Shown: piece after piece, positions 1 to 64,000 of the stretch
Numbering within the stretch: the stretch's first letter is position 1
Layout: each line of letters begins with the position of its first letter
Assembly (NCBI RefSeq): GCF_003555505.1
Contig: NZ_CP032152.1
Coordinates: forward strand, 558,001 to 622,000
Direction of reading: 5' to 3'
DNA length: 64,000 nt
Origin: Thermosynechococcus sichuanensis E542
Lineage (GTDB): Bacteria; Cyanobacteriota; Cyanobacteriia; Thermosynechococcales; Thermosynechococcaceae
The notes under the pieces: generated by a model
The model's database searches: none
Seen by the model: only the letters and a program-made list of their open reading frames with translations
What the model was told of the DNA's origin: nothing
Position numbers and translations under genes: made by a program

Positions 1-356
1 TTACGATAAAACGCTTTGGAAAAATCGGCAATACGATGTTTTTTATAGTTAATAATTACATCAATGAGATGATCCACCAGTTCAAACGTGGTGATGGACA
101 TTTCGTACTGGAGATCAGGAGAGTTGTCAAAGGTCACCGTACAGCGGGATAAATCCGCCGGCAAATTGGCGATCGTCCATGTGGCAACAAAATCAACATT
201 GTTACCGCCTTCAATCCCCCGTTGTCCCTCCAACTTTCCCAAACGGTAGAGGGCGATGCCCAAGGGCAGCAGCGGACGTTTCTCAGCACGCATGTAGGGG
301 GCAAAAATATTGACTTCCCGGGGGTTGGCAGGCTGAAGCTGATCGAGGGCGGTCAT
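1..356 (-). CDS. EbsA-like type IV pilus biogenesis protein, 3' end cut off
   Basis: The gene reads leftwards from ATG at 356 and runs off the window edge, so 118 residues are visible and no stop is seen. The protein is soluble, with no signal peptide or membrane segment. The motifs LPLGIALYRLGKLEGQR, then IEGGNNVDFVATW, then FSKAFYRK match my memory of the cyanobacterial EbsA family, a small protein required for type IV pilus assembly and biofilm self-suppression in Synechococcus elongatus. The assignment rests on remembered motifs, not a search. If it is wrong, this is a conserved cyanobacterial protein of unknown role. Confidence 0.55.
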   Translation of the reverse strand, partial: MTALDQLQPANPREVNIFAPYMRAEKRPLLPLGIALYRLGKLEGQRGIEGGNNVDFVATWTIANLPADLSRCTVTFDNSPDLQYEMSITTFELVDHLIDVIINYKKHRIADFSKAFYR

Positions 357-494
357 GCAAGCATCCTTGTGTATTCAGTCTCACCGAGTGCTGAGGTCTA
401 TTCTACAGTTAGAGCAGGTAGCATAGTTGCCTTGGCTCTAGTAGCGTATTTCGGTTTGGTAACATATAGTTAACATAACTAACGAGCACTGCCT

Positions 495-827
495 ATGGTT
501 TTTGATCCCGGAAACGCTAATTTCTACCAGTCTTCTACGGATGATGGGCAGCCCAATCTGCTCCTGAAGTACCTGCAACGGCAATCGCCAGAAGTTTTGA
601 CCCGCATTGCCCGTTCCGTCAGTCCAGAAATTCGCCAAATTATTAGCCAAAATGTCCAAGGTCTGGTGGGTGGCCTCCCCTCCGAGGAGTTTAATGTGCA
701 AATTGCCACCGATCGCGACAACCTTGCGGGGTTATTGGCCTCAGCCATGATGACGGGGTATTTTCTGCGCCAAATGGAACAGCGCATGGAACTGGAAATG
801 AGCCTCGGCGATCTACCCACGCCCTAG
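495..827 (+). CDS. DUF760 family protein
   Basis: A 110-residue soluble protein starting at ATG 495. The central segment (LLLKYLQRQSPEVLTRIA, then SPEIRQIISQNVQGLVGGLP) and the C-terminal LLASAMMTGYFLRQMEQRMELE are typical of DUF760, a family found in cyanobacteria and in plant plastids. No catalytic motif is visible. It is divergent from the EbsA-like gene to its left and 33 bp upstream of a small membrane protein read in the same direction, so the two may be co-transcribed. Function unknown. Confidence 0.75.
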   Translation: MVFDPGNANFYQSSTDDGQPNLLLKYLQRQSPEVLTRIARSVSPEIRQIISQNVQGLVGGLPSEEFNVQIATDRDNLAGLLASAMMTGYFLRQMEQRMELEMSLGDLPTP

Positions 828-860
828 GTTCTGCCAAGATACTTGATGTGAGTCTTGCTT

Positions 861-1289
861 GTGTCCGATCCTTGGCAACAGTTTAAGGCACTGCCTTGGC
901 GATCGCTGGTGCCCACAGGTCTCCTCGTTGCCTTGCTTGCAGCGCTGTTTGATACCGGGCTTTACTATATTGGCGGTGCCGTTGCATCTGTCCGCGAGGC
1001 GTTGATCATCCTGCTTCAGCCTCCTTTGGTTCTCCTAGTCCGCCTTGGTCTGAGCATTGGCCTTGGGATGGTGGCAGTCATTGCTCTAGAGGTGTGGTTT
1101 AATCCAGCACCTATCTATAGCGGTACCCTCTGGGCATTATTTTTGTGTGTCCTAATGGCCAGTGTGTTCTTGAGCTTTTTTGGCGGTAGCTTGGGACTGC
1201 GACCCCTATTTTTCCCCTTGACCGATGTGTTCCTGATTGGCACAGCCGTGGGGATTTTCTGGCAAGGTCGTCGCTACTGGCGCTACTGA
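861..1289 (+). CDS. small integral membrane protein, unknown
   Basis: About 142 residues. In-frame candidate starts are TTG 855 and GTG 861; GTG is preferred because it gives a normal soluble N-terminus (VSDPWQQFKALPW). Roughly four hydrophobic segments follow (about residues 18-35, 45-65, 68-85 and 95-125), ending in a basic tail WQGRRYWRY. No known motif was recognised. It follows the DUF760 gene closely, and its 3' end overlaps the convergent TM2 gene by 7 bp. Confidence 0.6.
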   Translation: MSDPWQQFKALPWRSLVPTGLLVALLAALFDTGLYYIGGAVASVREALIILLQPPLVLLVRLGLSIGLGMVAVIALEVWFNPAPIYSGTLWALFLCVLMASVFLSFFGGSLGLRPLFFPLTDVFLIGTAVGIFWQGRRYWRY

Positions 1290-1585
1290 GTAGATTCCTC
1301 AAGACGAGACGCGGTGAGCTTTGGAACCGCTGCCCTAATCTCAGGGTTAAAGGTGGCATCAAAGGCATCAGCCCCCTGAAACAAATACCATACGGCCTCA
1401 ATCACACAGGCAATGCGAGCAACACTGCCCAGAGAACCATGGGGTGTTGTCGAAAAAAGCAGCCCCAGCAGCAGGTAAACTCCACCCCACAGGGGTTGGC
1501 GCAAATAAAACTTATGGAGTCCGGGGAGAAAGATGCCGGCCAAGGCTAAGAGAATGGCGATCGCGCGATTACGGTAACCCATCAT
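1283..1585 (-). CDS. TM2-domain-like small membrane protein
   Basis: About 100 residues from ATG 1585 (ATG 1582 and TTG 1591 are alternatives). Two closely spaced hydrophobic helices flank the sequence GIFLPGLHKFYLRQPLWGG, which follows the TM2-domain pattern (G-x-H-xF-YL followed by a helix). The C-terminal 40 residues are soluble. TM2 proteins are widespread and mostly without an assigned function. The stop lies within the end of the convergent upstream gene. Confidence 0.65.
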   Translation of the reverse strand: MMGYRNRAIAILLALAGIFLPGLHKFYLRQPLWGGVYLLLGLLFSTTPHGSLGSVARIACVIEAVWYLFQGADAFDATFNPEIRAAVPKLTASRLEESTQ

Positions 1586-1658
1586 TGACAACTGCGAATG
1601 ACTCTACAATGCGATATTCAGTTAATCTTTAGCAAAAGGCAACCTTAAGGAGTCTGGA

Positions 1659-2942
1659 TTGCCCGAACCACTATCTGTTGCTGTCTTTATTTGCCTAGAA
1701 TGGCAACCCCATGCTGGGGGACATGTCAAATGTTGGGAACGTTTTGCTGAAGCTGCCAGCCACTACCCAGACCGCGTTGACCTGACCGTTTACTTCCTTG
1801 GCGCAAAACGGCAAACTCGAGAGGTAGCAGCCAATGTTCGCTACCAATTCTTACCGCCCCAGTTCAGCACGCACTCATTGGAAATTATGCGCCAAGGGGC
1901 AGGCATGACCGATGTGGCTCCCTTTCACTGGGGATTGCGCCGCTATTTACCGCAACATCAGGTGTTTCACATTACGGATACCTTTAGCTTTGCCCAAACA
2001 GTGCGCCGCTTTTGTCGCCAGCAGCATTACCCCCTCCTCAGTTCGATTCACACCGATTTGCCGTTACTGACCCGCACCTATTCCCGGGAAATTATTTGGC
2101 GCATGAGTGGCCGCAGTTGGGGGCGGGACTTTTGGCGGTGGCTATGGCTGGAGAAATTGCAGGTGGATCAGTGGTTTGGCCACCAAGCGGAACGCAAATT
2201 AGCGGGTTTTATGCAGGCTAGCGATCGCGTCTTGGTCTCGCGGCAGCAGGATGCCGATTGGCTACTGACGTTTTTGCCCCCTGAGCGGGTGGCATGGTTT
2301 CAGCGGGGCATTGATCGCGATCGCTTTCATCCGCGATTTCGCAATCCCCAATGGCTACGGGAGGAGTATCACCTGCCAGCGGTGCCGATCATGCTTTTTG
2401 TCGGTCGCGTGGATGCCAGTAAAAATGTGCTGCTGTTGGCACAGGCGGCTCAAGTGTTAGCCAATCAAGGAAAGGTGTTCCATGTGTTGATTGTTGGCGA
2501 AGGGGCACAGGCTAGCCTTGTCAAAGACCTTTTGGGCGATCGCGTCACCCTCACAGGGAAGGTGCCCCAAGAAAAATTGGGGGCGATTTATGCCAGTAGT
2601 GATCTCTTTGTCTTTCCTTCAGAGTCAGAAACCGGCCCCAATGTGGTGGTGGAAGCACGGGCAGCAGGACTACCCGTCGTCATTTCGGGGTTTGATGGCG
2701 GGCGCAAATACGTGCAAGCTTCAGGGGAGGATGGCGTTGTGGTTTACAGTCGCGACCCCCAAGATTGGGCAGCGGCTATTGCGCCGCTGTTAGACAATGC
2801 CCCCTATCGCCAGCGGATGGGAAAACTAGCCCATGAAATTACCCAAGCCACCTGTCCCACGTGGCAGGAAGCCTTTGAGCAGACCATTTTATGCCAATGG
2901 GAAGCGGTTGCCCAAGCCTACGGCTGGCACCAAAACGCCTGA
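1659..2942 (+). CDS. GT4-family glycosyltransferase (GT-B fold)
   Basis: A 427-residue protein, probably starting at TTG 1659. The C-terminal half has the GT4 signature: a nucleotide-binding start LFVGRVDASKNVLLL, then SESETGPNVVVEARAAGLPVV, which holds the E-x7-E pair that binds the donor sugar nucleotide. The N-terminal half (acceptor domain) contains HITDTFSFAQ and SIHTDLPLL, resembling glycolipid/sulfolipid-type glucosyl- and mannosyltransferases. Substrate cannot be told from sequence. The 3' end overlaps the convergent PLP enzyme gene by 25 bp, an unusually long convergent coding overlap. Confidence 0.8.
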   Translation: MPEPLSVAVFICLEWQPHAGGHVKCWERFAEAASHYPDRVDLTVYFLGAKRQTREVAANVRYQFLPPQFSTHSLEIMRQGAGMTDVAPFHWGLRRYLPQHQVFHITDTFSFAQTVRRFCRQQHYPLLSSIHTDLPLLTRTYSREIIWRMSGRSWGRDFWRWLWLEKLQVDQWFGHQAERKLAGFMQASDRVLVSRQQDADWLLTFLPPERVAWFQRGIDRDRFHPRFRNPQWLREEYHLPAVPIMLFVGRVDASKNVLLLAQAAQVLANQGKVFHVLIVGEGAQASLVKDLLGDRVTLTGKVPQEKLGAIYASSDLFVFPSESETGPNVVVEARAAGLPVVISGFDGGRKYVQASGEDGVVVYSRDPQDWAAAIAPLLDNAPYRQRMGKLAHEITQATCPTWQEAFEQTILCQWEAVAQAYGWHQNA

Positions 2943-4168
2943 TCCTCTAGAAGAGCTTCTAAAATCAAGGCCATATGCGTCCAGTGAGTCCCCCCCTGAC
3001 AAAAGACAATATAGGGCGGACGCAGCGGGCCATCGGCAGACAGTTCCGACGTGCTGCCATCAATAAACGTGCCCCCAGCCATCACCAGATCATCGGCATA
3101 GCCGGGCATGGGTGCGGGTACGGGATCGAGGTAGGAACCCACGGGAGAGTAGCGTTGCAACGTGCGGCAAAAGGCAATTAGCTTCTCAGGGCTGCCCAAT
3201 TGAATGGCTTGAATGACATCGCGGCGGGGGGCGAGGGGGGCAGGGTTGACGGGATAGCCCAGTTGGTCAAAGACATAGGCCAAGAGATGGGCACACTTGA
3301 GGGCTTCGCCGACCATTTGCGGTGCTAAGAACAACCCTTGAAAGAGCAGACGATGTTGATCAAATGTAGCACCCCCTTCATGACCAATCCCCGGTGCTGT
3401 CAGGCGATAACTGGCCTGCTCAATGAGATCAGCGCGTCCTGCTAAGTAGCCCCCCGCTGTGGCGATCGTGCCGCCGGGATTTTTAATCAAGGAACCCGCA
3501 ATTAAATCAGCGCCAACATGGGGCGGTTCTTGGGTTTCGACAAATTCGCCGTAGCAATTATCCACAAAACAGACCACATTGGGATTCTGGCTCTTGATCA
3601 GTTGGATCATTTTGGCAATGTCCTCAAGACTCAGGCTGGGGCGCCATGTGTAGCCACAGGAGCGTTGAATGAGTACCATGCGGGTTTGGGCTTGGACACA
3701 GGTGGCGATCGCCCCCCAATCGGGTTCGCCCGTACTCAACAGAGGAATCTCGCGATAGTGAATGCCGAAGTCCTTGAGGGAGCCTTGGCCGTGACCCCGT
3801 AGGCCAATCACCTCTTCTAAAGTGTCGTAGGGGGCACCCGCAAGGGAGATCAGTTCATCACCGGGGCGCAGCACGCCAAATAGGGCAGTGGCGATCGCGT
3901 GGGTACCAGAGACAAATTGCACCCGCACCAAAGCCGCCTCTGCCCCCATCACCTGCGCAAAGACGCGATCCAGCACCTCGCGCCCCAAATCCCCATGACC
4001 ATAGCCCGTCATGCTACTGAAGTGATGCACCCCCAGCCGCTGCTGACGAAAGGCTCCTAGAACCCGATCCAAATTTTCCTTGACGCGGCCATCAATTTCC
4101 GCAAAGGTGGTTGCAAGTGCTTGTTGCGCATCTGTTACGAGGGAAGTTTTCACGTTGAGACCCATCAT
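2918..4168 (-). CDS. PLP-dependent methionine gamma-lyase / aluminium-resistance family protein
   Basis: 416 residues from ATG 4168. An open frame extends upstream to 4354 but would run into the preceding gene, so the shorter start is preferred. Fold-type-I PLP features are clear: FVSGTHAIATALFG near residue 86 (cofactor phosphate region), FVDNCYGEF near 201 (Asp that contacts the pyridine), and the Schiff-base lysine in AGSLIKNPGG, Lys229. The overall pattern is that of the cystathionine beta-lyase-like 'aluminium resistance' family (Met_gamma_lyase). The substrate is probably a sulfur amino acid. It is the last gene of the ycf66-min-GT2 run, 38 bp after the GT2 gene. Confidence 0.8.
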   Translation of the reverse strand: MMGLNVKTSLVTDAQQALATTFAEIDGRVKENLDRVLGAFRQQRLGVHHFSSMTGYGHGDLGREVLDRVFAQVMGAEAALVRVQFVSGTHAIATALFGVLRPGDELISLAGAPYDTLEEVIGLRGHGQGSLKDFGIHYREIPLLSTGEPDWGAIATCVQAQTRMVLIQRSCGYTWRPSLSLEDIAKMIQLIKSQNPNVVCFVDNCYGEFVETQEPPHVGADLIAGSLIKNPGGTIATAGGYLAGRADLIEQASYRLTAPGIGHEGGATFDQHRLLFQGLFLAPQMVGEALKCAHLLAYVFDQLGYPVNPAPLAPRRDVIQAIQLGSPEKLIAFCRTLQRYSPVGSYLDPVPAPMPGYADDLVMAGGTFIDGSTSELSADGPLRPPYIVFCQGGTHWTHMALILEALLEDQAFWCQP

Positions 4169-4206
4169 TGAGCCAACAAAAGTGTAGTCAAGATAGTTAT
4201 AAAGTT

Positions 4207-5415
4207 CTAAACCAAGGGTTGAGTGTCGGCAGAATAAGTTCGTCCTCGCCACTGCTTGGGGCGCTGCCACGAGGAGAGGGTAATCCGCAGAGCCGCTAGG
4301 GGATCCGCAAGGGGGGAAAGCCAAAAGAGCCAGCGCCCTTGACCGCTTTGCCAATCATAGACGGGGGCGATCGCCAGTGTCATCCCCCAGCGGATCAGCA
4401 CCAACAGGCCATTGAGCAATGTCGCCATCTCAAGAGGCAAGGTGGGAGTAGTCAGAGCCAGTGCCATCAAGCCCAAAATCAATAGGGGCAAGGGTAGTCC
4501 CTGTACAGCCCAGAGGAAATAGGCATCGCCCCACACCTGTGCTGCTGGGGTTGCATCCTTGAGGTCGAGCGATCGCCCCCACTCTCGCCATGTTTCCGCC
4601 ATCCCCTCATACATCCGCACCTTGAGCACCTTTGAGCCATCGCGAAAGGCCACCCGTGCCCCCGTAGCCGCTATCGCTCGCACCAACGTTACATCATCAC
4701 AAAAGGAAGAAGCGGCCACTTGGTAGCCCCCGATCGCCTCGAGGCGCGATCGCCGAATCAGGAGGCATTGACCATTGGCCAAAATGCGTTCGGGCTGAGT
4801 TTCAACTGCCCGCGCTGCACCAAAGCGATAGATTAAGGTTAAAAGCAACGCCGGTTGCAGCCACCATTCGCCTCCCGTCTTGAGAATAAAGCGGGGTGAG
4901 AGAGAGATGAGGTCTAATTGCTCCCGCTGCGCTGTCTGCAAAAGGCTGGCCACAAGTCCGGGTTGTGGTTGTGTATCGGCATCAATCCCCAAAATCCATT
5001 CACTCTCAGGATGGGCACAACAAAAGCCCGTATGCAATGCCCAAGGCCGCCCCACCCACCCCGTTGGTAAGGGGGGATCAAACTCCAGTCGCAGACGCGG
5101 ATCGCGGTGTTGTGCTGCCCGCACCATCTCAGCCGTGCCATCTTGGGAATGACTATCGACAATAAGAATTTCCCGCACCTCGTAACCTTGGCGCATTAAG
5201 CCCTCTAAACAGGGTTGCAACCGCTGAGCCTCATTGAGGGTGGGGACAACAACTGAGACTTTGGCTAAATTTTCTGGGCGTGAGGGCTGGGGTTCCAATG
5301 GGGAAGGGCGTCGCCAACCCGATCCTAAGCGAGCGATTAAAATAGCCGCCCAAGGTGCCTGTGCCACGATCGCGCCGCTGGCGATCGCCGCTAGCCCAAC
5401 TGTAATGGTACTCAA
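4207..5415 (-). CDS. GT2-family membrane glycosyltransferase, CruG/HpnB-like
   Basis: 402 residues. An N-terminal hydrophobic anchor precedes a GT-A domain: [23 protein letters not shown], the metal-binding DAD in GIDADTQ, then FCDDVTL. Several C-terminal membrane helices follow (about residues 295-380). The stretch [11 protein letters not shown] resembles CruG, the myxoxanthophyll (carotenoid) glycosyltransferase of cyanobacteria, and HpnB-type proteins; I recall this similarity and could not test it. Its ATG overlaps the minE stop by 4 bp (5412-5415), so it is translationally coupled to the min genes. Confidence 0.75.
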
Positions 5416-5732
5416 CGTTCTTCTGCCTCATTCTCTGATGGGGAATTTTCTGGCGGCGGGGCATCCTCTGGGGAGAGCTTTAGCCGTTTAATCGGTAAAT
5501 TGGCAATCAAGGCCGTTGTCCGCTGATCCGACTCTAGGGAAACCGCTATCCCCTCCGTTTCTAACTCCACATAGCGGGAGACCACCTCTAAAATGTCTCG
5601 CCGCAACTTATCTAAAACTTCTGGCGTTAGTGCCGTGCGATCGTGCGCCAAAACCAGCTTCAGGCGTTCTTTAGCGGTGGTGCGACTGGGGGGAGTGCGC
5701 GTAAACAACCGCTCTAGCAGTTCACTGATCAT
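5412..5732 (-). CDS. minE: Cell division topological specificity factor MinE
   Basis: 106 residues, a little longer than E. coli MinE (88). The N-terminal amphipathic membrane-binding and anti-MinCD segment ([12 protein letters not shown]) is followed by [12 protein letters not shown], the classic MinE motif that contacts MinD. The topological specificity domain follows, with [10 protein letters not shown]. MinE stimulates MinD ATPase so that the MinCD inhibitor clears from mid-cell. The acidic tail ([17 protein letters not shown]) is dispensable-looking. Both ends overlap neighbours by 4 bp (minD upstream, GT2 gene downstream). Confidence 0.95.
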
Positions 5733-6532
5733 CCCTTTGCCCCAAACAAGCGTCGAATCCGGCCGAATAATCCCCCGCTTGCCGCCTCTAAATCGAGAAA
5801 CTCAACCTTTTCCCCCTCCAAGCGACGGGCAATATTCATAAAGGCCTGCCCCGCCAAAGATGGAGACTCTGCCAAGACCAACGGTTCCCCCTTATTGGTG
5901 GAAACAATCACCTTCTCATCCTCAGGGACAATGCCAATCAGGGGAATGGAAAGAATTTCTTGGACATCTTCGACGGACATCATATCGTTGGCAGCCACCA
6001 TTGCTGGGCGCAACCGATTCAAAATGAGATGACTGTTGCGAATACGGTAGGCTTCTAGTAGGCCAATCACGCGATCGGCATCCCGCACTGCGGCAATTTC
6101 TGGGGTGGTCACCACCAAAGCTTCCTGAGCGGGGGCAATGGCATTCCGGAATCCCGCCTCGATCCCCGCTGGACAATCAATGAGCACGTAGTCATAGTGC
6201 TTGCTCAGGGCTGAGGCCAACTGTCGCATTTGCTCTGGGGTAATGGCATCCTTATTGCGGCTTTGGGCGGCGGGCAGCAACACCAGTTTATGGAGGCGCT
6301 TATCGCGCACAAGGGCTTGATCCAAGCGACACTGCCCGGTGAGCACATCAATGGCGGTGTAAACCACGCGATTTTCCAGCCCGAGCAATAGGTCAAGGTT
6401 GCGTAAGCCAAAGTCCGCATCAATGAGCACCACCGATCGCCCGAGTTTGGCCAAAGCAACACCAATATTGGCACTGGTGGTTGTTTTCCCCACGCCCCCT
6501 TTACCCGAGGTAATGACAATCGTGCGCCCCAT
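5729..6532 (-). CDS. minD: Septum site-determining ATPase MinD
   Basis: 267 residues. The deviant Walker A motif GKGGVGKTT (residues 10-18, with the signature lysine 11) opens the protein, followed by [17 protein letters not shown] and [10 protein letters not shown] (Walker B). The C-terminal [13 protein letters not shown] is the amphipathic membrane-targeting helix. MinD dimerises on the membrane with ATP, recruits MinC and is released by MinE, which positions the division ring. Start ATG 6532 lies 38 bp after the minC stop; the stop overlaps the minE start. Confidence 0.96.
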
Positions 6533-6570
6533 TGAACTCCCTAGGAATTGGCTTACTAGAATAGATTATC

Positions 6571-7371
6571 TCAAGGTGTCTCGGATACGGCGAAGGCTCG
6601 TCCCCAAGTATAGGCGGGGGCAATCTGAATCCCTTGGTCTGTGGCGTAGGCCACCTCTGGATAAGGCGGGTTTGGGGGATCGGGTGTCCGCGCCAATAGA
6701 TCAGCAATCCGTAACTGTGTGGCCGCCATTTCAAGGGTCATAATCCGTGCCCCTAGATTACCCTTGGCACCGGCATGAGCAATCCCGCGTAAGCGCCCCC
6801 AAACGATAATATCTCCGGCGGCAATAATACTGGCACCGGCATTGACATCGCCAACGATCACCACACTGGCATCATGGTGAATTTCCATCCCCGATCGCAG
6901 GGTTGTTTTCAAGTAGAGGGGATTGGCTGTGGGTTCTGGGTCACCAGCGGTCTCCCTAGCCAGTAGGGGCGGCAGTTCCCCCTGTTGGACACTGTAGCCA
7001 AGGGTAGCAGCGGCGATCGCCGTCTGGCGTCGTTCGGTAATAATTTTGTCCAGTCGCAACTGATGCTCGCTGAGAGCCTCGGCCAACTGTTGAAGCTGTG
7101 ACTGATCCAAGAGTCGCTGCCCACAGGCACAATCTACGGGTAAGGTCTCTGCCCAGAGGTGTTCTTGACCGACAAGGTAGAGTTGCAACTGTGGCCACAA
7201 ATCAATCCAGTCCAAATCAGGGGGCAACGTGAGTCGGCAACGCCCTTCCCAGTGTTCTAAAGCAAGGCCGCTGATAATGGGTGTGCTTTGCTCAACCTCA
7301 AGAGTGACCTCAGAGCTTTCAGTACCTTCCGAGGCAGGTTCCTCTACAGGGGTTGACTCCGCCTCACTCAT
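6571..7371 (-). CDS. minC: Septum site-determining protein MinC
   Basis: 266 residues from ATG 7371. An upstream in-frame extension to 7443 is rejected because this ATG overlaps the preceding stop (7368) as ATGA. The C-terminal beta-helix domain is clear: TLRSGMEIHHDASVVIVG, then AGASIIAAGDIIVWGRLRG and GNLGARIMTLEM, the MinD-binding and FtsZ-inhibiting part. The N-terminal FtsZ-binding domain is divergent, preceded by an acidic disordered leader (residues 1-35) as in other cyanobacterial MinC proteins. The last ~25 residues extend past the usual end. Confidence 0.92.
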   Translation of the reverse strand: MSEAESTPVEEPASEGTESSEVTLEVEQSTPIISGLALEHWEGRCRLTLPPDLDWIDLWPQLQLYLVGQEHLWAETLPVDCACGQRLLDQSQLQQLAEALSEHQLRLDKIITERRQTAIAAATLGYSVQQGELPPLLARETAGDPEPTANPLYLKTTLRSGMEIHHDASVVIVGDVNAGASIIAAGDIIVWGRLRGIAHAGAKGNLGARIMTLEMAATQLRIADLLARTPDPPNPPYPEVAYATDQGIQIAPAYTWGRAFAVSETP

Positions 7372-8153
7372 GGTTTTTCCACCCGCAGTCGCTGTGTAAT
7401 CAAGACCATGCCCGTATCCCGAATTAAGGCCACAGAGACCCATCGGTGACCGGGTTCTTGGGGAGCGCGTCCCAGCTTAAAAATGCCACCCGCAGAGAGA
7501 AGCTCCAGTTTCACAGGGCTGGGATTGGCGTAGGTTTGGGCATTGATGGGCTGATCGCTGGCGGCGCCAAGGAGAATGGCATTGCCAATGGGTTCTTGAA
7601 CAATGGCATCAAGGCTAAACTCCTCACCCGTACGCACCGTTTGGGGGAGCGAAAATTGAACGGTGGGTGGTGTTGCACCAATGGTGATCGTGGTTTTCTC
7701 GTTGGTAATGTCTTGGCGAAGAATTTTGCCGTTGCGGATGACTTGGGTGGCTTGCAGGTTGCCACGAATGGTTTGCGGGCGATCGCTGGTGCCGCCCGTG
7801 CCTTCAATGGTGGTGCTGATGTCTAAAATCCAATCATCGCCCTGCTGTTGCCAACGGTTGACAGTTGTACGGTAGCGGATATCGCGATAGGGTTGCCAAA
7901 ATGTCGGCAGTTGTTTGCGCAAGATCTCAAGGGTGAGGCCATCCCCCGTTTTGAATTCAGGGTCATAGAAAGCCAAGACGGCGTCTAAATTCTTTTCACT
8001 AGCCGCTGTATCCAAGCCATTGACCACCGCTTGCACCGATTGCGGCAAGGCAGCCGGAGTAGCTTGCGCTAGGGGAGCCGCCCAAGTCCGTGCCGGCACA
8101 CCGCCACAAATTGCTGCCAAGCCAAGGACTGAAACCAGAAAGTAGCGACGCAT
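7368..8153 (-). CDS. Exported NTF2-like (SnoaL-fold) protein, unknown
   Basis: 261 residues with a Sec signal peptide (residues 1-25, ending AAPLAQA). Residues 38-150 look like an NTF2-like domain (VVNGLDTAASEKNLDAVLAFYD and FWQPYRDIRYRTTVNRW), a fold used for ligand binding or small-molecule catalysis. The C-terminal ~100 residues form a beta-rich domain (VQFSLPQTVRTGEEFSLDAIV) resembling a periplasmic Ig-like module. No catalytic residue can be named. It is translationally coupled to minC and 25 bp after ycf66, so it belongs to the same transcription unit. Confidence 0.65.
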   Translation of the reverse strand: MRRYFLVSVLGLAAICGGVPARTWAAPLAQATPAALPQSVQAVVNGLDTAASEKNLDAVLAFYDPEFKTGDGLTLEILRKQLPTFWQPYRDIRYRTTVNRWQQQGDDWILDISTTIEGTGGTSDRPQTIRGNLQATQVIRNGKILRQDITNEKTTITIGATPPTVQFSLPQTVRTGEEFSLDAIVQEPIGNAILLGAASDQPINAQTYANPSPVKLELLSAGGIFKLGRAPQEPGHRWVSVALIRDTGMVLITQRLRVEKP

Positions 8154-8178
8154 GGTGAACCGCCTTTGCTCCTAGGGT

Positions 8179-9021
8179 CTATTCATCATCAAAATTGGCG
8201 GAGTTATCCTGCTCGTCAGTGGGGGGACGATCTAGAGGTTGATAGGGCACATACTCACTGCCATCGGTGGTGCCTTCAGGACGGGGACGGGGAGGGCGGC
8301 GACGTATGGGGCGATCGCTCACTGTTGCAGTTTCCGTTGTTGGCGGCGGCGGACGGCGCGTGGGACGGCGCGTGGGTGTTGGTGGACGATAGGGTTCATC
8401 CACAATCTCATCTGGCGGTGGTGTTGTCGGTCGCGGCCGACGCGAGGGGGGACGACGTACCGTGGGACGGCTAGGGGGTGGGCTGCTGCGCCGCGAGGGT
8501 AAACGTCCTACCGGGGGAGTATCCTCTACATCCTCGTCTTCATAGCGCGATCGCGACACATCACGGCTACCGCGAATTCGCCGCAGGGGTGGGTACTCCT
8601 CCTCCTCTTCTTCCTCGTCATCGTAGGGTTCGAGTTCCTCTATTTCTGCACGGTAGGTGTAGCTGCGGCTCACGGGTCGGTCTTCATCCACAATCGGGGT
8701 ATTCCGCCGCGCCTGCTCTGTGGCCACCCGCCGCAAACGAATACTTTCATAGGCAAAAAAGGCAGCGGTGCCCGTCAGGAGAAACTGGCCAAACAGCAGA
8801 ATTGGATCGAGGCGCCACCCCTGGAAAAAAAGAATCCCGCCGCACAGCAGAGCCACTGCGGCAAAGAAAATATCGTGATCTCGCGCTAACTCTGGCTGAA
8901 TCGAACGCAGGAAATAGAGGAGCGCCCCAGCAACAGCGAGGCCAATTCCTAAGATGCCAGCAGGCCCAAGACCGACATTGACAATTTGACCAAGGAGAGG
9001 GGAGAAGGAAAGATGAGTCAT
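8179..9021 (-). CDS. ycf66: Ycf66 family membrane protein
   Basis: 280 residues. The N-terminal 90 residues carry three to four hydrophobic segments with the Ycf66 pattern (MVNVGLGPAGILGIGLAV-like start, FLRSIQPELARDHD, FFAAVALLCGGILFFQGWRLDPIL). A long, arginine- and proline-rich disordered tail follows, with an acidic block EDEEEEEEEYPP-like stretch at about residues 135-145. Ycf66 is conserved in cyanobacteria and some plastids; its function is unresolved, with a thylakoid location expected. It heads the ycf66-min gene run. Confidence 0.9.
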   Translation of the reverse strand: MTHLSFSPLLGQIVNVGLGPAGILGIGLAVAGALLYFLRSIQPELARDHDIFFAAVALLCGGILFFQGWRLDPILLFGQFLLTGTAAFFAYESIRLRRVATEQARRNTPIVDEDRPVSRSYTYRAEIEELEPYDDEEEEEEEYPPLRRIRGSRDVSRSRYEDEDVEDTPPVGRLPSRRSSPPPSRPTVRRPPSRRPRPTTPPPDEIVDEPYRPPTPTRRPTRRPPPPTTETATVSDRPIRRRPPRPRPEGTTDGSEYVPYQPLDRPPTDEQDNSANFDDE

Positions 9022-9124
9022 TTAACCCGTTGCCTAGAAGGGCAAAATAGAGCTGAGAGTCACAGCCCTATGGCTATGACCCTATTCTAGCGACAATTAG
9101 CAACCGCGCCCGTTGGTCTGACGC

Positions 9125-9250
9125 TTAGGAGGAACGTTGCACTTTGTCAATTTGGCTAATGGTGATGAGGGCAATAAAGGTGAGACCCAAAACCACGGCT
9201 CCCGAGACCAAGCCAATAAAGAAACCTTTGAGGGAAGGGGTAATCGTCAA
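9125..9250 (-). CDS. psbX: Photosystem II reaction centre protein PsbX
   Basis: 41 residues, read from TTG 9250 to TAA 9125. The product begins MTITPSLKGFFIGL and ends ISQIDKVQRSS, with one central transmembrane helix. This is nearly the same as T. elongatus PsbX as I remember it (differences at about L/V15, A/I26, V/A27, A/T30 and the last residue), and that protein also begins TITPSL. PsbX is a single-helix subunit near cytochrome b559 in photosystem II. An in-frame ATG lies nine codons upstream (9277) and would give a longer N-terminus; the TTG is chosen from homology, not from a ribosome site. Confidence 0.92.
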   Translation of the reverse strand: MTITPSLKGFFIGLVSGAVVLGLTFIALITISQIDKVQRSS

Positions 9251-9343
9251 CAGTAGAGGGTACGCAAAGTGGATCATGGCTGTTGCTTGCAGGTCAAAGT
9301 GAACACTAGGATTTTAACAAAATCTGGCTTCCCTTCTCAGGGA

Positions 9344-10342
9344 TTAGACCCAGTGCCGCCAAGCCCGCAATCGCGTCAGCAGCCGTTGTTGAATCCGCTC
9401 CCAAAACGCAAAGGAAAGAAGTCCTTGGGGTTGTTCTCGCGGAACTAAGCCGATATTTGCCCCGACAGGTCTGAGCGATCGCCCCATGGCCATCGCCGCT
9501 TCGCGAGCCTCCTCTTCAGGATTAACAAACGTGAGGGTAGGAGCGGGTAACCAACGCGCCAGTTCACAATAGCGATCGCGGGGATGATTTTTTACTTGCC
9601 CCTGTACCACTAATGTCGCCGACTCACCACCATCCACCGCCGTTGCATCCGTCACGCCCTCGGCCAGCAAAAACGCCTGCAGTTGTGGAAAAGATACTCC
9701 CGGTGAACCGCCATTCCCCCGCCCATCGCTAACGACGAAAATATATTCATTGCCCCGTCTGCCGAGAATGGCCTTCGGGGACGTGCGATCGCTCCCATCG
9801 ACGGGTAGCTTTCTGCCGCCTTCTAAAAGTTGCTGCGAGCCACTGACCACATTGAAGGGCTGCTCTGGCAACCTGCCGCGATAAAACTCAATTCCTCCTT
9901 GGGTAGGAAAGTGAACCATGGCTGCATAGCCCCCCTCATAGGGACGCACCACCTGACCATTCACGATGTAGGCTCCGAGAAGCCCCGCTGGAATCGTGCC
10001 TCGACCGCCCAAGCAGGTTTGTCGCAGTGCTCGGTAACTAATGCCCTCAGGATGGGACTCCCCCATGATCCATTTTTGGTAGTCCTGAAAAGAGCGCAGA
10101 GACTTGGCATTCAACCAGCGGAAAAAATTCGTATTGATGGCTACCACAGCTCCCGTCCGCCGCGCAAACGCTGCTGTTGTTTCTAAATAGGTATCTTGAC
10201 CACTGGGTGCTGGTTCTGTCATGACGACGCGATAGTCTGCCATCGGCGCAGCCACCATGTACACCTGTGTTTGATCCACCCTGTGGGTTGAGTATTGGAG
10301 AGTCGCTAATGAAACGCCAACCCAAGGTAGCACACTCAGCAT
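9344..10342 (-). CDS. Phosphodiester glycosidase family protein (NAGPA domain)
   Basis: 332 residues with an N-terminal hydrophobic segment (MLSVLPWVGVSLATL), suggesting export or anchoring. The NAGPA-type domain is seen in VVAINTNFF, YIVNGQVV, FVVSDGRGNGGSPGVSFPQL and ATAVDGGESATLVVQG, the last being the family's hallmark Asp-Gly-Gly-Glu-Ser loop. Enzymes of this family remove sugar-1-phosphate caps or cleave cell-surface phosphodiesters. About 50 basic C-terminal residues are extra. It stands alone between psbX and the oxidase operon, and its start faces ctaC across a 190-bp divergent intergenic region. Confidence 0.82.
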   Translation of the reverse strand: MLSVLPWVGVSLATLQYSTHRVDQTQVYMVAAPMADYRVVMTEPAPSGQDTYLETTAAFARRTGAVVAINTNFFRWLNAKSLRSFQDYQKWIMGESHPEGISYRALRQTCLGGRGTIPAGLLGAYIVNGQVVRPYEGGYAAMVHFPTQGGIEFYRGRLPEQPFNVVSGSQQLLEGGRKLPVDGSDRTSPKAILGRRGNEYIFVVSDGRGNGGSPGVSFPQLQAFLLAEGVTDATAVDGGESATLVVQGQVKNHPRDRYCELARWLPAPTLTFVNPEEEAREAAMAMGRSLRPVGANIGLVPREQPQGLLSFAFWERIQQRLLTRLRAWRHWV

Positions 10343-10532
10343 CTGTTTTCCTCCGCCAAAGCCTTCAGTGTCGGTGAGCTATCCCTAACTGAGGACGCAA
10401 AAACGGATGATTCTGTCCCAAGCTGCTTTAAGGATAGTGAATCAATCAACATAAATCTTTAGGTTCTTTTAACCCACATCCTTGGGGAATCTGCCTAGGA
10501 TCAGGGTGGGATTTTCTGGACGCTTTGGCACC

Positions 10533-11519
10533 ATGGAACAAATACCCGCTTCAATTTGGACACTCACCGCTGGCGTTGTTGTCACCCTGATTAGCTTTTG
10601 GGTTGGACATCACCATGGCCTGCTGCCGGAACAGGCCTCTGAGCAAGCTCCCTTGGTGGATAACTTTTTCGACATTATGCTCACAATTGGTACCGCGCTC
10701 TTTTTGGTGGTACAGGGTGCAATCATCCTCTTTGTGATTCGCTATCGCCGCCGTGCCGGTGAGGAAGGGGATGGCCTACCCGTAGAGGGCAACTTACCCC
10801 TAGAGGCCTTCTGGACAGCGATTCCTGCCCTGATTGTGATCTTCCTTGGCATCTACAGCGTGGATATTTTCCAACGCATGGGGGGATTGAATCCGGGGGA
10901 TCATGCCATGCACTCAATGCATACGCCTAAGCCGGCGGTGGCGGTTGTTGCCGAAGCCCCCTCGAAAACTACCAGCGATGCAAGTGCCCTCTTAGCAGCA
11001 GCGCGAACCCCTGAAATTGGCATTGGTGCCAGCCCCGATGTTCAAGGCAAAGCCCCAGACGTAGTGGTGGATGTGGCGGGCATGCAATATGCGTGGATTT
11101 TTACCTACCCCGACAGTGGCATTGTCTCCGGCGAGTTGCATATCCCAGTGGGTAAGGATGTCCAATTAAATATCTCTGCGCGGGATGTGATCCATTCCTT
11201 TTGGGTGCCCCAGTTTCGCTTGAAGCAGGATGCGATTCCGGGGGTGCCTACTCAACTGCGCTTTAAGGCAACCAAAGTTGGGACCTACCCCGTCGTCTGT
11301 GCTGAACTCTGTGGTGGCTACCACGGTGCCATGCGCACGCAGGTGATCGTGCATACCCCAGAGGATTTTGAAACGTGGCGCAGTCAAAACCAAGCGATCG
11401 CAACGGCTCCAGTAATCCCCTTCCTGAGCGATCGCCATGTCGAGGAGATGGGCGTTACGCCGCAATTGGTGGCGCAAGTAGAAGCAATGACCCACCACCA
11501 TTCTGCCGCAAAGCTTTAG
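10533..11519 (+). CDS. ctaC: Cytochrome c oxidase subunit II (aa3 type)
   Basis: 328 residues from ATG 10533; an in-frame TTG at 10482 is possible but its extra 17 residues are not family-like. Membrane helices precede a periplasmic cupredoxin domain with the CuA ligands in VCAELCGGYHGAM (Cys-x3-Cys, His, Met) plus the upstream His of VIHSFWVPQF. A His/Met-rich linker (HAMHSMHTPK) and an alanine-rich insert sit between helices and CuA domain. It accepts electrons from cytochrome c6 or plastocyanin for oxygen reduction. First gene of ctaCDE. Confidence 0.96.
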   Translation: MEQIPASIWTLTAGVVVTLISFWVGHHHGLLPEQASEQAPLVDNFFDIMLTIGTALFLVVQGAIILFVIRYRRRAGEEGDGLPVEGNLPLEAFWTAIPALIVIFLGIYSVDIFQRMGGLNPGDHAMHSMHTPKPAVAVVAEAPSKTTSDASALLAAARTPEIGIGASPDVQGKAPDVVVDVAGMQYAWIFTYPDSGIVSGELHIPVGKDVQLNISARDVIHSFWVPQFRLKQDAIPGVPTQLRFKATKVGTYPVVCAELCGGYHGAMRTQVIVHTPEDFETWRSQNQAIATAPVIPFLSDRHVEEMGVTPQLVAQVEAMTHHHSAAKL

Positions 11520-11552
11520 TTTTCTTCCTACTGTTGCATTCTTGAGAGAGTT

Positions 11553-13205
11553 ATGGCGCAAGCACAACTGCCGCTAGATACCCCCTTGTCGCTCCCTGAG
11601 CATCCCAAGGCATGGAAGTGGTACGACTATTTCACCTTCAATGTTGATCACAAGGTAATTGGCATTCAGTACTTAGTCACTGCCTTTATCTTCTACCTGA
11701 TTGGTGGCCTGATGGCGGTGGCCATGCGCACGGAGTTGGCAACGGCAAATTCCGATTTTCTTGACCCGAATCTCTACAATGCCTTCATGACCAACCACGG
11801 CACAATCATGATTTTCTTTTGGGTTGTGCCAGCGGCCATTGGCGGGTTTGGCAACTACTTGGTGCCCTTGATGATAGGGGCACGGGATATGGCCTTTCCC
11901 CGCTTGAATGCCCTTGCTTTTTGGTTGAACCCACCGGCGGGGGCGCTACTCTTGGCCAGTTTCCTCTTTGGCGGTGCCCAAGCGGGTTGGACGTCCTATC
12001 CCCCCTTGAGTACGATAACGGCCACCACTGCCCAGAGTATGTGGATTCTGGCGATCGTCCTTGTGGGCACTTCCTCAATTATGGGATCGGTGAACTTCAT
12101 CGTCACCATCTGGAAGATGAAAGTGCCCAGTATGCGCTGGGATCAATTGCCTCTCTTCTGTTGGGCAATGCTAGCAACCTCGCTGCTGGCTCTCGTATCA
12201 ACTCCCGTGCTGGCCATCGGGCTAATTTTGCTGCTGTTTGATATTAACTTTGGTACTTCGTTTTACAAACCGGACGCCGGTGGCAATGTCATTATCTACC
12301 AGCACCTCTTCTGGTTTTACTCTCACCCGGCGGTGTACCTGATGATTTTGCCAATCTTTGGCATTATGTCCGAGGTGATTCCCGTGCATGCCCGTAAGCC
12401 TATCTTTGGCTATCAGGCGATCGCCTACTCCAGTTTGGCCATCTGCTGTGTGGGTCTCTTTGTCTGGGTACACCACATGTTCACCAGCGGCACCCCCCCT
12501 TGGATGCGGATGTTCTTTACCATTTCGACGTTGATTGTGGCTGTGCCGACAGGCGTGAAAATCTTTAGTTGGGTCGCCACCCTCTGGGGGGGCAAAATTC
12601 GCCTCAACAGCGCTATGCTTTTTGCCATTGGCCTATTGTCAATGTTTGTCTTGGGTGGCCTGAGCGGTGTGACCTTGGGGACTGCCCCCGTGGATATTCA
12701 CGTCCACGATACCTACTATGTGGTGGCACATTTCCACTATGTGCTCTTTGGTGGCTCTGTCTTTGGTCTCTATGCGGGGATCTACCACTGGTTCCCCAAA
12801 ATGACAGGGCGGCTCCTAGATGAGCGACTGGGGATTGTGCACTTTGTGCTTACATTCATTGGCACCAACCTCACCTTTTTGCCCATGCACGAGTTGGGAC
12901 TCAAAGGGATGCCACGGCGAGTGGCCATGTACGATCCCCAGTTTGAGCCGATTAATCTCATTTGTACGATTGGCGCCTTTGTCTTGGCCTTTTCGATTAT
13001 TCCCTTCCTGATTAACATCATTTGGAGCTGGAATAAGGGCAAAATTGCTGGCGATAACCCTTGGGGTGGCCTGAGCTTGGAGTGGACGACTAGTTCACCC
13101 CCGCTGATTGAAAACTGGGAAGTGCTCCCCGTAGTCACCAAAGGTCCCTACGACTATGGCATTGAGCAGCGCAAGGGAAGCACTGATGAGGATGAGGAAG
13201 ATTAG
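11553..13205 (+). CDS. ctaD: Cytochrome c oxidase subunit I
   Basis: 550 residues, about twelve transmembrane helices. Haem a and a3/CuB ligands are visible: MTNHGTIMIFFWV (low-spin haem His), FWFYSHPAVYLMILP (CuB His and cross-linked Tyr), the HH pair in VHHMFTSG, and HDTYYVVAHFHYV (haem a3 and haem a His). It is the catalytic oxygen-reducing and proton-pumping subunit, and no subunit III fusion is present. It lies 33 bp after ctaC and 19 bp before ctaE, in one operon. Confidence 0.98.
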   Translation: MAQAQLPLDTPLSLPEHPKAWKWYDYFTFNVDHKVIGIQYLVTAFIFYLIGGLMAVAMRTELATANSDFLDPNLYNAFMTNHGTIMIFFWVVPAAIGGFGNYLVPLMIGARDMAFPRLNALAFWLNPPAGALLLASFLFGGAQAGWTSYPPLSTITATTAQSMWILAIVLVGTSSIMGSVNFIVTIWKMKVPSMRWDQLPLFCWAMLATSLLALVSTPVLAIGLILLLFDINFGTSFYKPDAGGNVIIYQHLFWFYSHPAVYLMILPIFGIMSEVIPVHARKPIFGYQAIAYSSLAICCVGLFVWVHHMFTSGTPPWMRMFFTISTLIVAVPTGVKIFSWVATLWGGKIRLNSAMLFAIGLLSMFVLGGLSGVTLGTAPVDIHVHDTYYVVAHFHYVLFGGSVFGLYAGIYHWFPKMTGRLLDERLGIVHFVLTFIGTNLTFLPMHELGLKGMPRRVAMYDPQFEPINLICTIGAFVLAFSIIPFLINIIWSWNKGKIAGDNPWGGLSLEWTTSSPPLIENWEVLPVVTKGPYDYGIEQRKGSTDEDEED

Positions 13206-13224
13206 GACACTTTAGGAGCAAGCC

Positions 13225-13830
13225 ATGCAAGGTACTGTTGACTCTCAAGCCACGACCATAGTCGTTGATCATGCCCATGAGCATCCTGATTTTCGGGTCT
13301 TAGGGTTGCTGATCTTCCTCATTTCTGAGTCCCTGATGTTTGGTGGCCTTTTTGCGGCCTATTTACTTCTGCGGGGCATGCATGAGCAATGGCCTCCTGA
13401 CGACACGGAGGTGGAACTGCTCTTGCCGACTATTAACACCCTCATCCTTATCTCCAGTAGCTTTGTCATCCACTACGGCGATCTTGCCATCAAAAAGGAT
13501 GATGTCCGCGCCATGCGCAAATGGTACTGGCTCACGGCGGCGATGGGAGCGGTGTTCCTTGGGGGGCAAGTTTATGAGTACCTCACCCTCGGCTACGGCC
13601 TGCGCACCAATGTCTTTGCCAACTGCTTTTATGTGATGACAGGCTTCCATGGCCTCCATGTCTTTGTGGGAATTTTGCTCATTTTGGGGGTGATCTGGCG
13701 ATCGCGCCGCCCGGGACATTACAACGCCCACAAGCATACCGGGGTGGCCATGGCAGAGATCTACTGGCACTTTGTGGATGTGATCTGGATTATCCTTTTC
13801 ATACTGTTGTACATTCTGACTCGCTTTTAG
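13225..13830 (+). CDS. ctaE: Cytochrome c oxidase subunit III
   Basis: 201 residues with five predicted transmembrane helices, the usual length for the short bacterial subunit III. Family motifs are LISESLMFGGLFAAYLLLR (with the conserved Glu), MTGFHGLHVFVGILLI and AEIYWHFVDVIWIILF. A good ribosome site (TTTAGGAGCAAGCC) precedes ATG 13225. It stabilises subunit I. Its stop overlaps the stop of the convergent DUF4079 gene by about 3 bp. Confidence 0.97.
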   Translation: MQGTVDSQATTIVVDHAHEHPDFRVLGLLIFLISESLMFGGLFAAYLLLRGMHEQWPPDDTEVELLLPTINTLILISSSFVIHYGDLAIKKDDVRAMRKWYWLTAAMGAVFLGGQVYEYLTLGYGLRTNVFANCFYVMTGFHGLHVFVGILLILGVIWRSRRPGHYNAHKHTGVAMAEIYWHFVDVIWIILFILLYILTRF

Positions 13831-14543
13831 GGACAGGTCTTGAACTGGGGCGATCGCGGATCAAAGTTGCACTGATAGACCACGGGTGCTTGCCAACTCA
13901 AGGGAATTTCTAAGAGGTCACGGGTACCCGTAATTCCCTGCAAGAGAAACAAAATCAACGCAAGGGAATTTAAGCCAATATGAATCCGCCGCCACGTGAG
14001 CGATCGATCTTGGTAAATCTCTCGCACAATGGCCACAGAAAAGATCATCAGTATCACAGCCGCTAAGCCAAAGTAAAAGTGGGAAACCCACCACTCGTCA
14101 TCGCGGCGAAAGACCCCTGGCTGAAAGGCCAAAATGATCACCCCCATCCCTGAGAGCGTGGCAAAGACAGCACGCCATCGCTTGGATTGAGCGCGATACA
14201 GAAGCGCTGTTGCTGCAATGGTGACAATAAACATCAACGCCACTAGGACAACAGAGAGCGGTTGCAGCGTGTTGTTCTCCGCTTGCATTAAGAAGCCCTG
14301 AAACCCAAACACCACTGAATAGGCCAAGGCCACCAATGTGATGCCAATCACGCCCGCAGCCAAGAGATTGCCCAATTTCCTGTGTAGATGGCCAACTGTG
14401 GCAGGAATTGAGGTAGTTTCTTTGAGGCGCCGCTGCCGCGTTTGCAGTGCAAAAAACGTGGTGATACCAATCACAGGAAAAACAAATGTGCAGGCCAAGA
14501 TGGGATGCAACAGCAAAATAATGTCTTTGAGGTTGAGAAACAT
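13827..14543 (-). CDS. DUF4079 family membrane protein
   Basis: 238 residues from ATG 14543; a TTG start at 14603 would overlap the next gene and is less likely. Six to seven hydrophobic segments are seen, with family-like motifs LLHPILACTFVFPVIG, HRKLGN near residue 60 and DDEWWVSHFYFG near 150. Several His residues face the membrane region, reminiscent of small cytochrome-b561-like bundles, but no haem ligand can be proved. It is convergent with the oxidase operon. Function unknown. Confidence 0.75.
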   Translation of the reverse strand: MFLNLKDIILLLHPILACTFVFPVIGITTFFALQTRQRRLKETTSIPATVGHLHRKLGNLLAAGVIGITLVALAYSVVFGFQGFLMQAENNTLQPLSVVLVALMFIVTIAATALLYRAQSKRWRAVFATLSGMGVIILAFQPGVFRRDDEWWVSHFYFGLAAVILMIFSVAIVREIYQDRSLTWRRIHIGLNSLALILFLLQGITGTRDLLEIPLSWQAPVVYQCNFDPRSPQFKTCP

Positions 14544-14583
14544 ACTGGCTAAGAAGGATAAGGCCAGTTTTAGGGTAACGAAT

Positions 14584-15027
14584 CTAGGGGCGGGGCAAAT
14601 CAAAAAATAGGAGTTTTGTCAGTAAGCCAAGGGTAGCCACTAGAAATGCCACTAAGAATCCCCAAAGCCGCGCATCTGTGCCCGCTTGTCGCTTGGAAAT
14701 GTCCTGCAATGTGGACTCTACTGTATCAATCCGCTGTTCGAGCTTGGCCTCCACAGCATTAATTCGCTGTTCAAGTTTGGCCTCGACGGCATTAATTCGC
14801 TGTTCGAGCTTGGCCTCCACAGCATTGATCCGCTGTTCAAGTTTGGCCTCGACGGCATCAATTTTGTCCTCAAGCCTTTGGAATTTCTCGCTACTAGTGG
14901 CAATGTGAATATCCAGCTTTTTATCTATGGCTTGAATAGCAGCCTGCATTGTGCGCACATCGGCCTGCATTCCTTGGATAGCATCCAAGACTTGGCTCAA
15001 TTCAGAACGGGTAATGGGTTCAGTCAT
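14584..15027 (-). CDS. Tail-anchored coiled-coil protein with 11-residue repeats
   Basis: 147 residues from ATG 15027. Residues 1-50 are helical. Residues 55-105 hold four near-perfect tandem copies of an 11-residue unit, (K/R)I(D/N)AVEAKLEQ, which is a hendecad coiled coil. A single transmembrane helix near the C-terminus (WGFLVAFLVATLGLLTKLLF) leaves only a few residues outside. This is the plan of a membrane-tethered trimer- or tetramer-forming stalk. No function is assigned. It lies between the DUF4079 gene and tRNA-Arg. Confidence 0.7.
   Translation of the reverse strand: MTEPITRSELSQVLDAIQGMQADVRTMQAAIQAIDKKLDIHIATSSEKFQRLEDKIDAVEAKLEQRINAVEAKLEQRINAVEAKLEQRINAVEAKLEQRIDTVESTLQDISKRQAGTDARLWGFLVAFLVATLGLLTKLLFFDLPRP
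14732..14863 (-). repeat. Tandem 33-bp repeats arranged as a duplicated 66-bp unit
   Basis: Four 33-bp units at 14732-14764, 14765-14797, 14798-14830 and 14831-14863 encode the 11-residue repeats of the coiled-coil gene. Units 1 and 3 match each other more closely than units 2 and 4 (GTTCGAGCTTGGCCTCCACA against GTTCAAGTTTGGCCTCGACG), so the array reads A-B-A-B. A 66-bp block was evidently duplicated in tandem, recently enough that third-position differences are still shared. Confidence 0.9.
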
Positions 15028-15046
15028 AATTCTGACGTTTGATTAA

Positions 15047-15119
15047 CGGACGTGGAGGGATTCGAACCCCCGACCCTCAGAACCGGAATCTGATGCTCTA
15101 TCCACTGAGCCACACGTCC
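15047..15119 (-). tRNA. tRNA-Arg (anticodon CCG)
   Basis: A 73-base cloverleaf on the minus strand. Acceptor stem GGACGTG pairs with CACGTCC; the D arm contains GGCTCAGTGGATAGAGC; the anticodon stem TCAGA/TCTGA closes loop TTCCGGT, giving anticodon CCG, which reads CGG arginine codons; the T arm holds TTCGAAT. The discriminator base is G and no CCA is encoded. Confidence 0.96.
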
Positions 15120-15137
15120 AGTTCTCTCATCATAGCA

Positions 15138-15848
15138 TTAACCAAGGTAGGCTTGCTGAACCCGTGGATCATTCAGGAGAGCTGCTGCCCTACCGCTGAG
15201 GGTCACTTGACCCGCTTCAAGCACATAACCGCGATCGCCCAATTGCAAGGCAAGGTGAGCATTTTGCTCCACCAGCAGCATTGTCATCCCCTGTTGCCGC
15301 AGTTGCGCCAAGATGGCAAAAATTTCCCGCACAAGATTGGGGGCTAAGCCTAAACTGGGTTCATCAAGGAGCAGTAAGCGAGGACGACTCATCAGGGCAC
15401 GGGCGATCGCCAGCATTTGTTGCTCACCGCCACTGAGGGTTCCCGCCAGTTGGTGTTGCCGTTCTCGTAGTCTGGGAAAGCGCTTGAGTTGCTCTTCAAG
15501 GTCTTGGGTAATCTGCGCCTCATCTTGACGACAGTAGGCACCGAGAAGAAGATTGTCGCGTACGGTTTGGCGGGCGAGAACCTGACGCCCCTCCGGACAA
15601 TGGGCAATGCCCAGCCTCACTAATTCATGGGGCGATCGCCCTGCAATGGATTGACCCGCAAAGCGAATGATACCTTCACTGGGAACGAGTTTAGAGATGG
15701 CACGCAGGAGGGTGGTTTTGCCAGCACCATTGGCACCCACAAGGGTAATGCACTCTCCGGCTTCAATCCACAAACTCACGTCTCGCAGAGCACAAATGCC
15801 ACCGTAGTGGACACTCAGGGACTCAACTTCCAAAATGCGCGCAGTCAT
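15138..15848 (-). CDS. livF: Branched-chain/neutral amino acid ABC transporter ATPase LivF (NatE-like)
   Basis: 236 residues. Walker A GANGAGKTT (near residue 38), ABC signature LSGGEQQML and Walker B LLLLDEPSLGLAP identify an ABC ATPase, and VHYGGICALRDVSL with HCPEGRQVLARQTVRDNL is characteristic of LivF. In cyanobacteria these serve the N-I/N-II uptake systems for neutral and hydrophobic amino acids. No permease, LivG or binding protein lies beside it, so the transporter genes are scattered, as is usual in cyanobacteria. Confidence 0.9.
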   Translation of the reverse strand: MTARILEVESLSVHYGGICALRDVSLWIEAGECITLVGANGAGKTTLLRAISKLVPSEGIIRFAGQSIAGRSPHELVRLGIAHCPEGRQVLARQTVRDNLLLGAYCRQDEAQITQDLEEQLKRFPRLRERQHQLAGTLSGGEQQMLAIARALMSRPRLLLLDEPSLGLAPNLVREIFAILAQLRQQGMTMLLVEQNAHLALQLGDRGYVLEAGQVTLSGRAAALLNDPRVQQAYLG

Positions 15849-15851
15849 CCC

Positions 15852-16091
15852 CTAGGCCGTGGTCTGTGATTCTCCTGGGTTGTGGGAGCCACCCCTCGCC
15901 TCTTCCCATTCAGCAATGGCGGCATTTTCGGTTTGGGCAGCAGCACTGGTCACAAGGGCAGTAATTTCCCGAGGAGAGAACCCTTCTTCCAGTAGCTCCC
16001 TATAGATAGGATGGAGATTGCGTTGCAGTTCTTTGAAGATGGCGCGGGCGCGATCGGTATAGCGAAAGTTTTGGTCAAATAAGCTGGCCAT
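15852..16091 (-). CDS. Small soluble protein of unknown function
   Basis: 79 residues from ATG 16091, stop only 3 bp before the livF start, so the two are very likely co-transcribed. It is mostly helical (RARAIFKELQRNLHPIYRELLEEG, then SPREITALVTSAA) with a disordered, Gly/Ser-rich end. No domain recognised. The length and coupling suggest a real gene rather than chance. Confidence 0.6.
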   Translation of the reverse strand: MASLFDQNFRYTDRARAIFKELQRNLHPIYRELLEEGFSPREITALVTSAAAQTENAAIAEWEEARGGSHNPGESQTTA

Positions 16092-16185
16092 CTGAGAAAT
16101 CCAAGAGCACTGCCACTATCCTAAATCCTAGGGGCACACAGTTCAAAACTGAGGAAATCAGGAAGGCATTGGTTTTGGAGGTCTG

Positions 16186-18558
16186 TTAGAGAATGTGCTC
16201 TTGGAGGTAAACTTCGGCCTTGTGCGGAGTAAGAGGAGGAGCAAAAAGATAGCCTTGGCCAGAGGGACAGCGCAGCGATCGCAAGAGTTGCAGTTGAGTG
16301 GTGTTTTCAATGCCCTCGGCAATGCAATCAAGGTGGAGGTTGCGCGCCAGAACCAAAATCGTGTGTACCACTTCTAGGTCTTCTTGGCTGCGATCCATTT
16401 GGGAAATGAAAGAGCGGTCAATTTTAATGCCATCGAGAGGCAGATTGCGCAAATAGCTCAGGGAGGAGTACCCAGTACCAAAGTCATCAATGTTAATGCG
16501 CACGCCCATCGCCTTCAGCTCGGCGAGAATTTCGCAGGCAGAGTCCAAGTGCTGCATCAAGGTACTCTCAGTAATTTCGATTTTGAGAAATTGACCGGCT
16601 AAATGATGATGTCCAAGGGTCTGCTGAATCTCAGAGACAAGGGTAGGCAACGAAAATTGATTGGCTGACAGATTGATACTCATCGTAAAGCCCACGGACT
16701 GAAGCTTGGGATAACGCTGTTGCCACTGCTGCAACTGTTCACAGGCATTGTGCAAAACCCAGCGGGAGAGTTCAAAAATCAGCCCCGTTTCTTCAGCAAC
16801 GGGAATAAATACATCAGGGGAAATGAGCGTGTCCCCCTTTTGCCAGCGGAGCAGTGCCTCAAAACCCCGCAGCGATTGGCTACGGAGATTCACAATCGGC
16901 TGATAGTATAGGGCAAAGTCACCCTGTTCAATGGCTTGCCGCAGTTCGACTTCTAAATGCAGGCGATCGCGCACCTGTTGCAGCATGACGGGATCAAAGA
17001 CATCTATGCGATTGTGTCCTTTGGTTTTGGCGTGGTACATAGCCATGTCGGCATCCCGCAAAAGTTCTTCACTACTCCTGTAGTAGGCATCCCCCATCAC
17101 TAAGCCAATACTCACAGTGCTGTAGAGGGTGTAGTGATCTATTTCAAAGGGGTGACTGAGACGCTCCCGCAGCCTTTGGGCAATGGCCTGAGCCTGTTCT
17201 AGCCCCTGAATGTCATTGAGCAACACAGCAAATTCATCACCACCTAAACGGGCTACGACATCTTGAGGACTGACACAACGACTGAGCCGCTTGGCAAAGG
17301 CTTGCAGGAACAAATCGCCAATGGAGTGCCCCAGACTGTCGTTGAGGGTCTTGAAACGATCTAAATCCAAACAGAGAACGGCGTAGTGGAAGTCGGGGTG
17401 TTCTGCGGCATGGCTGAGGGTAAGGCGCACCTGCTCCTCAAAGAGCCAGCGATTGGGTAAATGGGTGAGGCGGTCATGGCGAGCTTGGTAAAGGAGTTGG
17501 GCTTCGATTTCTTTGCGCTCTTGAATTTCCCTTTGGGCTTTTTGATAGAGTTCCGCCTGCAGGATGGCGATCGCCAACTGGGTTGAAATTTGCTTCATCA
17601 GTTCAATTTCACTGTCTTGCCAGTTGCGGGGATGGGCGCATTGATGACAGATGAGCAACCCCCAGAGCCGCCCTTCAACAACAATCGGTACCACCAGATT
17701 GGCCTTGACCTGATAGTGCGTTAGCAGATCGCGATAGCAGGGGGCAACATCGGCTGTCTCTAAGTTATTCACGACATGGATGCGACCGCGCTTGTAGGCT
17801 TCGATGTAGCGCTCCGTAAAACAAGAATCCCCCACCACATCCCCAAGGGCCGATAACCAAGGGGGAACGACAGCTTCAACATCCATAATGCCGCGCCAAT
17901 CTTCGAGGAAACGATAGATCAGCACGCGATCGCAGCCAAGGAGTTCCCGCACATCCTTGACGGCAGTTTCGAGAATTGTTGCAAGCTCAAGGGATTGGTG
18001 AATGTGCTGGGTAATTTGCACGAGCAGGCGATCGTACTGGGCTTGGCGCAGCAGTTGCTGTTCCACCTGATGGCGATCAATGGCATGGCGGAAACTACGC
18101 GCTAGCAAGTTGGGAGTGAGTTCCTGAAGACTTAGATAATCCTGAGCACCATGATGGAGTACTTGAGTTGCAAGATCAGGGCGATCGCTAGGATCAATCA
18201 CAACCAAGGGCAACTGTGGATAACGTTCCTGGAGCGTTTGCACTTCTTTAAGAACGTGATCCCCTTGAGCAATGAGAACAAGGAGATTCGGTTTGGCCTG
18301 AGCGACCACACCGGGGGTTAAATGCGAATACAGGCAGGTGTGAACTTGATAGCAAATGTCATCAATCTCTGCGAGATGGGGATATAAAATTTCACCCGAT
18401 TGGGGGATGTTTTCAATCAGTAATAAGTTTATGGATGGCAACAAACATTTTCTGTGAGAATTCCTTTCCCAAAATTCTTCTGCCCCTACTTCAACGGTCG
18501 CCCGTGATTCTGAAGAGCAGTCATCAACAGTGGACAAAACAAAGAGTTTCTCAATCAT
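16186..18558 (-). CDS. Predicted DXCF-type cyanobacteriochrome with GGDEF and EAL domains (SesB/Tlr1999-like)
   Basis: 790 residues from ATG 18558 (a TTG at 18612 would add 18). Order: degenerate receiver-like domain (about 65-160), GAF (about 185-335), GGDEF (about 355-520), EAL (about 535-785). In the GAF, Cys246 sits in a DSCF motif and Cys274 at the canonical bilin-binding position, but Cys274 is followed by Tyr where His is usual. GGDEF 439-443 is intact; the I-site position upstream reads SPQD, so product inhibition is not expected. The EAL domain has EALLRW and DDFGTGYSSL. I expect a blue/teal or blue/green switch acting on c-di-GMP. Distance and strand relative to psbX fit T. elongatus Tlr1999 (SesB) from memory of locus tags, which I could not check. 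Confidence 0.8.
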   Translation of the reverse strand: MIEKLFVLSTVDDCSSESRATVEVGAEEFWERNSHRKCLLPSINLLLIENIPQSGEILYPHLAEIDDICYQVHTCLYSHLTPGVVAQAKPNLLVLIAQGDHVLKEVQTLQERYPQLPLVVIDPSDRPDLATQVLHHGAQDYLSLQELTPNLLARSFRHAIDRHQVEQQLLRQAQYDRLLVQITQHIHQSLELATILETAVKDVRELLGCDRVLIYRFLEDWRGIMDVEAVVPPWLSALGDVVGDSCFTERYIEAYKRGRIHVVNNLETADVAPCYRDLLTHYQVKANLVVPIVVEGRLWGLLICHQCAHPRNWQDSEIELMKQISTQLAIAILQAELYQKAQREIQERKEIEAQLLYQARHDRLTHLPNRWLFEEQVRLTLSHAAEHPDFHYAVLCLDLDRFKTLNDSLGHSIGDLFLQAFAKRLSRCVSPQDVVARLGGDEFAVLLNDIQGLEQAQAIAQRLRERLSHPFEIDHYTLYSTVSIGLVMGDAYYRSSEELLRDADMAMYHAKTKGHNRIDVFDPVMLQQVRDRLHLEVELRQAIEQGDFALYYQPIVNLRSQSLRGFEALLRWQKGDTLISPDVFIPVAEETGLIFELSRWVLHNACEQLQQWQQRYPKLQSVGFTMSINLSANQFSLPTLVSEIQQTLGHHHLAGQFLKIEITESTLMQHLDSACEILAELKAMGVRINIDDFGTGYSSLSYLRNLPLDGIKIDRSFISQMDRSQEDLEVVHTILVLARNLHLDCIAEGIENTTQLQLLRSLRCPSGQGYLFAPPLTPHKAEVYLQEHIL

Positions 18559-18860
18559 TGTCAAGTCATCATTCAGCACATTAAACCCACAAACTATACA
18601 AAAATTTATCAAGCAATATTATTTGCTGCTTCTTTCTAAATCCATCATACAGCTCTTTTCTGAATTATTGAGTCGTCTGGGTTGCGTCATCCTCTCACAG
18701 AGCTATTTTGCAGCTTTTCTAACTTTGATCTCACCACCATGAAAAAGGCTGCAACCGTTGACGGGGATCGCTATGGAACCGTCATTGAGAACACACTGAG
18801 ACTGTTACGGAAATTGCTAGCTTAGAAGCAGCATTCCCCAAAGGTAGGGGGTTGATCCTT
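18559..18860. other. Divergent intergenic region with one possible mini-ORF
   Basis: About 300 bp between the cyanobacteriochrome gene (leftwards) and the secreted HEGWH protein gene (rightwards), so it should hold both promoters. The left 150 bp are AT-rich. A 28-codon frame at 18738-18824 (MKKAATVDGDRYG..., ending RLLRKLLA) has an ATG but no clear ribosome site. No RNA gene was recognised. Confidence 0.4.
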
Positions 18861-19478
18861 GTGTTGCAAAAACAAATTCGAGGCTGGCTGCGAGTTTCTC
18901 TATCTACATTGACGTTGGCGATCGCCCTTGTAGTTGCCCCATCTCCGGGTCTAGCCCAGCGGGATTTGATCCCCATTGCTGGTTCTGATGAGGATATTCA
19001 GCTTCTCTTTGATCTGGTTTATTATCCGCGCCGCGATCCCGCCCGTTTTCGGCTGCACAACAGTGCTGAGGTGGAAGCCTATCAGTTGATTCGCACCATT
19101 TTACGCACGGGCACCACCCTCTATATCCGTCAGCGCCAAGATGATAACTACGGTTCCTATAATTTTAGTCGCGATCGCCTGATCTTGCGTCCCCGCGCCC
19201 TTGCCCATTGGCAAATTTTCATCGAAACACTGCGCCATGAGGGCTGGCACGTCGTCCAAGCCTGCTTTGCGGCAAAACGAGATTTGGATTCCTTGGTGCC
19301 CGTGGGCATTCGTGTCAGCCCCAGCATTGTGGCCGATCTCTACCGCAAGAGTGGCTATAACCCCGAAGACATTCCGATTGAGGCCGAGGCTTTTGCTGCT
19401 GAGCGGGTACCCAATATGACATTACAGGGGTTACAGCGTGAGTGTGCCGACTGGCTCAACCGCCCCAGCAAGGACTAG
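18861..19478 (+). CDS. Secreted protein with HEGWH (HExxH-type) motif
   Basis: 205 residues from GTG 18861, which sits about 8 bp after a GGGGG ribosome-site-like run; TTG 18852 is an alternative. A clear signal peptide spans residues 1-33 and ends SPGLAQ. The mature part has LRHEGWHVVQACF, where His126, Glu127 and His130 form an HExxH pattern, followed 50 residues later by IPIEAEAFAAER, a plausible third-ligand glutamate segment. This suggests a small zinc-dependent periplasmic hydrolase, not assigned to a named family. The 3' end overlaps the convergent gene by 4 bp. Confidence 0.65.
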   Translation: MLQKQIRGWLRVSLSTLTLAIALVVAPSPGLAQRDLIPIAGSDEDIQLLFDLVYYPRRDPARFRLHNSAEVEAYQLIRTILRTGTTLYIRQRQDDNYGSYNFSRDRLILRPRALAHWQIFIETLRHEGWHVVQACFAAKRDLDSLVPVGIRVSPSIVADLYRKSGYNPEDIPIEAEAFAAERVPNMTLQGLQRECADWLNRPSKD

Positions 19479-20716
19479 AGAGAAGAACGGGTCGAAGCAC
19501 CGCAGTGACGACAATAGGGCAAATGGCGATAGGTGGGCTGCTGACAACTGGGACAGGGCATCCACTGCAAATAACCACAGTGGGGACAGTGTTGATCCAG
19601 ATCCCGCAAGCGTTTGCCACAGCGGACACAGCGGTGTTTTTGAATCCGCCCTGCTGCCTGTCGCTGCGGATTGAGAAAAAGGGCTTGCGCCACCTTGATA
19701 ATGCCAAACCCCAGCGCTGGAATCAGCAGGATATAGAGGTAGCTGACCAAAAAAAGCAGACCGCCAAAGAGGGCAAGAATGACATTAGAAAGCCACTCAA
19801 AGAGTGCCCCCACCTGCAACAATTCAAAGATTTTCAGCACTAAGGGAATCAAGAAGATTACCAGCAGGTGCCAGCTCATGAGGGCAAGCAGACCATAGCG
19901 ACGGCGATCGGCAAAACGATGTACCAGCAGTGCAATCGCAATTAGGGGTAATAAAAAGAGGACTTGCAAAACAAATTGGAGACTGGGATACCAAAACTGA
20001 GAGCGCTGATATTGGTTCTCAAGCTGGGCAAAGGTGGCCTCCTCTGCCAAAAATTTCAAGAAGGCTTGGCTATCGGGTTCTTGGAGAATGAGCTGTTCTA
20101 GGGCGGCAATCTCAGTTTTGAGAGCGGCAATCTGGCGGTTGTTTGCCTCAAGGGTGGCTTTGGCCTTAGCTGCCTCCACTAAGTTAATGGATTGATCCGG
20201 GGGTTGCCCCGCAAGCTGCTCCAACAGCGTCGAGTCGTACTCTTCACGAATGCGGGCATTGGTGGCCTCAAGGGTTTGAATTTGCGCTTGCTTTTCCTGT
20301 CGTTGCTTGAGTCGCTCTCGATGGGCGGGGCGGTTGACAGCGTCCTGATATTCTGCATAGGTAAAGCAAGTGGCTGAGATTGTTCCCAATCTTCCTTTGC
20401 TGCTCTCCTGTAAGCGTTCGACAAAGCTTTGAGGCGGGGAATCAAGGGTAATTTGCTGCTCTAGAAAACGAATCTCGCGATCGCTGGCGGTGTCTTGGCG
20501 ATAGGCTTGCCAAGGGGCATAACAGGGCTGCGCTGCACTGGGACTCAAAGGCCAATTGCTAATTTCGCTGAGGCCACTAAAGACATTGATGAGGATAAAA
20601 ATATCCACCAAGATAATGACAATCAGACTCACCCGATTGAGGGGTTCGTCATTGACAAGGCGCGATCGCCGCCAAAATGCTCGCCACCCTTGCCTGAGCC
20701 GTCGCATTACCGTCAC
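19475..20716 (-). CDS. Membrane protein with coiled coil and C-terminal zinc ribbons
   Basis: 413 residues. A membrane helix at about 30-50 is followed by a periplasmic or lumenal region (PCYAPWQAYRQ... CFTYAEYQDAVNRP) and a long coiled coil (about 130-215). Several more helices (about 245-355) lead to a cytoplasmic tail with three Cys-pair knuckles: CVRCGKRLRDLDQHCPHCG, then CPSCQ and CRHCG. The ribbon form is that of the generic zinc-ribbon family. Function unknown. Its ATG region overlaps the trpS stop by 4 bp and is thus coupled to trpS. Confidence 0.7.
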   Translation of the reverse strand: MTVMRRLRQGWRAFWRRSRLVNDEPLNRVSLIVIILVDIFILINVFSGLSEISNWPLSPSAAQPCYAPWQAYRQDTASDREIRFLEQQITLDSPPQSFVERLQESSKGRLGTISATCFTYAEYQDAVNRPAHRERLKQRQEKQAQIQTLEATNARIREEYDSTLLEQLAGQPPDQSINLVEAAKAKATLEANNRQIAALKTEIAALEQLILQEPDSQAFLKFLAEEATFAQLENQYQRSQFWYPSLQFVLQVLFLLPLIAIALLVHRFADRRRYGLLALMSWHLLVIFLIPLVLKIFELLQVGALFEWLSNVILALFGGLLFLVSYLYILLIPALGFGIIKVAQALFLNPQRQAAGRIQKHRCVRCGKRLRDLDQHCPHCGYLQWMPCPSCQQPTYRHLPYCRHCGASTRSSL

Positions 20717-21720
20717 GGCAGTGTAAACCCAAAGGCAAGTTTGACCCGCTCTAAGGTGGCATTGGCGACACTCGCCGCCTGCTCTTGACCTTTTTTCAGC
20801 AGATCCTTGAGGTAGCTGGGATCCGCCATAATCTCGTTGTAGCGCTGTTGAATTGGCTCGAGGGTGGCAATCACCGCATCCGTGAGTAAGGGCTTAAACT
20901 GTCCCCAGCCCATATCGGCACATTCTGCCGCCACTGCCTCTTTGGTTTTTCCTGTGAGCACCTGATAGAGGCTGAGTAGGTTATTAGCTTCGGGGCGATC
21001 GGGATCGTCAAAGGTTAGGCCACGAATTGAGTCCGTCTTGCAGCGTTTGATTTTCTTGCGAATCTCATCCGGCGAGTCCAAAAGGTTAATGCGACTCAGT
21101 TCTGATGGGTCGGACTTGGACATTTTCTTGGTGCCGTCCGTGAGACTCATCACCCGTGCTCCCGCCTTGGCAATCAAGGGTTCCGGCAACTTCAGAATAG
21201 GGGGTTGGTTGCGGGCAAAGAGGTAGTTCACACGGGCGGCAATATCGCGGGTGAGTTCCAAATGCTGTTTTTGATCTTCCCCTACAGGGACAAGATCGGC
21301 ATCGTAGAGCAAAATATCTGCGGCCATCAGCACAGGATAGTCCAGCAGTCCCGCTGCAACGTTTTCCCCCTGTTTGACCGCTTTTTCCTTGAACTGGATC
21401 ATGTCCTCCAGCCAGTTGAGGGGGGTAATACAGTTGAGTAACCAAGTAAGTTCGGCGTGGGCGCTGACGTGGGATTGCACAAAAATGGTGGCGTGGGCGG
21501 GGTCAATACCACAGGCTAAATAGAGGGCAGCCACTGTATAGGTATTGGCTGCGAGTTCTGCGGGATCGTGGGGGACGGTAATGGCGTGTAAATCAACGAC
21601 GCAAAAATAGTTTTCATAGTCCGCTTGACCTGCCACCCAGTTGCGAATTGCGCCGAGATAATTCCCCAAATGCAAGCTACCGGTGGGCTGTACTCCGGAA
21701 AGCACCCGTTTTTTGGTCAC
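20713..21720 (-). CDS. trpS: Tryptophan--tRNA ligase
   Basis: 335 residues, typical for the bacterial class Ic enzyme. The HIGH-type motif is SLHLGN (residues 15-20), PTGSLHLGNYLGAI being diagnostic of TrpS. KMSKS occurs in TDGTKKMSKSDPSE at about residue 200. DADLVPVGEDQKQHLELTRD, seen in part, is the tryptophan-binding and helix region. It charges tRNA-Trp in the cytoplasm. It precedes, and overlaps by 4 bp, the zinc-ribbon membrane protein gene. Confidence 0.98.
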   Translation of the reverse strand: MTKKRVLSGVQPTGSLHLGNYLGAIRNWVAGQADYENYFCVVDLHAITVPHDPAELAANTYTVAALYLACGIDPAHATIFVQSHVSAHAELTWLLNCITPLNWLEDMIQFKEKAVKQGENVAAGLLDYPVLMAADILLYDADLVPVGEDQKQHLELTRDIAARVNYLFARNQPPILKLPEPLIAKAGARVMSLTDGTKKMSKSDPSELSRINLLDSPDEIRKKIKRCKTDSIRGLTFDDPDRPEANNLLSLYQVLTGKTKEAVAAECADMGWGQFKPLLTDAVIATLEPIQQRYNEIMADPSYLKDLLKKGQEQAASVANATLERVKLAFGFTLP

Positions 21721-21760
21721 CCAAACCTCCTTTCGTTGCTGCTCTATCTATGCTACAGCG

Positions 21761-24352
21761 CTAACTGGGCACTGATTCCTGATGGGTGGCTTTGGTGCGT
21801 GCCTCCAGTTCTTCAAGGCGGCTTTTCAGGGTTTGATTTTCCTTTTGTAATTCGCTGAGGGTGGTCTCGAGGGTCTTGAGGCGATCATCGCTACCAATGG
21901 CTTTTTGCACCTTGGCAATGCTTTCATCCACGAATCGCTTGATGCGACCATCGGTGGTGCGATCGCCCACCTGTTGCAGGATGCCCAGAACCCGTGGATG
22001 GTCAATTTGACTCAGGGCTTGGACAACGGCCATCTGGGTAAAGAAAAAGGTCTCATGGCTGAGTTGCTCTAGCCGCTCCAGAATTTGCTGCAGTTGGGGA
22101 TGGTGGCGATCGCCAAGGGTGCCAAGGGTACGAATGGCGGCCAAACGCAGGGGTTGCGGCACACTAGTAGCGGTATAGTCAAGAACCAAGTTCACCGCTT
22201 CAGGTATTTCCTTCAGTTGACCCACACCAGCGATCGCCCCACAGCGCACCACTTCATTCCAGCCTTGCCGAGTTTCCAGAGCCTTGCGCAAGCGTTTCAG
22301 GACTTTCTCGGGCTTGGGTTTCGGTTGCGGTTTGGCAGCAGCAATGACACCAATCCCCTTGAGGGCAGCGGCTTCAACACCATAGCTGGGGTCGCCATGC
22401 TTGGCAATGGGCTTGAGAAGTGCATAGGCATTGGCAGACTTAAACCCCGCAATGGCCTCCACTGCGGCGGCACGAACATGGGGGTGGTCATCCGCCAGTG
22501 CCAGCTTGAGAGCCTCTAAACTTTGATCCAGTTGAATTGTGCCCAGCACTTTGGCAATTTCACGCCGTACTCCCCAGAAGGGTTGCCGTTGCAGCGCCTC
22601 CGCAAGGGTTTGAACCACCTCTAAGCTGCCTTTTTTACCAAGGGCAATGGCGGCTTGAATCCGTCCAAGAACGTCAGGATCATGCTGAAGTTGGGCTTTC
22701 AGTTCCGGCAGGGGGTACTCCAGCGTTACCGTTTTCAATGTGTGGTTGCCGGCATCAAAACTGACAAAACTCGGCTGCTGTGGTAGGGGTAGATAGAAGG
22801 TGTGCTCTGGTTCATGAATACGCAGCGGGATCATCTTCACTGAGACCTGTCCCTGCTCATCTACGCTGCCGATGCCAACAGGAATTCGCAGATCAAAAAG
22901 ATTGCGCTCTAGGGGGGTAAGGCCTTCGGTCACCTGCTGCTGCTTGACGGTGAGAACGGCTAAGTGATCGGCAGCCTCCCAGCGATAGCTGACATGGAAG
23001 TCGGGATGCCCACCGCGAAAAACGTATTGGTCAAAGAGAGGCAGTAGGTTGCGGCCGGTGGCGGTTTCAATAGCCCGCAGCAGATCCACCGTTTCCACGG
23101 TTTGATGGGCATAGGTCTGGACAAAGGTTTGAATCGCTTTCCAGAAGAGTTCTTCACCAAGTTCTTGGCGGATCATGTGATAGACGCAGGCACCTTTTTC
23201 GTAGAGGTGGCGATCGTAGAGTTCAATGGCGTCGCGATAGACATGGGTAACAATGGGGCGGCGGTAGCGATCGCTATCCTCACTGAGGTAGTTGCGCAAC
23301 TCGCCAAGGCGATAGTAGGCGGCAAAATCAGCGCCGTATTCTTCCTCAAACCAGAGCACTTCGGCATAGGAAGCCATCCCCTCTTTGATCCAAGCATGGG
23401 ACCAATGCTTGATCACCACGAGATCGCCAAACCACTGGTGCGCCAATTCGTGGGCAACGAGGCTTTCACTGCGAAAATCTTCGGCAGCCGCCCGCTCATC
23501 CAAAAGACAGCGATCGGTCAGCAGCGTGGTTGAGGTATTTTCCATGCCGCCAAAGATAAAATCGGCCACACAGACTTGGGCATATTTCGGGTAAGGGTAG
23601 GGATAGCCATAGATACGGCTGAAAAAGTCAATCATTTTTGGCGTCTTGCCCAAGGTGCGGCGGGCATCGGCAGCGCGATCTTTAGCAACATAGTAGGTAA
23701 CGGGTTTGCCCTGCCACTGGTCATCAAAAACGGCAAAATCCCCCACTGCTAGGGTCATCAGGTACGTGGGGTGGACTTGGGGCTGGTACCAATGAAAGAC
23801 TTGCCATTCCCCTTCGTTGTAGCAGGCGCGCAATTCGCCATTGGAAATGGCCTGCAAGGGTTGTCGTACCCGTGCCCTAATCTCTGAGGTGGCCAGTTGA
23901 CCGGGATAGTCCAAACAGGGAAACCAATAGCGGGAGTCCTCATCTTCCCCTTGGGTCCACGCTTGGGGGGGGTGGGTGGGAACAAAATATAGCCCTCGCT
24001 GCGGTTTTTCAAGGCAATAGTCAATGGTAATGAGCAGCACCTGATCTGGGCTAATCCCTAGGTGCTCATTAAGCGAAATATCGAGGAATTCGCCATCGTA
24101 GTAAAAAGTTTGGGGTTGGTGCTGCACCGTTACACTCTTGATTTGTTGCCCCACAGCATTCAAGCGCAGGTGTCGCAATTGGGTGTGGAGGGGGCGCAAG
24201 TGAATGTGGCACTGTCCCCAGCAGGTTTGCGCCTCTAAATCTAGCGTTAGGTCAAGAAAGATATGTTCCACCCGTCCGGGGCGATCGGGACTATAGTGGG
24301 GGCGGGCACCGCTGAGGACAAAGGATTTTGCAGAGGAGACATCGAGGGTCAT
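21761..24352 (-). CDS. M1-family aminopeptidase with HEAT repeats
   Basis: 863 residues from ATG 24352. The M1 catalytic set is complete: GGMEN (residues 268-272, N-terminus recognition), HELAHQWFGD (His301, Glu302, His305) and the third zinc ligand Glu324 in WIKEGMASY. From about residue 560 the usual C-terminal domain is replaced by HEAT/PBS-lyase-like repeats (IQAAIALGKKGS, LALADDHPHVRAAAVEAIAG, VEAAALKGIG, LAAIRTLGTLGD). The final 40 residues are a coiled coil (LQKENQTLKSRLEELEAR). A cytoplasmic peptidase trimming peptide N-termini is inferred. Confidence 0.9.
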   Translation of the reverse strand: MTLDVSSAKSFVLSGARPHYSPDRPGRVEHIFLDLTLDLEAQTCWGQCHIHLRPLHTQLRHLRLNAVGQQIKSVTVQHQPQTFYYDGEFLDISLNEHLGISPDQVLLITIDYCLEKPQRGLYFVPTHPPQAWTQGEDEDSRYWFPCLDYPGQLATSEIRARVRQPLQAISNGELRACYNEGEWQVFHWYQPQVHPTYLMTLAVGDFAVFDDQWQGKPVTYYVAKDRAADARRTLGKTPKMIDFFSRIYGYPYPYPKYAQVCVADFIFGGMENTSTTLLTDRCLLDERAAAEDFRSESLVAHELAHQWFGDLVVIKHWSHAWIKEGMASYAEVLWFEEEYGADFAAYYRLGELRNYLSEDSDRYRRPIVTHVYRDAIELYDRHLYEKGACVYHMIRQELGEELFWKAIQTFVQTYAHQTVETVDLLRAIETATGRNLLPLFDQYVFRGGHPDFHVSYRWEAADHLAVLTVKQQQVTEGLTPLERNLFDLRIPVGIGSVDEQGQVSVKMIPLRIHEPEHTFYLPLPQQPSFVSFDAGNHTLKTVTLEYPLPELKAQLQHDPDVLGRIQAAIALGKKGSLEVVQTLAEALQRQPFWGVRREIAKVLGTIQLDQSLEALKLALADDHPHVRAAAVEAIAGFKSANAYALLKPIAKHGDPSYGVEAAALKGIGVIAAAKPQPKPKPEKVLKRLRKALETRQGWNEVVRCGAIAGVGQLKEIPEAVNLVLDYTATSVPQPLRLAAIRTLGTLGDRHHPQLQQILERLEQLSHETFFFTQMAVVQALSQIDHPRVLGILQQVGDRTTDGRIKRFVDESIAKVQKAIGSDDRLKTLETTLSELQKENQTLKSRLEELEARTKATHQESVPS

Positions 24353-24393
24353 AGGCTTGATCGCACAGCACTCCCTCTTAGTCTAGATCGCTC

Positions 24394-24618
24394 TTAATCT
24401 AGGAGTTCAATCACCTTATGGCGACTAGTGTGACCTTTAACCAATTGAATCCGGGATTTGGGTACCTGAAAATAGCCCGCTAAGACGGCAATCAGTTCCT
24501 GATTGGCTTTACCATCACTGGCAGGGGCGCGCACTGCAACCACCAGTTGACCATCAGGACTCACAGACACAGCGGACTGCCGTGCATTGGGCTTGACAAT
24601 GACGTGCTTTTTACTCAT
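24394..24618 (-). CDS. DUF167 (YggU) family protein
   Basis: 74 residues from ATG 24618; a longer frame to 24645 overlaps the upstream gene's end and is less likely. The family pattern is visible as VKPNARQSAV, then VAVRAPASDGKANQELIAVLAGYF and SRIQLVKGHTSRHKVIEL. DUF167 proteins are small alpha/beta folds of unknown function. The start is 12 bp from the hemerythrin stop, so it is probably the last gene of the Roadblock-GTPase cluster. Confidence 0.85.
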   Translation of the reverse strand: MSKKHVIVKPNARQSAVSVSPDGQLVVAVRAPASDGKANQELIAVLAGYFQVPKSRIQLVKGHTSRHKVIELLD

Positions 24619-24629
24619 CAAGTCTTGAT

Positions 24630-25040
24630 CTAGCGATGGGCACAAATGTGCTGGCCAATCTCCTTATCAATTTTCATGATATGGTTGACCAACCAATCCG
24701 CCAGCTTACCATGAATCATCACGGCAACAGATTCATCCGCCTGACTGTGGCGATACTGCTGCTGAAGCTCCTCAAAGAGCTGTATGAATTGCTCATGGGC
24801 ACGATGGTTAACCTCTGCGAGAGGACATTGGTATTTGTTAGCGCAGCTTTCCTCATTCTCAAAGTGCCACTCAGCATAGTATTTCATAAAAACAATGAGC
24901 TGCTTGATCCTAGAGGCACCGCGTCCCTGCTCAATGGCATCGGCGAGGTCATTAATCGCTGCCACCAACTCCTTGTGCTGAATGTCAATCATCGGTACGC
25001 CTGTACTCAGGCGGTCTGTCCATTCAAAGCGTTGTATCAT
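24630..25040 (-). CDS. Bacteriohemerythrin
   Basis: 136 residues from ATG 25040. The opening FEWTDRLSTGVPMIDIQHKELV is the usual hemerythrin start with the first iron-ligand His22. Further ligands are in EWHFENEE (His and Glu), in the NHRAHEQF segment, and in NHIMKID (His and Asp) near residues 117-122. It should bind a di-iron centre that carries or senses oxygen. It is 13 bp after the DUF4388 gene and appears to belong to the GTPase cluster, which is an unusual setting. Confidence 0.9.
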   Translation of the reverse strand: MIQRFEWTDRLSTGVPMIDIQHKELVAAINDLADAIEQGRGASRIKQLIVFMKYYAEWHFENEESCANKYQCPLAEVNHRAHEQFIQLFEELQQQYRHSQADESVAVMIHGKLADWLVNHIMKIDKEIGQHICAHR

Positions 25041-25053
25041 TGCCTCTACTTCC

Positions 25054-25908
25054 CTAGGCCGGTTGCGCATGGGTTTTCGTTTTTAGAAATGTAAAGAGTC
25101 CCTCCAAAAAGGAGGTGCTGATTTCTGTCGTTTCAATCAGTTCAGGCTCAGGAGCAGTGGTAGAGGGCGCAGTAATGCCTGCAATCTCCTCAGCAATGCC
25201 CACCACCATCAAGCGGAAGCAGATTTTCTGTACCTCCAGAATCGGTAAGCTCAAAGCCTCGCTAATTTCCTGAAGCGTCATTGTGCCATTGGCGTACTCC
25301 CACACTTGCCACTCATGGCGATTGAGACGGTAGGGGGGCTGTCCCTCAATTGTGCTGGCGATCGCTGAACTCGGCAAAGGCAGTTTATCCATCAGGGCTG
25401 TCCAATCCCGCAGGAGTCGCAACCCCGCTAGGGAAATGTCCATGGGGGAGGCACTCAATCCCGTCATTTCGCCAAAGGGCAACGGATGGTTGGCATCAAA
25501 CTTAAACCAGCCCTCATTGAGACTAAAGAGGTGGGGAATTGGTGTCAGCACCTGTTGCTTGAACAATAACTGGAGTTGTTCTGGCTCAAGGGCACCCTGT
25601 GTTTTTAAGCAGAGGCCAAGGGAACCCGTGAGGGAGCAAAAGGGCAGGAGGCGTTGAATGGTCGTGGGGCGGAGCCATCCCCGTTGCTCAATCAGCCGTT
25701 GCAATCCTTGATGATCTAAGCTCGTTGCTGCGGCCACAATCTGGCCCAAGCGAAAGAAAATATAGTACTCCTGAGCTTGGGGAATCAGCGGCATCATCCC
25801 TGCCATTTCGACGGGTTTGATTGAGAGGCAGCCGGTTTTTTGCCCCTGCTCCAGAAAACGGAAAATTTCTCCCAACGAAAATTCCGATAGATAACCTGTG
25901 ATTTTCAT
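25054..25908 (-). CDS. DUF4388 (PATAN-like) domain protein
   Basis: 284 residues. MKITGYLSEFSLGEIFRFLEQ and the following KTGCLSI form the DUF4388/PATAN N-terminus (residues 1-30). This domain occurs in bacterial signalling proteins, including cyanobacterial CheY-like regulators of phototaxis. A second helical region with a winged-helix look (VWEYANGTMTLQEISEALSL, then QKICFRLMVVGI) is at about 200-240. No receiver or enzymatic domain is present. It lies 28 bp after the Ras-like GTPase gene. An effector role for the GTPase is inferred. Confidence 0.8.
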   Translation of the reverse strand: MKITGYLSEFSLGEIFRFLEQGQKTGCLSIKPVEMAGMMPLIPQAQEYYIFFRLGQIVAAATSLDHQGLQRLIEQRGWLRPTTIQRLLPFCSLTGSLGLCLKTQGALEPEQLQLLFKQQVLTPIPHLFSLNEGWFKFDANHPLPFGEMTGLSASPMDISLAGLRLLRDWTALMDKLPLPSSAIASTIEGQPPYRLNRHEWQVWEYANGTMTLQEISEALSLPILEVQKICFRLMVVGIAEEIAGITAPSTTAPEPELIETTEISTSFLEGLFTFLKTKTHAQPA

Positions 25909-25936
25909 ACTTTCCCCCTAGTGAGTGAGTCTGTTG

Positions 25937-26503
25937 TTAAGTCGTTAGCGCACTGCGGTTTAATTGGGAAGCTTGGGCACTGGCATAGGCTTGAATCAAG
26001 GCCATCATGGCAGCAGCCACAGAGGACTGATCCAAAGCATTGACTGGCAGCATCGGGGGACGGCGGTGGGGACTGAGGTAGCCAAGGGCGATCGCGATCT
26101 CTTCAGCAGGCCACGCATTAGGATTATCGGCATGGCTCAGACCCACTAGCATTGGAATTTTTGTGCGGTGACGCATGAAGGCCAAAATCCGCCGTGCCGC
26201 CCGAAAGTCTTGGGGACGGTGAGAACTCACCAGCAGGATAAAGGCATGGGCCTTGCGGATGAGAATGTCCCACATAAAGTCAAAGCGTTCTTGGCCGGGG
26301 GTGCCATAGAGGTGCAGGGCAACATTGGGGCCAAACTGAAGCCGCCCAAAATCCATCGCTACCGTTGTTTTTTCCTTGAAAGCAGCAATTTCATCCGTTG
26401 CCTTGCGATCGGTATCCACTACTTCAATCTCGCTAATTGTGCGAATAAAGGTGGATTTCCCTGCCCCCACTGGCCCTGTAATAACAATACGCATAATTTC
26501 CAT
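25937..26503 (-). CDS. Ras-like small GTPase (MglA-like class)
   Basis: 188 residues from ATG 26503 (ATG 26494 also possible). P-loop GPVGAGKST at residues 10-18, the switch-I-like TTVAMDFG, and switch II LYGTPGQERFDFMW are clear. In place of the guanine-specifying NKxD there is GLSHADN, as in several stand-alone prokaryotic GTPases of this type. The C-terminus has no lipidation motif. With a Roadblock gene just upstream, it fits the MglA/MglB scheme of polarity or motility control. Confidence 0.85.
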   Translation of the reverse strand: MEIMRIVITGPVGAGKSTFIRTISEIEVVDTDRKATDEIAAFKEKTTVAMDFGRLQFGPNVALHLYGTPGQERFDFMWDILIRKAHAFILLVSSHRPQDFRAARRILAFMRHRTKIPMLVGLSHADNPNAWPAEEIAIALGYLSPHRRPPMLPVNALDQSSVAAAMMALIQAYASAQASQLNRSALTT

Positions 26504-26537
26504 GGCTGGACACCTCGATATCGGGAATCACTGGGTT

Positions 26538-26933
26538 CTAAACGTTCACCGCCTGACTCACACCTGTGAGTTGGGTTTGCAACTCAGCCAAGACATTTTT
26601 AATTTCAAGGTTGATAATGCCCAGCTTGGCAGAAGCGTCGGCTAGAACGAGAAAAACAGCATCTTCCGTGCAACTGGTCAGAATGCCATAGCCATTGCTC
26701 CCCTCCACCAAGATGCGCTCGATTTTGCCCCGGTTGAGTTCTCGGCCAATCCGTTCCCCCAGTGACACCATGGCGGCTGACATGGCTGCCACCCGTTCAT
26801 CATCCATTCCCCCCGGCAGGGTTGCTGCAAGTGTGAGACCATCGGGAGATACTAGTGCTGCGCCTTGGACGTTACTGGCATTAGCAACAAAGTTTTGCAG
26901 TGTAGCTTCAAGCTTGGCGGCGTTAATGGACAT
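26538..26933 (-). CDS. Roadblock/LC7 domain protein (MglB-like)
   Basis: 131 residues, all Roadblock/LC7: NVQGAALVSPDGLTLAATLP (N-terminal sheet), MSAAMVSLGERIGRELNRG (long helix), then ILVEGSNGYGILTSCTEDAVFLVLAD. Such proteins form dimers that bind and act as GTPase-activating partners of MglA-like GTPases. It is the first gene of the cluster, 34 bp before the GTPase gene. The ~600-bp region upstream should contain the promoter. Confidence 0.9.
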   Translation of the reverse strand: MSINAAKLEATLQNFVANASNVQGAALVSPDGLTLAATLPGGMDDERVAAMSAAMVSLGERIGRELNRGKIERILVEGSNGYGILTSCTEDAVFLVLADASAKLGIINLEIKNVLAELQTQLTGVSQAVNV

Positions 26934-27530
26934 ACTTAATCAACACTCAAAAAATCATGTGTCAGAAAAATGAATTGAGTTATGCTTTCTGAAAGCTAAC
27001 AAGTAAAATCCAAAATGGCTATGAATTTCCAAAAGAATTAAAAATCCCCCCTCCGCTTTCCAAAGTGAAGGACTCGACAAACTAATTGGAAATAGGGAAA
27101 ATAGAGCGAGCTACACGACAAGCTCTGTCTCAAATATCAAGTACATCAAATAAGTGAAATGCACTCCCCTACAACCTTAGACAAAGGTAGATGCAAGCCG
27201 TGCTAACCTCTCTAAAGTCTGTCGCTGCACCCTGAACAACGTACAATATCCCCCTCGTTCACTAATCACTAATAATGAGCATAGAGTAATCTTTAGTTTA
27301 CTGAATGTATCACCGGAAACACTATACAAAATAAAATGATTCGAAATGTTTTTTAATTTTTCTTTAGGTTTTGAGTCATTAGCTAAGAGCGATCGAAACT
27401 GCTCTGTGTTTACAGATATGTAACATTTGCTTGACCTTTTGGTGAAGAATGTGTCACCCTTGCATTGCCATCCCTCTAGCAATTTTTGGGTGATCATAGG
27501 TATTTATCTTGAAAACGGGAGGATAGTTGT
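26934..27530. other. AT-rich intergenic region, no supported gene
   Basis: About 600 bp between the divergent Roadblock gene and the coiled-coil gene. It is clearly more AT-rich than its surroundings. A minus-strand frame at 27177-27497 (106 codons) is open, but its composition is unlike the neighbouring genes and no ribosome site or domain is seen, so it is not called. Promoters for both flanking genes are expected. A good ribosome site (GGGAGGATAG) lies at the right edge, before ATG 27531. Confidence 0.5.
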
Positions 27531-27824
27531 ATGTCCGATCGCTTGACCTACCAAGGCGAAATGGAAACGAAGCTACAACAGCTCGGCGCCCAACTTGACC
27601 AACTCAAGGCAAAAGCTGATCAAGCTGGTGAAGATGTCAAGGCAGATATTGAAGCGAAAATTGAGGCACTGAAGGCAAAGCGCGATGAAATTAGCCAGCA
27701 ACTCGCTGCCCTTAAAGAAGCTGGCGATGATGCTTGGGAGTCCCTCAAAGCAGGGTTTCAGAGCGCATGGGATGAGTTGAGTAAGGCCTTTGAGGAGGCA
27801 GCCAGCAAGTTCAAAAGCGAATAA
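27531..27824 (+). CDS. Small charged coiled-coil protein, unknown
   Basis: 97 residues from ATG 27531, preceded by GGGAGGATAGTTGT. The protein is almost entirely amphipathic helix (METKLQQLGAQLDQLKAKA, then IEAKIEALKAKRDEISQQLA), rich in Ala, Glu, Lys and Gln, without Cys. The final 35 residues repeat a Trp-containing helix (DAWESLKAGFQSAWDELSKAFEE). It resembles stress-type or apolipoprotein-like helical proteins. It stands alone after a long AT-rich leader, and convergently meets the cupin gene. Confidence 0.7.
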   Translation: MSDRLTYQGEMETKLQQLGAQLDQLKAKADQAGEDVKADIEAKIEALKAKRDEISQQLAALKEAGDDAWESLKAGFQSAWDELSKAFEEAASKFKSE

Positions 27825-27832
27825 GTGCTTTC

Positions 27833-28252
27833 TTAGTTCCAGCCCTCAATCGTGACATCCACGCGATCGCCCTCGTGGGAAAGAGGAGCAATGTTCAGGT
27901 AATACAGCGGCTGATCGGCAGAGAGATTCCGCAGCCAGTGCAGACATTGGGCATCCACATGGACGTAAGCGCCGGTTTCCACGGGGGTACGGATCAAGGC
28001 AGTTGCCGCTACAGAATTTGCAGGCGGCGTCATTGGGCAGGTAATCAGTTCACCGACACCCGAAACAATTAGAAAAATATCGTCACCGCGATGGTGGTAA
28101 TGGGGATAGTTGGCTTGTCCTGGCTCAATGCGATAGAGACTAGAGGCCAGCTCAGGATTGTGGTGATCCAAAGGACAGACGGCATACCCCGGCCGCTTCG
28201 GTGTCCAAGTTTGACAGCGCTCAACCAACTCAGGAAAAGAAAAGACTAACAT
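27833..28252 (-). CDS. Cupin-domain protein
   Basis: 139 residues forming a single cupin barrel. The first cupin motif is [20 protein letters not shown] (three His and a following Asp/Glu as metal ligands) and the second is [13 protein letters not shown]. No enzymatic assignment is possible from sequence; small stand-alone cupins include sugar isomerases, dioxygenases and sensors. It is divergent from dapB, with about 90 bp between starts. Confidence 0.8.
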
Positions 28253-28342
28253 CGTGCCTTTAGGACAAAATATTCACCATTGGCTTATTGTATCGCCAAG
28301 CGATCGCGCTATCCTAGCCTGTGGTCTGTGTCGGAGTTTGGC

Positions 28343-29158
28343 ATGAGTACACCCATCCCTGTGATTGTTGTTGGCGCGCTGGGTAAGATGGGGCGCGAGG
28401 TTGTGAAAACGGTGCAGCAGGCTCCCGATACGACGCTCTATGCCGCTGTTGATCGCAAGCAGGTGGGGGAAGATATTGGTGAGGCCTTGGGGCTAGGGGC
28501 ATTCGAGATTCCCATTAGCGGCAGCTTGCAAGAGGTGTGTGTGGCCGCTGCCCAAGAAAAACACCCCGTGGTCATGGTGGATTTTACCCATCCCGAAGCA
28601 GTGTATGAGAATGTGCGCATGGCGATCGCCTACGGGGTGTATCCAGTGGTGGGAACAACGGGTCTGAGTCCAGAGCAAATTGCAGATCTCGCCGAGTTTA
28701 CTGACAAAGCGGACATGGGCGCTGTGATTGCTCCGAACTTTTCCATTGGCATGGTGTTGCTTCAGGAGGCGGCCATTCGTGCCAGCCAATACTTTGATCA
28801 TGTGGAGATCATTGAGCTGCATCACAACCAAAAAGCGGATGCCCCCAGTGGTACGGCACTGCAAACGGCGCAACGCTTAGCGGAATTGGGTAAAACCTTT
28901 AACCCCCCTCAAGTACAGGAGTCCGAACATCTCAGCGGGGCGCGAGGGGCGTGTGCTGACGCTGCAATTCGCATCCACAGTGTCCGCCTCCCTGGACTGA
29001 TTGCCCATCAGGAGGTGATTTTTGGGGCACCGGGGCAAATCTATACGTTGCGCCATGATACCAGCGATCGCCAGTGTTATATGCCGGGGGTACTGCTGGC
29101 CATTCGCAAAGTCACCCAACTCAAACGCTTGATCTATGGCCTAGAGAAGCTGCTCTAG
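28343..29158 (+). CDS. dapB: 4-hydroxy-tetrahydrodipicolinate reductase
   Basis: 271 residues from ATG 28343; the frame extends upstream to 28280 but those 21 residues are not family-like. The nucleotide-binding loop [12 protein letters not shown] (near residues 9-20) and the substrate motif [15 protein letters not shown] (general-acid His pair and Lys) identify Dap[11 protein letters not shown] and [11 protein letters not shown] also match. It performs the NAD(P)H-dependent reduction step of lysine and diaminopimelate biosynthesis. It converges on the tab2 gene with 1 bp between stops. Confidence 0.96.
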
Positions 29159-29159
29159 T

Positions 29160-30023
29160 CTAAACTTCAGGGATTTGCTGCAACAACCAAAAACCCTGTA
29201 GTGCTTCCTGTTGCGGTCGTTCCTTCACAGCGATAAAGTGCAGCCCTTGGCTTTGGGTACAGGCATCCCTGAAGGCAGCGAGTTCTTTTTGAATCTGGGG
29301 ATTGCGGCCGCTAATGAGAATCCAGCGATCGCTCGCTCCCGTTTCTAACACCAATAGCGGCTGAGGTTCCTCCTCAAAACTCAAATAGGCGGGTTCTAAT
29401 CCCGATAGCCAACCGGCTAAGGGCAGTGCTCGCTGTGAATAGATAATTAACCCCGGCAGTAGCGTATCGTCACTGAGGGTCAAAAAGGGTAGCGGGGGCA
29501 CCTCACCAAAGGGAAGTTCCCATTCAGCAGCCGTTTTAATTTCTCCCAGAGGGAGGCCGCTGAATTGCCAGCGATCGCCCCGCAGGGCTGATGGTAAAGG
29601 TTGCGGTGCAGGCGGGATCAACTGCGGTGGCTTGGCGAGATCCGCTTGGTAGTTGGGCAGGGTTGGATAGAGGTTTGTGGCGCGATCGCGCAGCCAATCA
29701 TAGAGGGCAAACGTGCGCCGACTGGGCACCATCACTAATCCTGCCGCTTCTCCCCCCCGCGTAATAATGCTGGTCATGGCTCGGCGGAAAAAACGTACCC
29801 GATCCGGTTGAGCGCTGTCTGCAAGTCCCAGTTGCTGCCGCCATTGATCCATGGCTTCCTTGAGGGCAGCTTCTAACCAGCGGGCATTGGCTTCAGCTCC
29901 GGCACAAGTTTTGCTGAACTGAAAGTGTTGCTGGCGATCGCAAATCAGCAATTCCCAGATTTTTTTGTTGTTTTCATCCACAAGGGGACGGGAATAAAAA
30001 TCCAACTCCCAGATCGTATCCAT
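29160..30023 (-). CDS. tab2: Tab2/Atab2-family RNA-binding protein
   Basis: 287 residues. WELDFYSRPLVDENNKKIWEL opens the protein and is diagnostic; FFRRAMTSIITR, YDWLRDRATNLYP and GWLSGLEPAYL also fit. In Chlamydomonas and Arabidopsis, Tab2/ATAB2 bind psaB-type mRNA and are needed for photosystem I (and II) translation; a related role in a cyanobacterium is inferred. It is convergent with dapB and divergent from the amt gene. Confidence 0.88.
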   Translation of the reverse strand: MDTIWELDFYSRPLVDENNKKIWELLICDRQQHFQFSKTCAGAEANARWLEAALKEAMDQWRQQLGLADSAQPDRVRFFRRAMTSIITRGGEAAGLVMVPSRRTFALYDWLRDRATNLYPTLPNYQADLAKPPQLIPPAPQPLPSALRGDRWQFSGLPLGEIKTAAEWELPFGEVPPLPFLTLSDDTLLPGLIIYSQRALPLAGWLSGLEPAYLSFEEEPQPLLVLETGASDRWILISGRNPQIQKELAAFRDACTQSQGLHFIAVKERPQQEALQGFWLLQQIPEV

Positions 30024-30209
30024 TCACACCTATCAGGAACGTTACCCGCAAACTTAATCCTATTTGCCCTTCCTAGGATACAGCCCTTTTCTGGCCTATG
30101 AGAGTCCACACAGCGAGAGAAGAGACTATATCTGCGCAAGGTGTCCACTCTTGAGTCTGTTCCATCCTTGTGAAAAGGACTGTAGTCGGTTTTGGTCATC
30201 AAGGTAAAT

Positions 30210-30223
30210 GTATAAAGCGATAC
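30210..30223. promoter_or_regulatory. NtcA binding site upstream of amt
   Basis: GTA-TAAAGCGA-TAC is a perfect GTA-N8-TAC NtcA palindrome, about 166-175 bp before the amt start. The region 30024-30388 separates the divergent tab2 and amt genes and has no other ORF. A -10 element at the expected ~22-bp distance was not convincing, so the distance to the transcript start is uncertain. NtcA activation of ammonium transporter genes under nitrogen limitation is well established in cyanobacteria. Confidence 0.7.
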
Positions 30224-30388
30224 AGATTTTCCAATCTGAGAACTGGTGCAATCAAAGGTTAACTGCGGGTCAATGCTTCGCTTAGCTCAAACCAAACAAC
30301 AGCCAGATTACTTTCTGGTGGGATGGTGCCGCAACTGCGATTTCTCCTCCGCTGAACCCATGTGCAACTTTACTCTTAATTGTTGAGA

Positions 30389-31834
30389 ATGAAAGCGATG
30401 TCTAAGTTAAAACTGAAACGTGCTAGACGGCAAAAGCGACCGCTACTGAACCTCGACTGGCAGCCCAATTTCCGCTGGCGATCGCCCGCCCTTGTCGCTT
30501 GTATTCCCCTCGCTTTAATCATTGTGGCTGTTTGGGGAGTCGCTGCTCAGGCACAGAATAAACCCCTCACCCCTGAAGATGTTCAAGGGGTGCTTAACAC
30601 TATTTGGGTACTCATTGCAGCGATTCTGGTGATTTTCATGAATGCCGGCTTCGGTATGTTGGAAACTGGCTTCTGCCGCCAGAAAAATGCTGTCAACATT
30701 CTTTCTAAAAACTTGATTGTTTTTGCCTTGGCCACCCTCGCCTACTGGGCGATCGGGTTCTCCTTTATGTTTGGTACCGAAGGCAATGCCTTTATTGGCT
30801 TGGGGGGCTTTTTCCTCAGCAGCGAAAATCCGGAAACCTACGGTCTTGATCCCTTTCCGGAGGGCTTGCCCATCGCTGTGGCCTTTTTGTTCCAAGCAGC
30901 TTTTGCAGGAACGGCAGCGACCATTGTTTCTGGGGCAGTGGCCGAGCGGATTAAGTTTGTTGACTTTTTAATTTTCAGCCTGCTGCTCACGGGTATCTCC
31001 TACCCCATTACGGGGCACTGGGTTTGGGGAGGTGGCCTTCTCAGTAACATTGGTTTTTTAGGCGAAGATGTGGCCTTCAGCGATTTTGCTGGCTCAACGG
31101 TAGTACACGCAGTGGGTGGTTGGGCAGCTCTCATGGGGGCTGCTTTCCTAGGACCACGGATCGGTAAGTATGCCGCCGACGGTACTCCCCAAGCGTTACC
31201 AGGACACAATATGGGCTTTGCCATGCTGGGGTGTTTAATCCTCTGGATCGGCTGGTTTGGTTTTAACCCTGGTTCTGAACTGGCTGCGAATGAAGCCGTG
31301 CCCTACATTGCAGTAACAACCAACTTGGCAGCGGCGGCCGGTGGCGTTGCGGCAACAATTACCGCTTGGCTAGCCATTGGTAAACCTGACCTCTCTATGA
31401 TTATCAACGGTATTCTGGCCGGCTTGGTGTCCATTACAGCAGGCTGTGCGGGTGTGTCTTACTGGAGTGCCGTTATCATTGGAGCCATTGGTGGTGTGGT
31501 TGTGGTCTATTCGGTTCTTTTCTTTGACCGCATCAAAATTGATGATCCCGTGGGTGCTACCTCTGTCCACTTGGTGTGCGGTACTTGGGGGACCTTAGCC
31601 GTTGGTTTATTTGATAAAGAATTAGGCTTACTGACCGGTCATGGGGTCACTCAGTTGATTGCCCAGATCATCGGTATCTTAACTATCGGTGGCTTTACGG
31701 TACTCCTAACCAGTATCTTTTGGCTGGCTCTGAAGCAAACCCTTGGTATTCGTGTTTCCGAGGAAGAGGAACTCAAAGGTTTGGATATTGGCGAGCATGG
31801 CATGGAAGCCTACAGCGGTTTCTTGAAGGAATAA
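30389..31834 (+). CDS. amt: Ammonium transporter (Amt family)
   Basis: 481 residues from ATG 30389; ATG 30398 is also possible, and the TTG at 30380 is least likely. A basic N-terminus ([12 protein letters not shown]) and a signal-like helix ending QAQNKPL come before the eleven transmembrane core helices. Typical Amt sequences are [47 protein letters not shown] and [11 protein letters not shown], which include the twin-His pore region. A strong terminator follows at 31902-31932. It imports ammonium under nitrogen limitation. Confidence 0.96.
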
Positions 31835-31901
31835 CTCGCCTGCCAATAAGTTTGGGGTTGTCCCACGCCGCTGGACAATCCCATTGCCCTAGGTGGTTTT
31901 T

Positions 31902-31932
31902 GCTGTCCTCAGCTTCTGAGGGCAGTTTTTTT
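31902..31932 (+). terminator. Rho-independent terminator after amt
   Basis: CTGTCCTCAG-CTT-CTGAGGGCAG forms a ten-pair stem (one mismatch-like T/G) with a 3-base loop, followed by seven T residues. It lies 67 bp after the amt stop and 57 bp before trmB, so it separates the two genes. Confidence 0.9.
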
Positions 31933-31988
31933 CTAACTTGGCAGTGATATACGCTACGCTATAGCGGCAGTAGGTTAGGGAGTTTTGG

Positions 31989-32630
31989 ATGAGCGATCGC
32001 GCCATGGCGGTACGGGTGCGACAACACGTTAACCCTCTCAGTCGTAAATTTCAGCAGGACATTGCTGTTCCCGATTGGTCAACCATTTACGAGCAACCTT
32101 CACAGCCTTTACATCTGGATATTGGCTGTGCCAAGGGGACATTTTTGCTAGAAATGGCAGCGCTGTACCCAGAGCAAAATTTTCTGGGGCTGGAAATTCG
32201 CTATCCACTGGTGGTGGCAGCCAATGAACGGCGCGATCGCCAGCAACTTCGCAACCTTCACTACCTCTGGGGCAATGCTAATGTCCACTTGGGCAAAATC
32301 CTCGACGGACTCCCTCTGCACACCGTCACGATTCAATTTCCAGATCCATGGTTCAAGCGCCGTCACCATAAACGTCGTGTCGTCACCCCTGAACTGGTGG
32401 CCACCCTTGCCGAACTCCTGCCCGCTGGTGGACGTGTTGTCCTGCAGTCGGATGTCTTTGAGGTGGCTGAATCCATGGTGCAACAGTTTTGTGCCCATGC
32501 CGCCTTTAGGTCAACCTGTACCGATTGGTTACCCCAGAGTCCTTGGCCCGTCGCCACAGAACGGGAAAAATGTGTCCTCAATAAAGGATTGCCCGTTTAC
32601 CGCTGGCAATTTGAGCGGCGTGCCCTCTAA
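31989..32630 (+). CDS. trmB: tRNA (guanine-N7-)-methyltransferase
   Basis: 213 residues from ATG 31989; the second ATG at 32004 (MAVRVRQHVNPLS) is also plausible and closer to homologues. The SAM-binding loop DIGCAKGTFLLEMA (about 44-57) and the catalytic QFPDPWFKRRHHKRR region are the TrmB hallmarks. It makes m7G46 in tRNA. It is convergent with the lipase-like gene, and their stops overlap by 4 bp. Confidence 0.95.
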   Translation: MSDRAMAVRVRQHVNPLSRKFQQDIAVPDWSTIYEQPSQPLHLDIGCAKGTFLLEMAALYPEQNFLGLEIRYPLVVAANERRDRQQLRNLHYLWGNANVHLGKILDGLPLHTVTIQFPDPWFKRRHHKRRVVTPELVATLAELLPAGGRVVLQSDVFEVAESMVQQFCAHAAFRSTCTDWLPQSPWPVATEREKCVLNKGLPVYRWQFERRAL

Positions 32631-33331
32631 CTAGCTTTCAAATACTGCTGCCAAGTGGCCACAATTGCTGGGGAGCCGTACCAAGGGGCATCGGGGCGAT
32701 CGCGCCAGCGGCTGCGAGGTGCGTGGAGCACATCTTCATAAACCAAATTTTCTGCCCCCTCGAGGTGGGCTGCTGCCACCGGTGTCACCCCATCGCCCCA
32801 ACAAGCACCCTCACCACAGGTGAGTTTATAGCTTTGATAGGTAAACCAATTGGCAAACGACCCACGGGGTGTGCCATAGACAGCCTTGCCCGCCAGACAC
32901 ACATAGCGAATATGCGGGTAATAGGCACCAGGGTACGTGGTGTTCACAAAATCGAGATTGCGGCGCGTCCAACGCTCCTGACTGCGATGCGGAGTCCCCA
33001 ACGTGATTAACGTGTGCACCCATTTATGACCCGCCCACACGTGGCCATCATAGGGTTGATCCCCTAGGTAAATGCGGCTAATCCAGCCCCCCGCTGAATG
33101 GCCAATGAGATGCACGGCGGATGCCCCTGTTTCATGCAGAACAGTTTGAATTGTGGTATGCAAGGCCTGTAAAATGGGCGCCACCGATCGCCCCCCCAAC
33201 GTGGGAAACCATGAACGTACCCTGAGGGGCACCACCTCCACCACAAATCCCAACTGCCGCAGATAATCCCGCAGTGGGTAGTAGTCAGGGGCAGCCGCTA
33301 AATATCCTGGTAAAAGAACGACAGGCAACAC
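32627..33331 (-). CDS. Alpha/beta-hydrolase, lipase/PGAP1-like
   Basis: 234 residues. The nucleophile elbow is IGHSAGGWISR, the acid is likely the Asp of ACWGDGVTPV, and the His is in YEDVLHAPR, giving a full Ser-Asp-His triad in the usual order. VVLLPGYLAAAPDYYPL is the oxyanion-side start. No signal peptide is visible. Substrate unknown; a lipid ester is plausible. The gap to the upstream MBL gene is 4 bp, so the two are likely co-transcribed. Confidence 0.8.
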   Translation of the reverse strand: MLPVVLLPGYLAAAPDYYPLRDYLRQLGFVVEVVPLRVRSWFPTLGGRSVAPILQALHTTIQTVLHETGASAVHLIGHSAGGWISRIYLGDQPYDGHVWAGHKWVHTLITLGTPHRSQERWTRRNLDFVNTTYPGAYYPHIRYVCLAGKAVYGTPRGSFANWFTYQSYKLTCGEGACWGDGVTPVAAAHLEGAENLVYEDVLHAPRSRWRDRPDAPWYGSPAIVATWQQYLKAS

Positions 33332-33335
33332 AGGG

Positions 33336-34217
33336 CTAACTTGCTTGAGGCGTTGCTGGGAAGTGTATCACATTTGGATAGACGGCAATCATTAGCCCCT
33401 CGCGAGCCAGCAGCGTCTGCGGAAATTGTGACCGTGCCAACTCACCAATGCGGTCGAGAAAGTCATCATCGTGGCTGGGGTCATGGTGAAATAAAATCAG
33501 TTGCTTGACTTGGGCGGCTTGGGCGAGCTTAACCGCCTCCTGCCATGTGGAATGCCCCCACCCCACCTTGCTCTGTTGCGGGTGATAGTACTCTTCATCG
33601 GTATAGGTGGCATCGTAGATCATGACATCAGCGCGATTGGCCAAAGCAAAGGCTCCCGGATGCAATCGATCCGGCAAATGCTCCGTGTCTGTAATATAGG
33701 CTACATGAATGCCCTGCCAACTGACGCGATAGCCTACCCCCCCACCCGGATGATTCAGGGCTTCATTACTCACCACCACACCGCCGCCTAGGTGTACTCG
33801 TTCCCCTGCCTCTAAGTCATAAAAACGCAAATCACCCCCCATAATCTGCAACGGAACCGGAAAGTTGGGGTGCAGCATTTGATCATTCAGGCGTCGTTCA
33901 ATGCCCTGACCATTTTTCCCCGGCACTGCATAGATATGGAATTGGTTCCCCGGGACAAAGGCGGGCTGAAAGAAAGGAAAACCCTGAATATGATCCCAGT
34001 GGGTATGGGTAAAGAATAAATGTGCCGTTACCGGCTGTTGACTCATTAAGTGCTCCCCCAGCACTCGCAAACCCGTACCGCCGTCAAAGATGATCCGTTG
34101 ACCATTGGCTTGAATTTCCACGCAGGGAGTGTTACCACCATAACGGACAGTGTGGGAACCGGGACAGGGAATACTGCCGCGCACGCCCCAAAACCGGATG
34201 GTAAGTGGGTTAAACAT
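33336..34217 (-). CDS. MBL-fold metallo-hydrolase
   Basis: 293 residues from ATG 34217; an upstream in-frame extension to 34283 is unlike the family. IRFWGVRGSIPCPG is the typical start of this MBL subgroup. The zinc site is FTHTHWDHIQG, with further ligands in the NHPGGGVGY and ITDTEHLPD segments and in LFHHDPSHDD. It resembles the RNase Z/phosphodiesterase-like branch. It precedes the lipase-like gene by 4 bp on the same strand. Confidence 0.82.
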   Translation of the reverse strand: MFNPLTIRFWGVRGSIPCPGSHTVRYGGNTPCVEIQANGQRIIFDGGTGLRVLGEHLMSQQPVTAHLFFTHTHWDHIQGFPFFQPAFVPGNQFHIYAVPGKNGQGIERRLNDQMLHPNFPVPLQIMGGDLRFYDLEAGERVHLGGGVVVSNEALNHPGGGVGYRVSWQGIHVAYITDTEHLPDRLHPGAFALANRADVMIYDATYTDEEYYHPQQSKVGWGHSTWQEAVKLAQAAQVKQLILFHHDPSHDDDFLDRIGELARSQFPQTLLAREGLMIAVYPNVIHFPATPQAS

Positions 34218-34517
34218 GGGCACATCGCAAATCTTGATCGTAGTGTGCCACAGAAAACACTCCTCCCCTGTGATATGGATCATCCTCCCCCTGTGACCCT
34301 AGGAGTTGATAGAGTGAAGGCTATGCACCCTCAGGAGGGATAAAAATTTTTTTCTAGAATTTGCGGGGCGAGTGCATATCTGCAAAAACGCCATTGGATA
34401 AATGAATGGAGGGTTGTGCTAGGAGGATGGATGAGGATGCCCAGTGAATAAAGCAGGCGGTCACGTTTCTCCGTACGGTTGTTCTTTACTTTAATGAATG
34501 TTTATTGAGAGCGATTG
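34218..34517. other. Divergent intergenic region before the sigma factor gene
   Basis: 300 bp between the MBL gene (leftwards) and the sigma-like gene (rightwards). Both promoters must be here. It contains several A/T runs and an AGGAGG box near 34420 followed by a six-codon frame, which may be chance. No hairpin terminator or RNA gene was recognised. Confidence 0.4.
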
Positions 34518-35648
34518 ATGAAACGCCAACCCTGCGATAAACTCATTAGTTTGCTGCGATTTGATGGTTCCAATCGCCCGCGCTGGTATTGCGATCGCCA
34601 ACTACAGGCCTACTTCACAGAAGCGGAGTACAACCTCGGGCAGCCAGAGCCGACGGCGGTCTTCCTCCTCCAACAATTACAGAGTCAGCCGAACCATCGT
34701 GATGCCCACTACTGGCGGCGGGGACTGTTTTGCTATCTCCAAGAAACTAGTTGGTCTGTAGCCATGACCCTGCGGGAGAAAGTTGGCGGGATGCATCAGG
34801 TCACCGACTGTTTTCAGCAGGCCTGCTATCTCACGAGTGATCCCCTCAAGTTATTGCGTAGATTTAAGCCCGAGCAGGGTACGCGGCTATCCACCTACGC
34901 TTATCGCCGCATCTATGACGGTGTGTATGCTGTGCTGGTGGGGGTTCGGCAATCGGATTGGGGCTTACTCAAGCACAGTGGTCCGCGTTCTCTCTCCTTA
35001 GCCTTGAGAAGCCAAGGATACAGGGAAGATGACATCAATGAAATCCAACAGCTTGTCCACCTTTGGAAAGAGGTGGTGGATCAGACCAAGGCTCCCCATC
35101 AGGAACTTCTGGCTCAGGTGGCTAAAACCTATCGTCAATGTCGTCCTGATCTCCCCCCTGTGACGGCTAGCGAAGTGGAAACCCTGCTCCGCACAGCGAT
35201 CGCTGCCCTGCGGGCCTATCACCAACCACAGGTGATGAATACTGCTGAGGAACGGTTTTGGAACACCCTAGAAGGAGGAAATACCCCTTGGGAAGCAACT
35301 CTGAAACAGGAAGAACAGGAAGCCCTGAAACGGGTATTTGAAATCCTGAAACATGCGGTTGAGGGCTTGGATGACGCCAGTCGTCAGGTGTTTTGTCTCT
35401 ACTATTGCGAGCAGGCTAGCCAACAAGAAATTGCCCAGCTATTGGGCTTTCAAAAACAATATCAAGTGTCTCGCGCCCTAGAGCGAATTCGTGGTCACTT
35501 GGCGAAAGCGGTACTCACCGCCCTTAACCAACCCGCACATCCCCAACGCCTTAAGGAGGTAACGGTGCTTATCAATCTGTGGTTGAAGGAGGGCTATAAA
35601 GTTTTAGCAATGTCTTGTCAGCGATGTGCTCGGGTGGGTATGGCATAA
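34518..35648 (+). CDS. Divergent sigma-70-family factor
   Basis: 376 residues from ATG 34518. Residues 116-131 (FKPEQGTRLSTYAYRR) match sigma region 2.3-2.4, normally F-P-RG-FSTYA-WWIR. Residues about 285-330 (LDDASRQVFCLYYCEQ, then QQEIAQLLGF and VSRALERIRGHL) are sigma region 4 with its helix-turn-helix. The N-terminal ~110 residues and the spacer between regions match nothing I know. The whole is longer than an ECF factor and lacks region 1.1. It starts a putative operon with DUF1822 and CHAT genes on the same strand. Confidence 0.75.
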   Translation: MKRQPCDKLISLLRFDGSNRPRWYCDRQLQAYFTEAEYNLGQPEPTAVFLLQQLQSQPNHRDAHYWRRGLFCYLQETSWSVAMTLREKVGGMHQVTDCFQQACYLTSDPLKLLRRFKPEQGTRLSTYAYRRIYDGVYAVLVGVRQSDWGLLKHSGPRSLSLALRSQGYREDDINEIQQLVHLWKEVVDQTKAPHQELLAQVAKTYRQCRPDLPPVTASEVETLLRTAIAALRAYHQPQVMNTAEERFWNTLEGGNTPWEATLKQEEQEALKRVFEILKHAVEGLDDASRQVFCLYYCEQASQQEIAQLLGFQKQYQVSRALERIRGHLAKAVLTALNQPAHPQRLKEVTVLINLWLKEGYKVLAMSCQRCARVGMA

Positions 35649-35729
35649 CACTGTCATGATGCGGGTACATTTTGACTGTTTTGTAAACGGTACGAACTTT
35701 TGGGAGTTGTTGTACTTAGGTAAGGAACT

Positions 35730-37109
35730 ATGACGCTATCACTTTCGTTTCTCGCAACCATAGATGCGCCACCGATGGCGCACACGGAACACGTTCACAT
35801 TGACTTAGCCGATTGTGGCGATCGCCAGTGGATTGAGCAGATCACAGCGGCTGCCCGCACTTACCGTCGTGGCAGTGTTCGGATGAATGCCATGGCCTAT
35901 GCAGCCGTGCGCTACTGGTTCGCAGAAATGGGCATCAATGCCGACCCCTTCCTCTCCACCGTCGAACTACCCATCTTTTGGGAGTTTGTCAACGGCACCC
36001 TCCTCAAGACCGCTATCGGTCAAGTGTTGATTGTGCCCGATATCACCATAGAGCTTGACGAGTGCCGCATTCCTCAGGAATGGTTACATATTGACGCTTG
36101 GAAACCCGATTACATCTTGGGGGTACAAGTCTTTGCCGAAGAAGCCCAGGTCAGACTCTGGGGCTATGCGCCAAGCAGCAGTGTGAATCGTTCTGCCATT
36201 GATACCTTGAGCCGCACCTACATCCTCGATCGCGAGGAGATGATCGAAGATGTTCCCCTCCTTGCTGCCTTGCCGGCATGCCATCACATCCCTGTGCCAT
36301 CACCTGCGGCAACTGCCATTTCCACAGCTACACTTCAGCAAATTGCCAGTGGCGAGATTCTTTTGCCCCGTTTGGTATTGCCCCTAGAGGACTGGCTGCC
36401 CATCATTGGGCAACCCCGCCATCGCCTTGATCTCTTTTTGGCCTGTCATCCGCAGCGGCTGAGTCTATGGCTTTATGCTAAGACCAAGGGCATGAGCAAC
36501 CTGTTGGGTCAAGTGTGGCAAGACGTGCAGGAACTGCTTGAGGAGGGCGCTATGATCAATCCCTACCTCAGTTGGAAGTTGGGCTGGACATCGCCAGAGT
36601 GGGCATTGCGCTCCAATGACACCTTAGAAGCCATGCAAGCTGAAGCTCAATTACGCCAAGCCTTAGAAACCGAAGATTGTCGCCAAGCGGTTGCCCTCCT
36701 CAAAGAGCTGATTGCCACCACTGCCGATGAAGGATTGCGCTGGATGGCGGCAGAATGCCTCCACGCTAAAGATGCCACTGCTCCAGAAGCAGGGGTATGG
36801 AAGACTCGTACCGTGGACTTGGGTCTTGCCCTCGGGGGACAGTCCCTGAGTTTGGTCATGGCTGTGTTACCGCGAGATGAGGTGTCTGCCAATATCCTTG
36901 TGCGCGTCAGTGCCCTCAAAGCGGGAGAAACTTTGCCCCCAGACTTGGTTTTGACGATTACTGAGGCCAATGGCAATACCTTTGCCCAAGTTACCAGTCG
37001 GCAGCAGGATCAAGCGGTGCAGTACAAGTTTTGGGGACAACTTGGCGAAACCTTTGGCATTACACTGGCCTATCGAGATGCTAGGATCACGGAAACTTTT
37101 GTTGTCTAA
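35730..37109 (+). CDS. DUF1822 family protein
   Basis: 459 residues from ATG 35730, after TAAGGAACT. DUF1822 features: RRGSVRMNAMAYAAVRYWFAEMG near residue 50, RIPQEWLHIDAWKPDYILGVQV near 115, and the two-part C-terminal region with LGLALGGQSLSLVMAVLP. It is soluble, with no signal peptide and no catalytic motif. DUF1822 is largely restricted to cyanobacteria and often occurs near CHAT or sigma genes. It lies 81 bp after the sigma gene and 26 bp before the CHAT gene. A role as substrate or regulator of the protease is inferred only. Confidence 0.82.
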   Translation: MTLSLSFLATIDAPPMAHTEHVHIDLADCGDRQWIEQITAAARTYRRGSVRMNAMAYAAVRYWFAEMGINADPFLSTVELPIFWEFVNGTLLKTAIGQVLIVPDITIELDECRIPQEWLHIDAWKPDYILGVQVFAEEAQVRLWGYAPSSSVNRSAIDTLSRTYILDREEMIEDVPLLAALPACHHIPVPSPAATAISTATLQQIASGEILLPRLVLPLEDWLPIIGQPRHRLDLFLACHPQRLSLWLYAKTKGMSNLLGQVWQDVQELLEEGAMINPYLSWKLGWTSPEWALRSNDTLEAMQAEAQLRQALETEDCRQAVALLKELIATTADEGLRWMAAECLHAKDATAPEAGVWKTRTVDLGLALGGQSLSLVMAVLPRDEVSANILVRVSALKAGETLPPDLVLTITEANGNTFAQVTSRQQDQAVQYKFWGQLGETFGITLAYRDARITETFVV

Positions 37110-37135
37110 CTCTGCTGTCCCTGTCTGCTGCCGCC

Positions 37136-39556
37136 ATGAAACACGTCTGCCTCGAAATCTATGGGGGCTGCCTTGAGCAGCATTCCCTCAGGGGTCGTCT
37201 ATTGCTGGGAACAGAAACCCAAGTGGATGCCTATGGGGTGTATCCTGTGGAGTTTCCAGCAATGCCTCACCTCCCTCGCCAGTATGAGCAGTGGCGCGAC
37301 GCCTATCACGGCTATGCGAAGAATACGCGTCTGGGGGCAAGCGGTAACCAAATTACAAACATTGGTACTCAGCAACCCAACCTCCTGAAAGAGGTGCAGC
37401 AAAACTACAAAACCCTAGTGACCGCCCTTGGCACGTGGTTGAACAGTACTCGCATCAATTTTCTCAATCAGGAACAGCTCAATGAGCAGCCTTCACCGTT
37501 CAGCGAGCAGACTTCATTTTTTGGCCTAGGCAACTTTATCTTGCCGCCGCCGATGAACGAGGTTCACCGCATTTTTGTGCAGACAGATTTTGTTGAACTT
37601 TGGCGCTATCCATGGCACGAGTGGACACCAATTCGCCAGCACAGCCATCTGGATGTGGTTTTTTCACCGATGGTGTATCAGTCCTTGAAGTCGCCGTCGG
37701 CACAGCATGAGCGGGTGCGGATTCTGGCAATTTTTGGCGCGAATGGCGACCTCGATCTGAAGGGGGATCTTGCGGCTCTCATGGCGTTGCCCGATGTGGA
37801 ACTCCACTGCCTGCGATCGCCCCAATTGAGTGAACTGTATTCCCTGTGGTGTCAGCCTTGGGACATTCTCTTTTTTGCTGGGCATAGTCAGGGTAATGGT
37901 ATTATTATCAACAATGCAGAGGAGCCATTACAGATTTACAGGCTTTATGAAACGCTGAAAACCGCCGTGGAGAAGGGGCTGAAACTGGCGATCTTTAATT
38001 CCTGCGACAGTATTCCCCTAGGGCAGTTTTTAATTCAGTTGGGCTTGCCCCACGCGATTGTCATGCGGGAAGCGGTTCCCAATATTGCCGCTGAGTTGTT
38101 TTTGAAGTACTTTTTACAGAACTTTCACGGGGGTGCAGATCTCTATGCCGCTGTAGCGCAAGCGCGATCGCAATTACGCGAACTGAGTCGCTGCGATGAT
38201 CATCTGCCGGGGATATCAGCGCTACCCTTAATTTGCCGCCATCCCCAAGCCCGCTGCCTCCACTGGCACCACCTACGGCGATCTGACGCCAGTCCTGTGA
38301 CTGTTTCTGTGGGCGATCGCCCCTCGTCAAACGCCTCTGAATTCCCCAACTTCCTCTACTGGTGTCGCTGGCAATTGGAACTAGCGCAACTGAGACCCCA
38401 AGCGCTGCAAGAGGATCCGGGGCGCTGGGTAACGGTCATGCCCAAGGGGGTGAATCACCAAACGCCGCAGCAAAACTACCAACACGCCCTTGCCAATCTT
38501 AGTCATTGGGCCTGTGGTGTCCAACAAACCACTGGTGGCTTTCCCCAGCAACCGGAGCTGGCCTTTTTCTTTCCTGCCCTTGGGGCGGAGGCTCGCCAAT
38601 GTCTGCCACGGGTTGCTAGTCGAGAACTCCTGCCCCACCTTGAATCCCTAGTGGTTGAGCAGCGGGAACTCCCCCGCATCCGTGCCGCTTTTTTGATTGC
38701 ACAGCAATATCCCAATGTCAGCCACCTTAGTACAGCGTTTCAAATTTTAGAGAACACTTTACGTCAGGCAACCAAGCCCCAACTGCGCGAAGCGCTATTA
38801 GCCGAGTGTCAACAATTTCTTAAGGAGCTAGATGCCGAGCTTGTCAGGAGCGTTTGGGACAGTACGACGGGGGAGCACCTACAGCAGTTTTTACAGCGGC
38901 TGCTCTACTATCCCCAACAGTCTAACCGCCTGAAACTGGCGATCGCTGCTGTTCTCATTACTGCAAGAGGGCGCTGGGCCGTTGAAGCCAGCAATGTTGC
39001 CCTAGAGATTTTTCGTAACTCCTCCTATCTTGAGGATGCGATCCTTGCCAGCCAGTGTTTACACCAAGCGGGGATGCGGCAGTGGGAGGTTGTTGGACGG
39101 CTAGAGCGCTATTTGGGCTTGGCCACGGTGCAGTCCCACCAGATTGCCCTTTCCGGTGCCCTTGGCATTGTCAGTCCCAATCATCCCCAAGCCATTGATA
39201 CCCTTGAGTTAATTATTGAGCAGCAGGCCTACGACTTAGAAACACTGATGGCGGCGGTGCGTACCCTTCACCGGATTGCCCCTGAGCATCCCGCTGTACT
39301 CGCGACTCTGCGATCGCTTTTAGCCAAGGCGCAGGAAACCCAAGATATTCTCGGCTTTTACTATGGCCTAGCGGCTCTCGATGAATTGCAGCAGCCCCTA
39401 ACCCCCTACATCTCAACTACAGTTATCCCGTGGGTTTGCCAGAAAATTGCTGTCTTCAAGGCGCAAGAAGAACCCTACCTGATGGCTCCCTATACCGTGC
39501 TGTGGTACTGTAGCCGCCATATTCCCTATCAAGAATTTGCAAATTTTTGGCAATAG
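37136..39556 (+). CDS. CHAT-domain (caspase-like) protease with helical-repeat C-terminus
   Basis: 806 residues from ATG 37136. The N-terminal ~190 residues are a conserved module of unknown role. The CHAT caspase-like fold spans about 190-390: His250 in FFAGHSQG and Cys290 in IFNSCDS form the catalytic dyad, with DLYAAVAQARSQL as the later helix. From about residue 460 to the end it is alpha-helical, with HEAT/Armadillo-like character (RIRAAFLIAQQYPNV, LETLMAAVRTLHRIA). No signal peptide. It closes the sigma-DUF1822-CHAT operon. Confidence 0.85.
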   Translation: MKHVCLEIYGGCLEQHSLRGRLLLGTETQVDAYGVYPVEFPAMPHLPRQYEQWRDAYHGYAKNTRLGASGNQITNIGTQQPNLLKEVQQNYKTLVTALGTWLNSTRINFLNQEQLNEQPSPFSEQTSFFGLGNFILPPPMNEVHRIFVQTDFVELWRYPWHEWTPIRQHSHLDVVFSPMVYQSLKSPSAQHERVRILAIFGANGDLDLKGDLAALMALPDVELHCLRSPQLSELYSLWCQPWDILFFAGHSQGNGIIINNAEEPLQIYRLYETLKTAVEKGLKLAIFNSCDSIPLGQFLIQLGLPHAIVMREAVPNIAAELFLKYFLQNFHGGADLYAAVAQARSQLRELSRCDDHLPGISALPLICRHPQARCLHWHHLRRSDASPVTVSVGDRPSSNASEFPNFLYWCRWQLELAQLRPQALQEDPGRWVTVMPKGVNHQTPQQNYQHALANLSHWACGVQQTTGGFPQQPELAFFFPALGAEARQCLPRVASRELLPHLESLVVEQRELPRIRAAFLIAQQYPNVSHLSTAFQILENTLRQATKPQLREALLAECQQFLKELDAELVRSVWDSTTGEHLQQFLQRLLYYPQQSNRLKLAIAAVLITARGRWAVEASNVALEIFRNSSYLEDAILASQCLHQAGMRQWEVVGRLERYLGLATVQSHQIALSGALGIVSPNHPQAIDTLELIIEQQAYDLETLMAAVRTLHRIAPEHPAVLATLRSLLAKAQETQDILGFYYGLAALDELQQPLTPYISTTVIPWVCQKIAVFKAQEEPYLMAPYTVLWYCSRHIPYQEFANFWQ

Positions 39557-39832
39557 TTAACTTCCCCTAGGGGGCGTGAAATCGAGCGCCTGCTGAGGAT
39601 CAACAGTAGCAACTAAAGAAAAAATGGGGTCGTCGCAATGACTGACCCCGCCTGCCGATTCCTCAGAGAGGAGAACACTAAGACTTAGCCTAAGCCAGAT
39701 GAGAAAAAATGTCAACAAGTCCGCAGAAAAAGTTTGCCCAAGATGCCGAGCACTCTCTTGCCCTCTTTCCCTCGGATTCCCAGCCGTGGGCTGTCGCTCT
39801 AACCTCTGAGAACAGTTGCCCTTAGGGGAGTG
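39557..39832. other. Intergenic region with short hairpins, nothing assigned
   Basis: About 280 bp after the CHAT gene. It holds a GGGGTC...GACCCC hairpin near 39625-39650 and CCTC-AGA-GAGG near 39665, neither followed by a T-run. A small RNA is possible, but no known family was recognised. No reading frame of note. Confidence 0.3.
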
Positions 39833-40200
39833 CTAAAGGTTGAAGATTTGCTCAGCCGTCAACACCAATTGCGGGAGTAGCTTTGATTGAATTAGGGATT
39901 GTCCTTGTAATTCGGTGAGCTGATAAGATCGACCGCCTCAAAAGCAAAGCACCACCTTTTGTTCTTCAGGGTCAATGAGAATGCCCATTTCAGCATACTC
40001 GCGACGTTTTGTGTGATAGTCGCGATCGCGATCTATATTGCCCAGACTAACCACTTCTATCACTAAAAGCGGTGGGCGTTCGACAATCGCCGAAAGCGGA
40101 TTTTGTTTGCGCAGAGCGTTCCAGTCTTCGCAGTGCAATCTGCCGCATCATAATCTAGGAACTCCGCAAAGGTAACCTTTGTAACGGGAGTTTGAGTCAT
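39833..40200 (-). pseudogene. Uma2-family (DUF820) endonuclease pseudogene
   Basis: Start ATG 40200 encodes MTQTPVTKVTFAEFLDYD, the normal Uma2 beginning, but the frame is then lost. A second frame (to 39938) has ERPPLLVIEVVSLGNIDRDRDYHTKRREYAEMG, the core Uma2 strand-helix, immediately followed by ILIDPEEQKVV, so the EYW segment is missing. A third frame gives ELQGQSLIQSKLLPQLVLT and ends LTAEQIFNL, stop at 39833. About 80 residues before the core, with catalytic residues, are gone. This is a decayed relic of a family abundant in cyanobacteria, lying next to an IS200/605 remnant. Confidence 0.8.
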
Positions 40201-40279
40201 GACCCGGTGCGCGGCAAGCCCCGCCGTTCAGGGCGGGGAAGGATAGCGCGGACTTTGTTGCCGTTCTTGTCTTTGGGTT

Positions 40280-40497
40280 TCAGTGTGGAGTCTGCTGCTG
40301 CTCGATGTACTGCCACAGCTTGAAGCAAAGTAGGACAGTAACCACAGCACGCCTTTCCAGTAACGCTTCTGGATGTCGGGCCGCTCCTTGCGGATCAGTT
40401 GCGCCTTGAAGTCGGCACAGACCTTGGCGAAGATCGCGCCCAACCGGTTGATGGCGTCACCATCGAATCAAAGATCAAGTGGACGTGCATCTTGAAA
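40280..40497 (-). pseudogene. TnpA (Y1 HUH transposase) remnant, frameshifted
   Basis: Read leftwards, the relic starts with MHVHLIFDS, including the HUH His pair, then changes frame to RLGAIFAKVCADFKAQLIRK and KRYWKGVLWLLSYFASSC, then changes frame again to WQYIEQQQTPH and a stop at 40280. The last piece holds the catalytic-Tyr-type YIEQQ helix. At least two frameshifts and a missing N-terminus make it non-functional. Confidence 0.8.
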
Positions 40498-40506
40498 AAG
40501 AGTATA

Positions 40507-40689
40507 ATTAAGATCAACATCCTTTCTCGCGGGATGCAAAAACTGCGAGACGAAGGGCGGGACACGCTGAACGCTTTCAGCGGGACGGCGCAAGCCGTCA
40601 GCCCGGATGGCCTGTGGATCGAACCGCACTGGCGGTCGGAAGCAGGAACCCACCGAAGCGAATCAGGGGCGGCTCAATGCCGTGTCTGA
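40507..40689 (+). pseudogene. TnpB C-terminal fragment
   Basis: A plus-strand frame with INILSRGMQKLRDEG followed by AVSPDGLWIEPHW and EAGTHRSESG to a stop at 40687-40689 is the C-terminal tail of an IS605 OrfB/TnpB protein. The RuvC-like catalytic core is absent. It is directly followed by the terminal hairpin at 40703-40722. Confidence 0.7.
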
Positions 40690-40814
40690 GCGCCGTAGGA
40701 ATCCCTGTCCTTTAGGGCAGGGAGGATGTCAATGAATCTCGCAAGTTCAAACGCAATTTTGAATGCCTAACTCCAGCCTAGCCTACCGGCCTTGAGTCAA
40801 AGCTGAAATTCAGG

Positions 40815-42104
40815 CTAGGAGAGCAATTTCAGTTGCTGCATCACAGGTTCGGGCGATCGCGGCATCTCTGGCATGTCCTGACTCTCTTCTTCAAAATGGC
40901 CCGCAAGGGTTTGGAGTGCCGCTAGCAGATCCTGCCGCAGGGGTTCAAGGTCAGGGTGATGATCCAGATACAGTTGCAGGGCATGGCTGGGGTCAAGGCA
41001 CTGTTCGAGGGCAACGTCTGGCAGGCGGGCAATGGGCTGGCTATTCACCAGTTGGGGCAAGAAGCTGACACTGTGGGCATGTTCAAGCGCCTTTTGCAGT
41101 TCATGGAGGTTGATCAGGGGAATTTGATCGGGGCGCAGTTGATACATGACCCGCACCACAGCCCCAGTGATGTCCGCGCTGGCGATCGCCCCCAAGAGGG
41201 CAGCTTGCGGATCCAGTTCCACCTCGGTTAAGTCCACACGAATGGTGCGGAAGGGGCGGGTGGGCAGGGGACAAAACTGAAATTCCGTTTTTCCTTTGGC
41301 GAGGTTCACCAAGACATAGCCCTTTTCTTCCCCCTCTTCGCCAAAATCCACCCGCTCAATGCTGCCGGGATAGACCACGGGCGGATCGTGACATAGGACT
41401 TGGTGGCGATGGACATGGCCAAGGGCAACGTAGTCAAAGCAGGGGCGTGCCAAAAAACTCAGGGGAATTGTAAAGCCTTTGCCGGCACTCAAATAGCGTT
41501 CAGAGCCGTACTGGGCGGTGTCCACCATGGCATGGGCAAGTAAGACGGTAGGCAAGGCCGGATCGAGTTGGCGAATTTCTCCCTCAAGGGCAAGGCGCAG
41601 CCGCTCTAAGAGCAGTTGGTGCACATCCGCAAGGGAAAGGCCACTGGTTTCCGGCCGGGTGAGGAGTGTAGATCGCGTTAACCAGGGGAGGGTAATGACT
41701 TGAATACTGCCGCGGCGAGTTTCAATGCGATGGGTAGCTAAGCGATCGCCCACAATAAAGCCGGGCACCCCAAGGGTGCGATAGAGACTGAGGCTGGCGC
41801 CCCCCTGTCCTTGGGCATGCTGATCGTGGTTGCCCACCAGTAAGACCGTGGGAATGCGGGCATCTGCTAAGCGGCGAAATTGACTGGCAAAGGCTTCATG
41901 GACGAGGGGAGGTGGCGTCGCATCGGGAAAGGCATCACCACCAAAGAGCACCAGATCAACCGGTTCACTGAGGGCACGGTCAATACAGGTGGCCAAAGCA
42001 GCAATAAAATCCTCAAGGCGCGTATTCAAGCCCGTGGCAGGGTTAATGTGGCCATGACTGAGGCCACTGCCAAGGTGAATATCAGACAGATGGAGAATTT
42101 TCAT
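40815..42104 (-). CDS. sbcD: SbcD-like nuclease (metallophosphoesterase)
   Basis: 429 residues. Mre11/SbcD metal-binding motifs are in order: LHLSDIHLG (residue 4 on), LFGGDAFPD, LLVGNHDQHA, LLAHAMVD and ALGHVHRHQ. The C-terminal ~150 residues are the capping/SbcC-binding part. As the nuclease subunit of SbcCD it would process DNA hairpins and ends. SbcC is not adjacent. It lies 5 bp after pgm, so the two are co-transcribed. Confidence 0.9.
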   Translation of the reverse strand: MKILHLSDIHLGSGLSHGHINPATGLNTRLEDFIAALATCIDRALSEPVDLVLFGGDAFPDATPPPLVHEAFASQFRRLADARIPTVLLVGNHDQHAQGQGGASLSLYRTLGVPGFIVGDRLATHRIETRRGSIQVITLPWLTRSTLLTRPETSGLSLADVHQLLLERLRLALEGEIRQLDPALPTVLLAHAMVDTAQYGSERYLSAGKGFTIPLSFLARPCFDYVALGHVHRHQVLCHDPPVVYPGSIERVDFGEEGEEKGYVLVNLAKGKTEFQFCPLPTRPFRTIRVDLTEVELDPQAALLGAIASADITGAVVRVMYQLRPDQIPLINLHELQKALEHAHSVSFLPQLVNSQPIARLPDVALEQCLDPSHALQLYLDHHPDLEPLRQDLLAALQTLAGHFEEESQDMPEMPRSPEPVMQQLKLLS

Positions 42105-42109
42105 AGCAA

Positions 42110-43783
<1,674 letters not shown>

Positions 43784-44004
43784 TTAGTCGGCTCTAGAAT
43801 CGTGGTCAAGACCTTTCCATTTAATCCACTGAGAATGGATCTCAGCGTGTCCCAAGCCACAGGCATACTCAGGCAGTAGTCAGGAGGTGAGGGAGGTAGT
43901 CATCAAAAACCTTCGAGAAATCCTGCACCTTAGGGCAGAAAGGGATAGCTGCCAATCGAAGTCTTCCCTATTCTCTACAATAACGGTGTTGCGGAGACCG
44001 CAAA

Positions 44005-44193
44005 ATGTATCTCACTCAGAAGAACCAAATACGGGGGTTGAGTCGGCAGGAATTGGCTGCCTTACGCACCCTGTGCAGACTGACCAAAAATCTCTACAAC
44101 GTAGGGCTTTATTCCGTCAGGCAGTTTTTCTTTGAGACACATCAGCACCTCCGCTATGAAGCCAACTACCATCTCTGCACGGTATCTATCTGA
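44005..44193 (+). pseudogene. TnpB N-terminal fragment (IS605 OrfB)
   Basis: 62 codons starting MYLTQKNQIRGLSRQEL, followed by LCRLTKNLYNVGLYSVRQFF and RYEANYH. This is the typical N-terminus of an IS605 TnpB, of which about 350 residues are missing. The frame ends in unrelated residues (LCTVSI) and a stop, 6 bp before the nth stop. The upstream 43900-44004 region has a CTGC...GCAG hairpin that may be the element's end. Confidence 0.8.
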
Positions 44194-44199
44194 AATCCC

Positions 44200-44868
44200 C
44201 TATGACTTGGGTATCAGCTTCCTGCCCATGGCACACAAATCAATGAGTTCGCAGCCTTCGCACTGGGGTTGACGTGCTTGGCAAACGGCACGGCCATGGT
44301 AAATCAAGCGAATTGACCAGTTTTCCCAATCGGGCTGGGGGATTAGGCGCATTAAGTCCCGCTCAATTTTCACGGGATCCGTTTCTTGGGTCAGCCCCAG
44401 CCGCCGACTCAGCCGCTTGACATGGGTATCCACAGTCACTCCCCCCAAAATGCCATAACCGTGAGCCAGAACTACGTTGGCGGTCTTCCGCGCCACTCCC
44501 GGCAGTGAAAGCAAATCTTCCATTACCTTGGGCACTTGACCCCCATAAACTTCAACAATGCGGCGACAGGCGCCTTGGATATGGCGGGCTTTGTTGCGAT
44601 AAAAGCCCGTGGACTTGATGTACTGTTCTAGCTCAGCCAAATCAGCCATGGCAAAGTCCTCGGCATCGCGATAGCGAGCAAACAGCGCCGGTGTGACTTG
44701 ATTCACCCGCTCATCCGTACATTGGGCAGAGAGAATCGTGGCTACCAACAGTTGCAACGGATTGGCAAAGTTGAGGCTACAGGTGGCATCGGGATAGAGG
44801 CGTTTGAGGCGGGTGAGAATTTCCAAGGCTCGTTGTTGTTTGGCGGAAAGGCGACGGGTAATAGCCAT
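44200..44868 (-). CDS. nth: Endonuclease III
   Basis: 222 residues. Helix-hairpin-helix LLSLPGVARKTANVVLAHG carries the catalytic Lys, VDTHVKRLSRRLGL the catalytic Asp, and the 4Fe-4S cluster motif is CQARQPQCEGCELIDLC (Cys-x6-Cys-x2-Cys-x5-Cys pattern). It removes oxidised pyrimidines from DNA. The stop is almost adjacent to the truncated TnpB, but the coding sequence is intact. It lies 8 bp before the end of the RseP gene, on the same strand. Confidence 0.96.
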   Translation of the reverse strand: MAITRRLSAKQQRALEILTRLKRLYPDATCSLNFANPLQLLVATILSAQCTDERVNQVTPALFARYRDAEDFAMADLAELEQYIKSTGFYRNKARHIQGACRRIVEVYGGQVPKVMEDLLSLPGVARKTANVVLAHGYGILGGVTVDTHVKRLSRRLGLTQETDPVKIERDLMRLIPQPDWENWSIRLIYHGRAVCQARQPQCEGCELIDLCAMGRKLIPKS

Positions 44869-44876
44869 AAGCAGAC

Positions 44877-45983
44877 TTAAAAGAGTTGCTGTACCCAGCC
44901 CAAGCCCGTGAGGTTCACGGTGTCCCGCACAATCAGGAACATCCCCAGTCCGAGGAGCAACACCAGCCCTGTTTGCATGACGCCCTCTTGGATGCGATTG
45001 GGTAAGGGACGACCCCGCAGCGCTTCCACCAGTAAAAAGAGCAGTTGACCGCCGTCAAGGGCTGGAAAGGGCAGAATATTGATAATGGCAAGGTTAATAC
45101 TGATCAAAGCGGTAAAGGTAAAGAGCTGTTCAGCATTGGAGCGGGCAATATCTGCGCCCATTGCCACGATCGCCACCGGTCCAGAGACCTGTTGAGCCGC
45201 TTGATCAAAATGCTGGAAAAGTTCCCGAAACCCATCCAGGGTCAGCACAATCACCCGCTGAAACTCCGCCGCTGCCGCCGTGACTAATTTAATCGGGTTT
45301 AAGGTGTGTTCACGGTGAATATCGGCATGGGGCGCCAGTTGAACGCCAATGCGGGCTTGACCATCCTCACTGATCTCTGGCGTGACGGTAATCTCTTGGA
45401 TCTGCCCTTGACGTTGAATCGTCAGTGTCAGGGGTTGCTGCGGATGCTGCTGAATGGCTCGCATCAGGTTTGGCAAGCTATTGGCATCGGCTCCCAAGGG
45501 TTGGCCATCCACGGCTAAAACGAGATCCCCCGGTTGAATGCCCGCTTTGGTGGCCACAAGGCTACTTTCGGGGACAAGGGCTGGAATGAGGACACCATCA
45601 TAGTAGGTGGCCTGACTAATCCCCATGACGCCCACCTGTACCAGCAGGAGCAAATAGGCAAAGACGAGATTGGCGATCACCCCCGCACTGATGACAATGG
45701 CGCGATCCAAAATCGGCCGGTTGCTCAGGAGATTGGGATCGTTGGCGGGAACGTCGCTATTGGGGTCATCGTCTGGGAAACCCACATAGCCCCCTAGGGG
45801 AATCAGGCGCAGGGCATACTCCGTCTCCTTGCCTTGAAACTTCCAGAGGATGGGGCCAAAGCCGATGGAAAAGCGGTTGACATGAATGCCTTGGCTGCGG
45901 GCAGCGATAAAGTGCCCCCACTCATGGACAAAAATCAAGATTCCCAAGATGGCGATCGCCACCACCACTGCAACCATGGACAT
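44877..45983 (-). CDS. rseP: Site-2 protease RseP (M50)
   Basis: 368 residues from ATG 45983 (ATG 45977 also possible). The zinc site is HEWGHFIAA (residues about 20-24) and the second motif is INILPFPALDGGQ near residue 310. One PDZ domain lies between (IQPGDLVLAVDGQPLG). Four transmembrane helices are expected. It cleaves within the membrane, typically membrane-held anti-sigma factors. It is followed by nth on the same strand and is divergent from accD. Confidence 0.93.
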   Translation of the reverse strand: MSMVAVVVAIAILGILIFVHEWGHFIAARSQGIHVNRFSIGFGPILWKFQGKETEYALRLIPLGGYVGFPDDDPNSDVPANDPNLLSNRPILDRAIVISAGVIANLVFAYLLLLVQVGVMGISQATYYDGVLIPALVPESSLVATKAGIQPGDLVLAVDGQPLGADANSLPNLMRAIQQHPQQPLTLTIQRQGQIQEITVTPEISEDGQARIGVQLAPHADIHREHTLNPIKLVTAAAAEFQRVIVLTLDGFRELFQHFDQAAQQVSGPVAIVAMGADIARSNAEQLFTFTALISINLAIINILPFPALDGGQLLFLLVEALRGRPLPNRIQEGVMQTGLVLLLGLGMFLIVRDTVNLTGLGWVQQLF

Positions 45984-46219
45984 AGATTCAACCCAGTGCT
46001 ACGCTGCGAACTATGAACTTCCTTATTATTGTGACACCGAACTTCCCCTTGGATCGGCAATCGCTCCACAGCCCCTTGCATAATTTCTCAAACTTGTGCG
46101 ATATATTGCAAAAATGCAACAAAGTGGGATGATAAGTAATTATTCTTAGTGGATGCTCCTTGGCGAGACCCATACAAACGCGCTATTTGAGACCTCAACG
46201 TTAAAGGGAATTTTCTACA

Positions 46220-47143
46220 ATGTCTTTATTTGATTGGTTTGCAAATCGCCGTAAAGAAACTGCCTTAACGCCCATGCAGCCAGAGCGAGAAATTGCCGAT
46301 GGTCTCTGGACAAAGTGCGAAGCCTGTGGCGTCATGATCTACAGCAAGGATCTGCATAGCCATCAATTGGTGTGCCCAGAGTGTGGCCATCACCATCGCG
46401 TCAGCAGTAGTGAGCGCATTCAACAACTGATTGACCCCCACACATGGCGCCCCCTCGATGAAAATTTGGTCAGTTGCGACCCCCTGCAATTCAAGGATCG
46501 CAAGCCCTATAGCGATCGCCTACGGGAGTATCAAGAAAAAACCGGTCTCAAGGATGCCGTACAAACTGGCCTCGGCCAACTGGAGGGTCTGCCGGTTGCC
46601 TTGGGGGTAATGGACTTTGCCTTCATGGGCGGTAGCATGGGCAGCGTCGTTGGTGAAAAAATCACCCGCCTGATTGAGCGAGCCACTTGGGAGCATATTC
46701 CTCTGGTGATTGTCTGTGCCTCTGGCGGTGCTCGCATGCAGGAAGGGATGCTCAGCTTGGTGCAAATGGCGAAAACTGCCGCTGCCCTTGAGCGTCATCG
46801 CAGTGCTGGTCTGCTCTATATCCCCGTTTTGACCCATCCCACTGCTGGGGGCGTGACCGCGAGCTTTGCCATGCTAGGGGACATTATCATTGCCGAGCCG
46901 AAAGCCACGATTGCCTTTGCTGGGCGGCGGGTCATTGAGCAAACACTGCGGGAAAAACTGCCTGATGACTTCCAAACCGCCGAATTTGTTCAAAAATGTG
47001 GCTTTGTGGATGTGATTGTGCCACGCACTCAACTGAAATCCACCTTGGCGCAGCTCATCCGTTTGCATCAACCCATGGCAAGTCAAGTGTCCTCAACGCT
47101 GTTGCCAAAATCATTCCCTTTGATGGCAATGGCTGAGGAATAG
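46220..47143 (+). CDS. accD: Acetyl-CoA carboxylase carboxyltransferase subunit beta
   Basis: 307 residues. N-terminal zinc ribbon: CEACG (about residue 33) and [10 protein letters not shown]. Carboxyltransferase core: [36 protein letters not shown], then [16 protein letters not shown] and [18 protein letters not shown]. It pairs with AccA to make malonyl-CoA in the first step of fatty acid synthesis. It stands alone, with its promoter in the 236-bp region shared with rseP. Confidence 0.98.
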
Positions 47144-47216
47144 TATAAAAACAGCAACAAGGCGTAGAAAAGGGCTGTCCTAGGGCGATCGCTATACAAT
47201 AGGGGATACTCCTTCC

Positions 47217-49124
47217 ATGCCGCAATGGCGTGGCTATCGCTGTGCTGTTTTTGCTGGCTCACCTGCTCTCATGCCTACCGCTCAAACTGATCAAAACCTC
47301 AAGCTTTGGTGGGGTGTTCTCTACCCTGCCTATGCTGATCACCCTATTTTGGCCGTTCCTAACCACGAAGGAACCGTTTTTGAGCAGGATACCAATCCCC
47401 CTAATGCGGCGGCCTTTTTTGACCCACAGCACCGCTACCAACGCTGGGATCACCGTTACGCCTGTGATTTGCCCCAACTGGTGCAGGATCTACAGCCTGA
47501 GGAACCGACGCTCTTAGAAGTCCTCCGCGAAACAGCTCAGGACTGGGCACAGGGGCTAAATATTCTCGACCCTAATGTGGTCATTCCCCATTTGCAATCG
47601 CAATACCCTGACCTCAGTGCGGTGGCGATCGCCTACCTTGCATTACATCTGATTTATCCTGAAACCATTCCCGCGATTCACGATGCGTGGCTAGATACCG
47701 TTGCCACCAGCAACTTACCGGCTGACTATTGCCACGGCATTATTCTTGACTACAATCACACTGCTCGCCCGCTGCAAGATGTTTGGCAAGACGAAAACAT
47801 TGCTGATGAGCAAATTTTCCAGTATCTGGAGGACATGATTGAGCTGTGGAAAACTTTAGAACCGTGGCATTGCCACTATTCCTTGCTCACCGTGAAGAAT
47901 TTGGCCGTCAATCCTGACGATCAATTGCGGCTGCACCAACTGGACTTCACCTTGCCCTTAGTGGAAACCTTTGAGAAACCCACAGCGCCCCCCAGCCTCG
48001 TTGGCGTTTGGCAAGAGTTATTTGCCCATGCCTCTAGTCGCCGCCAAGCCGTTTTTATGCCCCTCTTGGTCTCCTTGAGTACGGCTCCTCTAGAGAAAAT
48101 CTCAGAAATCCAAATGTTGCTTGACTCCCTTGCCTCTACCCTGCGCAGTGAACCCCTGCCAGACTTTGAGGAGGAGAGCGGTGAAAGTACGGGTGACTTG
48201 ATTAATGAACTGCCAGAAATGACCCTCTCAGCAGAATCAGCAGAAGAGGATCATACCGCTATTGAGGATGCACCCACTGCCCTCTTACCACGACAACTGG
48301 TTCAAGTGGATGTTGCTGCCCACACCGATACCGGGCGCGATCGCCACCACAACGAGGATTTCTATCTCATCAATCATCGGCAGCAGGTGCGCATGACCCC
48401 CAATGGTCAACAACTAGAGGTTCAGGGGGTTTATGTTCTCTGTGACGGCATGGGCGGACACGCCGAAGGAGAAGTTGCTAGCTCCTTAGCCACTAAAACC
48501 GTTTATGAATACTTCGAGCAGACTTGGCCGTGGCAGGGGGAACTCCCTAGCGCTGAGGAGGTACGCAACGCCATTTACCGTGCCAATGAGGTCATTTTTG
48601 CCACCAATGATCAAAAAGCAAAAATGGGCAGTGGTCGCATGGGCACCACACTGGTGATGGCACTGGTTCACAATTACCATCTTCGCCTTGGTCATGTCGG
48701 CGACAGTCGTATCTACCGCTTCACCAAACGGCAAGGACTGCAACAACTGACCACAGATCACGAAGTGGGCCAACGTCTGATTCAACAGGGGGTCGAACCC
48801 GAAATTGCCTATGGTCGCCCCGACGCCTACCAACTCACCCAAGCCCTCGGCCCTCGCAATAATGAGGCCATCTACCCAGAAGTGATTGACTTGGACATCG
48901 AAGAAGATACCCTTGTTTTACTTTGCTCCGATGGCCTCTCCGATAATCGCTGCCTTGAAACCCATATCATTAGCCATTTGGTTCCCATGCTCGACTTTAG
49001 TATCCCCCTCAGTCAGTCGCTCCATAAATTGATTGATCTGGGAAATCAAGTCAATGGCCACGATAACCTGACGGCGATCGCCCTCCGCTTCAAATTGCGC
49101 TCCGTTCTCAGCACCCTATTTTAG
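47217..49124 (+). CDS. PP2C-type protein phosphatase with large N-terminal region
   Basis: 635 residues from ATG 47217 (ATG 47271 is possible). The C-terminal PP2C domain (about 375-630) has all metal motifs: NEDFYLI, VLCDGMGGHAEG, GTTLVMALVH, LGHVGDSRIYR, LLCSDGLSDN and GHDNLTAIAL. The first ~300 residues (e.g. LQPEEPTLLEVLRETAQDW, LLTVKNLAVNPDDQLRLHQ) look like a degenerate kinase-like fold, followed by an acidic linker. It would remove Ser/Thr phosphates. It lies 116 bp upstream of the haemagglutinin-CHAT gene. Confidence 0.87.
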   Translation: MPQWRGYRCAVFAGSPALMPTAQTDQNLKLWWGVLYPAYADHPILAVPNHEGTVFEQDTNPPNAAAFFDPQHRYQRWDHRYACDLPQLVQDLQPEEPTLLEVLRETAQDWAQGLNILDPNVVIPHLQSQYPDLSAVAIAYLALHLIYPETIPAIHDAWLDTVATSNLPADYCHGIILDYNHTARPLQDVWQDENIADEQIFQYLEDMIELWKTLEPWHCHYSLLTVKNLAVNPDDQLRLHQLDFTLPLVETFEKPTAPPSLVGVWQELFAHASSRRQAVFMPLLVSLSTAPLEKISEIQMLLDSLASTLRSEPLPDFEEESGESTGDLINELPEMTLSAESAEEDHTAIEDAPTALLPRQLVQVDVAAHTDTGRDRHHNEDFYLINHRQQVRMTPNGQQLEVQGVYVLCDGMGGHAEGEVASSLATKTVYEYFEQTWPWQGELPSAEEVRNAIYRANEVIFATNDQKAKMGSGRMGTTLVMALVHNYHLRLGHVGDSRIYRFTKRQGLQQLTTDHEVGQRLIQQGVEPEIAYGRPDAYQLTQALGPRNNEAIYPEVIDLDIEEDTLVLLCSDGLSDNRCLETHIISHLVPMLDFSIPLSQSLHKLIDLGNQVNGHDNLTAIALRFKLRSVLSTLF

Positions 49125-49240
49125 GGAAGGAAGATCTAGAATAGACACTTTGCCAAGTGGCATATTTCCTTGACCATAGATAAAAGAGTCTCTGAGGATA
49201 AAACTATCGTCAGTACCAAACTCTTTTTACAAAAAGTGAT

Positions 49241-52200
49241 ATGGTCTCCCCGTTCTTAAGGACTGTGTTTTCCCGTAGCTTAGTCAGCCTGACTGGCTTT
49301 GTTTCTCTTCTCACTGCCCCCGCACTGGCTCAAATCACCCCCGCCCCCAATACCACGGGCACGACCGTAGAAACTGTCAACAATCAATTCAACATTGGGG
49401 GTGGACAGCTTTCAGGGGATGGCCGAAACCTCTTTCACCTCTTCCGCGACTTCAATGTTCAGCAGGGACAAACCGCCAACTTTCTTTCTACGCCACAAAT
49501 TCAGAACATTCTAGCTGGCGTCAATGGCGGCAGTGCCAGTTATATCAATGGCATACTAAAAGTGACAGGGGGCAACAGCAACCTCTACCTCCTGAATCCT
49601 GCTGGTATTGTCTTTGGCTCCAATGCCCAGTTAAATCTGCCAGCAGCGTTCCATGCCTCGACAGCGCAGCGGGTTCACTTTGGCGGTGGTATCTTTGACC
49701 TCAATGGCTCGAACTCTTACACCCAGCTCAATGGCTCTCCCCTCGGCTTTGAATTTGCCAATAGAGGGATTTTGATCAATGAAGGCAATCTCAGTGTTAA
49801 TGCCGGTCAATCCCTGACCCTGATGGCGCATCAGATCATTAATACAGGCACCCTTGGCGCAGCGGGGGGCACAGTGAATGTTGTGGCAGTACCCGAGTCA
49901 AGTCTGGTGCGGGTTTCCCAAGAGGGCATGCTCCTCAGTCTTGAAATTCCCCAAGAGCGATTACCCGCCGCAGGCATTATTCAGCCAATTGATCTCCCGA
50001 CGTTACTTACAGGGGGTAATGGCTATCCCGCCGTCAATAGTGTGACTCGAAATCCAGATGGCACGATTCGCTTAGTTCACGATAGCACTAAGATTCCCCT
50101 AACCACGAATACGGCGGTCATTGGCGGCACGATTGATGTGAGTCATGCCACAGGCTCCGGCGGGAAAATCACGATTGCTGGCCAAGGCAGTAATATTGCT
50201 CTCATGAATGCTCAACTCACTGCTGCGGGCAATACAGGGGGCGGCACTGTTCTCGTCGGCGGTGACTACCTAGGGGGAACAACAGGAACAAATCGCTTAG
50301 ATCGTAGTTTCAATGCAGAGAATCTTTTCATTAATGGCGGGACTTCTTTGAATGCTGATGCCCTCAGTCAGGGGGATGGCGGAACGGTTATCAACTGGGC
50401 AGACAACAGCACCCGTTTTTACGGTCAAATTAGCGCACGGGGCGGCGCTCTTAGCGGCAACGGTGGCTTTGTCGAAGTTTCTGGCAAACAATACCTTGAT
50501 TTCCAAGGCACAGTTGATACCACTGCCCCCAACGGGACTACAGGAACACTGCTCCTTGATCCAACAGATATCTATATTATTGATGGCAGAAGTGACTTCA
50601 ATATTACCTCTACTTCACCTTTTGAGGCAGCATCAAACTTTTATCCATTCTCTAAACTAAGTATAGGGACACTGTTATCAGCACTCAGTTCCACCAACGT
50701 TATTGTCACAACAGCGAGTACTGCAAGCAGCACTGGAAATATCTATGTGCAAACCCCCATTTCGAGCAGCTCCACAAACTCGCTTACTTTACAAGCGGAT
50801 AATAATATCATCATTGGCTATCCCATCTCTCTTCAAGGCAGCTTAATACTACAAGCGCAAGGTTTAATTCAAAATCAGGAATTTCAAAACAACCCAATCA
50901 ACATTAGTGCAGCAAATATTATTGCGAACGCTCCGATACAAACTAGTGGAACAAATATCACTCTCCAAGCTAGTGGTAACATTTCCCTTCCCTCCGTTGG
51001 CAATGTTCTCAGTACATCAGGTGGAAGTATTAATCTACAGAGTAGTGGGGGTTTGATTTCTCTTGGTGGTTCAGTTAATGCATCTTCAAGTACTATTCAA
51101 ATTACTGGAAGTACGAATTTATTGAACTCAACTAACTTTTTGGGAGGAAACATTACCTTTGATGGAAATATTACTGGCAATCATCCATTGACTATTACTT
51201 CAAATGGTCAAGCAACAGTTACTGGAATAATTAATGCAGCAAACTTAATTATTAATGCTAGCGGGAATATTCAACTCAATAACGTTACCACAAGTTCAGG
51301 TATTAATCTAGACTCTGGATTATTTAATATCACTACTGGTAATTTGCAAGTTACTCAGAGTAGTGGCATTATTCGTGTCGTTGCTCCCAAAAATATTACC
51401 CTTGGAAGTTTATCAAGCGCTGGAGGAGCGATCGCTGTTTTCTCAGGTGGTCAAAGTATTTCAACAGGCAATATCAACAGTAATGGTGGCTTTGTTTATC
51501 TCGATTCCATCACAGGGATTACGACAGGTAATGTCACCACTGGAGGAGGCAACTTCGATGCTGTGGCCTATGGTGGTCAATTGACTACGGGAAGTATTAA
51601 TACTGCTGGAAGTGGCGGCAGTGTTACCCTATTTGCTCCAAATATCACTACAGGCAATATTTTCACAAATGGTGGTAGCTTTTTGGCGCAAACTGGTAGT
51701 TTCCCTGTTCAAACCTATAAAATTACGATTGACTCAATTCTCAACGGTAGTTCAACACTGCGAGGATTACTGACCAATCAAGCATCGCCAACTGGTAATT
51801 TGACATTTGGTTATTTAGCTACCAACGGCGGAGATATTAACTTGAGGGCTGGTGATATTGTTTTTAATTCAATCAACGCTGAGACTGGCAAAATTGACAT
51901 CTATGCTGAGAATTTATTGCGTGCTTTAGGCACCTTTGATCGCAATGGTGTGCCCACTAGCATATTTGGCCGCTCGGTCAATATCTTTATCAACAATGAC
52001 AGATCATTCTCAGTCGGTAACTCTGCTCTCAATGGAATAGCAGGCGCTATTCAGTCAGAGAATTCCGTGATTGCCCCGCCTAGAACATTATCAGGGCTGG
52101 TAGAAGTAGGCAATATTCGTTTTGAAAACAAAGGCCAAAATCCTCAAAACCTTTCTGAGCAGCAGGCCAGTATCCTCCTAGAGCCTCCACCGTTAGTAAT

Positions 52201-53488
52201 AGAGGGTGCATCACAGGTGCCAAGTGAGTCACCTCCCATTCTTTTGACAGGAGAGATTGAGATTGCACTAGCTAATAATAATCTCAGTCGTGCTCTTGCC
52301 CTTTTAGACCAGCGAGGTTGTGAAGAGGTTACGAGTTACTTTGGTCGTCCCTGCGATAGAAGTGAATTGTCTATTGAAGAATTGCAAGCCGCACTAAATG
52401 AAATCGCTAAGCAAACAGGCAAGAAGCCAGCTGTTATCTATACACTGGCACGACCCGACCAACTCGATTTGATGATGGTGACACCAGAGGGAGAGCCAAT
52501 TCACGTACCAGTGCGCGGAGTGGGGCGTGAGCAACTCCTAAAAACGGTGGATCAGTTTACGAATAGTGTGCGGGATCCACGCTTGGTCAATACCCGTGCT
52601 TATCTACCTGCATCCCAGCAACTCTATCAGTGGTTAATTGCACCGCTGCGATCTCAGTTGGATGCCCAAGGCGTTGAAACACTGGTTTTTGTTCTTGATA
52701 GTGGCATGCGGGGAATTCCCGTGGCGGCGCTCCATGATGGCCAAGGCTTCTTGATTGAGCGCTTTAGTATGGCCTTGGTGCCCAGTATGAGCCTCATGGA
52801 TACCCGTTATCGCAGTGTCCAACAGGCACGGATTCTGGCGATGGGGGCATCGGAGTTCAAAGATCAGTCGCCCTTACCCGCTGTACCGCTGGAACTAGCT
52901 CAAATTACCAAGGATTTAGGGGGCGGTACGGAGTTCCTCAATGCTGACTTTACCATTCCCAACTTGCAGCGGCAGCATCGGCAGGGAACTTATCAAATCA
53001 TCCATCTCGCAACGCATGGTGAGTTTCAGCCCGGGTCTCCTGAAAGCTCCTATATTGCCTTTACTGATGGGCGGTTGAATTTATTGCAGTTGCGCAATTT
53101 ACGTCTCTATCGTCCGGAAACAGAGCTACTGACGTTGAGTGCCTGTCGTACAGCGGTGGGTGACTTAGATGCCGAGCTGGGATTTGCCGGGCTATCGGTG
53201 CAGTCGGGGGTGAAATCGGTTCTGGCTAGCTTGTGGTATGTCAGTGATGAGGGGACATTGGCTTTGATGACAGGCTTTTACAATCAATTGAATACGGCAC
53301 CGATCAAGGCGGAGGCGCTGCGCCAAGCACAATTGGCCATGTTGCGGGGCGATATTACAGTCAAGGGGAATGAACTGCGCACAATTCGTGGCGGAATTCC
53401 TTTACCACCGCAGGTTGCGGTGGGCGATCGCTCCCTGAGTCATCCCTACTTCTGGGCCGCCTTTACGATGATTGGTAGTCCGTGGTAG
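49241..53488 (+). CDS. Secreted haemagglutinin (TPS domain) - CHAT protease fusion
   Basis: 1415 residues from ATG 49241. Signal peptide 1-30 (ending APALAQ); TPS/haemagglutinin N-domain about 30-280, with NFLSTPQIQNILAGVNGG, the NPAGIVFG motif and LTLMAHQIINTGTL; then a Ser/Asn/Thr/Gly-rich beta-helical region (about 280-960). The CHAT caspase-like domain is at about 1100-1415, with His1259 in HLATHGEF and Cys1302 in LSACRTA, and FWAAFTMIG near the end. The core at about 50,560-52,050 is strikingly AT-rich. No TpsB transporter is adjacent. An exported or surface protease or adhesin is inferred. Confidence 0.9.
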   Translation: MVSPFLRTVFSRSLVSLTGFVSLLTAPALAQITPAPNTTGTTVETVNNQFNIGGGQLSGDGRNLFHLFRDFNVQQGQTANFLSTPQIQNILAGVNGGSASYINGILKVTGGNSNLYLLNPAGIVFGSNAQLNLPAAFHASTAQRVHFGGGIFDLNGSNSYTQLNGSPLGFEFANRGILINEGNLSVNAGQSLTLMAHQIINTGTLGAAGGTVNVVAVPESSLVRVSQEGMLLSLEIPQERLPAAGIIQPIDLPTLLTGGNGYPAVNSVTRNPDGTIRLVHDSTKIPLTTNTAVIGGTIDVSHATGSGGKITIAGQGSNIALMNAQLTAAGNTGGGTVLVGGDYLGGTTGTNRLDRSFNAENLFINGGTSLNADALSQGDGGTVINWADNSTRFYGQISARGGALSGNGGFVEVSGKQYLDFQGTVDTTAPNGTTGTLLLDPTDIYIIDGRSDFNITSTSPFEAASNFYPFSKLSIGTLLSALSSTNVIVTTASTASSTGNIYVQTPISSSSTNSLTLQADNNIIIGYPISLQGSLILQAQGLIQNQEFQNNPINISAANIIANAPIQTSGTNITLQASGNISLPSVGNVLSTSGGSINLQSSGGLISLGGSVNASSSTIQITGSTNLLNSTNFLGGNITFDGNITGNHPLTITSNGQATVTGIINAANLIINASGNIQLNNVTTSSGINLDSGLFNITTGNLQVTQSSGIIRVVAPKNITLGSLSSAGGAIAVFSGGQSISTGNINSNGGFVYLDSITGITTGNVTTGGGNFDAVAYGGQLTTGSINTAGSGGSVTLFAPNITTGNIFTNGGSFLAQTGSFPVQTYKITIDSILNGSSTLRGLLTNQASPTGNLTFGYLATNGGDINLRAGDIVFNSINAETGKIDIYAENLLRALGTFDRNGVPTSIFGRSVNIFINNDRSFSVGNSALNGIAGAIQSENSVIAPPRTLSGLVEVGNIRFENKGQNPQNLSEQQASILLEPPPLVIEGASQVPSESPPILLTGEIEIALANNNLSRALALLDQRGCEEVTSYFGRPCDRSELSIEELQAALNEIAKQTGKKPAVIYTLARPDQLDLMMVTPEGEPIHVPVRGVGREQLLKTVDQFTNSVRDPRLVNTRAYLPASQQLYQWLIAPLRSQLDAQGVETLVFVLDSGMRGIPVAALHDGQGFLIERFSMALVPSMSLMDTRYRSVQQARILAMGASEFKDQSPLPAVPLELAQITKDLGGGTEFLNADFTIPNLQRQHRQGTYQIIHLATHGEFQPGSPESSYIAFTDGRLNLLQLRNLRLYRPETELLTLSACRTAVGDLDAELGFAGLSVQSGVKSVLASLWYVSDEGTLALMTGFYNQLNTAPIKAEALRQAQLAMLRGDITVKGNELRTIRGGIPLPPQVAVGDRSLSHPYFWAAFTMIGSPW

Positions 53489-53495
53489 GCCCAGG

Positions 53496-54458
53496 CTAGC
53501 GTTCCGGGCGCACAGTGGCAAAAATCTCTTCCAAAATCTCTGAGGCACCCTGTTCACGGAGTTTCAAGGCAAGGCGCGTTCCTAGTTCTTCGGCGCTGGC
53601 AGCATCGCCGGTGAGACTGTCTTTGACAAGGCGTTGGCCATTGAGACTTGCCACTAAGCCGGTGAGCGTGAGTTGACCGTTTTCAATCACGGTATGTACG
53701 CCAATGGGTACTTGACAGCCCCCTTCCAATTGCCGCAGGAAGGCTCGCTCTGCTAAGCAACGGGCTGCGGTCTCTGGATGTTCGAGGGTTTTCACTAAGG
53801 CCAAGATGTCGGTATCGTCGGCGCGGCATTCAATACCCAAGGCGCCCTGACCGACGGCATAGAGAGATACGGTTGCCGGTAAGACTTGGCTAATGCGATC
53901 GCCAAAGCCCAAACGCCGCAGACCCGCCACCGCCAAAATCAAGGCATCGTATTCCCCAGCATCCAACTTGGCCAAGCGAGTATTCAGGTTCCCCCGCACA
54001 TCCTTGAAGGTGAGATGGGGGTAGTGGTGGCGTAGTTGTGCCAAGCGTCGCAGTGACGAAGTACCAATCACTGTGCCTTCAGGTAGGGTATCAATGGTGT
54101 GTCCTGTCCATTTCGCGCCTAAAACGAGGGCATCCGCTGGGTCTTCCCGCTCGGTAATCGCCGCTAAAACTAAACCATCGGGCAACTTGGTGGGTAAGTC
54201 CTTGAGGGAGTGGACGGCCAAATCGGTTTCGCCCCGCAGCATGGAGAGTTCTAGCTCTTTGGTAAAGAGGCCTTTATCGCCAATTTTTGCAAGGGCGACA
54301 TCAAGGATATTGTCCCCTTGGGTGGTCATGGTCACCACCTCGAAGGCGCGATCGCGATGGTGGGTTTGTAGTTGCGCCTGTACCCATTCCGTTTGCACGA
54401 GAGCCAGTTGACTTTTGCGGGAACCAATGCGAACCGGACGGGACGAGGTGGCAATCAT
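53496..54458 (-). CDS. hemC: Porphobilinogen deaminase (hydroxymethylbilane synthase)
   Basis: 320 residues. [15 protein letters not shown] opens the protein; [18 protein letters not shown] and [14 protein letters not shown] are substrate-binding segments. The dipyrromethane cofactor Cys is in [11 protein letters not shown]. It joins four porphobilinogens to make hydroxymethylbilane for chlorophyll, haem and bilins. It lies 73 bp after the radical SAM gene on the same strand and converges on the haemagglutinin gene. Confidence 0.98.
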
Positions 54459-54531
54459 AGCGTTGAGTGTGCAGCGGACAGCATCCAGCCATTATAGGTT
54501 GCAGGGATCCCTAGGGGCAAGATCAGCCATT

Positions 54532-55866
54532 TTAGGGGTGGATACAGGCGGCAATAATTCCTGCCGCACCACCAGAGACCACTTGAATGGGTACCCCTAG
54601 CGCCTCCTCGACAGTGGCTAAAGACACATCATCGAGAAAGACGGGTTCATCGTGCTTGAGCATGAGACTAGGCAAGAGCAGGCGATCGCCCAAGGGCTTG
54701 CCCTTCAGGTGATAAATCAAATCATGACCTGTTAATAGCCCGGTAACGGACATTTGCTGTCCCCAATAGTCGCTGGCAAGGGCATAGAGATCAAGGCGTA
54801 GGTTCTCAATCTGATTAAGGCGAGCCACCAAGGGTGCAAAGGCCTGTTCCACCGTATTGCCCACCACCCAACTGAGATGGCGCGGCTGCGGTAGGCGTTG
54901 GGGAAGCTGTTGAGCGTGACGGTCAAACTCTTCTAAAAACAGGCGAATGGTTCCCACCCCATTACTTAGTTGCGGATAGTCCTGATAGTGGGCGGCGGGG
55001 GGTAAGGGCGATCCGGCAATCAAGAACCATTCATCCGCCAGCCACGCAAAGGGGGTTTGCCACTGCTGTTCAAACTGCTGTTGTAGGGCTTGTACCTGCT
55101 GAATGACTGCTTGGGCATGGTCAGGGGTGACAGGAATCAGTTCATCCTCCGGAGGGCGAAAGCGGGTCAGCCCCACGGGCACCACTGCCACAGAGAGCAC
55201 CGTTGGCTCCTCCGGATCATAGAACTGCGCTAAATCCCGCAGGGTTTGTTCTAGGCACTCGCCGTCATTAATGCCCGGACAGACAACCACTTGGGCATGA
55301 AGTTGCAGCCGTTGCTCTTGAAACCAGCGAATTTGTTGCAGAATTTCCCCTGCCCGTGGATTTTTCAGTAGGCGTTGGCGGACACTGGGGACTGTGGCAT
55401 GGACAGAGACATAAAGCGGGGAAAGCCGCAAACGGGCAATGCGCTGCCACTCTGAGGGAAGTAGGTTCGTGAGGGTAATGTAACTGCCATAAAGAAAGCT
55501 GAGGCGGTAGTCATCATCCTTGGCGTAGAGGCTCGCCCGTTTGCCGGGGGGCTGTTGATCAATAAAACAAAAGGGACAGCGGTTGTTGCACTGCATCAAG
55601 CCATCAAAAAGAGCCGTGGTAAACGCTAGTCCTAAATCTTCATCAATGTCTTTTTCAATTTCGAGGACGTAGGTTTGGCCGTCTTTGCCTAGCACTTCGA
55701 GGGTGAGGTATTCCTCGGCACAGAGAAACCGATAGTCAATCAAGTCGCGGGGGCGATCGCCATTAATGGCCACCAACGCATCACCGGGTTCAAATCCCAA
55801 CTCAGCGGCAATAGAACCGGGTTCCACAGCAGCCACAACGGCCGGGCGAAGGGGGCGATCGCTCAT
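54532..55866 (-). CDS. TIGR03279-family radical SAM protein (PDZ + DUF512)
   Basis: 444 residues. An N-terminal PDZ-like domain (SIAAELGFEPGDALVAINGD) is followed by a radical SAM-type cluster Cys93-x3-Cys97-x2-Cys100 in MQCNNRCPFCFID, then SFLYGSYITLTNL. DUF512 occupies the C-terminal half (FLLEEFDRHAQQLP-like segment near 290 and GGAAGIIAACIHP at the end). Widely conserved in cyanobacteria but of unproven function. It precedes hemC. Confidence 0.85.
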   Translation of the reverse strand: MSDRPLRPAVVAAVEPGSIAAELGFEPGDALVAINGDRPRDLIDYRFLCAEEYLTLEVLGKDGQTYVLEIEKDIDEDLGLAFTTALFDGLMQCNNRCPFCFIDQQPPGKRASLYAKDDDYRLSFLYGSYITLTNLLPSEWQRIARLRLSPLYVSVHATVPSVRQRLLKNPRAGEILQQIRWFQEQRLQLHAQVVVCPGINDGECLEQTLRDLAQFYDPEEPTVLSVAVVPVGLTRFRPPEDELIPVTPDHAQAVIQQVQALQQQFEQQWQTPFAWLADEWFLIAGSPLPPAAHYQDYPQLSNGVGTIRLFLEEFDRHAQQLPQRLPQPRHLSWVVGNTVEQAFAPLVARLNQIENLRLDLYALASDYWGQQMSVTGLLTGHDLIYHLKGKPLGDRLLLPSLMLKHDEPVFLDDVSLATVEEALGVPIQVVSGGAAGIIAACIHP

Positions 55867-56025
55867 GGTTAATTCTTGAAAAGAGGGGGTAAAGTCAGCA
55901 AAACTTCTTCATCTTGTACTGTACCTTAGCAAGCAAAGCCGCTGCCAACTCTCAGGATTCTCAAAGCAGCCATAGGGTTGATATAGTGGTGTTCTACATA
56001 TTTCCAAATGTTAACGAGGAGAATC

Positions 56026-56253
56026 ATGGGGTCATTGGGGATTAGCTTTACCGTTGGTGCAGGTAACTTTGTCCCCTTCTATGGGGTGCTGCTGCTGGGG
56101 CTTGTGGCTGCCGTGAGCATTGGCCTCATTGCATGGTACAACTCGAAGCGTCCCCCCGGTTGGGAAAATGCCGATCGCCCCAGTTTTATTCCCAAGTTGA
56201 ATCTCGAAGCGTCTGAGTCCACCCCCACCTCTGATGAGACAACAGATTCGTGA
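56026..56253 (+). CDS. Small single-helix membrane protein, Psb35-like
   Basis: 75 residues from ATG 56026, preceded by GAGGAGAATC; ATG 56008 is upstream in frame but without a ribosome site. A single helix (about 15-38) is followed by IAWYNSKRPPGWENADRPSF and a polar tail. This matches my memory of Psb35, a small protein that stabilises the CP47 module with Hlips in photosystem II assembly; not verified. It overlaps the ABC gene start by 4 bp (GTGA). Confidence 0.55.
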   Translation: MGSLGISFTVGAGNFVPFYGVLLLGLVAAVSIGLIAWYNSKRPPGWENADRPSFIPKLNLEASESTPTSDETTDS

Positions 56254-57881
56254 AGCTCTTTCGGATTCTTTTACGGGCGGCTTGGCCGACGATTCTTGCA
56301 GCAGCGATCGCCGGACTTCTCAACGGTGGCAGCACGGCTGCGCTCATTGCCCTGATTAATGCCGCCCTGCAGAAAACCCCTGCCCTAGAACGGCTGTTGC
56401 CTTGGGGGTTCATTCTTCTCGGCACGCTTCTCCTGTTGACCCACTTTAGCTCCCAAGTGCTGCTGGTGCGGGCTGCGCAACAGGCCGTCTATGAAATGCG
56501 CCTCCTCCTCAGTCGCCAGATTCTTGCTTCCCCCCTCCGCCAGTTAGAAGCCATTGGTCATCCCCAACTCCTCGCAACGTTGACAGAGGATGTGGATGCC
56601 GTCTCCCGTTCCTTCTCCGTCCTGCCCAATCTTTTTAATGCCATTGCCATTGTTATTGGCTGCCTGATTTACATGGGTTGGTTGTCGCCGCCTCTCTTTT
56701 TTGCCCTTGTGGCCTTGATTGTCATTGGTACTGGCAGCTATTTGTTTCTAGCGGGCAGAGCACGAAAATTCCTAGAGCAGGCACGCCAGCAACAGGATCA
56801 CCTCTTTCAACACTTTCGGACACTCATTGAGGGGAACAAAGAACTCAAGCTCAATCGGCAACGGCGGTTGGCCTTCTTTTATCGGGAATTGGAACCCACG
56901 GCTCAGAAAACACGGCAGCAAAACGAGCTAGGGTACATGGTTTTTGCCATTGCTGCCAGTTGGGGACAGTTGCTGCTGTTTGTTACCATTGGCTTTTTTC
57001 TGTTTACGTTGCCCCATTTACTGGGAGCGACACCAACGGTTCTCTCAGGATATGTCCTGACGATCATTTACCTCATGCTGCCGATGCAACAGGTGATTGA
57101 CGCCATTCCCGTGTTGAGTCGTGCCAGCGTTGCCCTCAAGAAGGTGGAATCTCTACAACTGAGCCTTGGAGATCCGCGCCAAGACCTCAACAATACAGGT
57201 GAACTCCCTCCCCTTGGCTGGAAAACTCTCTCATTGCGACAGATTCGCCATCAGTACCACGGTACCCACGAAGATGAACCGGCAACCTTTACTCTAGGGC
57301 CTTTGAGTTTGACCGTGCAGGCTGGGGAACTCCTATTTATCGTCGGTGGCAATGGCAGTGGCAAATCCACACTGGCCAAAATTATTACTGGGCTGTACAT
57401 GCCCGATCAGGGGGAAATTTGGGTAGATGATCACTGTTTGCAGCCTGAGGACTACGAATGGTATCGCCAACACTTTGCCACGGTGTTTAGTGACTTTTAT
57501 CTTTTTGAGTCACTGTTGGGTATAGAGTCTCCCGAACGCCTCGCAGAAGTGCCAAGCTACCTTGAAAAATTGCGCTTGAGCCACAAAGTCCGCCTAGAAG
57601 GCAACCGCTTTTCCACAACATCTCTTTCCCAAGGGGAGCGCAAGCGTTTGGGGTTGTTGATGGCCTATCTCGACGATCGCCCCGCCTACCTCTTTGATGA
57701 ATGGGCAGCGGATCAAGATCCCCTCTTTCGGGATATTTTCTACCGCCAACTCCTACCCGAGCTAAGGGCGCAGGGCAAAACGGTGTTTGTCATTAGTCAT
57801 GACGATCGCTACTTTGACGTGGCTGATCGCCTGATTAAACTGGACTATGGCCAACTGGTGGAATCCTTTAGTCCTAGGTAA
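56250..57881 (+). CDS. Cyclic-peptide-type ABC exporter (PvdE/SyrD-like)
   Basis: 543 residues from GTG 56250. Six membrane helices (about 10-290) are fused to an ATPase: Walker [10 protein letters not shown], signature [10 protein letters not shown], Walker [14 protein letters not shown], and switch His in [10 protein letters not shown]. The Trp-Ala-Ala-Asp-Gln following Walker B is typical of the cyclic peptide/siderophore exporter family. No peptide synthetase or precursor is nearby. It is translationally coupled to the Psb35-like gene and overlaps ntcA's 3' end by 8 bp. Confidence 0.88.
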
Positions 57882-58539
57882 ACTGCTGGCTGAGCATCAG
57901 GGGATTATGCACCGTGATTTTCTTTTTGTGGATTGAAATCATTTTTTGATCGCGGAGTTCCCCCAATAGGCGAGTCACAGTGACCCGTGTTGAACCAATG
58001 GCCTCGGCGATCGCCTGATGGGAAAGTTTCAAATCCACCATTATCCCCGCACTGGTGGGAATACCAAAGTCACGGCAGAGAATCAGCAAAAAGCTGACCA
58101 AGCGGGAGCCCATATCGCGGTGGGCAAGGGTCTCAATCATCATCTCCGTTTGCAGGATCCGCGATGACAGCCCCTGAATCATAAACATAGGCAAATCGGG
58201 ATCCTCGTGCATCGCCTTTTCCACCTGTTCGATGGGAACCGCCAATAGCTCCACATTCGTAAATGCCACCGCATGGTAAAAGCGATCGGAGCGGGTGCCC
58301 GTAATCAGGGACAACACCCCAAATACGGTATTTTCCCGCAGCAGTGCCACCGTAATTTCTTCGCCCGCTTCATAGACCCGCGAGAGCTTTACTGCGCCCT
58401 TGAGAAGAAAATAGACCTTTTCCGCTGGGTCGCCTGGAAAGAAAATGGTTTTCCCCCGTTCATAGGTTTCAGTTGTGGATGGAAACAGCCCACTGGCCAT
58501 GTGGCGAAAGATGGGTGCTAAGGGTTGATCTGTGTTCAT
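57874..58539 (-). CDS. ntcA: Global nitrogen regulator NtcA
   Basis: 221 residues from ATG 58539; a longer frame to 58605 is not family-like. The cyclic-nucleotide-like domain has [19 protein letters not shown] and [17 protein letters not shown], followed by the dimer helix [20 protein letters not shown]. The helix-turn-helix is [20 protein letters not shown]. It senses 2-oxoglutarate and activates nitrogen assimilation genes through GTA-N8-TAC sites; amt in this window has such a site. Confidence 0.97.
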
Positions 58540-58700
58540 GAGTCGTGTGTCAATCCAAGGTGGTTGAACTGGTGGTGTAGCGATCGCATAGGGGGCTGTC
58601 GGCATTGATATCCCCCCAACAACGCAACTCTCTCAACGCCAGCGAATCTTGCTCTGGGTGAAGAGTTCAGCATTGACAGATTAGTAAAACCAATTCAGGG

Positions 58701-58714
58701 GTATTTTTTTGTAT
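58701..58714 (-). promoter_or_regulatory. Possible NtcA-like half-matched site upstream of ntcA
   Basis: On the minus strand the bases read ATA-N8-TAC, one mismatch from GTA-N8-TAC, about 162 bp before the ntcA start. NtcA autoregulation is known in other cyanobacteria, so the position is plausible, but the N8 is a homopolymer run and the match may be chance. Confidence 0.3.
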
Positions 58715-59358
58715 CATGCCACACTTTTTTTCGAGAGAATTAAGGGCGGACGCAAAAGCAAGTATCCCAAGGCCCCTAAGAGGGGAAAAAGGCTCCACCA
58801 TCGCCACAGTGACTTCTCTATACCCCGCCGTTGCCAATCGTCAATTAGCAGGAATGGAAACAACAGCGAGAGCAGACCAAAATCAAGGGTCATCACATGA
58901 ATAAAGCGGCTCGTTTGCCACTGCTGCCAAAAGTCTTGCCAATCGCCGCCGACCAAGCCATAGCCAAGAAAGCCCATAGCCAATAGAGAAATAGCAATGG
59001 CCGTGAGCCGTGATTCCCAAAGGCGTACACCCCGATTGAGTTCTCCGCTGAAGATTGGTGCTGGCTGGCGCAGGATGAAGTAAGGTAGCAGGGCAAACGC
59101 ACCCACGGCAAAACTAAAAGCCGCAAATGGCCACGCGGGAAATCGCTGTTCTTGACCATCCACCACCAGTAATGCGGTGTAAATCAGTGGCCACACGCCC
59201 ATCAAATTAAAAAGACTGACAATTAGGGGGTTAATGCCCTGCCAGTCTCCCGTCGCTAGCCGTTGAATGAGTGTCAGTGTTTGCGGTTGATCGGGGGGTG
59301 CAAAACCAAAGCTATAGACAATCAATCCCAGCCAGAGAACCGTAAAGAAAATCCGCAT
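58714..59358 (-). CDS. Conserved membrane protein, unknown
   Basis: 214 residues with a signal-anchor-like start (MRIFFTVLWLGLIVYSF) and about five to six hydrophobic segments. The motifs SLFNLMGVWPLIYTALLV and WPFAAFSFAVGAFALLPYFI, with a charged loop ILRQPAPIFSGELNRG, recall cyanobacterial/plastid membrane proteins I cannot name. Read towards ntcA; 6 bp after the end of the next gene upstream, so probably co-transcribed with it. Confidence 0.6.
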   Translation of the reverse strand: MRIFFTVLWLGLIVYSFGFAPPDQPQTLTLIQRLATGDWQGINPLIVSLFNLMGVWPLIYTALLVVDGQEQRFPAWPFAAFSFAVGAFALLPYFILRQPAPIFSGELNRGVRLWESRLTAIAISLLAMGFLGYGLVGGDWQDFWQQWQTSRFIHVMTLDFGLLSLLFPFLLIDDWQRRGIEKSLWRWWSLFPLLGALGYLLLRPPLILSKKSVA

Positions 59359-59364
59359 ACAGCT

Positions 59365-60024
59365 CTACGCTAAAACGGTTTCGGGTACCCCCGCTTTTTG
59401 CAGTTGCTTCCTAAATTGGGGCAGCACTCGCTGGCACTGGCGGATAAATGCCTCTAGCCAACCTTGCAAGTGCTCTAGCTGCTCCTCACTGAGAAACACA
59501 TCGCGGGTGGACTGATACGATTGACAAACCACACGACCGTCATTGGTCACTGTAAAGTCAGCAAACCAACTGCTGTAGGGACGAGTACCCCGCCAATAGT
59601 TAGCCACAATCATTTTGCCAAGGTATTTCTGGGCAATATCACCAATTTTGTTAAAGTGTTCTAGCACTTCCGCCAATGTGAGGAGTTTTGCTGCGGTGCC
59701 TTTTGTTTCTTCAAGCTGCGGTAGGGTAATGTCTGTCAGTTCTTCGCGAGGTTGCCCCCCTAGACCCATGAGGGCAAAGAGTTTTTGTTCCAGATTGGCG
59801 AGGTAGCTATTGTAGGTTTGGCCATTGCGGCTCAGGGTTTGGTGCATCCGCACAATGAGATCAATTTCTGCCAACTTGGTTGCTGCTAAGGATTCTAGGC
59901 GTGCCAATTGATCGGCAAAGGCTTGACTGTCACTTTCGGTACCACTCACGGTCAACCCAAGGGATTCAGCCCGCTCTGCGAGCAGACGGCGAATGTAGTA
60001 GCGAGTCATGGGTGTGAGCGACAT
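59365..60024 (-). CDS. Conserved soluble protein, unknown
   Basis: 219 residues from ATG 60024 (a TTG at 60048 is the alternative). Helical N-terminal half (ESLAATKLAEIDLIVRMHQTL, YLANLEQKLFALMGLGG) and a middle segment with EVLEHFNKIGDIAQKYLG. A C-terminal beta part contains VTNDGRVVCQSYQS, WYF-like residues and a final helical tail. No signal peptide, membrane helix or catalytic motif. Probably co-transcribed with the membrane protein gene downstream. Confidence 0.6.
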   Translation of the reverse strand: MSLTPMTRYYIRRLLAERAESLGLTVSGTESDSQAFADQLARLESLAATKLAEIDLIVRMHQTLSRNGQTYNSYLANLEQKLFALMGLGGQPREELTDITLPQLEETKGTAAKLLTLAEVLEHFNKIGDIAQKYLGKMIVANYWRGTRPYSSWFADFTVTNDGRVVCQSYQSTRDVFLSEEQLEHLQGWLEAFIRQCQRVLPQFRKQLQKAGVPETVLA

Positions 60025-60404
60025 AATCTGAACCTCAAACGCAGCCAAAGTGGAACATGAGATGGAATGTAAACTTTTGTAAATCAGCTTAACATGTCTC
60101 CTGCCTTTGTTGCAGAATGTAGTAGCTTTGTTTAACTAATTCATTCTAAAAGCAGCAGAAATCTCGTGTTAGGCAAAAGCTAGGCCATTCCTCCCGTCTC
60201 TCTACCAATTTAAGGGATGAGAGATACGCTGTGGCTAGTGATTTTACGGAAATTCACTGATACTTGCAAAAATTCAATACATCTAAAATCAGCTCGGGTT
60301 ACTGAAGTTTAGGGCTATGGCAAGGGTTCTGCAATTCCAGCATTGAGAAATGAAAAAAAAGGGGGCGATCGCCCCCCCACGATAACACTTTTTGGTTTTT
60401 AGCC
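60025..60404. other. Intergenic region, promoter side plus GH63 gene terminator
   Basis: About 380 bp. The right end holds the terminator of the minus-strand glycosidase (60353-60377); the left end should hold the promoter of the 219-residue protein gene. AT-rich in the middle; no ORF or RNA gene recognised. Confidence 0.5.
60353..60377 (-). terminator. Rho-independent terminator built around HIP1
   Basis: On the minus strand, GGGGGCGATCGCCCCC is a self-complementary 16-mer followed by eight T residues, 28 bp after the glycosidase stop. The HIP1 octamer GCGATCGC lies at the centre of the stem (60365-60372). Confidence 0.9.
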
Positions 60405-63128
60405 TTAAGCGCTCACCAGCTCCGCTAAGCGTTTCGAGGCCACGGCCAAGTGTCCTTTTTCCAGTACCTCATCGGCATCGAGAACATTGAGTGCCATGAT
60501 GATCCGTGCGATCAGCCCCGTCCAGCCCGTTTGGTGACTGGCACCTAGGCCTGCGCCATTATCGCCATGGAAGTATTCATAAAACAGGATCAGATCACGC
60601 CAGTGGGGATCGCTTTGGAATTTTTCGGTGGCACCATAGAGGGGTCGCCGCCCCGATTCATCCTTGAGGAAGATACTGGCCAAGCGGCGGGCAATTTCTG
60701 CCGAGACCTCCCAGAGGTTAAGCCAGCGTCCTGAACCGGTGGGGCATTCCACTGTAAACTCGTTGCCGTAATAGCCATACATCTTGCGGAGGGCTTGCAC
60801 CAAAAGGGCGTTTACGGGCATCCAAATAGGACCGCGCCAGTTGGAGTTACCACCAAACAGTCCCGTTGTGGATTCACCGGGTTCATAGCTAACGCGATAG
60901 GCCTCGCGACCGAGTTGGAAAATATAGGGGTGGTCGTAGTGGTAGCGGGAGAGGGCACGAATACCATAGTCACTGAGAAATTCACTCTCATCCAGCATCC
61001 GAGTCAGAATCCGCCGCAGTTTGACCTCGTTCACGGGTGAGAGCAACCGCCGTTTTTTCACACCCGGGCGATCGATGGGATTAATGTTGGCCAAAAGCTC
61101 AGGGTGGCGGGCATTAAAGGCCTCAATACGCTCCTTAAAGGTGGGTAGAGACTCCAGCAATTCCTCCGAGAAGACAGCAGTGGCACACAGGGGCAGCAAT
61201 CCCACCATCGAGCGTACCTTCAGGCGCTGGGCACGACCATCAGGCAGCCGCAGCAGGTCATAGTAAAAGCCATCCTTTTCATCCCAGAGTTCATCTTTCT
61301 GGACGCCAATGCGATCCATCGCTCCGGCAATGTAAACGAAGTGCTCATAGAATTTACAGGCAATATCCTCATAAACGGGATTGTGCTGCGCTAGCTCCAG
61401 CGCCATAGAGAGCATATCGAGGGCAAACATCGCCACCCAAGCCGTACCATCCGCCTGCTCAAGCACACCCCCCGTGGGTAGGGGCGCACTGCGGTCAAAG
61501 ACGCCAATATTGTCTAGACCAAGGAAGCCACCCTCCATAACGTTGTTGCCGAGGGAGTCCTTGCGGTTGACCCACCACGTAAAGTTGAGCATCAGTTTGT
61601 GGAACACACTCTCAAGGAAGGCCAAGTCCCCTTTGCCTTTTTTCAGCGCTTTGTCCAAGAGATAGATCTGCCACGTGCCAATCCCATGAACGGGGGGATT
61701 CACATCACCAAAGTTCCATTCGTAGGCGGGAATTTGACCGTTGGGGTGCAGATACAGTTCATTCACCATGAGCTTAAGCTGCTCTTTGGCGAAGTCTATA
61801 TCCATCAGGGCTAAGGGCGAGCAGTGGAAGGCCAAGTCCCAAGCGGCAAACCAAGGATATTCCCACTTGTCGGGCATGGAAATAATGTCGGCACTTTCAA
61901 GGTGGAACCAAGATTTATTGCGGGTAATAATGCGCTCTTCAACATCGGGGGGCAAGGCCTTATCTTCAAGCCACTGCTTAACCGGATAGTAGTAGTACTG
62001 CTTTGTCCACATCATGCCGGCAAGAGCTTGACGAACCACATTCCGCTGGTCAGCGGTGCAGTCACTGGGGATGAGGTGATCGAAGAAGAGATCGGCTTCG
62101 CTGCGGGCTTGGTTGAGGCGATCGCTAAAGGCGTTGCCAAAGCTGAGGGGGCTACTCTTAGGTGCTGCAAGGCGCAGTTGAAGCACTTCAACCCCTTGGG
62201 CAGGAACCGTCATTTGATAGTGGGCAGCCACCTTGGTGCCGACTTTACCGGGGTTAACGGCACTGTGCTCACCGTTGATCAGGTAGCGGTGAAAGGCATC
62301 CTTGACGTAGGGTGAGGCATTGGGCTGGCCAAAGAGCCGCTCAAAGTTGGTTTCATTCTCGGTGAAAAGGAAGGGCACCGGGCGATCGCTAGTAAATTCG
62401 TATTCCCCCAGCTCTTCATGGCGTGCCCGCACCAGTGTCGCATCCATTTGCTTGAGTTCGGGTTTGGCGAGACCCTTGCCCGGCGTCCAACTCCACGTAT
62501 TGCGGTACCAGAGGGTGGGCAGAACGTGCAAATGGGCGGCTTCATTGCCGCGATTGTGAATACTGATTTGGATCAAAATGTCGTTGGGAGCTGCTTTGGC
62601 GTATTCGATAAAGACATCGAAGTAGCGATCGCCCTCAAAGACGCCTGTATCTAAAAGTTCATACTCCAGTTCAAAGCGACTGCGGTGGCGATTAGTGGTG
62701 ACGAGATCCAAATAGGGGTAAGCCGCTTGGGGGTACTTGTAGAGGTACTTCATGTAGGAGTGAGTGGGCGTACTGTCAAGGTAAAAGTAATACTCCTTAA
62801 CGTCCTCGCCGTGATTCCCTTCATTGTTGGTTAAGCCAAAAAGCCGTTCCTTGAGAATTGGATCCTTGCCATTCCAGAGGGCAAGCGCAAAACAAAGCCG
62901 CTGCTGGGCATCACAAATCCCACCCAAGCCATCTTCACCCCAACGGTAGGCTCGCGATCGCGCCTGATCATGGGAAAAATACTCCCAAGCATTGCCGTCA
63001 GCAGAATAGTCTTCCCGCACCGTGCCCCACTGCCGTTCACTCAAGTAAGGCCCCCAAAATTTCCAAGGGTTGGCTTGGCCATGGACTTGATTGAGTCGTT
63101 CCAGTTCAGGATTGGCACTCGACACCAT
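60405..63128 (-). CDS. GH63/MGH1-like glycoside hydrolase
   Basis: 907 residues. The pattern of the MGH1-type (alpha/alpha)6 family is visible: WGPYLSERQWGTVREDYS (residue ~26 on), YFYLDSTPTHSYMKYLYKYPQ, FAAWDLAFHCSPLALMD, AYEWNFGDVNPPVHG, LGLDNIGVFDRS and GPIWMPVNALL. It acts on glucosyl or mannosyl linkages of compatible solutes such as glucosylglycerate, although the substrate is not provable here. Monocistronic, with its own terminator; no signal peptide. Confidence 0.85.
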   Translation of the reverse strand: MVSSANPELERLNQVHGQANPWKFWGPYLSERQWGTVREDYSADGNAWEYFSHDQARSRAYRWGEDGLGGICDAQQRLCFALALWNGKDPILKERLFGLTNNEGNHGEDVKEYYFYLDSTPTHSYMKYLYKYPQAAYPYLDLVTTNRHRSRFELEYELLDTGVFEGDRYFDVFIEYAKAAPNDILIQISIHNRGNEAAHLHVLPTLWYRNTWSWTPGKGLAKPELKQMDATLVRARHEELGEYEFTSDRPVPFLFTENETNFERLFGQPNASPYVKDAFHRYLINGEHSAVNPGKVGTKVAAHYQMTVPAQGVEVLQLRLAAPKSSPLSFGNAFSDRLNQARSEADLFFDHLIPSDCTADQRNVVRQALAGMMWTKQYYYYPVKQWLEDKALPPDVEERIITRNKSWFHLESADIISMPDKWEYPWFAAWDLAFHCSPLALMDIDFAKEQLKLMVNELYLHPNGQIPAYEWNFGDVNPPVHGIGTWQIYLLDKALKKGKGDLAFLESVFHKLMLNFTWWVNRKDSLGNNVMEGGFLGLDNIGVFDRSAPLPTGGVLEQADGTAWVAMFALDMLSMALELAQHNPVYEDIACKFYEHFVYIAGAMDRIGVQKDELWDEKDGFYYDLLRLPDGRAQRLKVRSMVGLLPLCATAVFSEELLESLPTFKERIEAFNARHPELLANINPIDRPGVKKRRLLSPVNEVKLRRILTRMLDESEFLSDYGIRALSRYHYDHPYIFQLGREAYRVSYEPGESTTGLFGGNSNWRGPIWMPVNALLVQALRKMYGYYGNEFTVECPTGSGRWLNLWEVSAEIARRLASIFLKDESGRRPLYGATEKFQSDPHWRDLILFYEYFHGDNGAGLGASHQTGWTGLIARIIMALNVLDADEVLEKGHLAVASKRLAELVSA

Positions 63129-63493
63129 ACTTAACCTCGCTTTTTATGCCAAAAAATTATGAACTCAAGTGAAAACTTCTATAAAGTTTTGCTGAGCACT
63201 TAAGTTGCATAGAGTATTCAGTCCTCAGGGTAGTCGAAATATCTCTAATCCTAAAGAAAGGAAACGTTAAGGTTTGGCAAGGTTCCAAAGTGCTCGAATG
63301 TAGTGGATAACCGATCCTAATTTCGCTTGACGTGCTGCCCAATCTCGGCCAAGATGAAATCAAGGGTTGATTGGTTTGCTCCTTCAACATAGGTTTTTCT
63401 TAAAGCCTAGTTCAAAAAGCAGTCACAACCGTTATGCCCCACATGAGCAGGCTGTAAAGTCTGGTGGGGCTTGTCAATGTGTTTGAGAGTTTT
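63129..63493. other. Divergent intergenic region between GH63 gene and desC
   Basis: 365 bp, AT-rich, with promoters for both flanking genes expected. A minus-strand frame at 63157-63390 is open by chance and has no domain or ribosome site. No RNA gene recognised. Confidence 0.5.
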
Positions 63494-64000
63494 ATGACAT
63501 CTGTTTCTTCGTTGCCTTCGCGCCCCCTGCGTCCCAACTGGGGGGTGATTTTTTTTATGGGCATTGTCCACTTGGGAGCGTTGCTGGCATTTGTGCCCGG
63601 ACTGTTTTCATGGTCGGCAGTGCTCCTCTGTTTTGTCCTCTACTGGGTGTCTGGTGGCCTAGGGATTACCTTGGGATGGCATCGCCTTGTCACCCATCGC
63701 AGTTTCCAATGTCCGAAATGGCTGGAATACTTTTTTGTCTTTTGCGGTAGCTTGGCCTGTGAAGGGGGCATCATTGAATGGGTTGGCCTCCATCGCAATC
63801 ACCACCTCCACTCCGATCAAGAACGGGATCAGCACAATTCCCAAAAGGGGTTTTGGTGGTCGCACATGGGCTGGATGCTCCAAGAAGTACCCGCCAAGGC
63901 AGAGGTGGAACGCCTCACCAAGGACATTAATACTGACCCTGTCTATCGGTTTTTGAATCAGTACTTTGTGCCGATTCAAGTGGTTTTAGGGGTCTTGCTG
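63494..64000 (+). CDS. desC: Delta-9 acyl-lipid desaturase DesC, 3' end cut off
   Basis: 169 codons are visible from ATG 63494; the window ends before the stop. Two hydrophobic segments (about 18-60) precede the first His box HRLVTH (63-68) and second box HRNHH (100-104), both of the delta-9 desaturase pattern; VGLHRNHHLHSDQERDQHN follows. The enzyme introduces the first double bond into membrane acyl chains. The third His box lies beyond the edge. Confidence 0.92.
   Translation, partial: MTSVSSLPSRPLRPNWGVIFFMGIVHLGALLAFVPGLFSWSAVLLCFVLYWVSGGLGITLGWHRLVTHRSFQCPKWLEYFFVFCGSLACEGGIIEWVGLHRNHHLHSDQERDQHNSQKGFWWSHMGWMLQEVPAKAEVERLTKDINTDPVYRFLNQYFVPIQVVLGVLL

Follow-up and report, generated by a model that had tools for sequence, protein, structure and literature searches.

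Operon architecture and genomic surroundings

The 64-kb stretch of DNA analysed here (the window) carries three open reading frames on the forward strand that encode a divergent sigma factor, a DUF1822 protein, and a CHAT caspase-like protease, separated by intergenic gaps of 81 bp (sigma/DUF1822) and 26 bp (DUF1822/CHAT). Reading frames, strand, and gaps were re-derived from the sequence and all agree with the original prediction. The following features are referred to below:

34370..34517, forward strand: conserved leader upstream of the operon (blocks of near-identity among four congeners, 5' of the sigma start)
34518..35648, forward strand: divergent sigma-70 family factor, 376 aa (TIGR02937 match over the cut-off)
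35730..37109, forward strand: DUF1822 protein, 459 aa (full-length PF08852 match)
36546..36623, forward strand: DUF1822 interdomain linker, residues 273-298 (low pLDDT)
36609..36611, forward strand: Arg294 codon, proposed P1 position (Ala-Leu-Arg, followed by Ser-Asn after the proposed cut; from conservation and models)
37136..39556, forward strand: CHAT caspase-like protease, 806 aa (PF12770 match)
37883..37885, forward strand: codon of the predicted catalytic His250 (present in 60/60 relatives)
38003..38005, forward strand: codon of the predicted catalytic Cys290 (present in 60/60 relatives)

Judging from its conservation, the leader likely holds the promoter and regulatory sequence of the operon. 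It also contains a tiny conserved ORF (34431-34451), found at the same place upstream of the sigma gene in L033, L032, and L099, which reads Met-x-Met-Pro-Ser-Glu-stop in three congeners, follows an AGGAGG-like stretch, and could possibly encode a leader peptide. An Rfam search of positions 33000-42200 gave no match. The statement that no CRISPR array is present also holds, as a direct-repeat search of the 64-kb window found no CRISPR-like repeat array and returned a single closely spaced direct repeat, at 14712-14876, with a 33-bp period. This repeat lies inside a coding region, where a 66-nt unit occurs four times with overlap; it is probably a coiled-coil repeat. Positions 40200-40732 are one of many copies of a repeated element in this genome. 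The element, found as two blocks (query parts 631-820 and 943-1163), is probably an internally deleted insertion element and partly explains why the gap between CHAT and SbcD is longer than in two congeners. The host genome is a single contig of 2.65 Mb and encodes one DUF1822 protein.

The three encoded proteins

The sigma gene starts at ATG 34518, with an alternative TTG at 34515. Its product matches TIGR02937 over residues 68-331 (E 9.9e-18, 64.3 bits vs. a cut-off of 42.9), and the Pfam models for region 4 (residues 281-310, E 6.8e-5) and region 2 (residues 110-132, E 0.018) were found below their cut-offs, for which reason the protein was rightly termed a divergent sigma-70 factor. Region 2 extends over approximately residues 68-140 and region 4 over approximately residues 260-331, and a profile built from relatives of this protein matches the solved SigF/FliA structures. 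Upstream of other DUF1822-CHAT pairs, a short, divergent ECF-like gene is often found (212-260 aa vs. ~380 aa for the long sigma type). These short proteins weakly match SigK and RpoE structures; we rejected their assignment to the same family as the long sigma, since a profile comparison gave no convincing match.

The DUF1822 protein is a full-length member of its family (PF08852, E 6.8e-81, 272.6 bits vs. a curated cut-off of 25). Its AlphaFold model (mean pLDDT 87.9) consists of an N-terminal alpha/beta domain (residues 20-265), a flexible linker, a helical HEAT-like insert (residues 299-347), and a C-terminal Ig-like beta-sandwich (residues 356-458), with Ig-like fold matches (Z 5-6.6) limited to residues ~355-459. 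The helical insert is present in only some family members, and the model of a relative that lacks it (mean pLDDT 89.7) concurs in showing two domains with a low-confidence linker between them. The published label of DUF1822 as a TPR protein was therefore not adopted. We also did not retain DUF1822 as a homologue of Csx30, as the family profile found no PDB sequence at E values up to 5 in a database that should include the 8EEY Csx30 chain, and the fold matches were mainly Ig-like; this absence is not proof, and the lack of a Csx30 chain among the fold matches listed does not exclude one.

DUF1822 was detected in 244 of the 386 sampled genomes of the phylum, in many of them as a weak match; a search of named genomes with the window protein alone as query found no relatives. 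In another part of the phylum (family f31), many genomes of 1.5-2.5 Mb have one weak match each (E 1e-17 to 1e-4), and a distant DUF1822 relative may exist in these organisms. Short proteins comprising only the C-terminal domain of DUF1822 are encoded in L065 (7994-8635), L051 (4917-5573), and L170 (5396-6067). In L065 and L170 they directly precede the CHAT gene, which suggests that this domain may be the part of DUF1822 that meets the protease.

The CHAT protein matches PF12770 over residues 69-377 (E 5.3e-27, 95.4 bits vs. a curated cut-off of 24). A conserved N-terminal region and the CHAT domain extend to residue ~380 and are followed by a helical-repeat C-terminal region with an NCC-H-like end (E 1e-3, below the cut-off); a HEAT_2 match in the CHAT protein of a congener is just below the cut-off. 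The constant part of ~380 aa, including the conserved N-terminal region, was aligned in sets of 12 and of 60 sequences, and the previously predicted His250/Cys290 dyad is present in all 60 relatives of the larger alignment. The C-termini vary among relatives and include CHASE2, periplasmic-binding, NACHT, and helical-repeat regions. A DUF928 gene is located after CHAT in L055 (12172-12942), L169 (6912-7685), and L173 (7988-8713, below the cut-off), making DUF928 a possible fourth component of DUF1822-CHAT loci.

Conservation of gene order across cyanobacteria

The gene-order survey covered 64 genomes, amounting to almost one for each genus, with pairing defined as location on the same strand and at most 1.5 kb downstream. 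DUF1822 lies directly downstream of 54 of the 57 full-length sigma relatives, and the CHAT type found here is the next gene in 20 of 60 sigma-DUF1822 pairs. Nine sigma matches were first scored as unpaired; on reading, two of them turned out to belong to complete trios, and three were true orphans. In a second set, assembled independently by CHAT alone and comprising 80 named loci from cyanobacteria, DUF1822 is located immediately upstream in 63, with a recognised sigma gene above DUF1822 in 33 of these, and no DUF1822 was found just upstream in the remaining 17. Thus, in the comparison that the original prediction had proposed as a check, the sigma-DUF1822-CHAT order recurs in many genera, with sigma and DUF1822 forming a nearly obligate pair. 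This pair also occurs in a genome (G048) with zero CHAT-family genes and no adjacent Peptidase_C14 gene, which has two C14 genes elsewhere. In one Nostoc-like group (L139, L112), a short sigma-like gene is located apart from the DUF1822-CHAT pair; a 941-aa gene intervenes in L139, and its equivalent in L141 (910 aa) encodes a TPR-CHAT protein. Tree correlations were 0.61 for sigma-DUF1822, 0.82 for DUF1822-CHAT, and 0.80 for sigma-CHAT. We did not use them as a sign of contact between sigma and DUF1822, because the partial correlation of this pair given CHAT was approximately -0.1, so that they show shared history only.

The position after DUF1822 can also be filled by a different caspase-fold family. 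In at least 4 of the 53 loci without this CHAT type, the DUF1822 match is followed at a distance of 97-397 bp by a Peptidase_C14 gene, where 0.04 loci would be expected by chance (Poisson P ~1e-7), and two further loci have a Peptidase_C14 gene within ~3 kb. The C14 caspases in this slot are intact ORFs, some of them fused to nSTAND and WD40 parts, and contain DxC motifs (DxCHS in most). The strongest sign that proteolysis is important to the module is that CHAT and C14 occupy the same slot.

A conserved arginine in the DUF1822 linker

The linker is the one long internal low-confidence stretch of DUF1822 and is found at the same place in the second model. Block means of pLDDT across residues 271-300 are 64, 50, and 64, with values below 50 at residues 287-293. 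Right after this minimum, the alignment column of Arg294 contains 84 R and 3 K among 90 DUF1822 sequences and, in an enlarged set of 168, 154 R and 4 K (158 basic residues in total). It is among the dozen most conserved columns, in surroundings that are variable and predicted to be flexible. Before the arginine (P2), Phe, Ala, Met, or Leu predominates, and after it (P1') Ser, Asn, or Gly. Orthocaspases are described in PMC6426788 as cutting after positively charged residues. We read Arg294-Ser295 as a candidate protease cleavage site on the basis of conservation and structure models. The arginine is equally conserved where no CHAT gene is adjacent (35 of 35 DUF1822 proteins following a long sigma), and another role for this residue, or proteases acting in trans, is therefore possible. 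Two C14-linked DUF1822 proteins (L159, L160) have no clear arginine motif.

Loss and decay within the genus

Eleven genomes of the genus were compared. Three of them (G000, G241, G083) have an intact module at the same site, and a fourth (G390) has an intact but divergent copy elsewhere in the genome. In G389, the sigma gene is intact, DUF1822 is truncated, and CHAT is broken; a gene judged by eye to be transposase-like lies between the latter two. G386 combines an in-frame deletion that joins sigma to DUF1822 with a CHAT gene interrupted (L098, 8000-8450) by an insertion resembling an IS200/IS605-type tnpB end, the family being judged by eye. The resulting fusion of sigma with the C-terminus of DUF1822 was not used as a fusion argument, because it arose by in-frame deletion at a locus that is decaying. 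The module has been lost in 5 of the 11 congeners, where only a 3' remnant of CHAT persists beside the same flanking genes. The flanking-gene tree places the intact G083 in a firm group with two of the deleted genomes, and the other deleted genomes elsewhere on a weakly supported backbone; this scatter indicates that the module disappeared on more than one occasion, or else was regained. Between intact congener copies, dN/dS is ~0.39 for sigma, ~0.15 for DUF1822, and ~0.21 for CHAT, and 0.03-0.12 for the flanking genes. Purifying selection acts on all three genes, and the module is thus constrained, yet dispensable.

Comparison with known systems

Genes for EACC2 caspases with an ECF sigma factor and DUF1822 were already described in a contextual analysis that proposed caspase autoactivation (Kaur et al. 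2021, PMC8195603), and the gene cluster itself is therefore not a discovery. These systems share with the present locus a constant N-terminal part plus caspase, a variable C-terminus, a sigma factor, and DUF1822. They differ in that the paper labels DUF1822 as TPR, whereas our models give alpha/beta and Ig-like domains with a conserved linker arginine; in that DUF1822 is here proposed as the substrate instead of autoactivation of the caspase; and in that the sigma factor of the window is of the long (~380 aa) and not of the short ECF-like type (212-260 aa). What is new here is the candidate cut site and the exchange of protease types at the slot after DUF1822.

Precedent for a CHAT protease that relieves sigma-factor inhibition comes from the type III-E CRISPR module Csx29-Csx30-CASP-sigma (PMC10028731), which likewise combines a CHAT protease, a two-domain middle protein with a linker, and a sigma factor in one locus. 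In contrast to that module, no CRISPR array is found within the 64-kb window and no sequence relation of DUF1822 to PDB chains was found; the cut in Csx30 falls between residues 427 and 429, where the C-terminal domain forms a loop, and not at an interdomain-linker arginine (PMC10028731). The parallel to Csx30 drawn in the original prediction thus stands for the layout of the locus, as an analogy only, and does not extend to a sequence match between DUF1822 and PDB chains.

HetF is a CHAT-type protease, and RseA is a membrane anti-sigma factor. In Anabaena, HetF and PatU3 are another example of a negative regulator being removed by a cyanobacterial protease, but neither the substrate PatU3 nor the partner HetZ is a DUF1822 protein or a sigma factor (reviewed in PMC12288457). 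Cleavage of RseA by DegS, RseP, and ClpXP, which releases RpoE (as cited in PMC10028731), similarly represents regulated proteolysis of an anti-sigma factor, but by other protease classes without a caspase fold.

Proposed mechanism and alternatives

We favour a switch composed of a sensor-protease, an anti-sigma factor, and a sigma factor, although our confidence in the mechanism as a whole stays slightly below even. Sigma and DUF1822, encoded in one operon, would form a complex that keeps sigma off RNA polymerase. The CHAT protein would combine the constant protease part with a C-terminal sensor that varies among relatives and is formed here by helical repeats with the NCC-H-like motif at their end. 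Upon a signal, CHAT would cut the DUF1822 linker after Arg294, as conservation and models suggest, parting the N-terminal domain from the Ig-like domain, and cut DUF1822 would free sigma for transcription of its target genes. The idea of proteolysis, already part of the original prediction, gains from the C14 caspases in the CHAT slot and, independently, from the conserved linker arginine, and is weakened by the roughly two-thirds of pairs that have no adjacent CHAT and keep the arginine. Also speaking against the switch are the G048 pair, the two C14-linked DUF1822 proteins with no clear arginine motif, and the partial tree correlation of sigma with DUF1822. Intact sigma beside truncated DUF1822 in G389 would be awkward for it if free sigma is harmful.

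The variable sensor C-termini (CHASE2, periplasmic-binding, NACHT) would suit a caspase that activates itself, as proposed for the EACC2 systems, and acts on other proteins, with DUF1822 as an uncut adaptor and sigma as a parallel transcriptional output; the 17 of 80 CHAT loci without DUF1822 just upstream also fit this scheme. We nevertheless consider it unlikely, as it leaves unexplained both the nearly invariant basic residue in a flexible linker and the joint occurrence of sigma and DUF1822 without a caspase. The latter, together with the conservation of the arginine in pairs lacking CHAT, is what would be expected if DUF1822 were a positive partner or scaffold of sigma, aiding its stability or promoter binding, with a binding or structural role for the arginine and the protease, where present, serving as an off-switch. 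The location of the arginine in the low-confidence linker of both models and the use of two caspase-fold families after DUF1822 argue against such a partner, which we judge no more probable than self-activation.

Sporadic loss and decay within the genus would suit a conflict (anti-phage or suicide) operon, in which sigma and DUF1822 only control expression of a protease that cuts many proteins and kills or halts the cell. These caspases associate with STAND and WD40 modules, and in L036 the C14-nSTAND protein is recognised by the PADLOC caspase model. However, no PADLOC model matched any of the three proteins encoded by the operon, and many sigma-DUF1822 pairs have no protease to control, leaving a conflict role the most doubtful of these explanations. 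The proteolytic switch remains our preferred reading of the locus.

Extended to the phylum, this reading would make DUF1822 a large, non-CRISPR family of caspase-switched anti-sigma factors with a common cyanobacterial layout, in which sensor-linked CHAT and C14 proteases cut at one conserved arginine and release dedicated sigma factors, a generalization that we put forward tentatively and do not regard as probable. If true, cells would gain many parallel inputs from proteolysis to transcription via DUF1822. Few substrates have been described for the caspase homologues of cyanobacteria. If DUF1822 is such a substrate, mutation of a single arginine would test signalling by bacterial caspase-like proteases, and the Csx29-Csx30-sigma device of CRISPR systems would be one case of a wider, non-CRISPR pattern.
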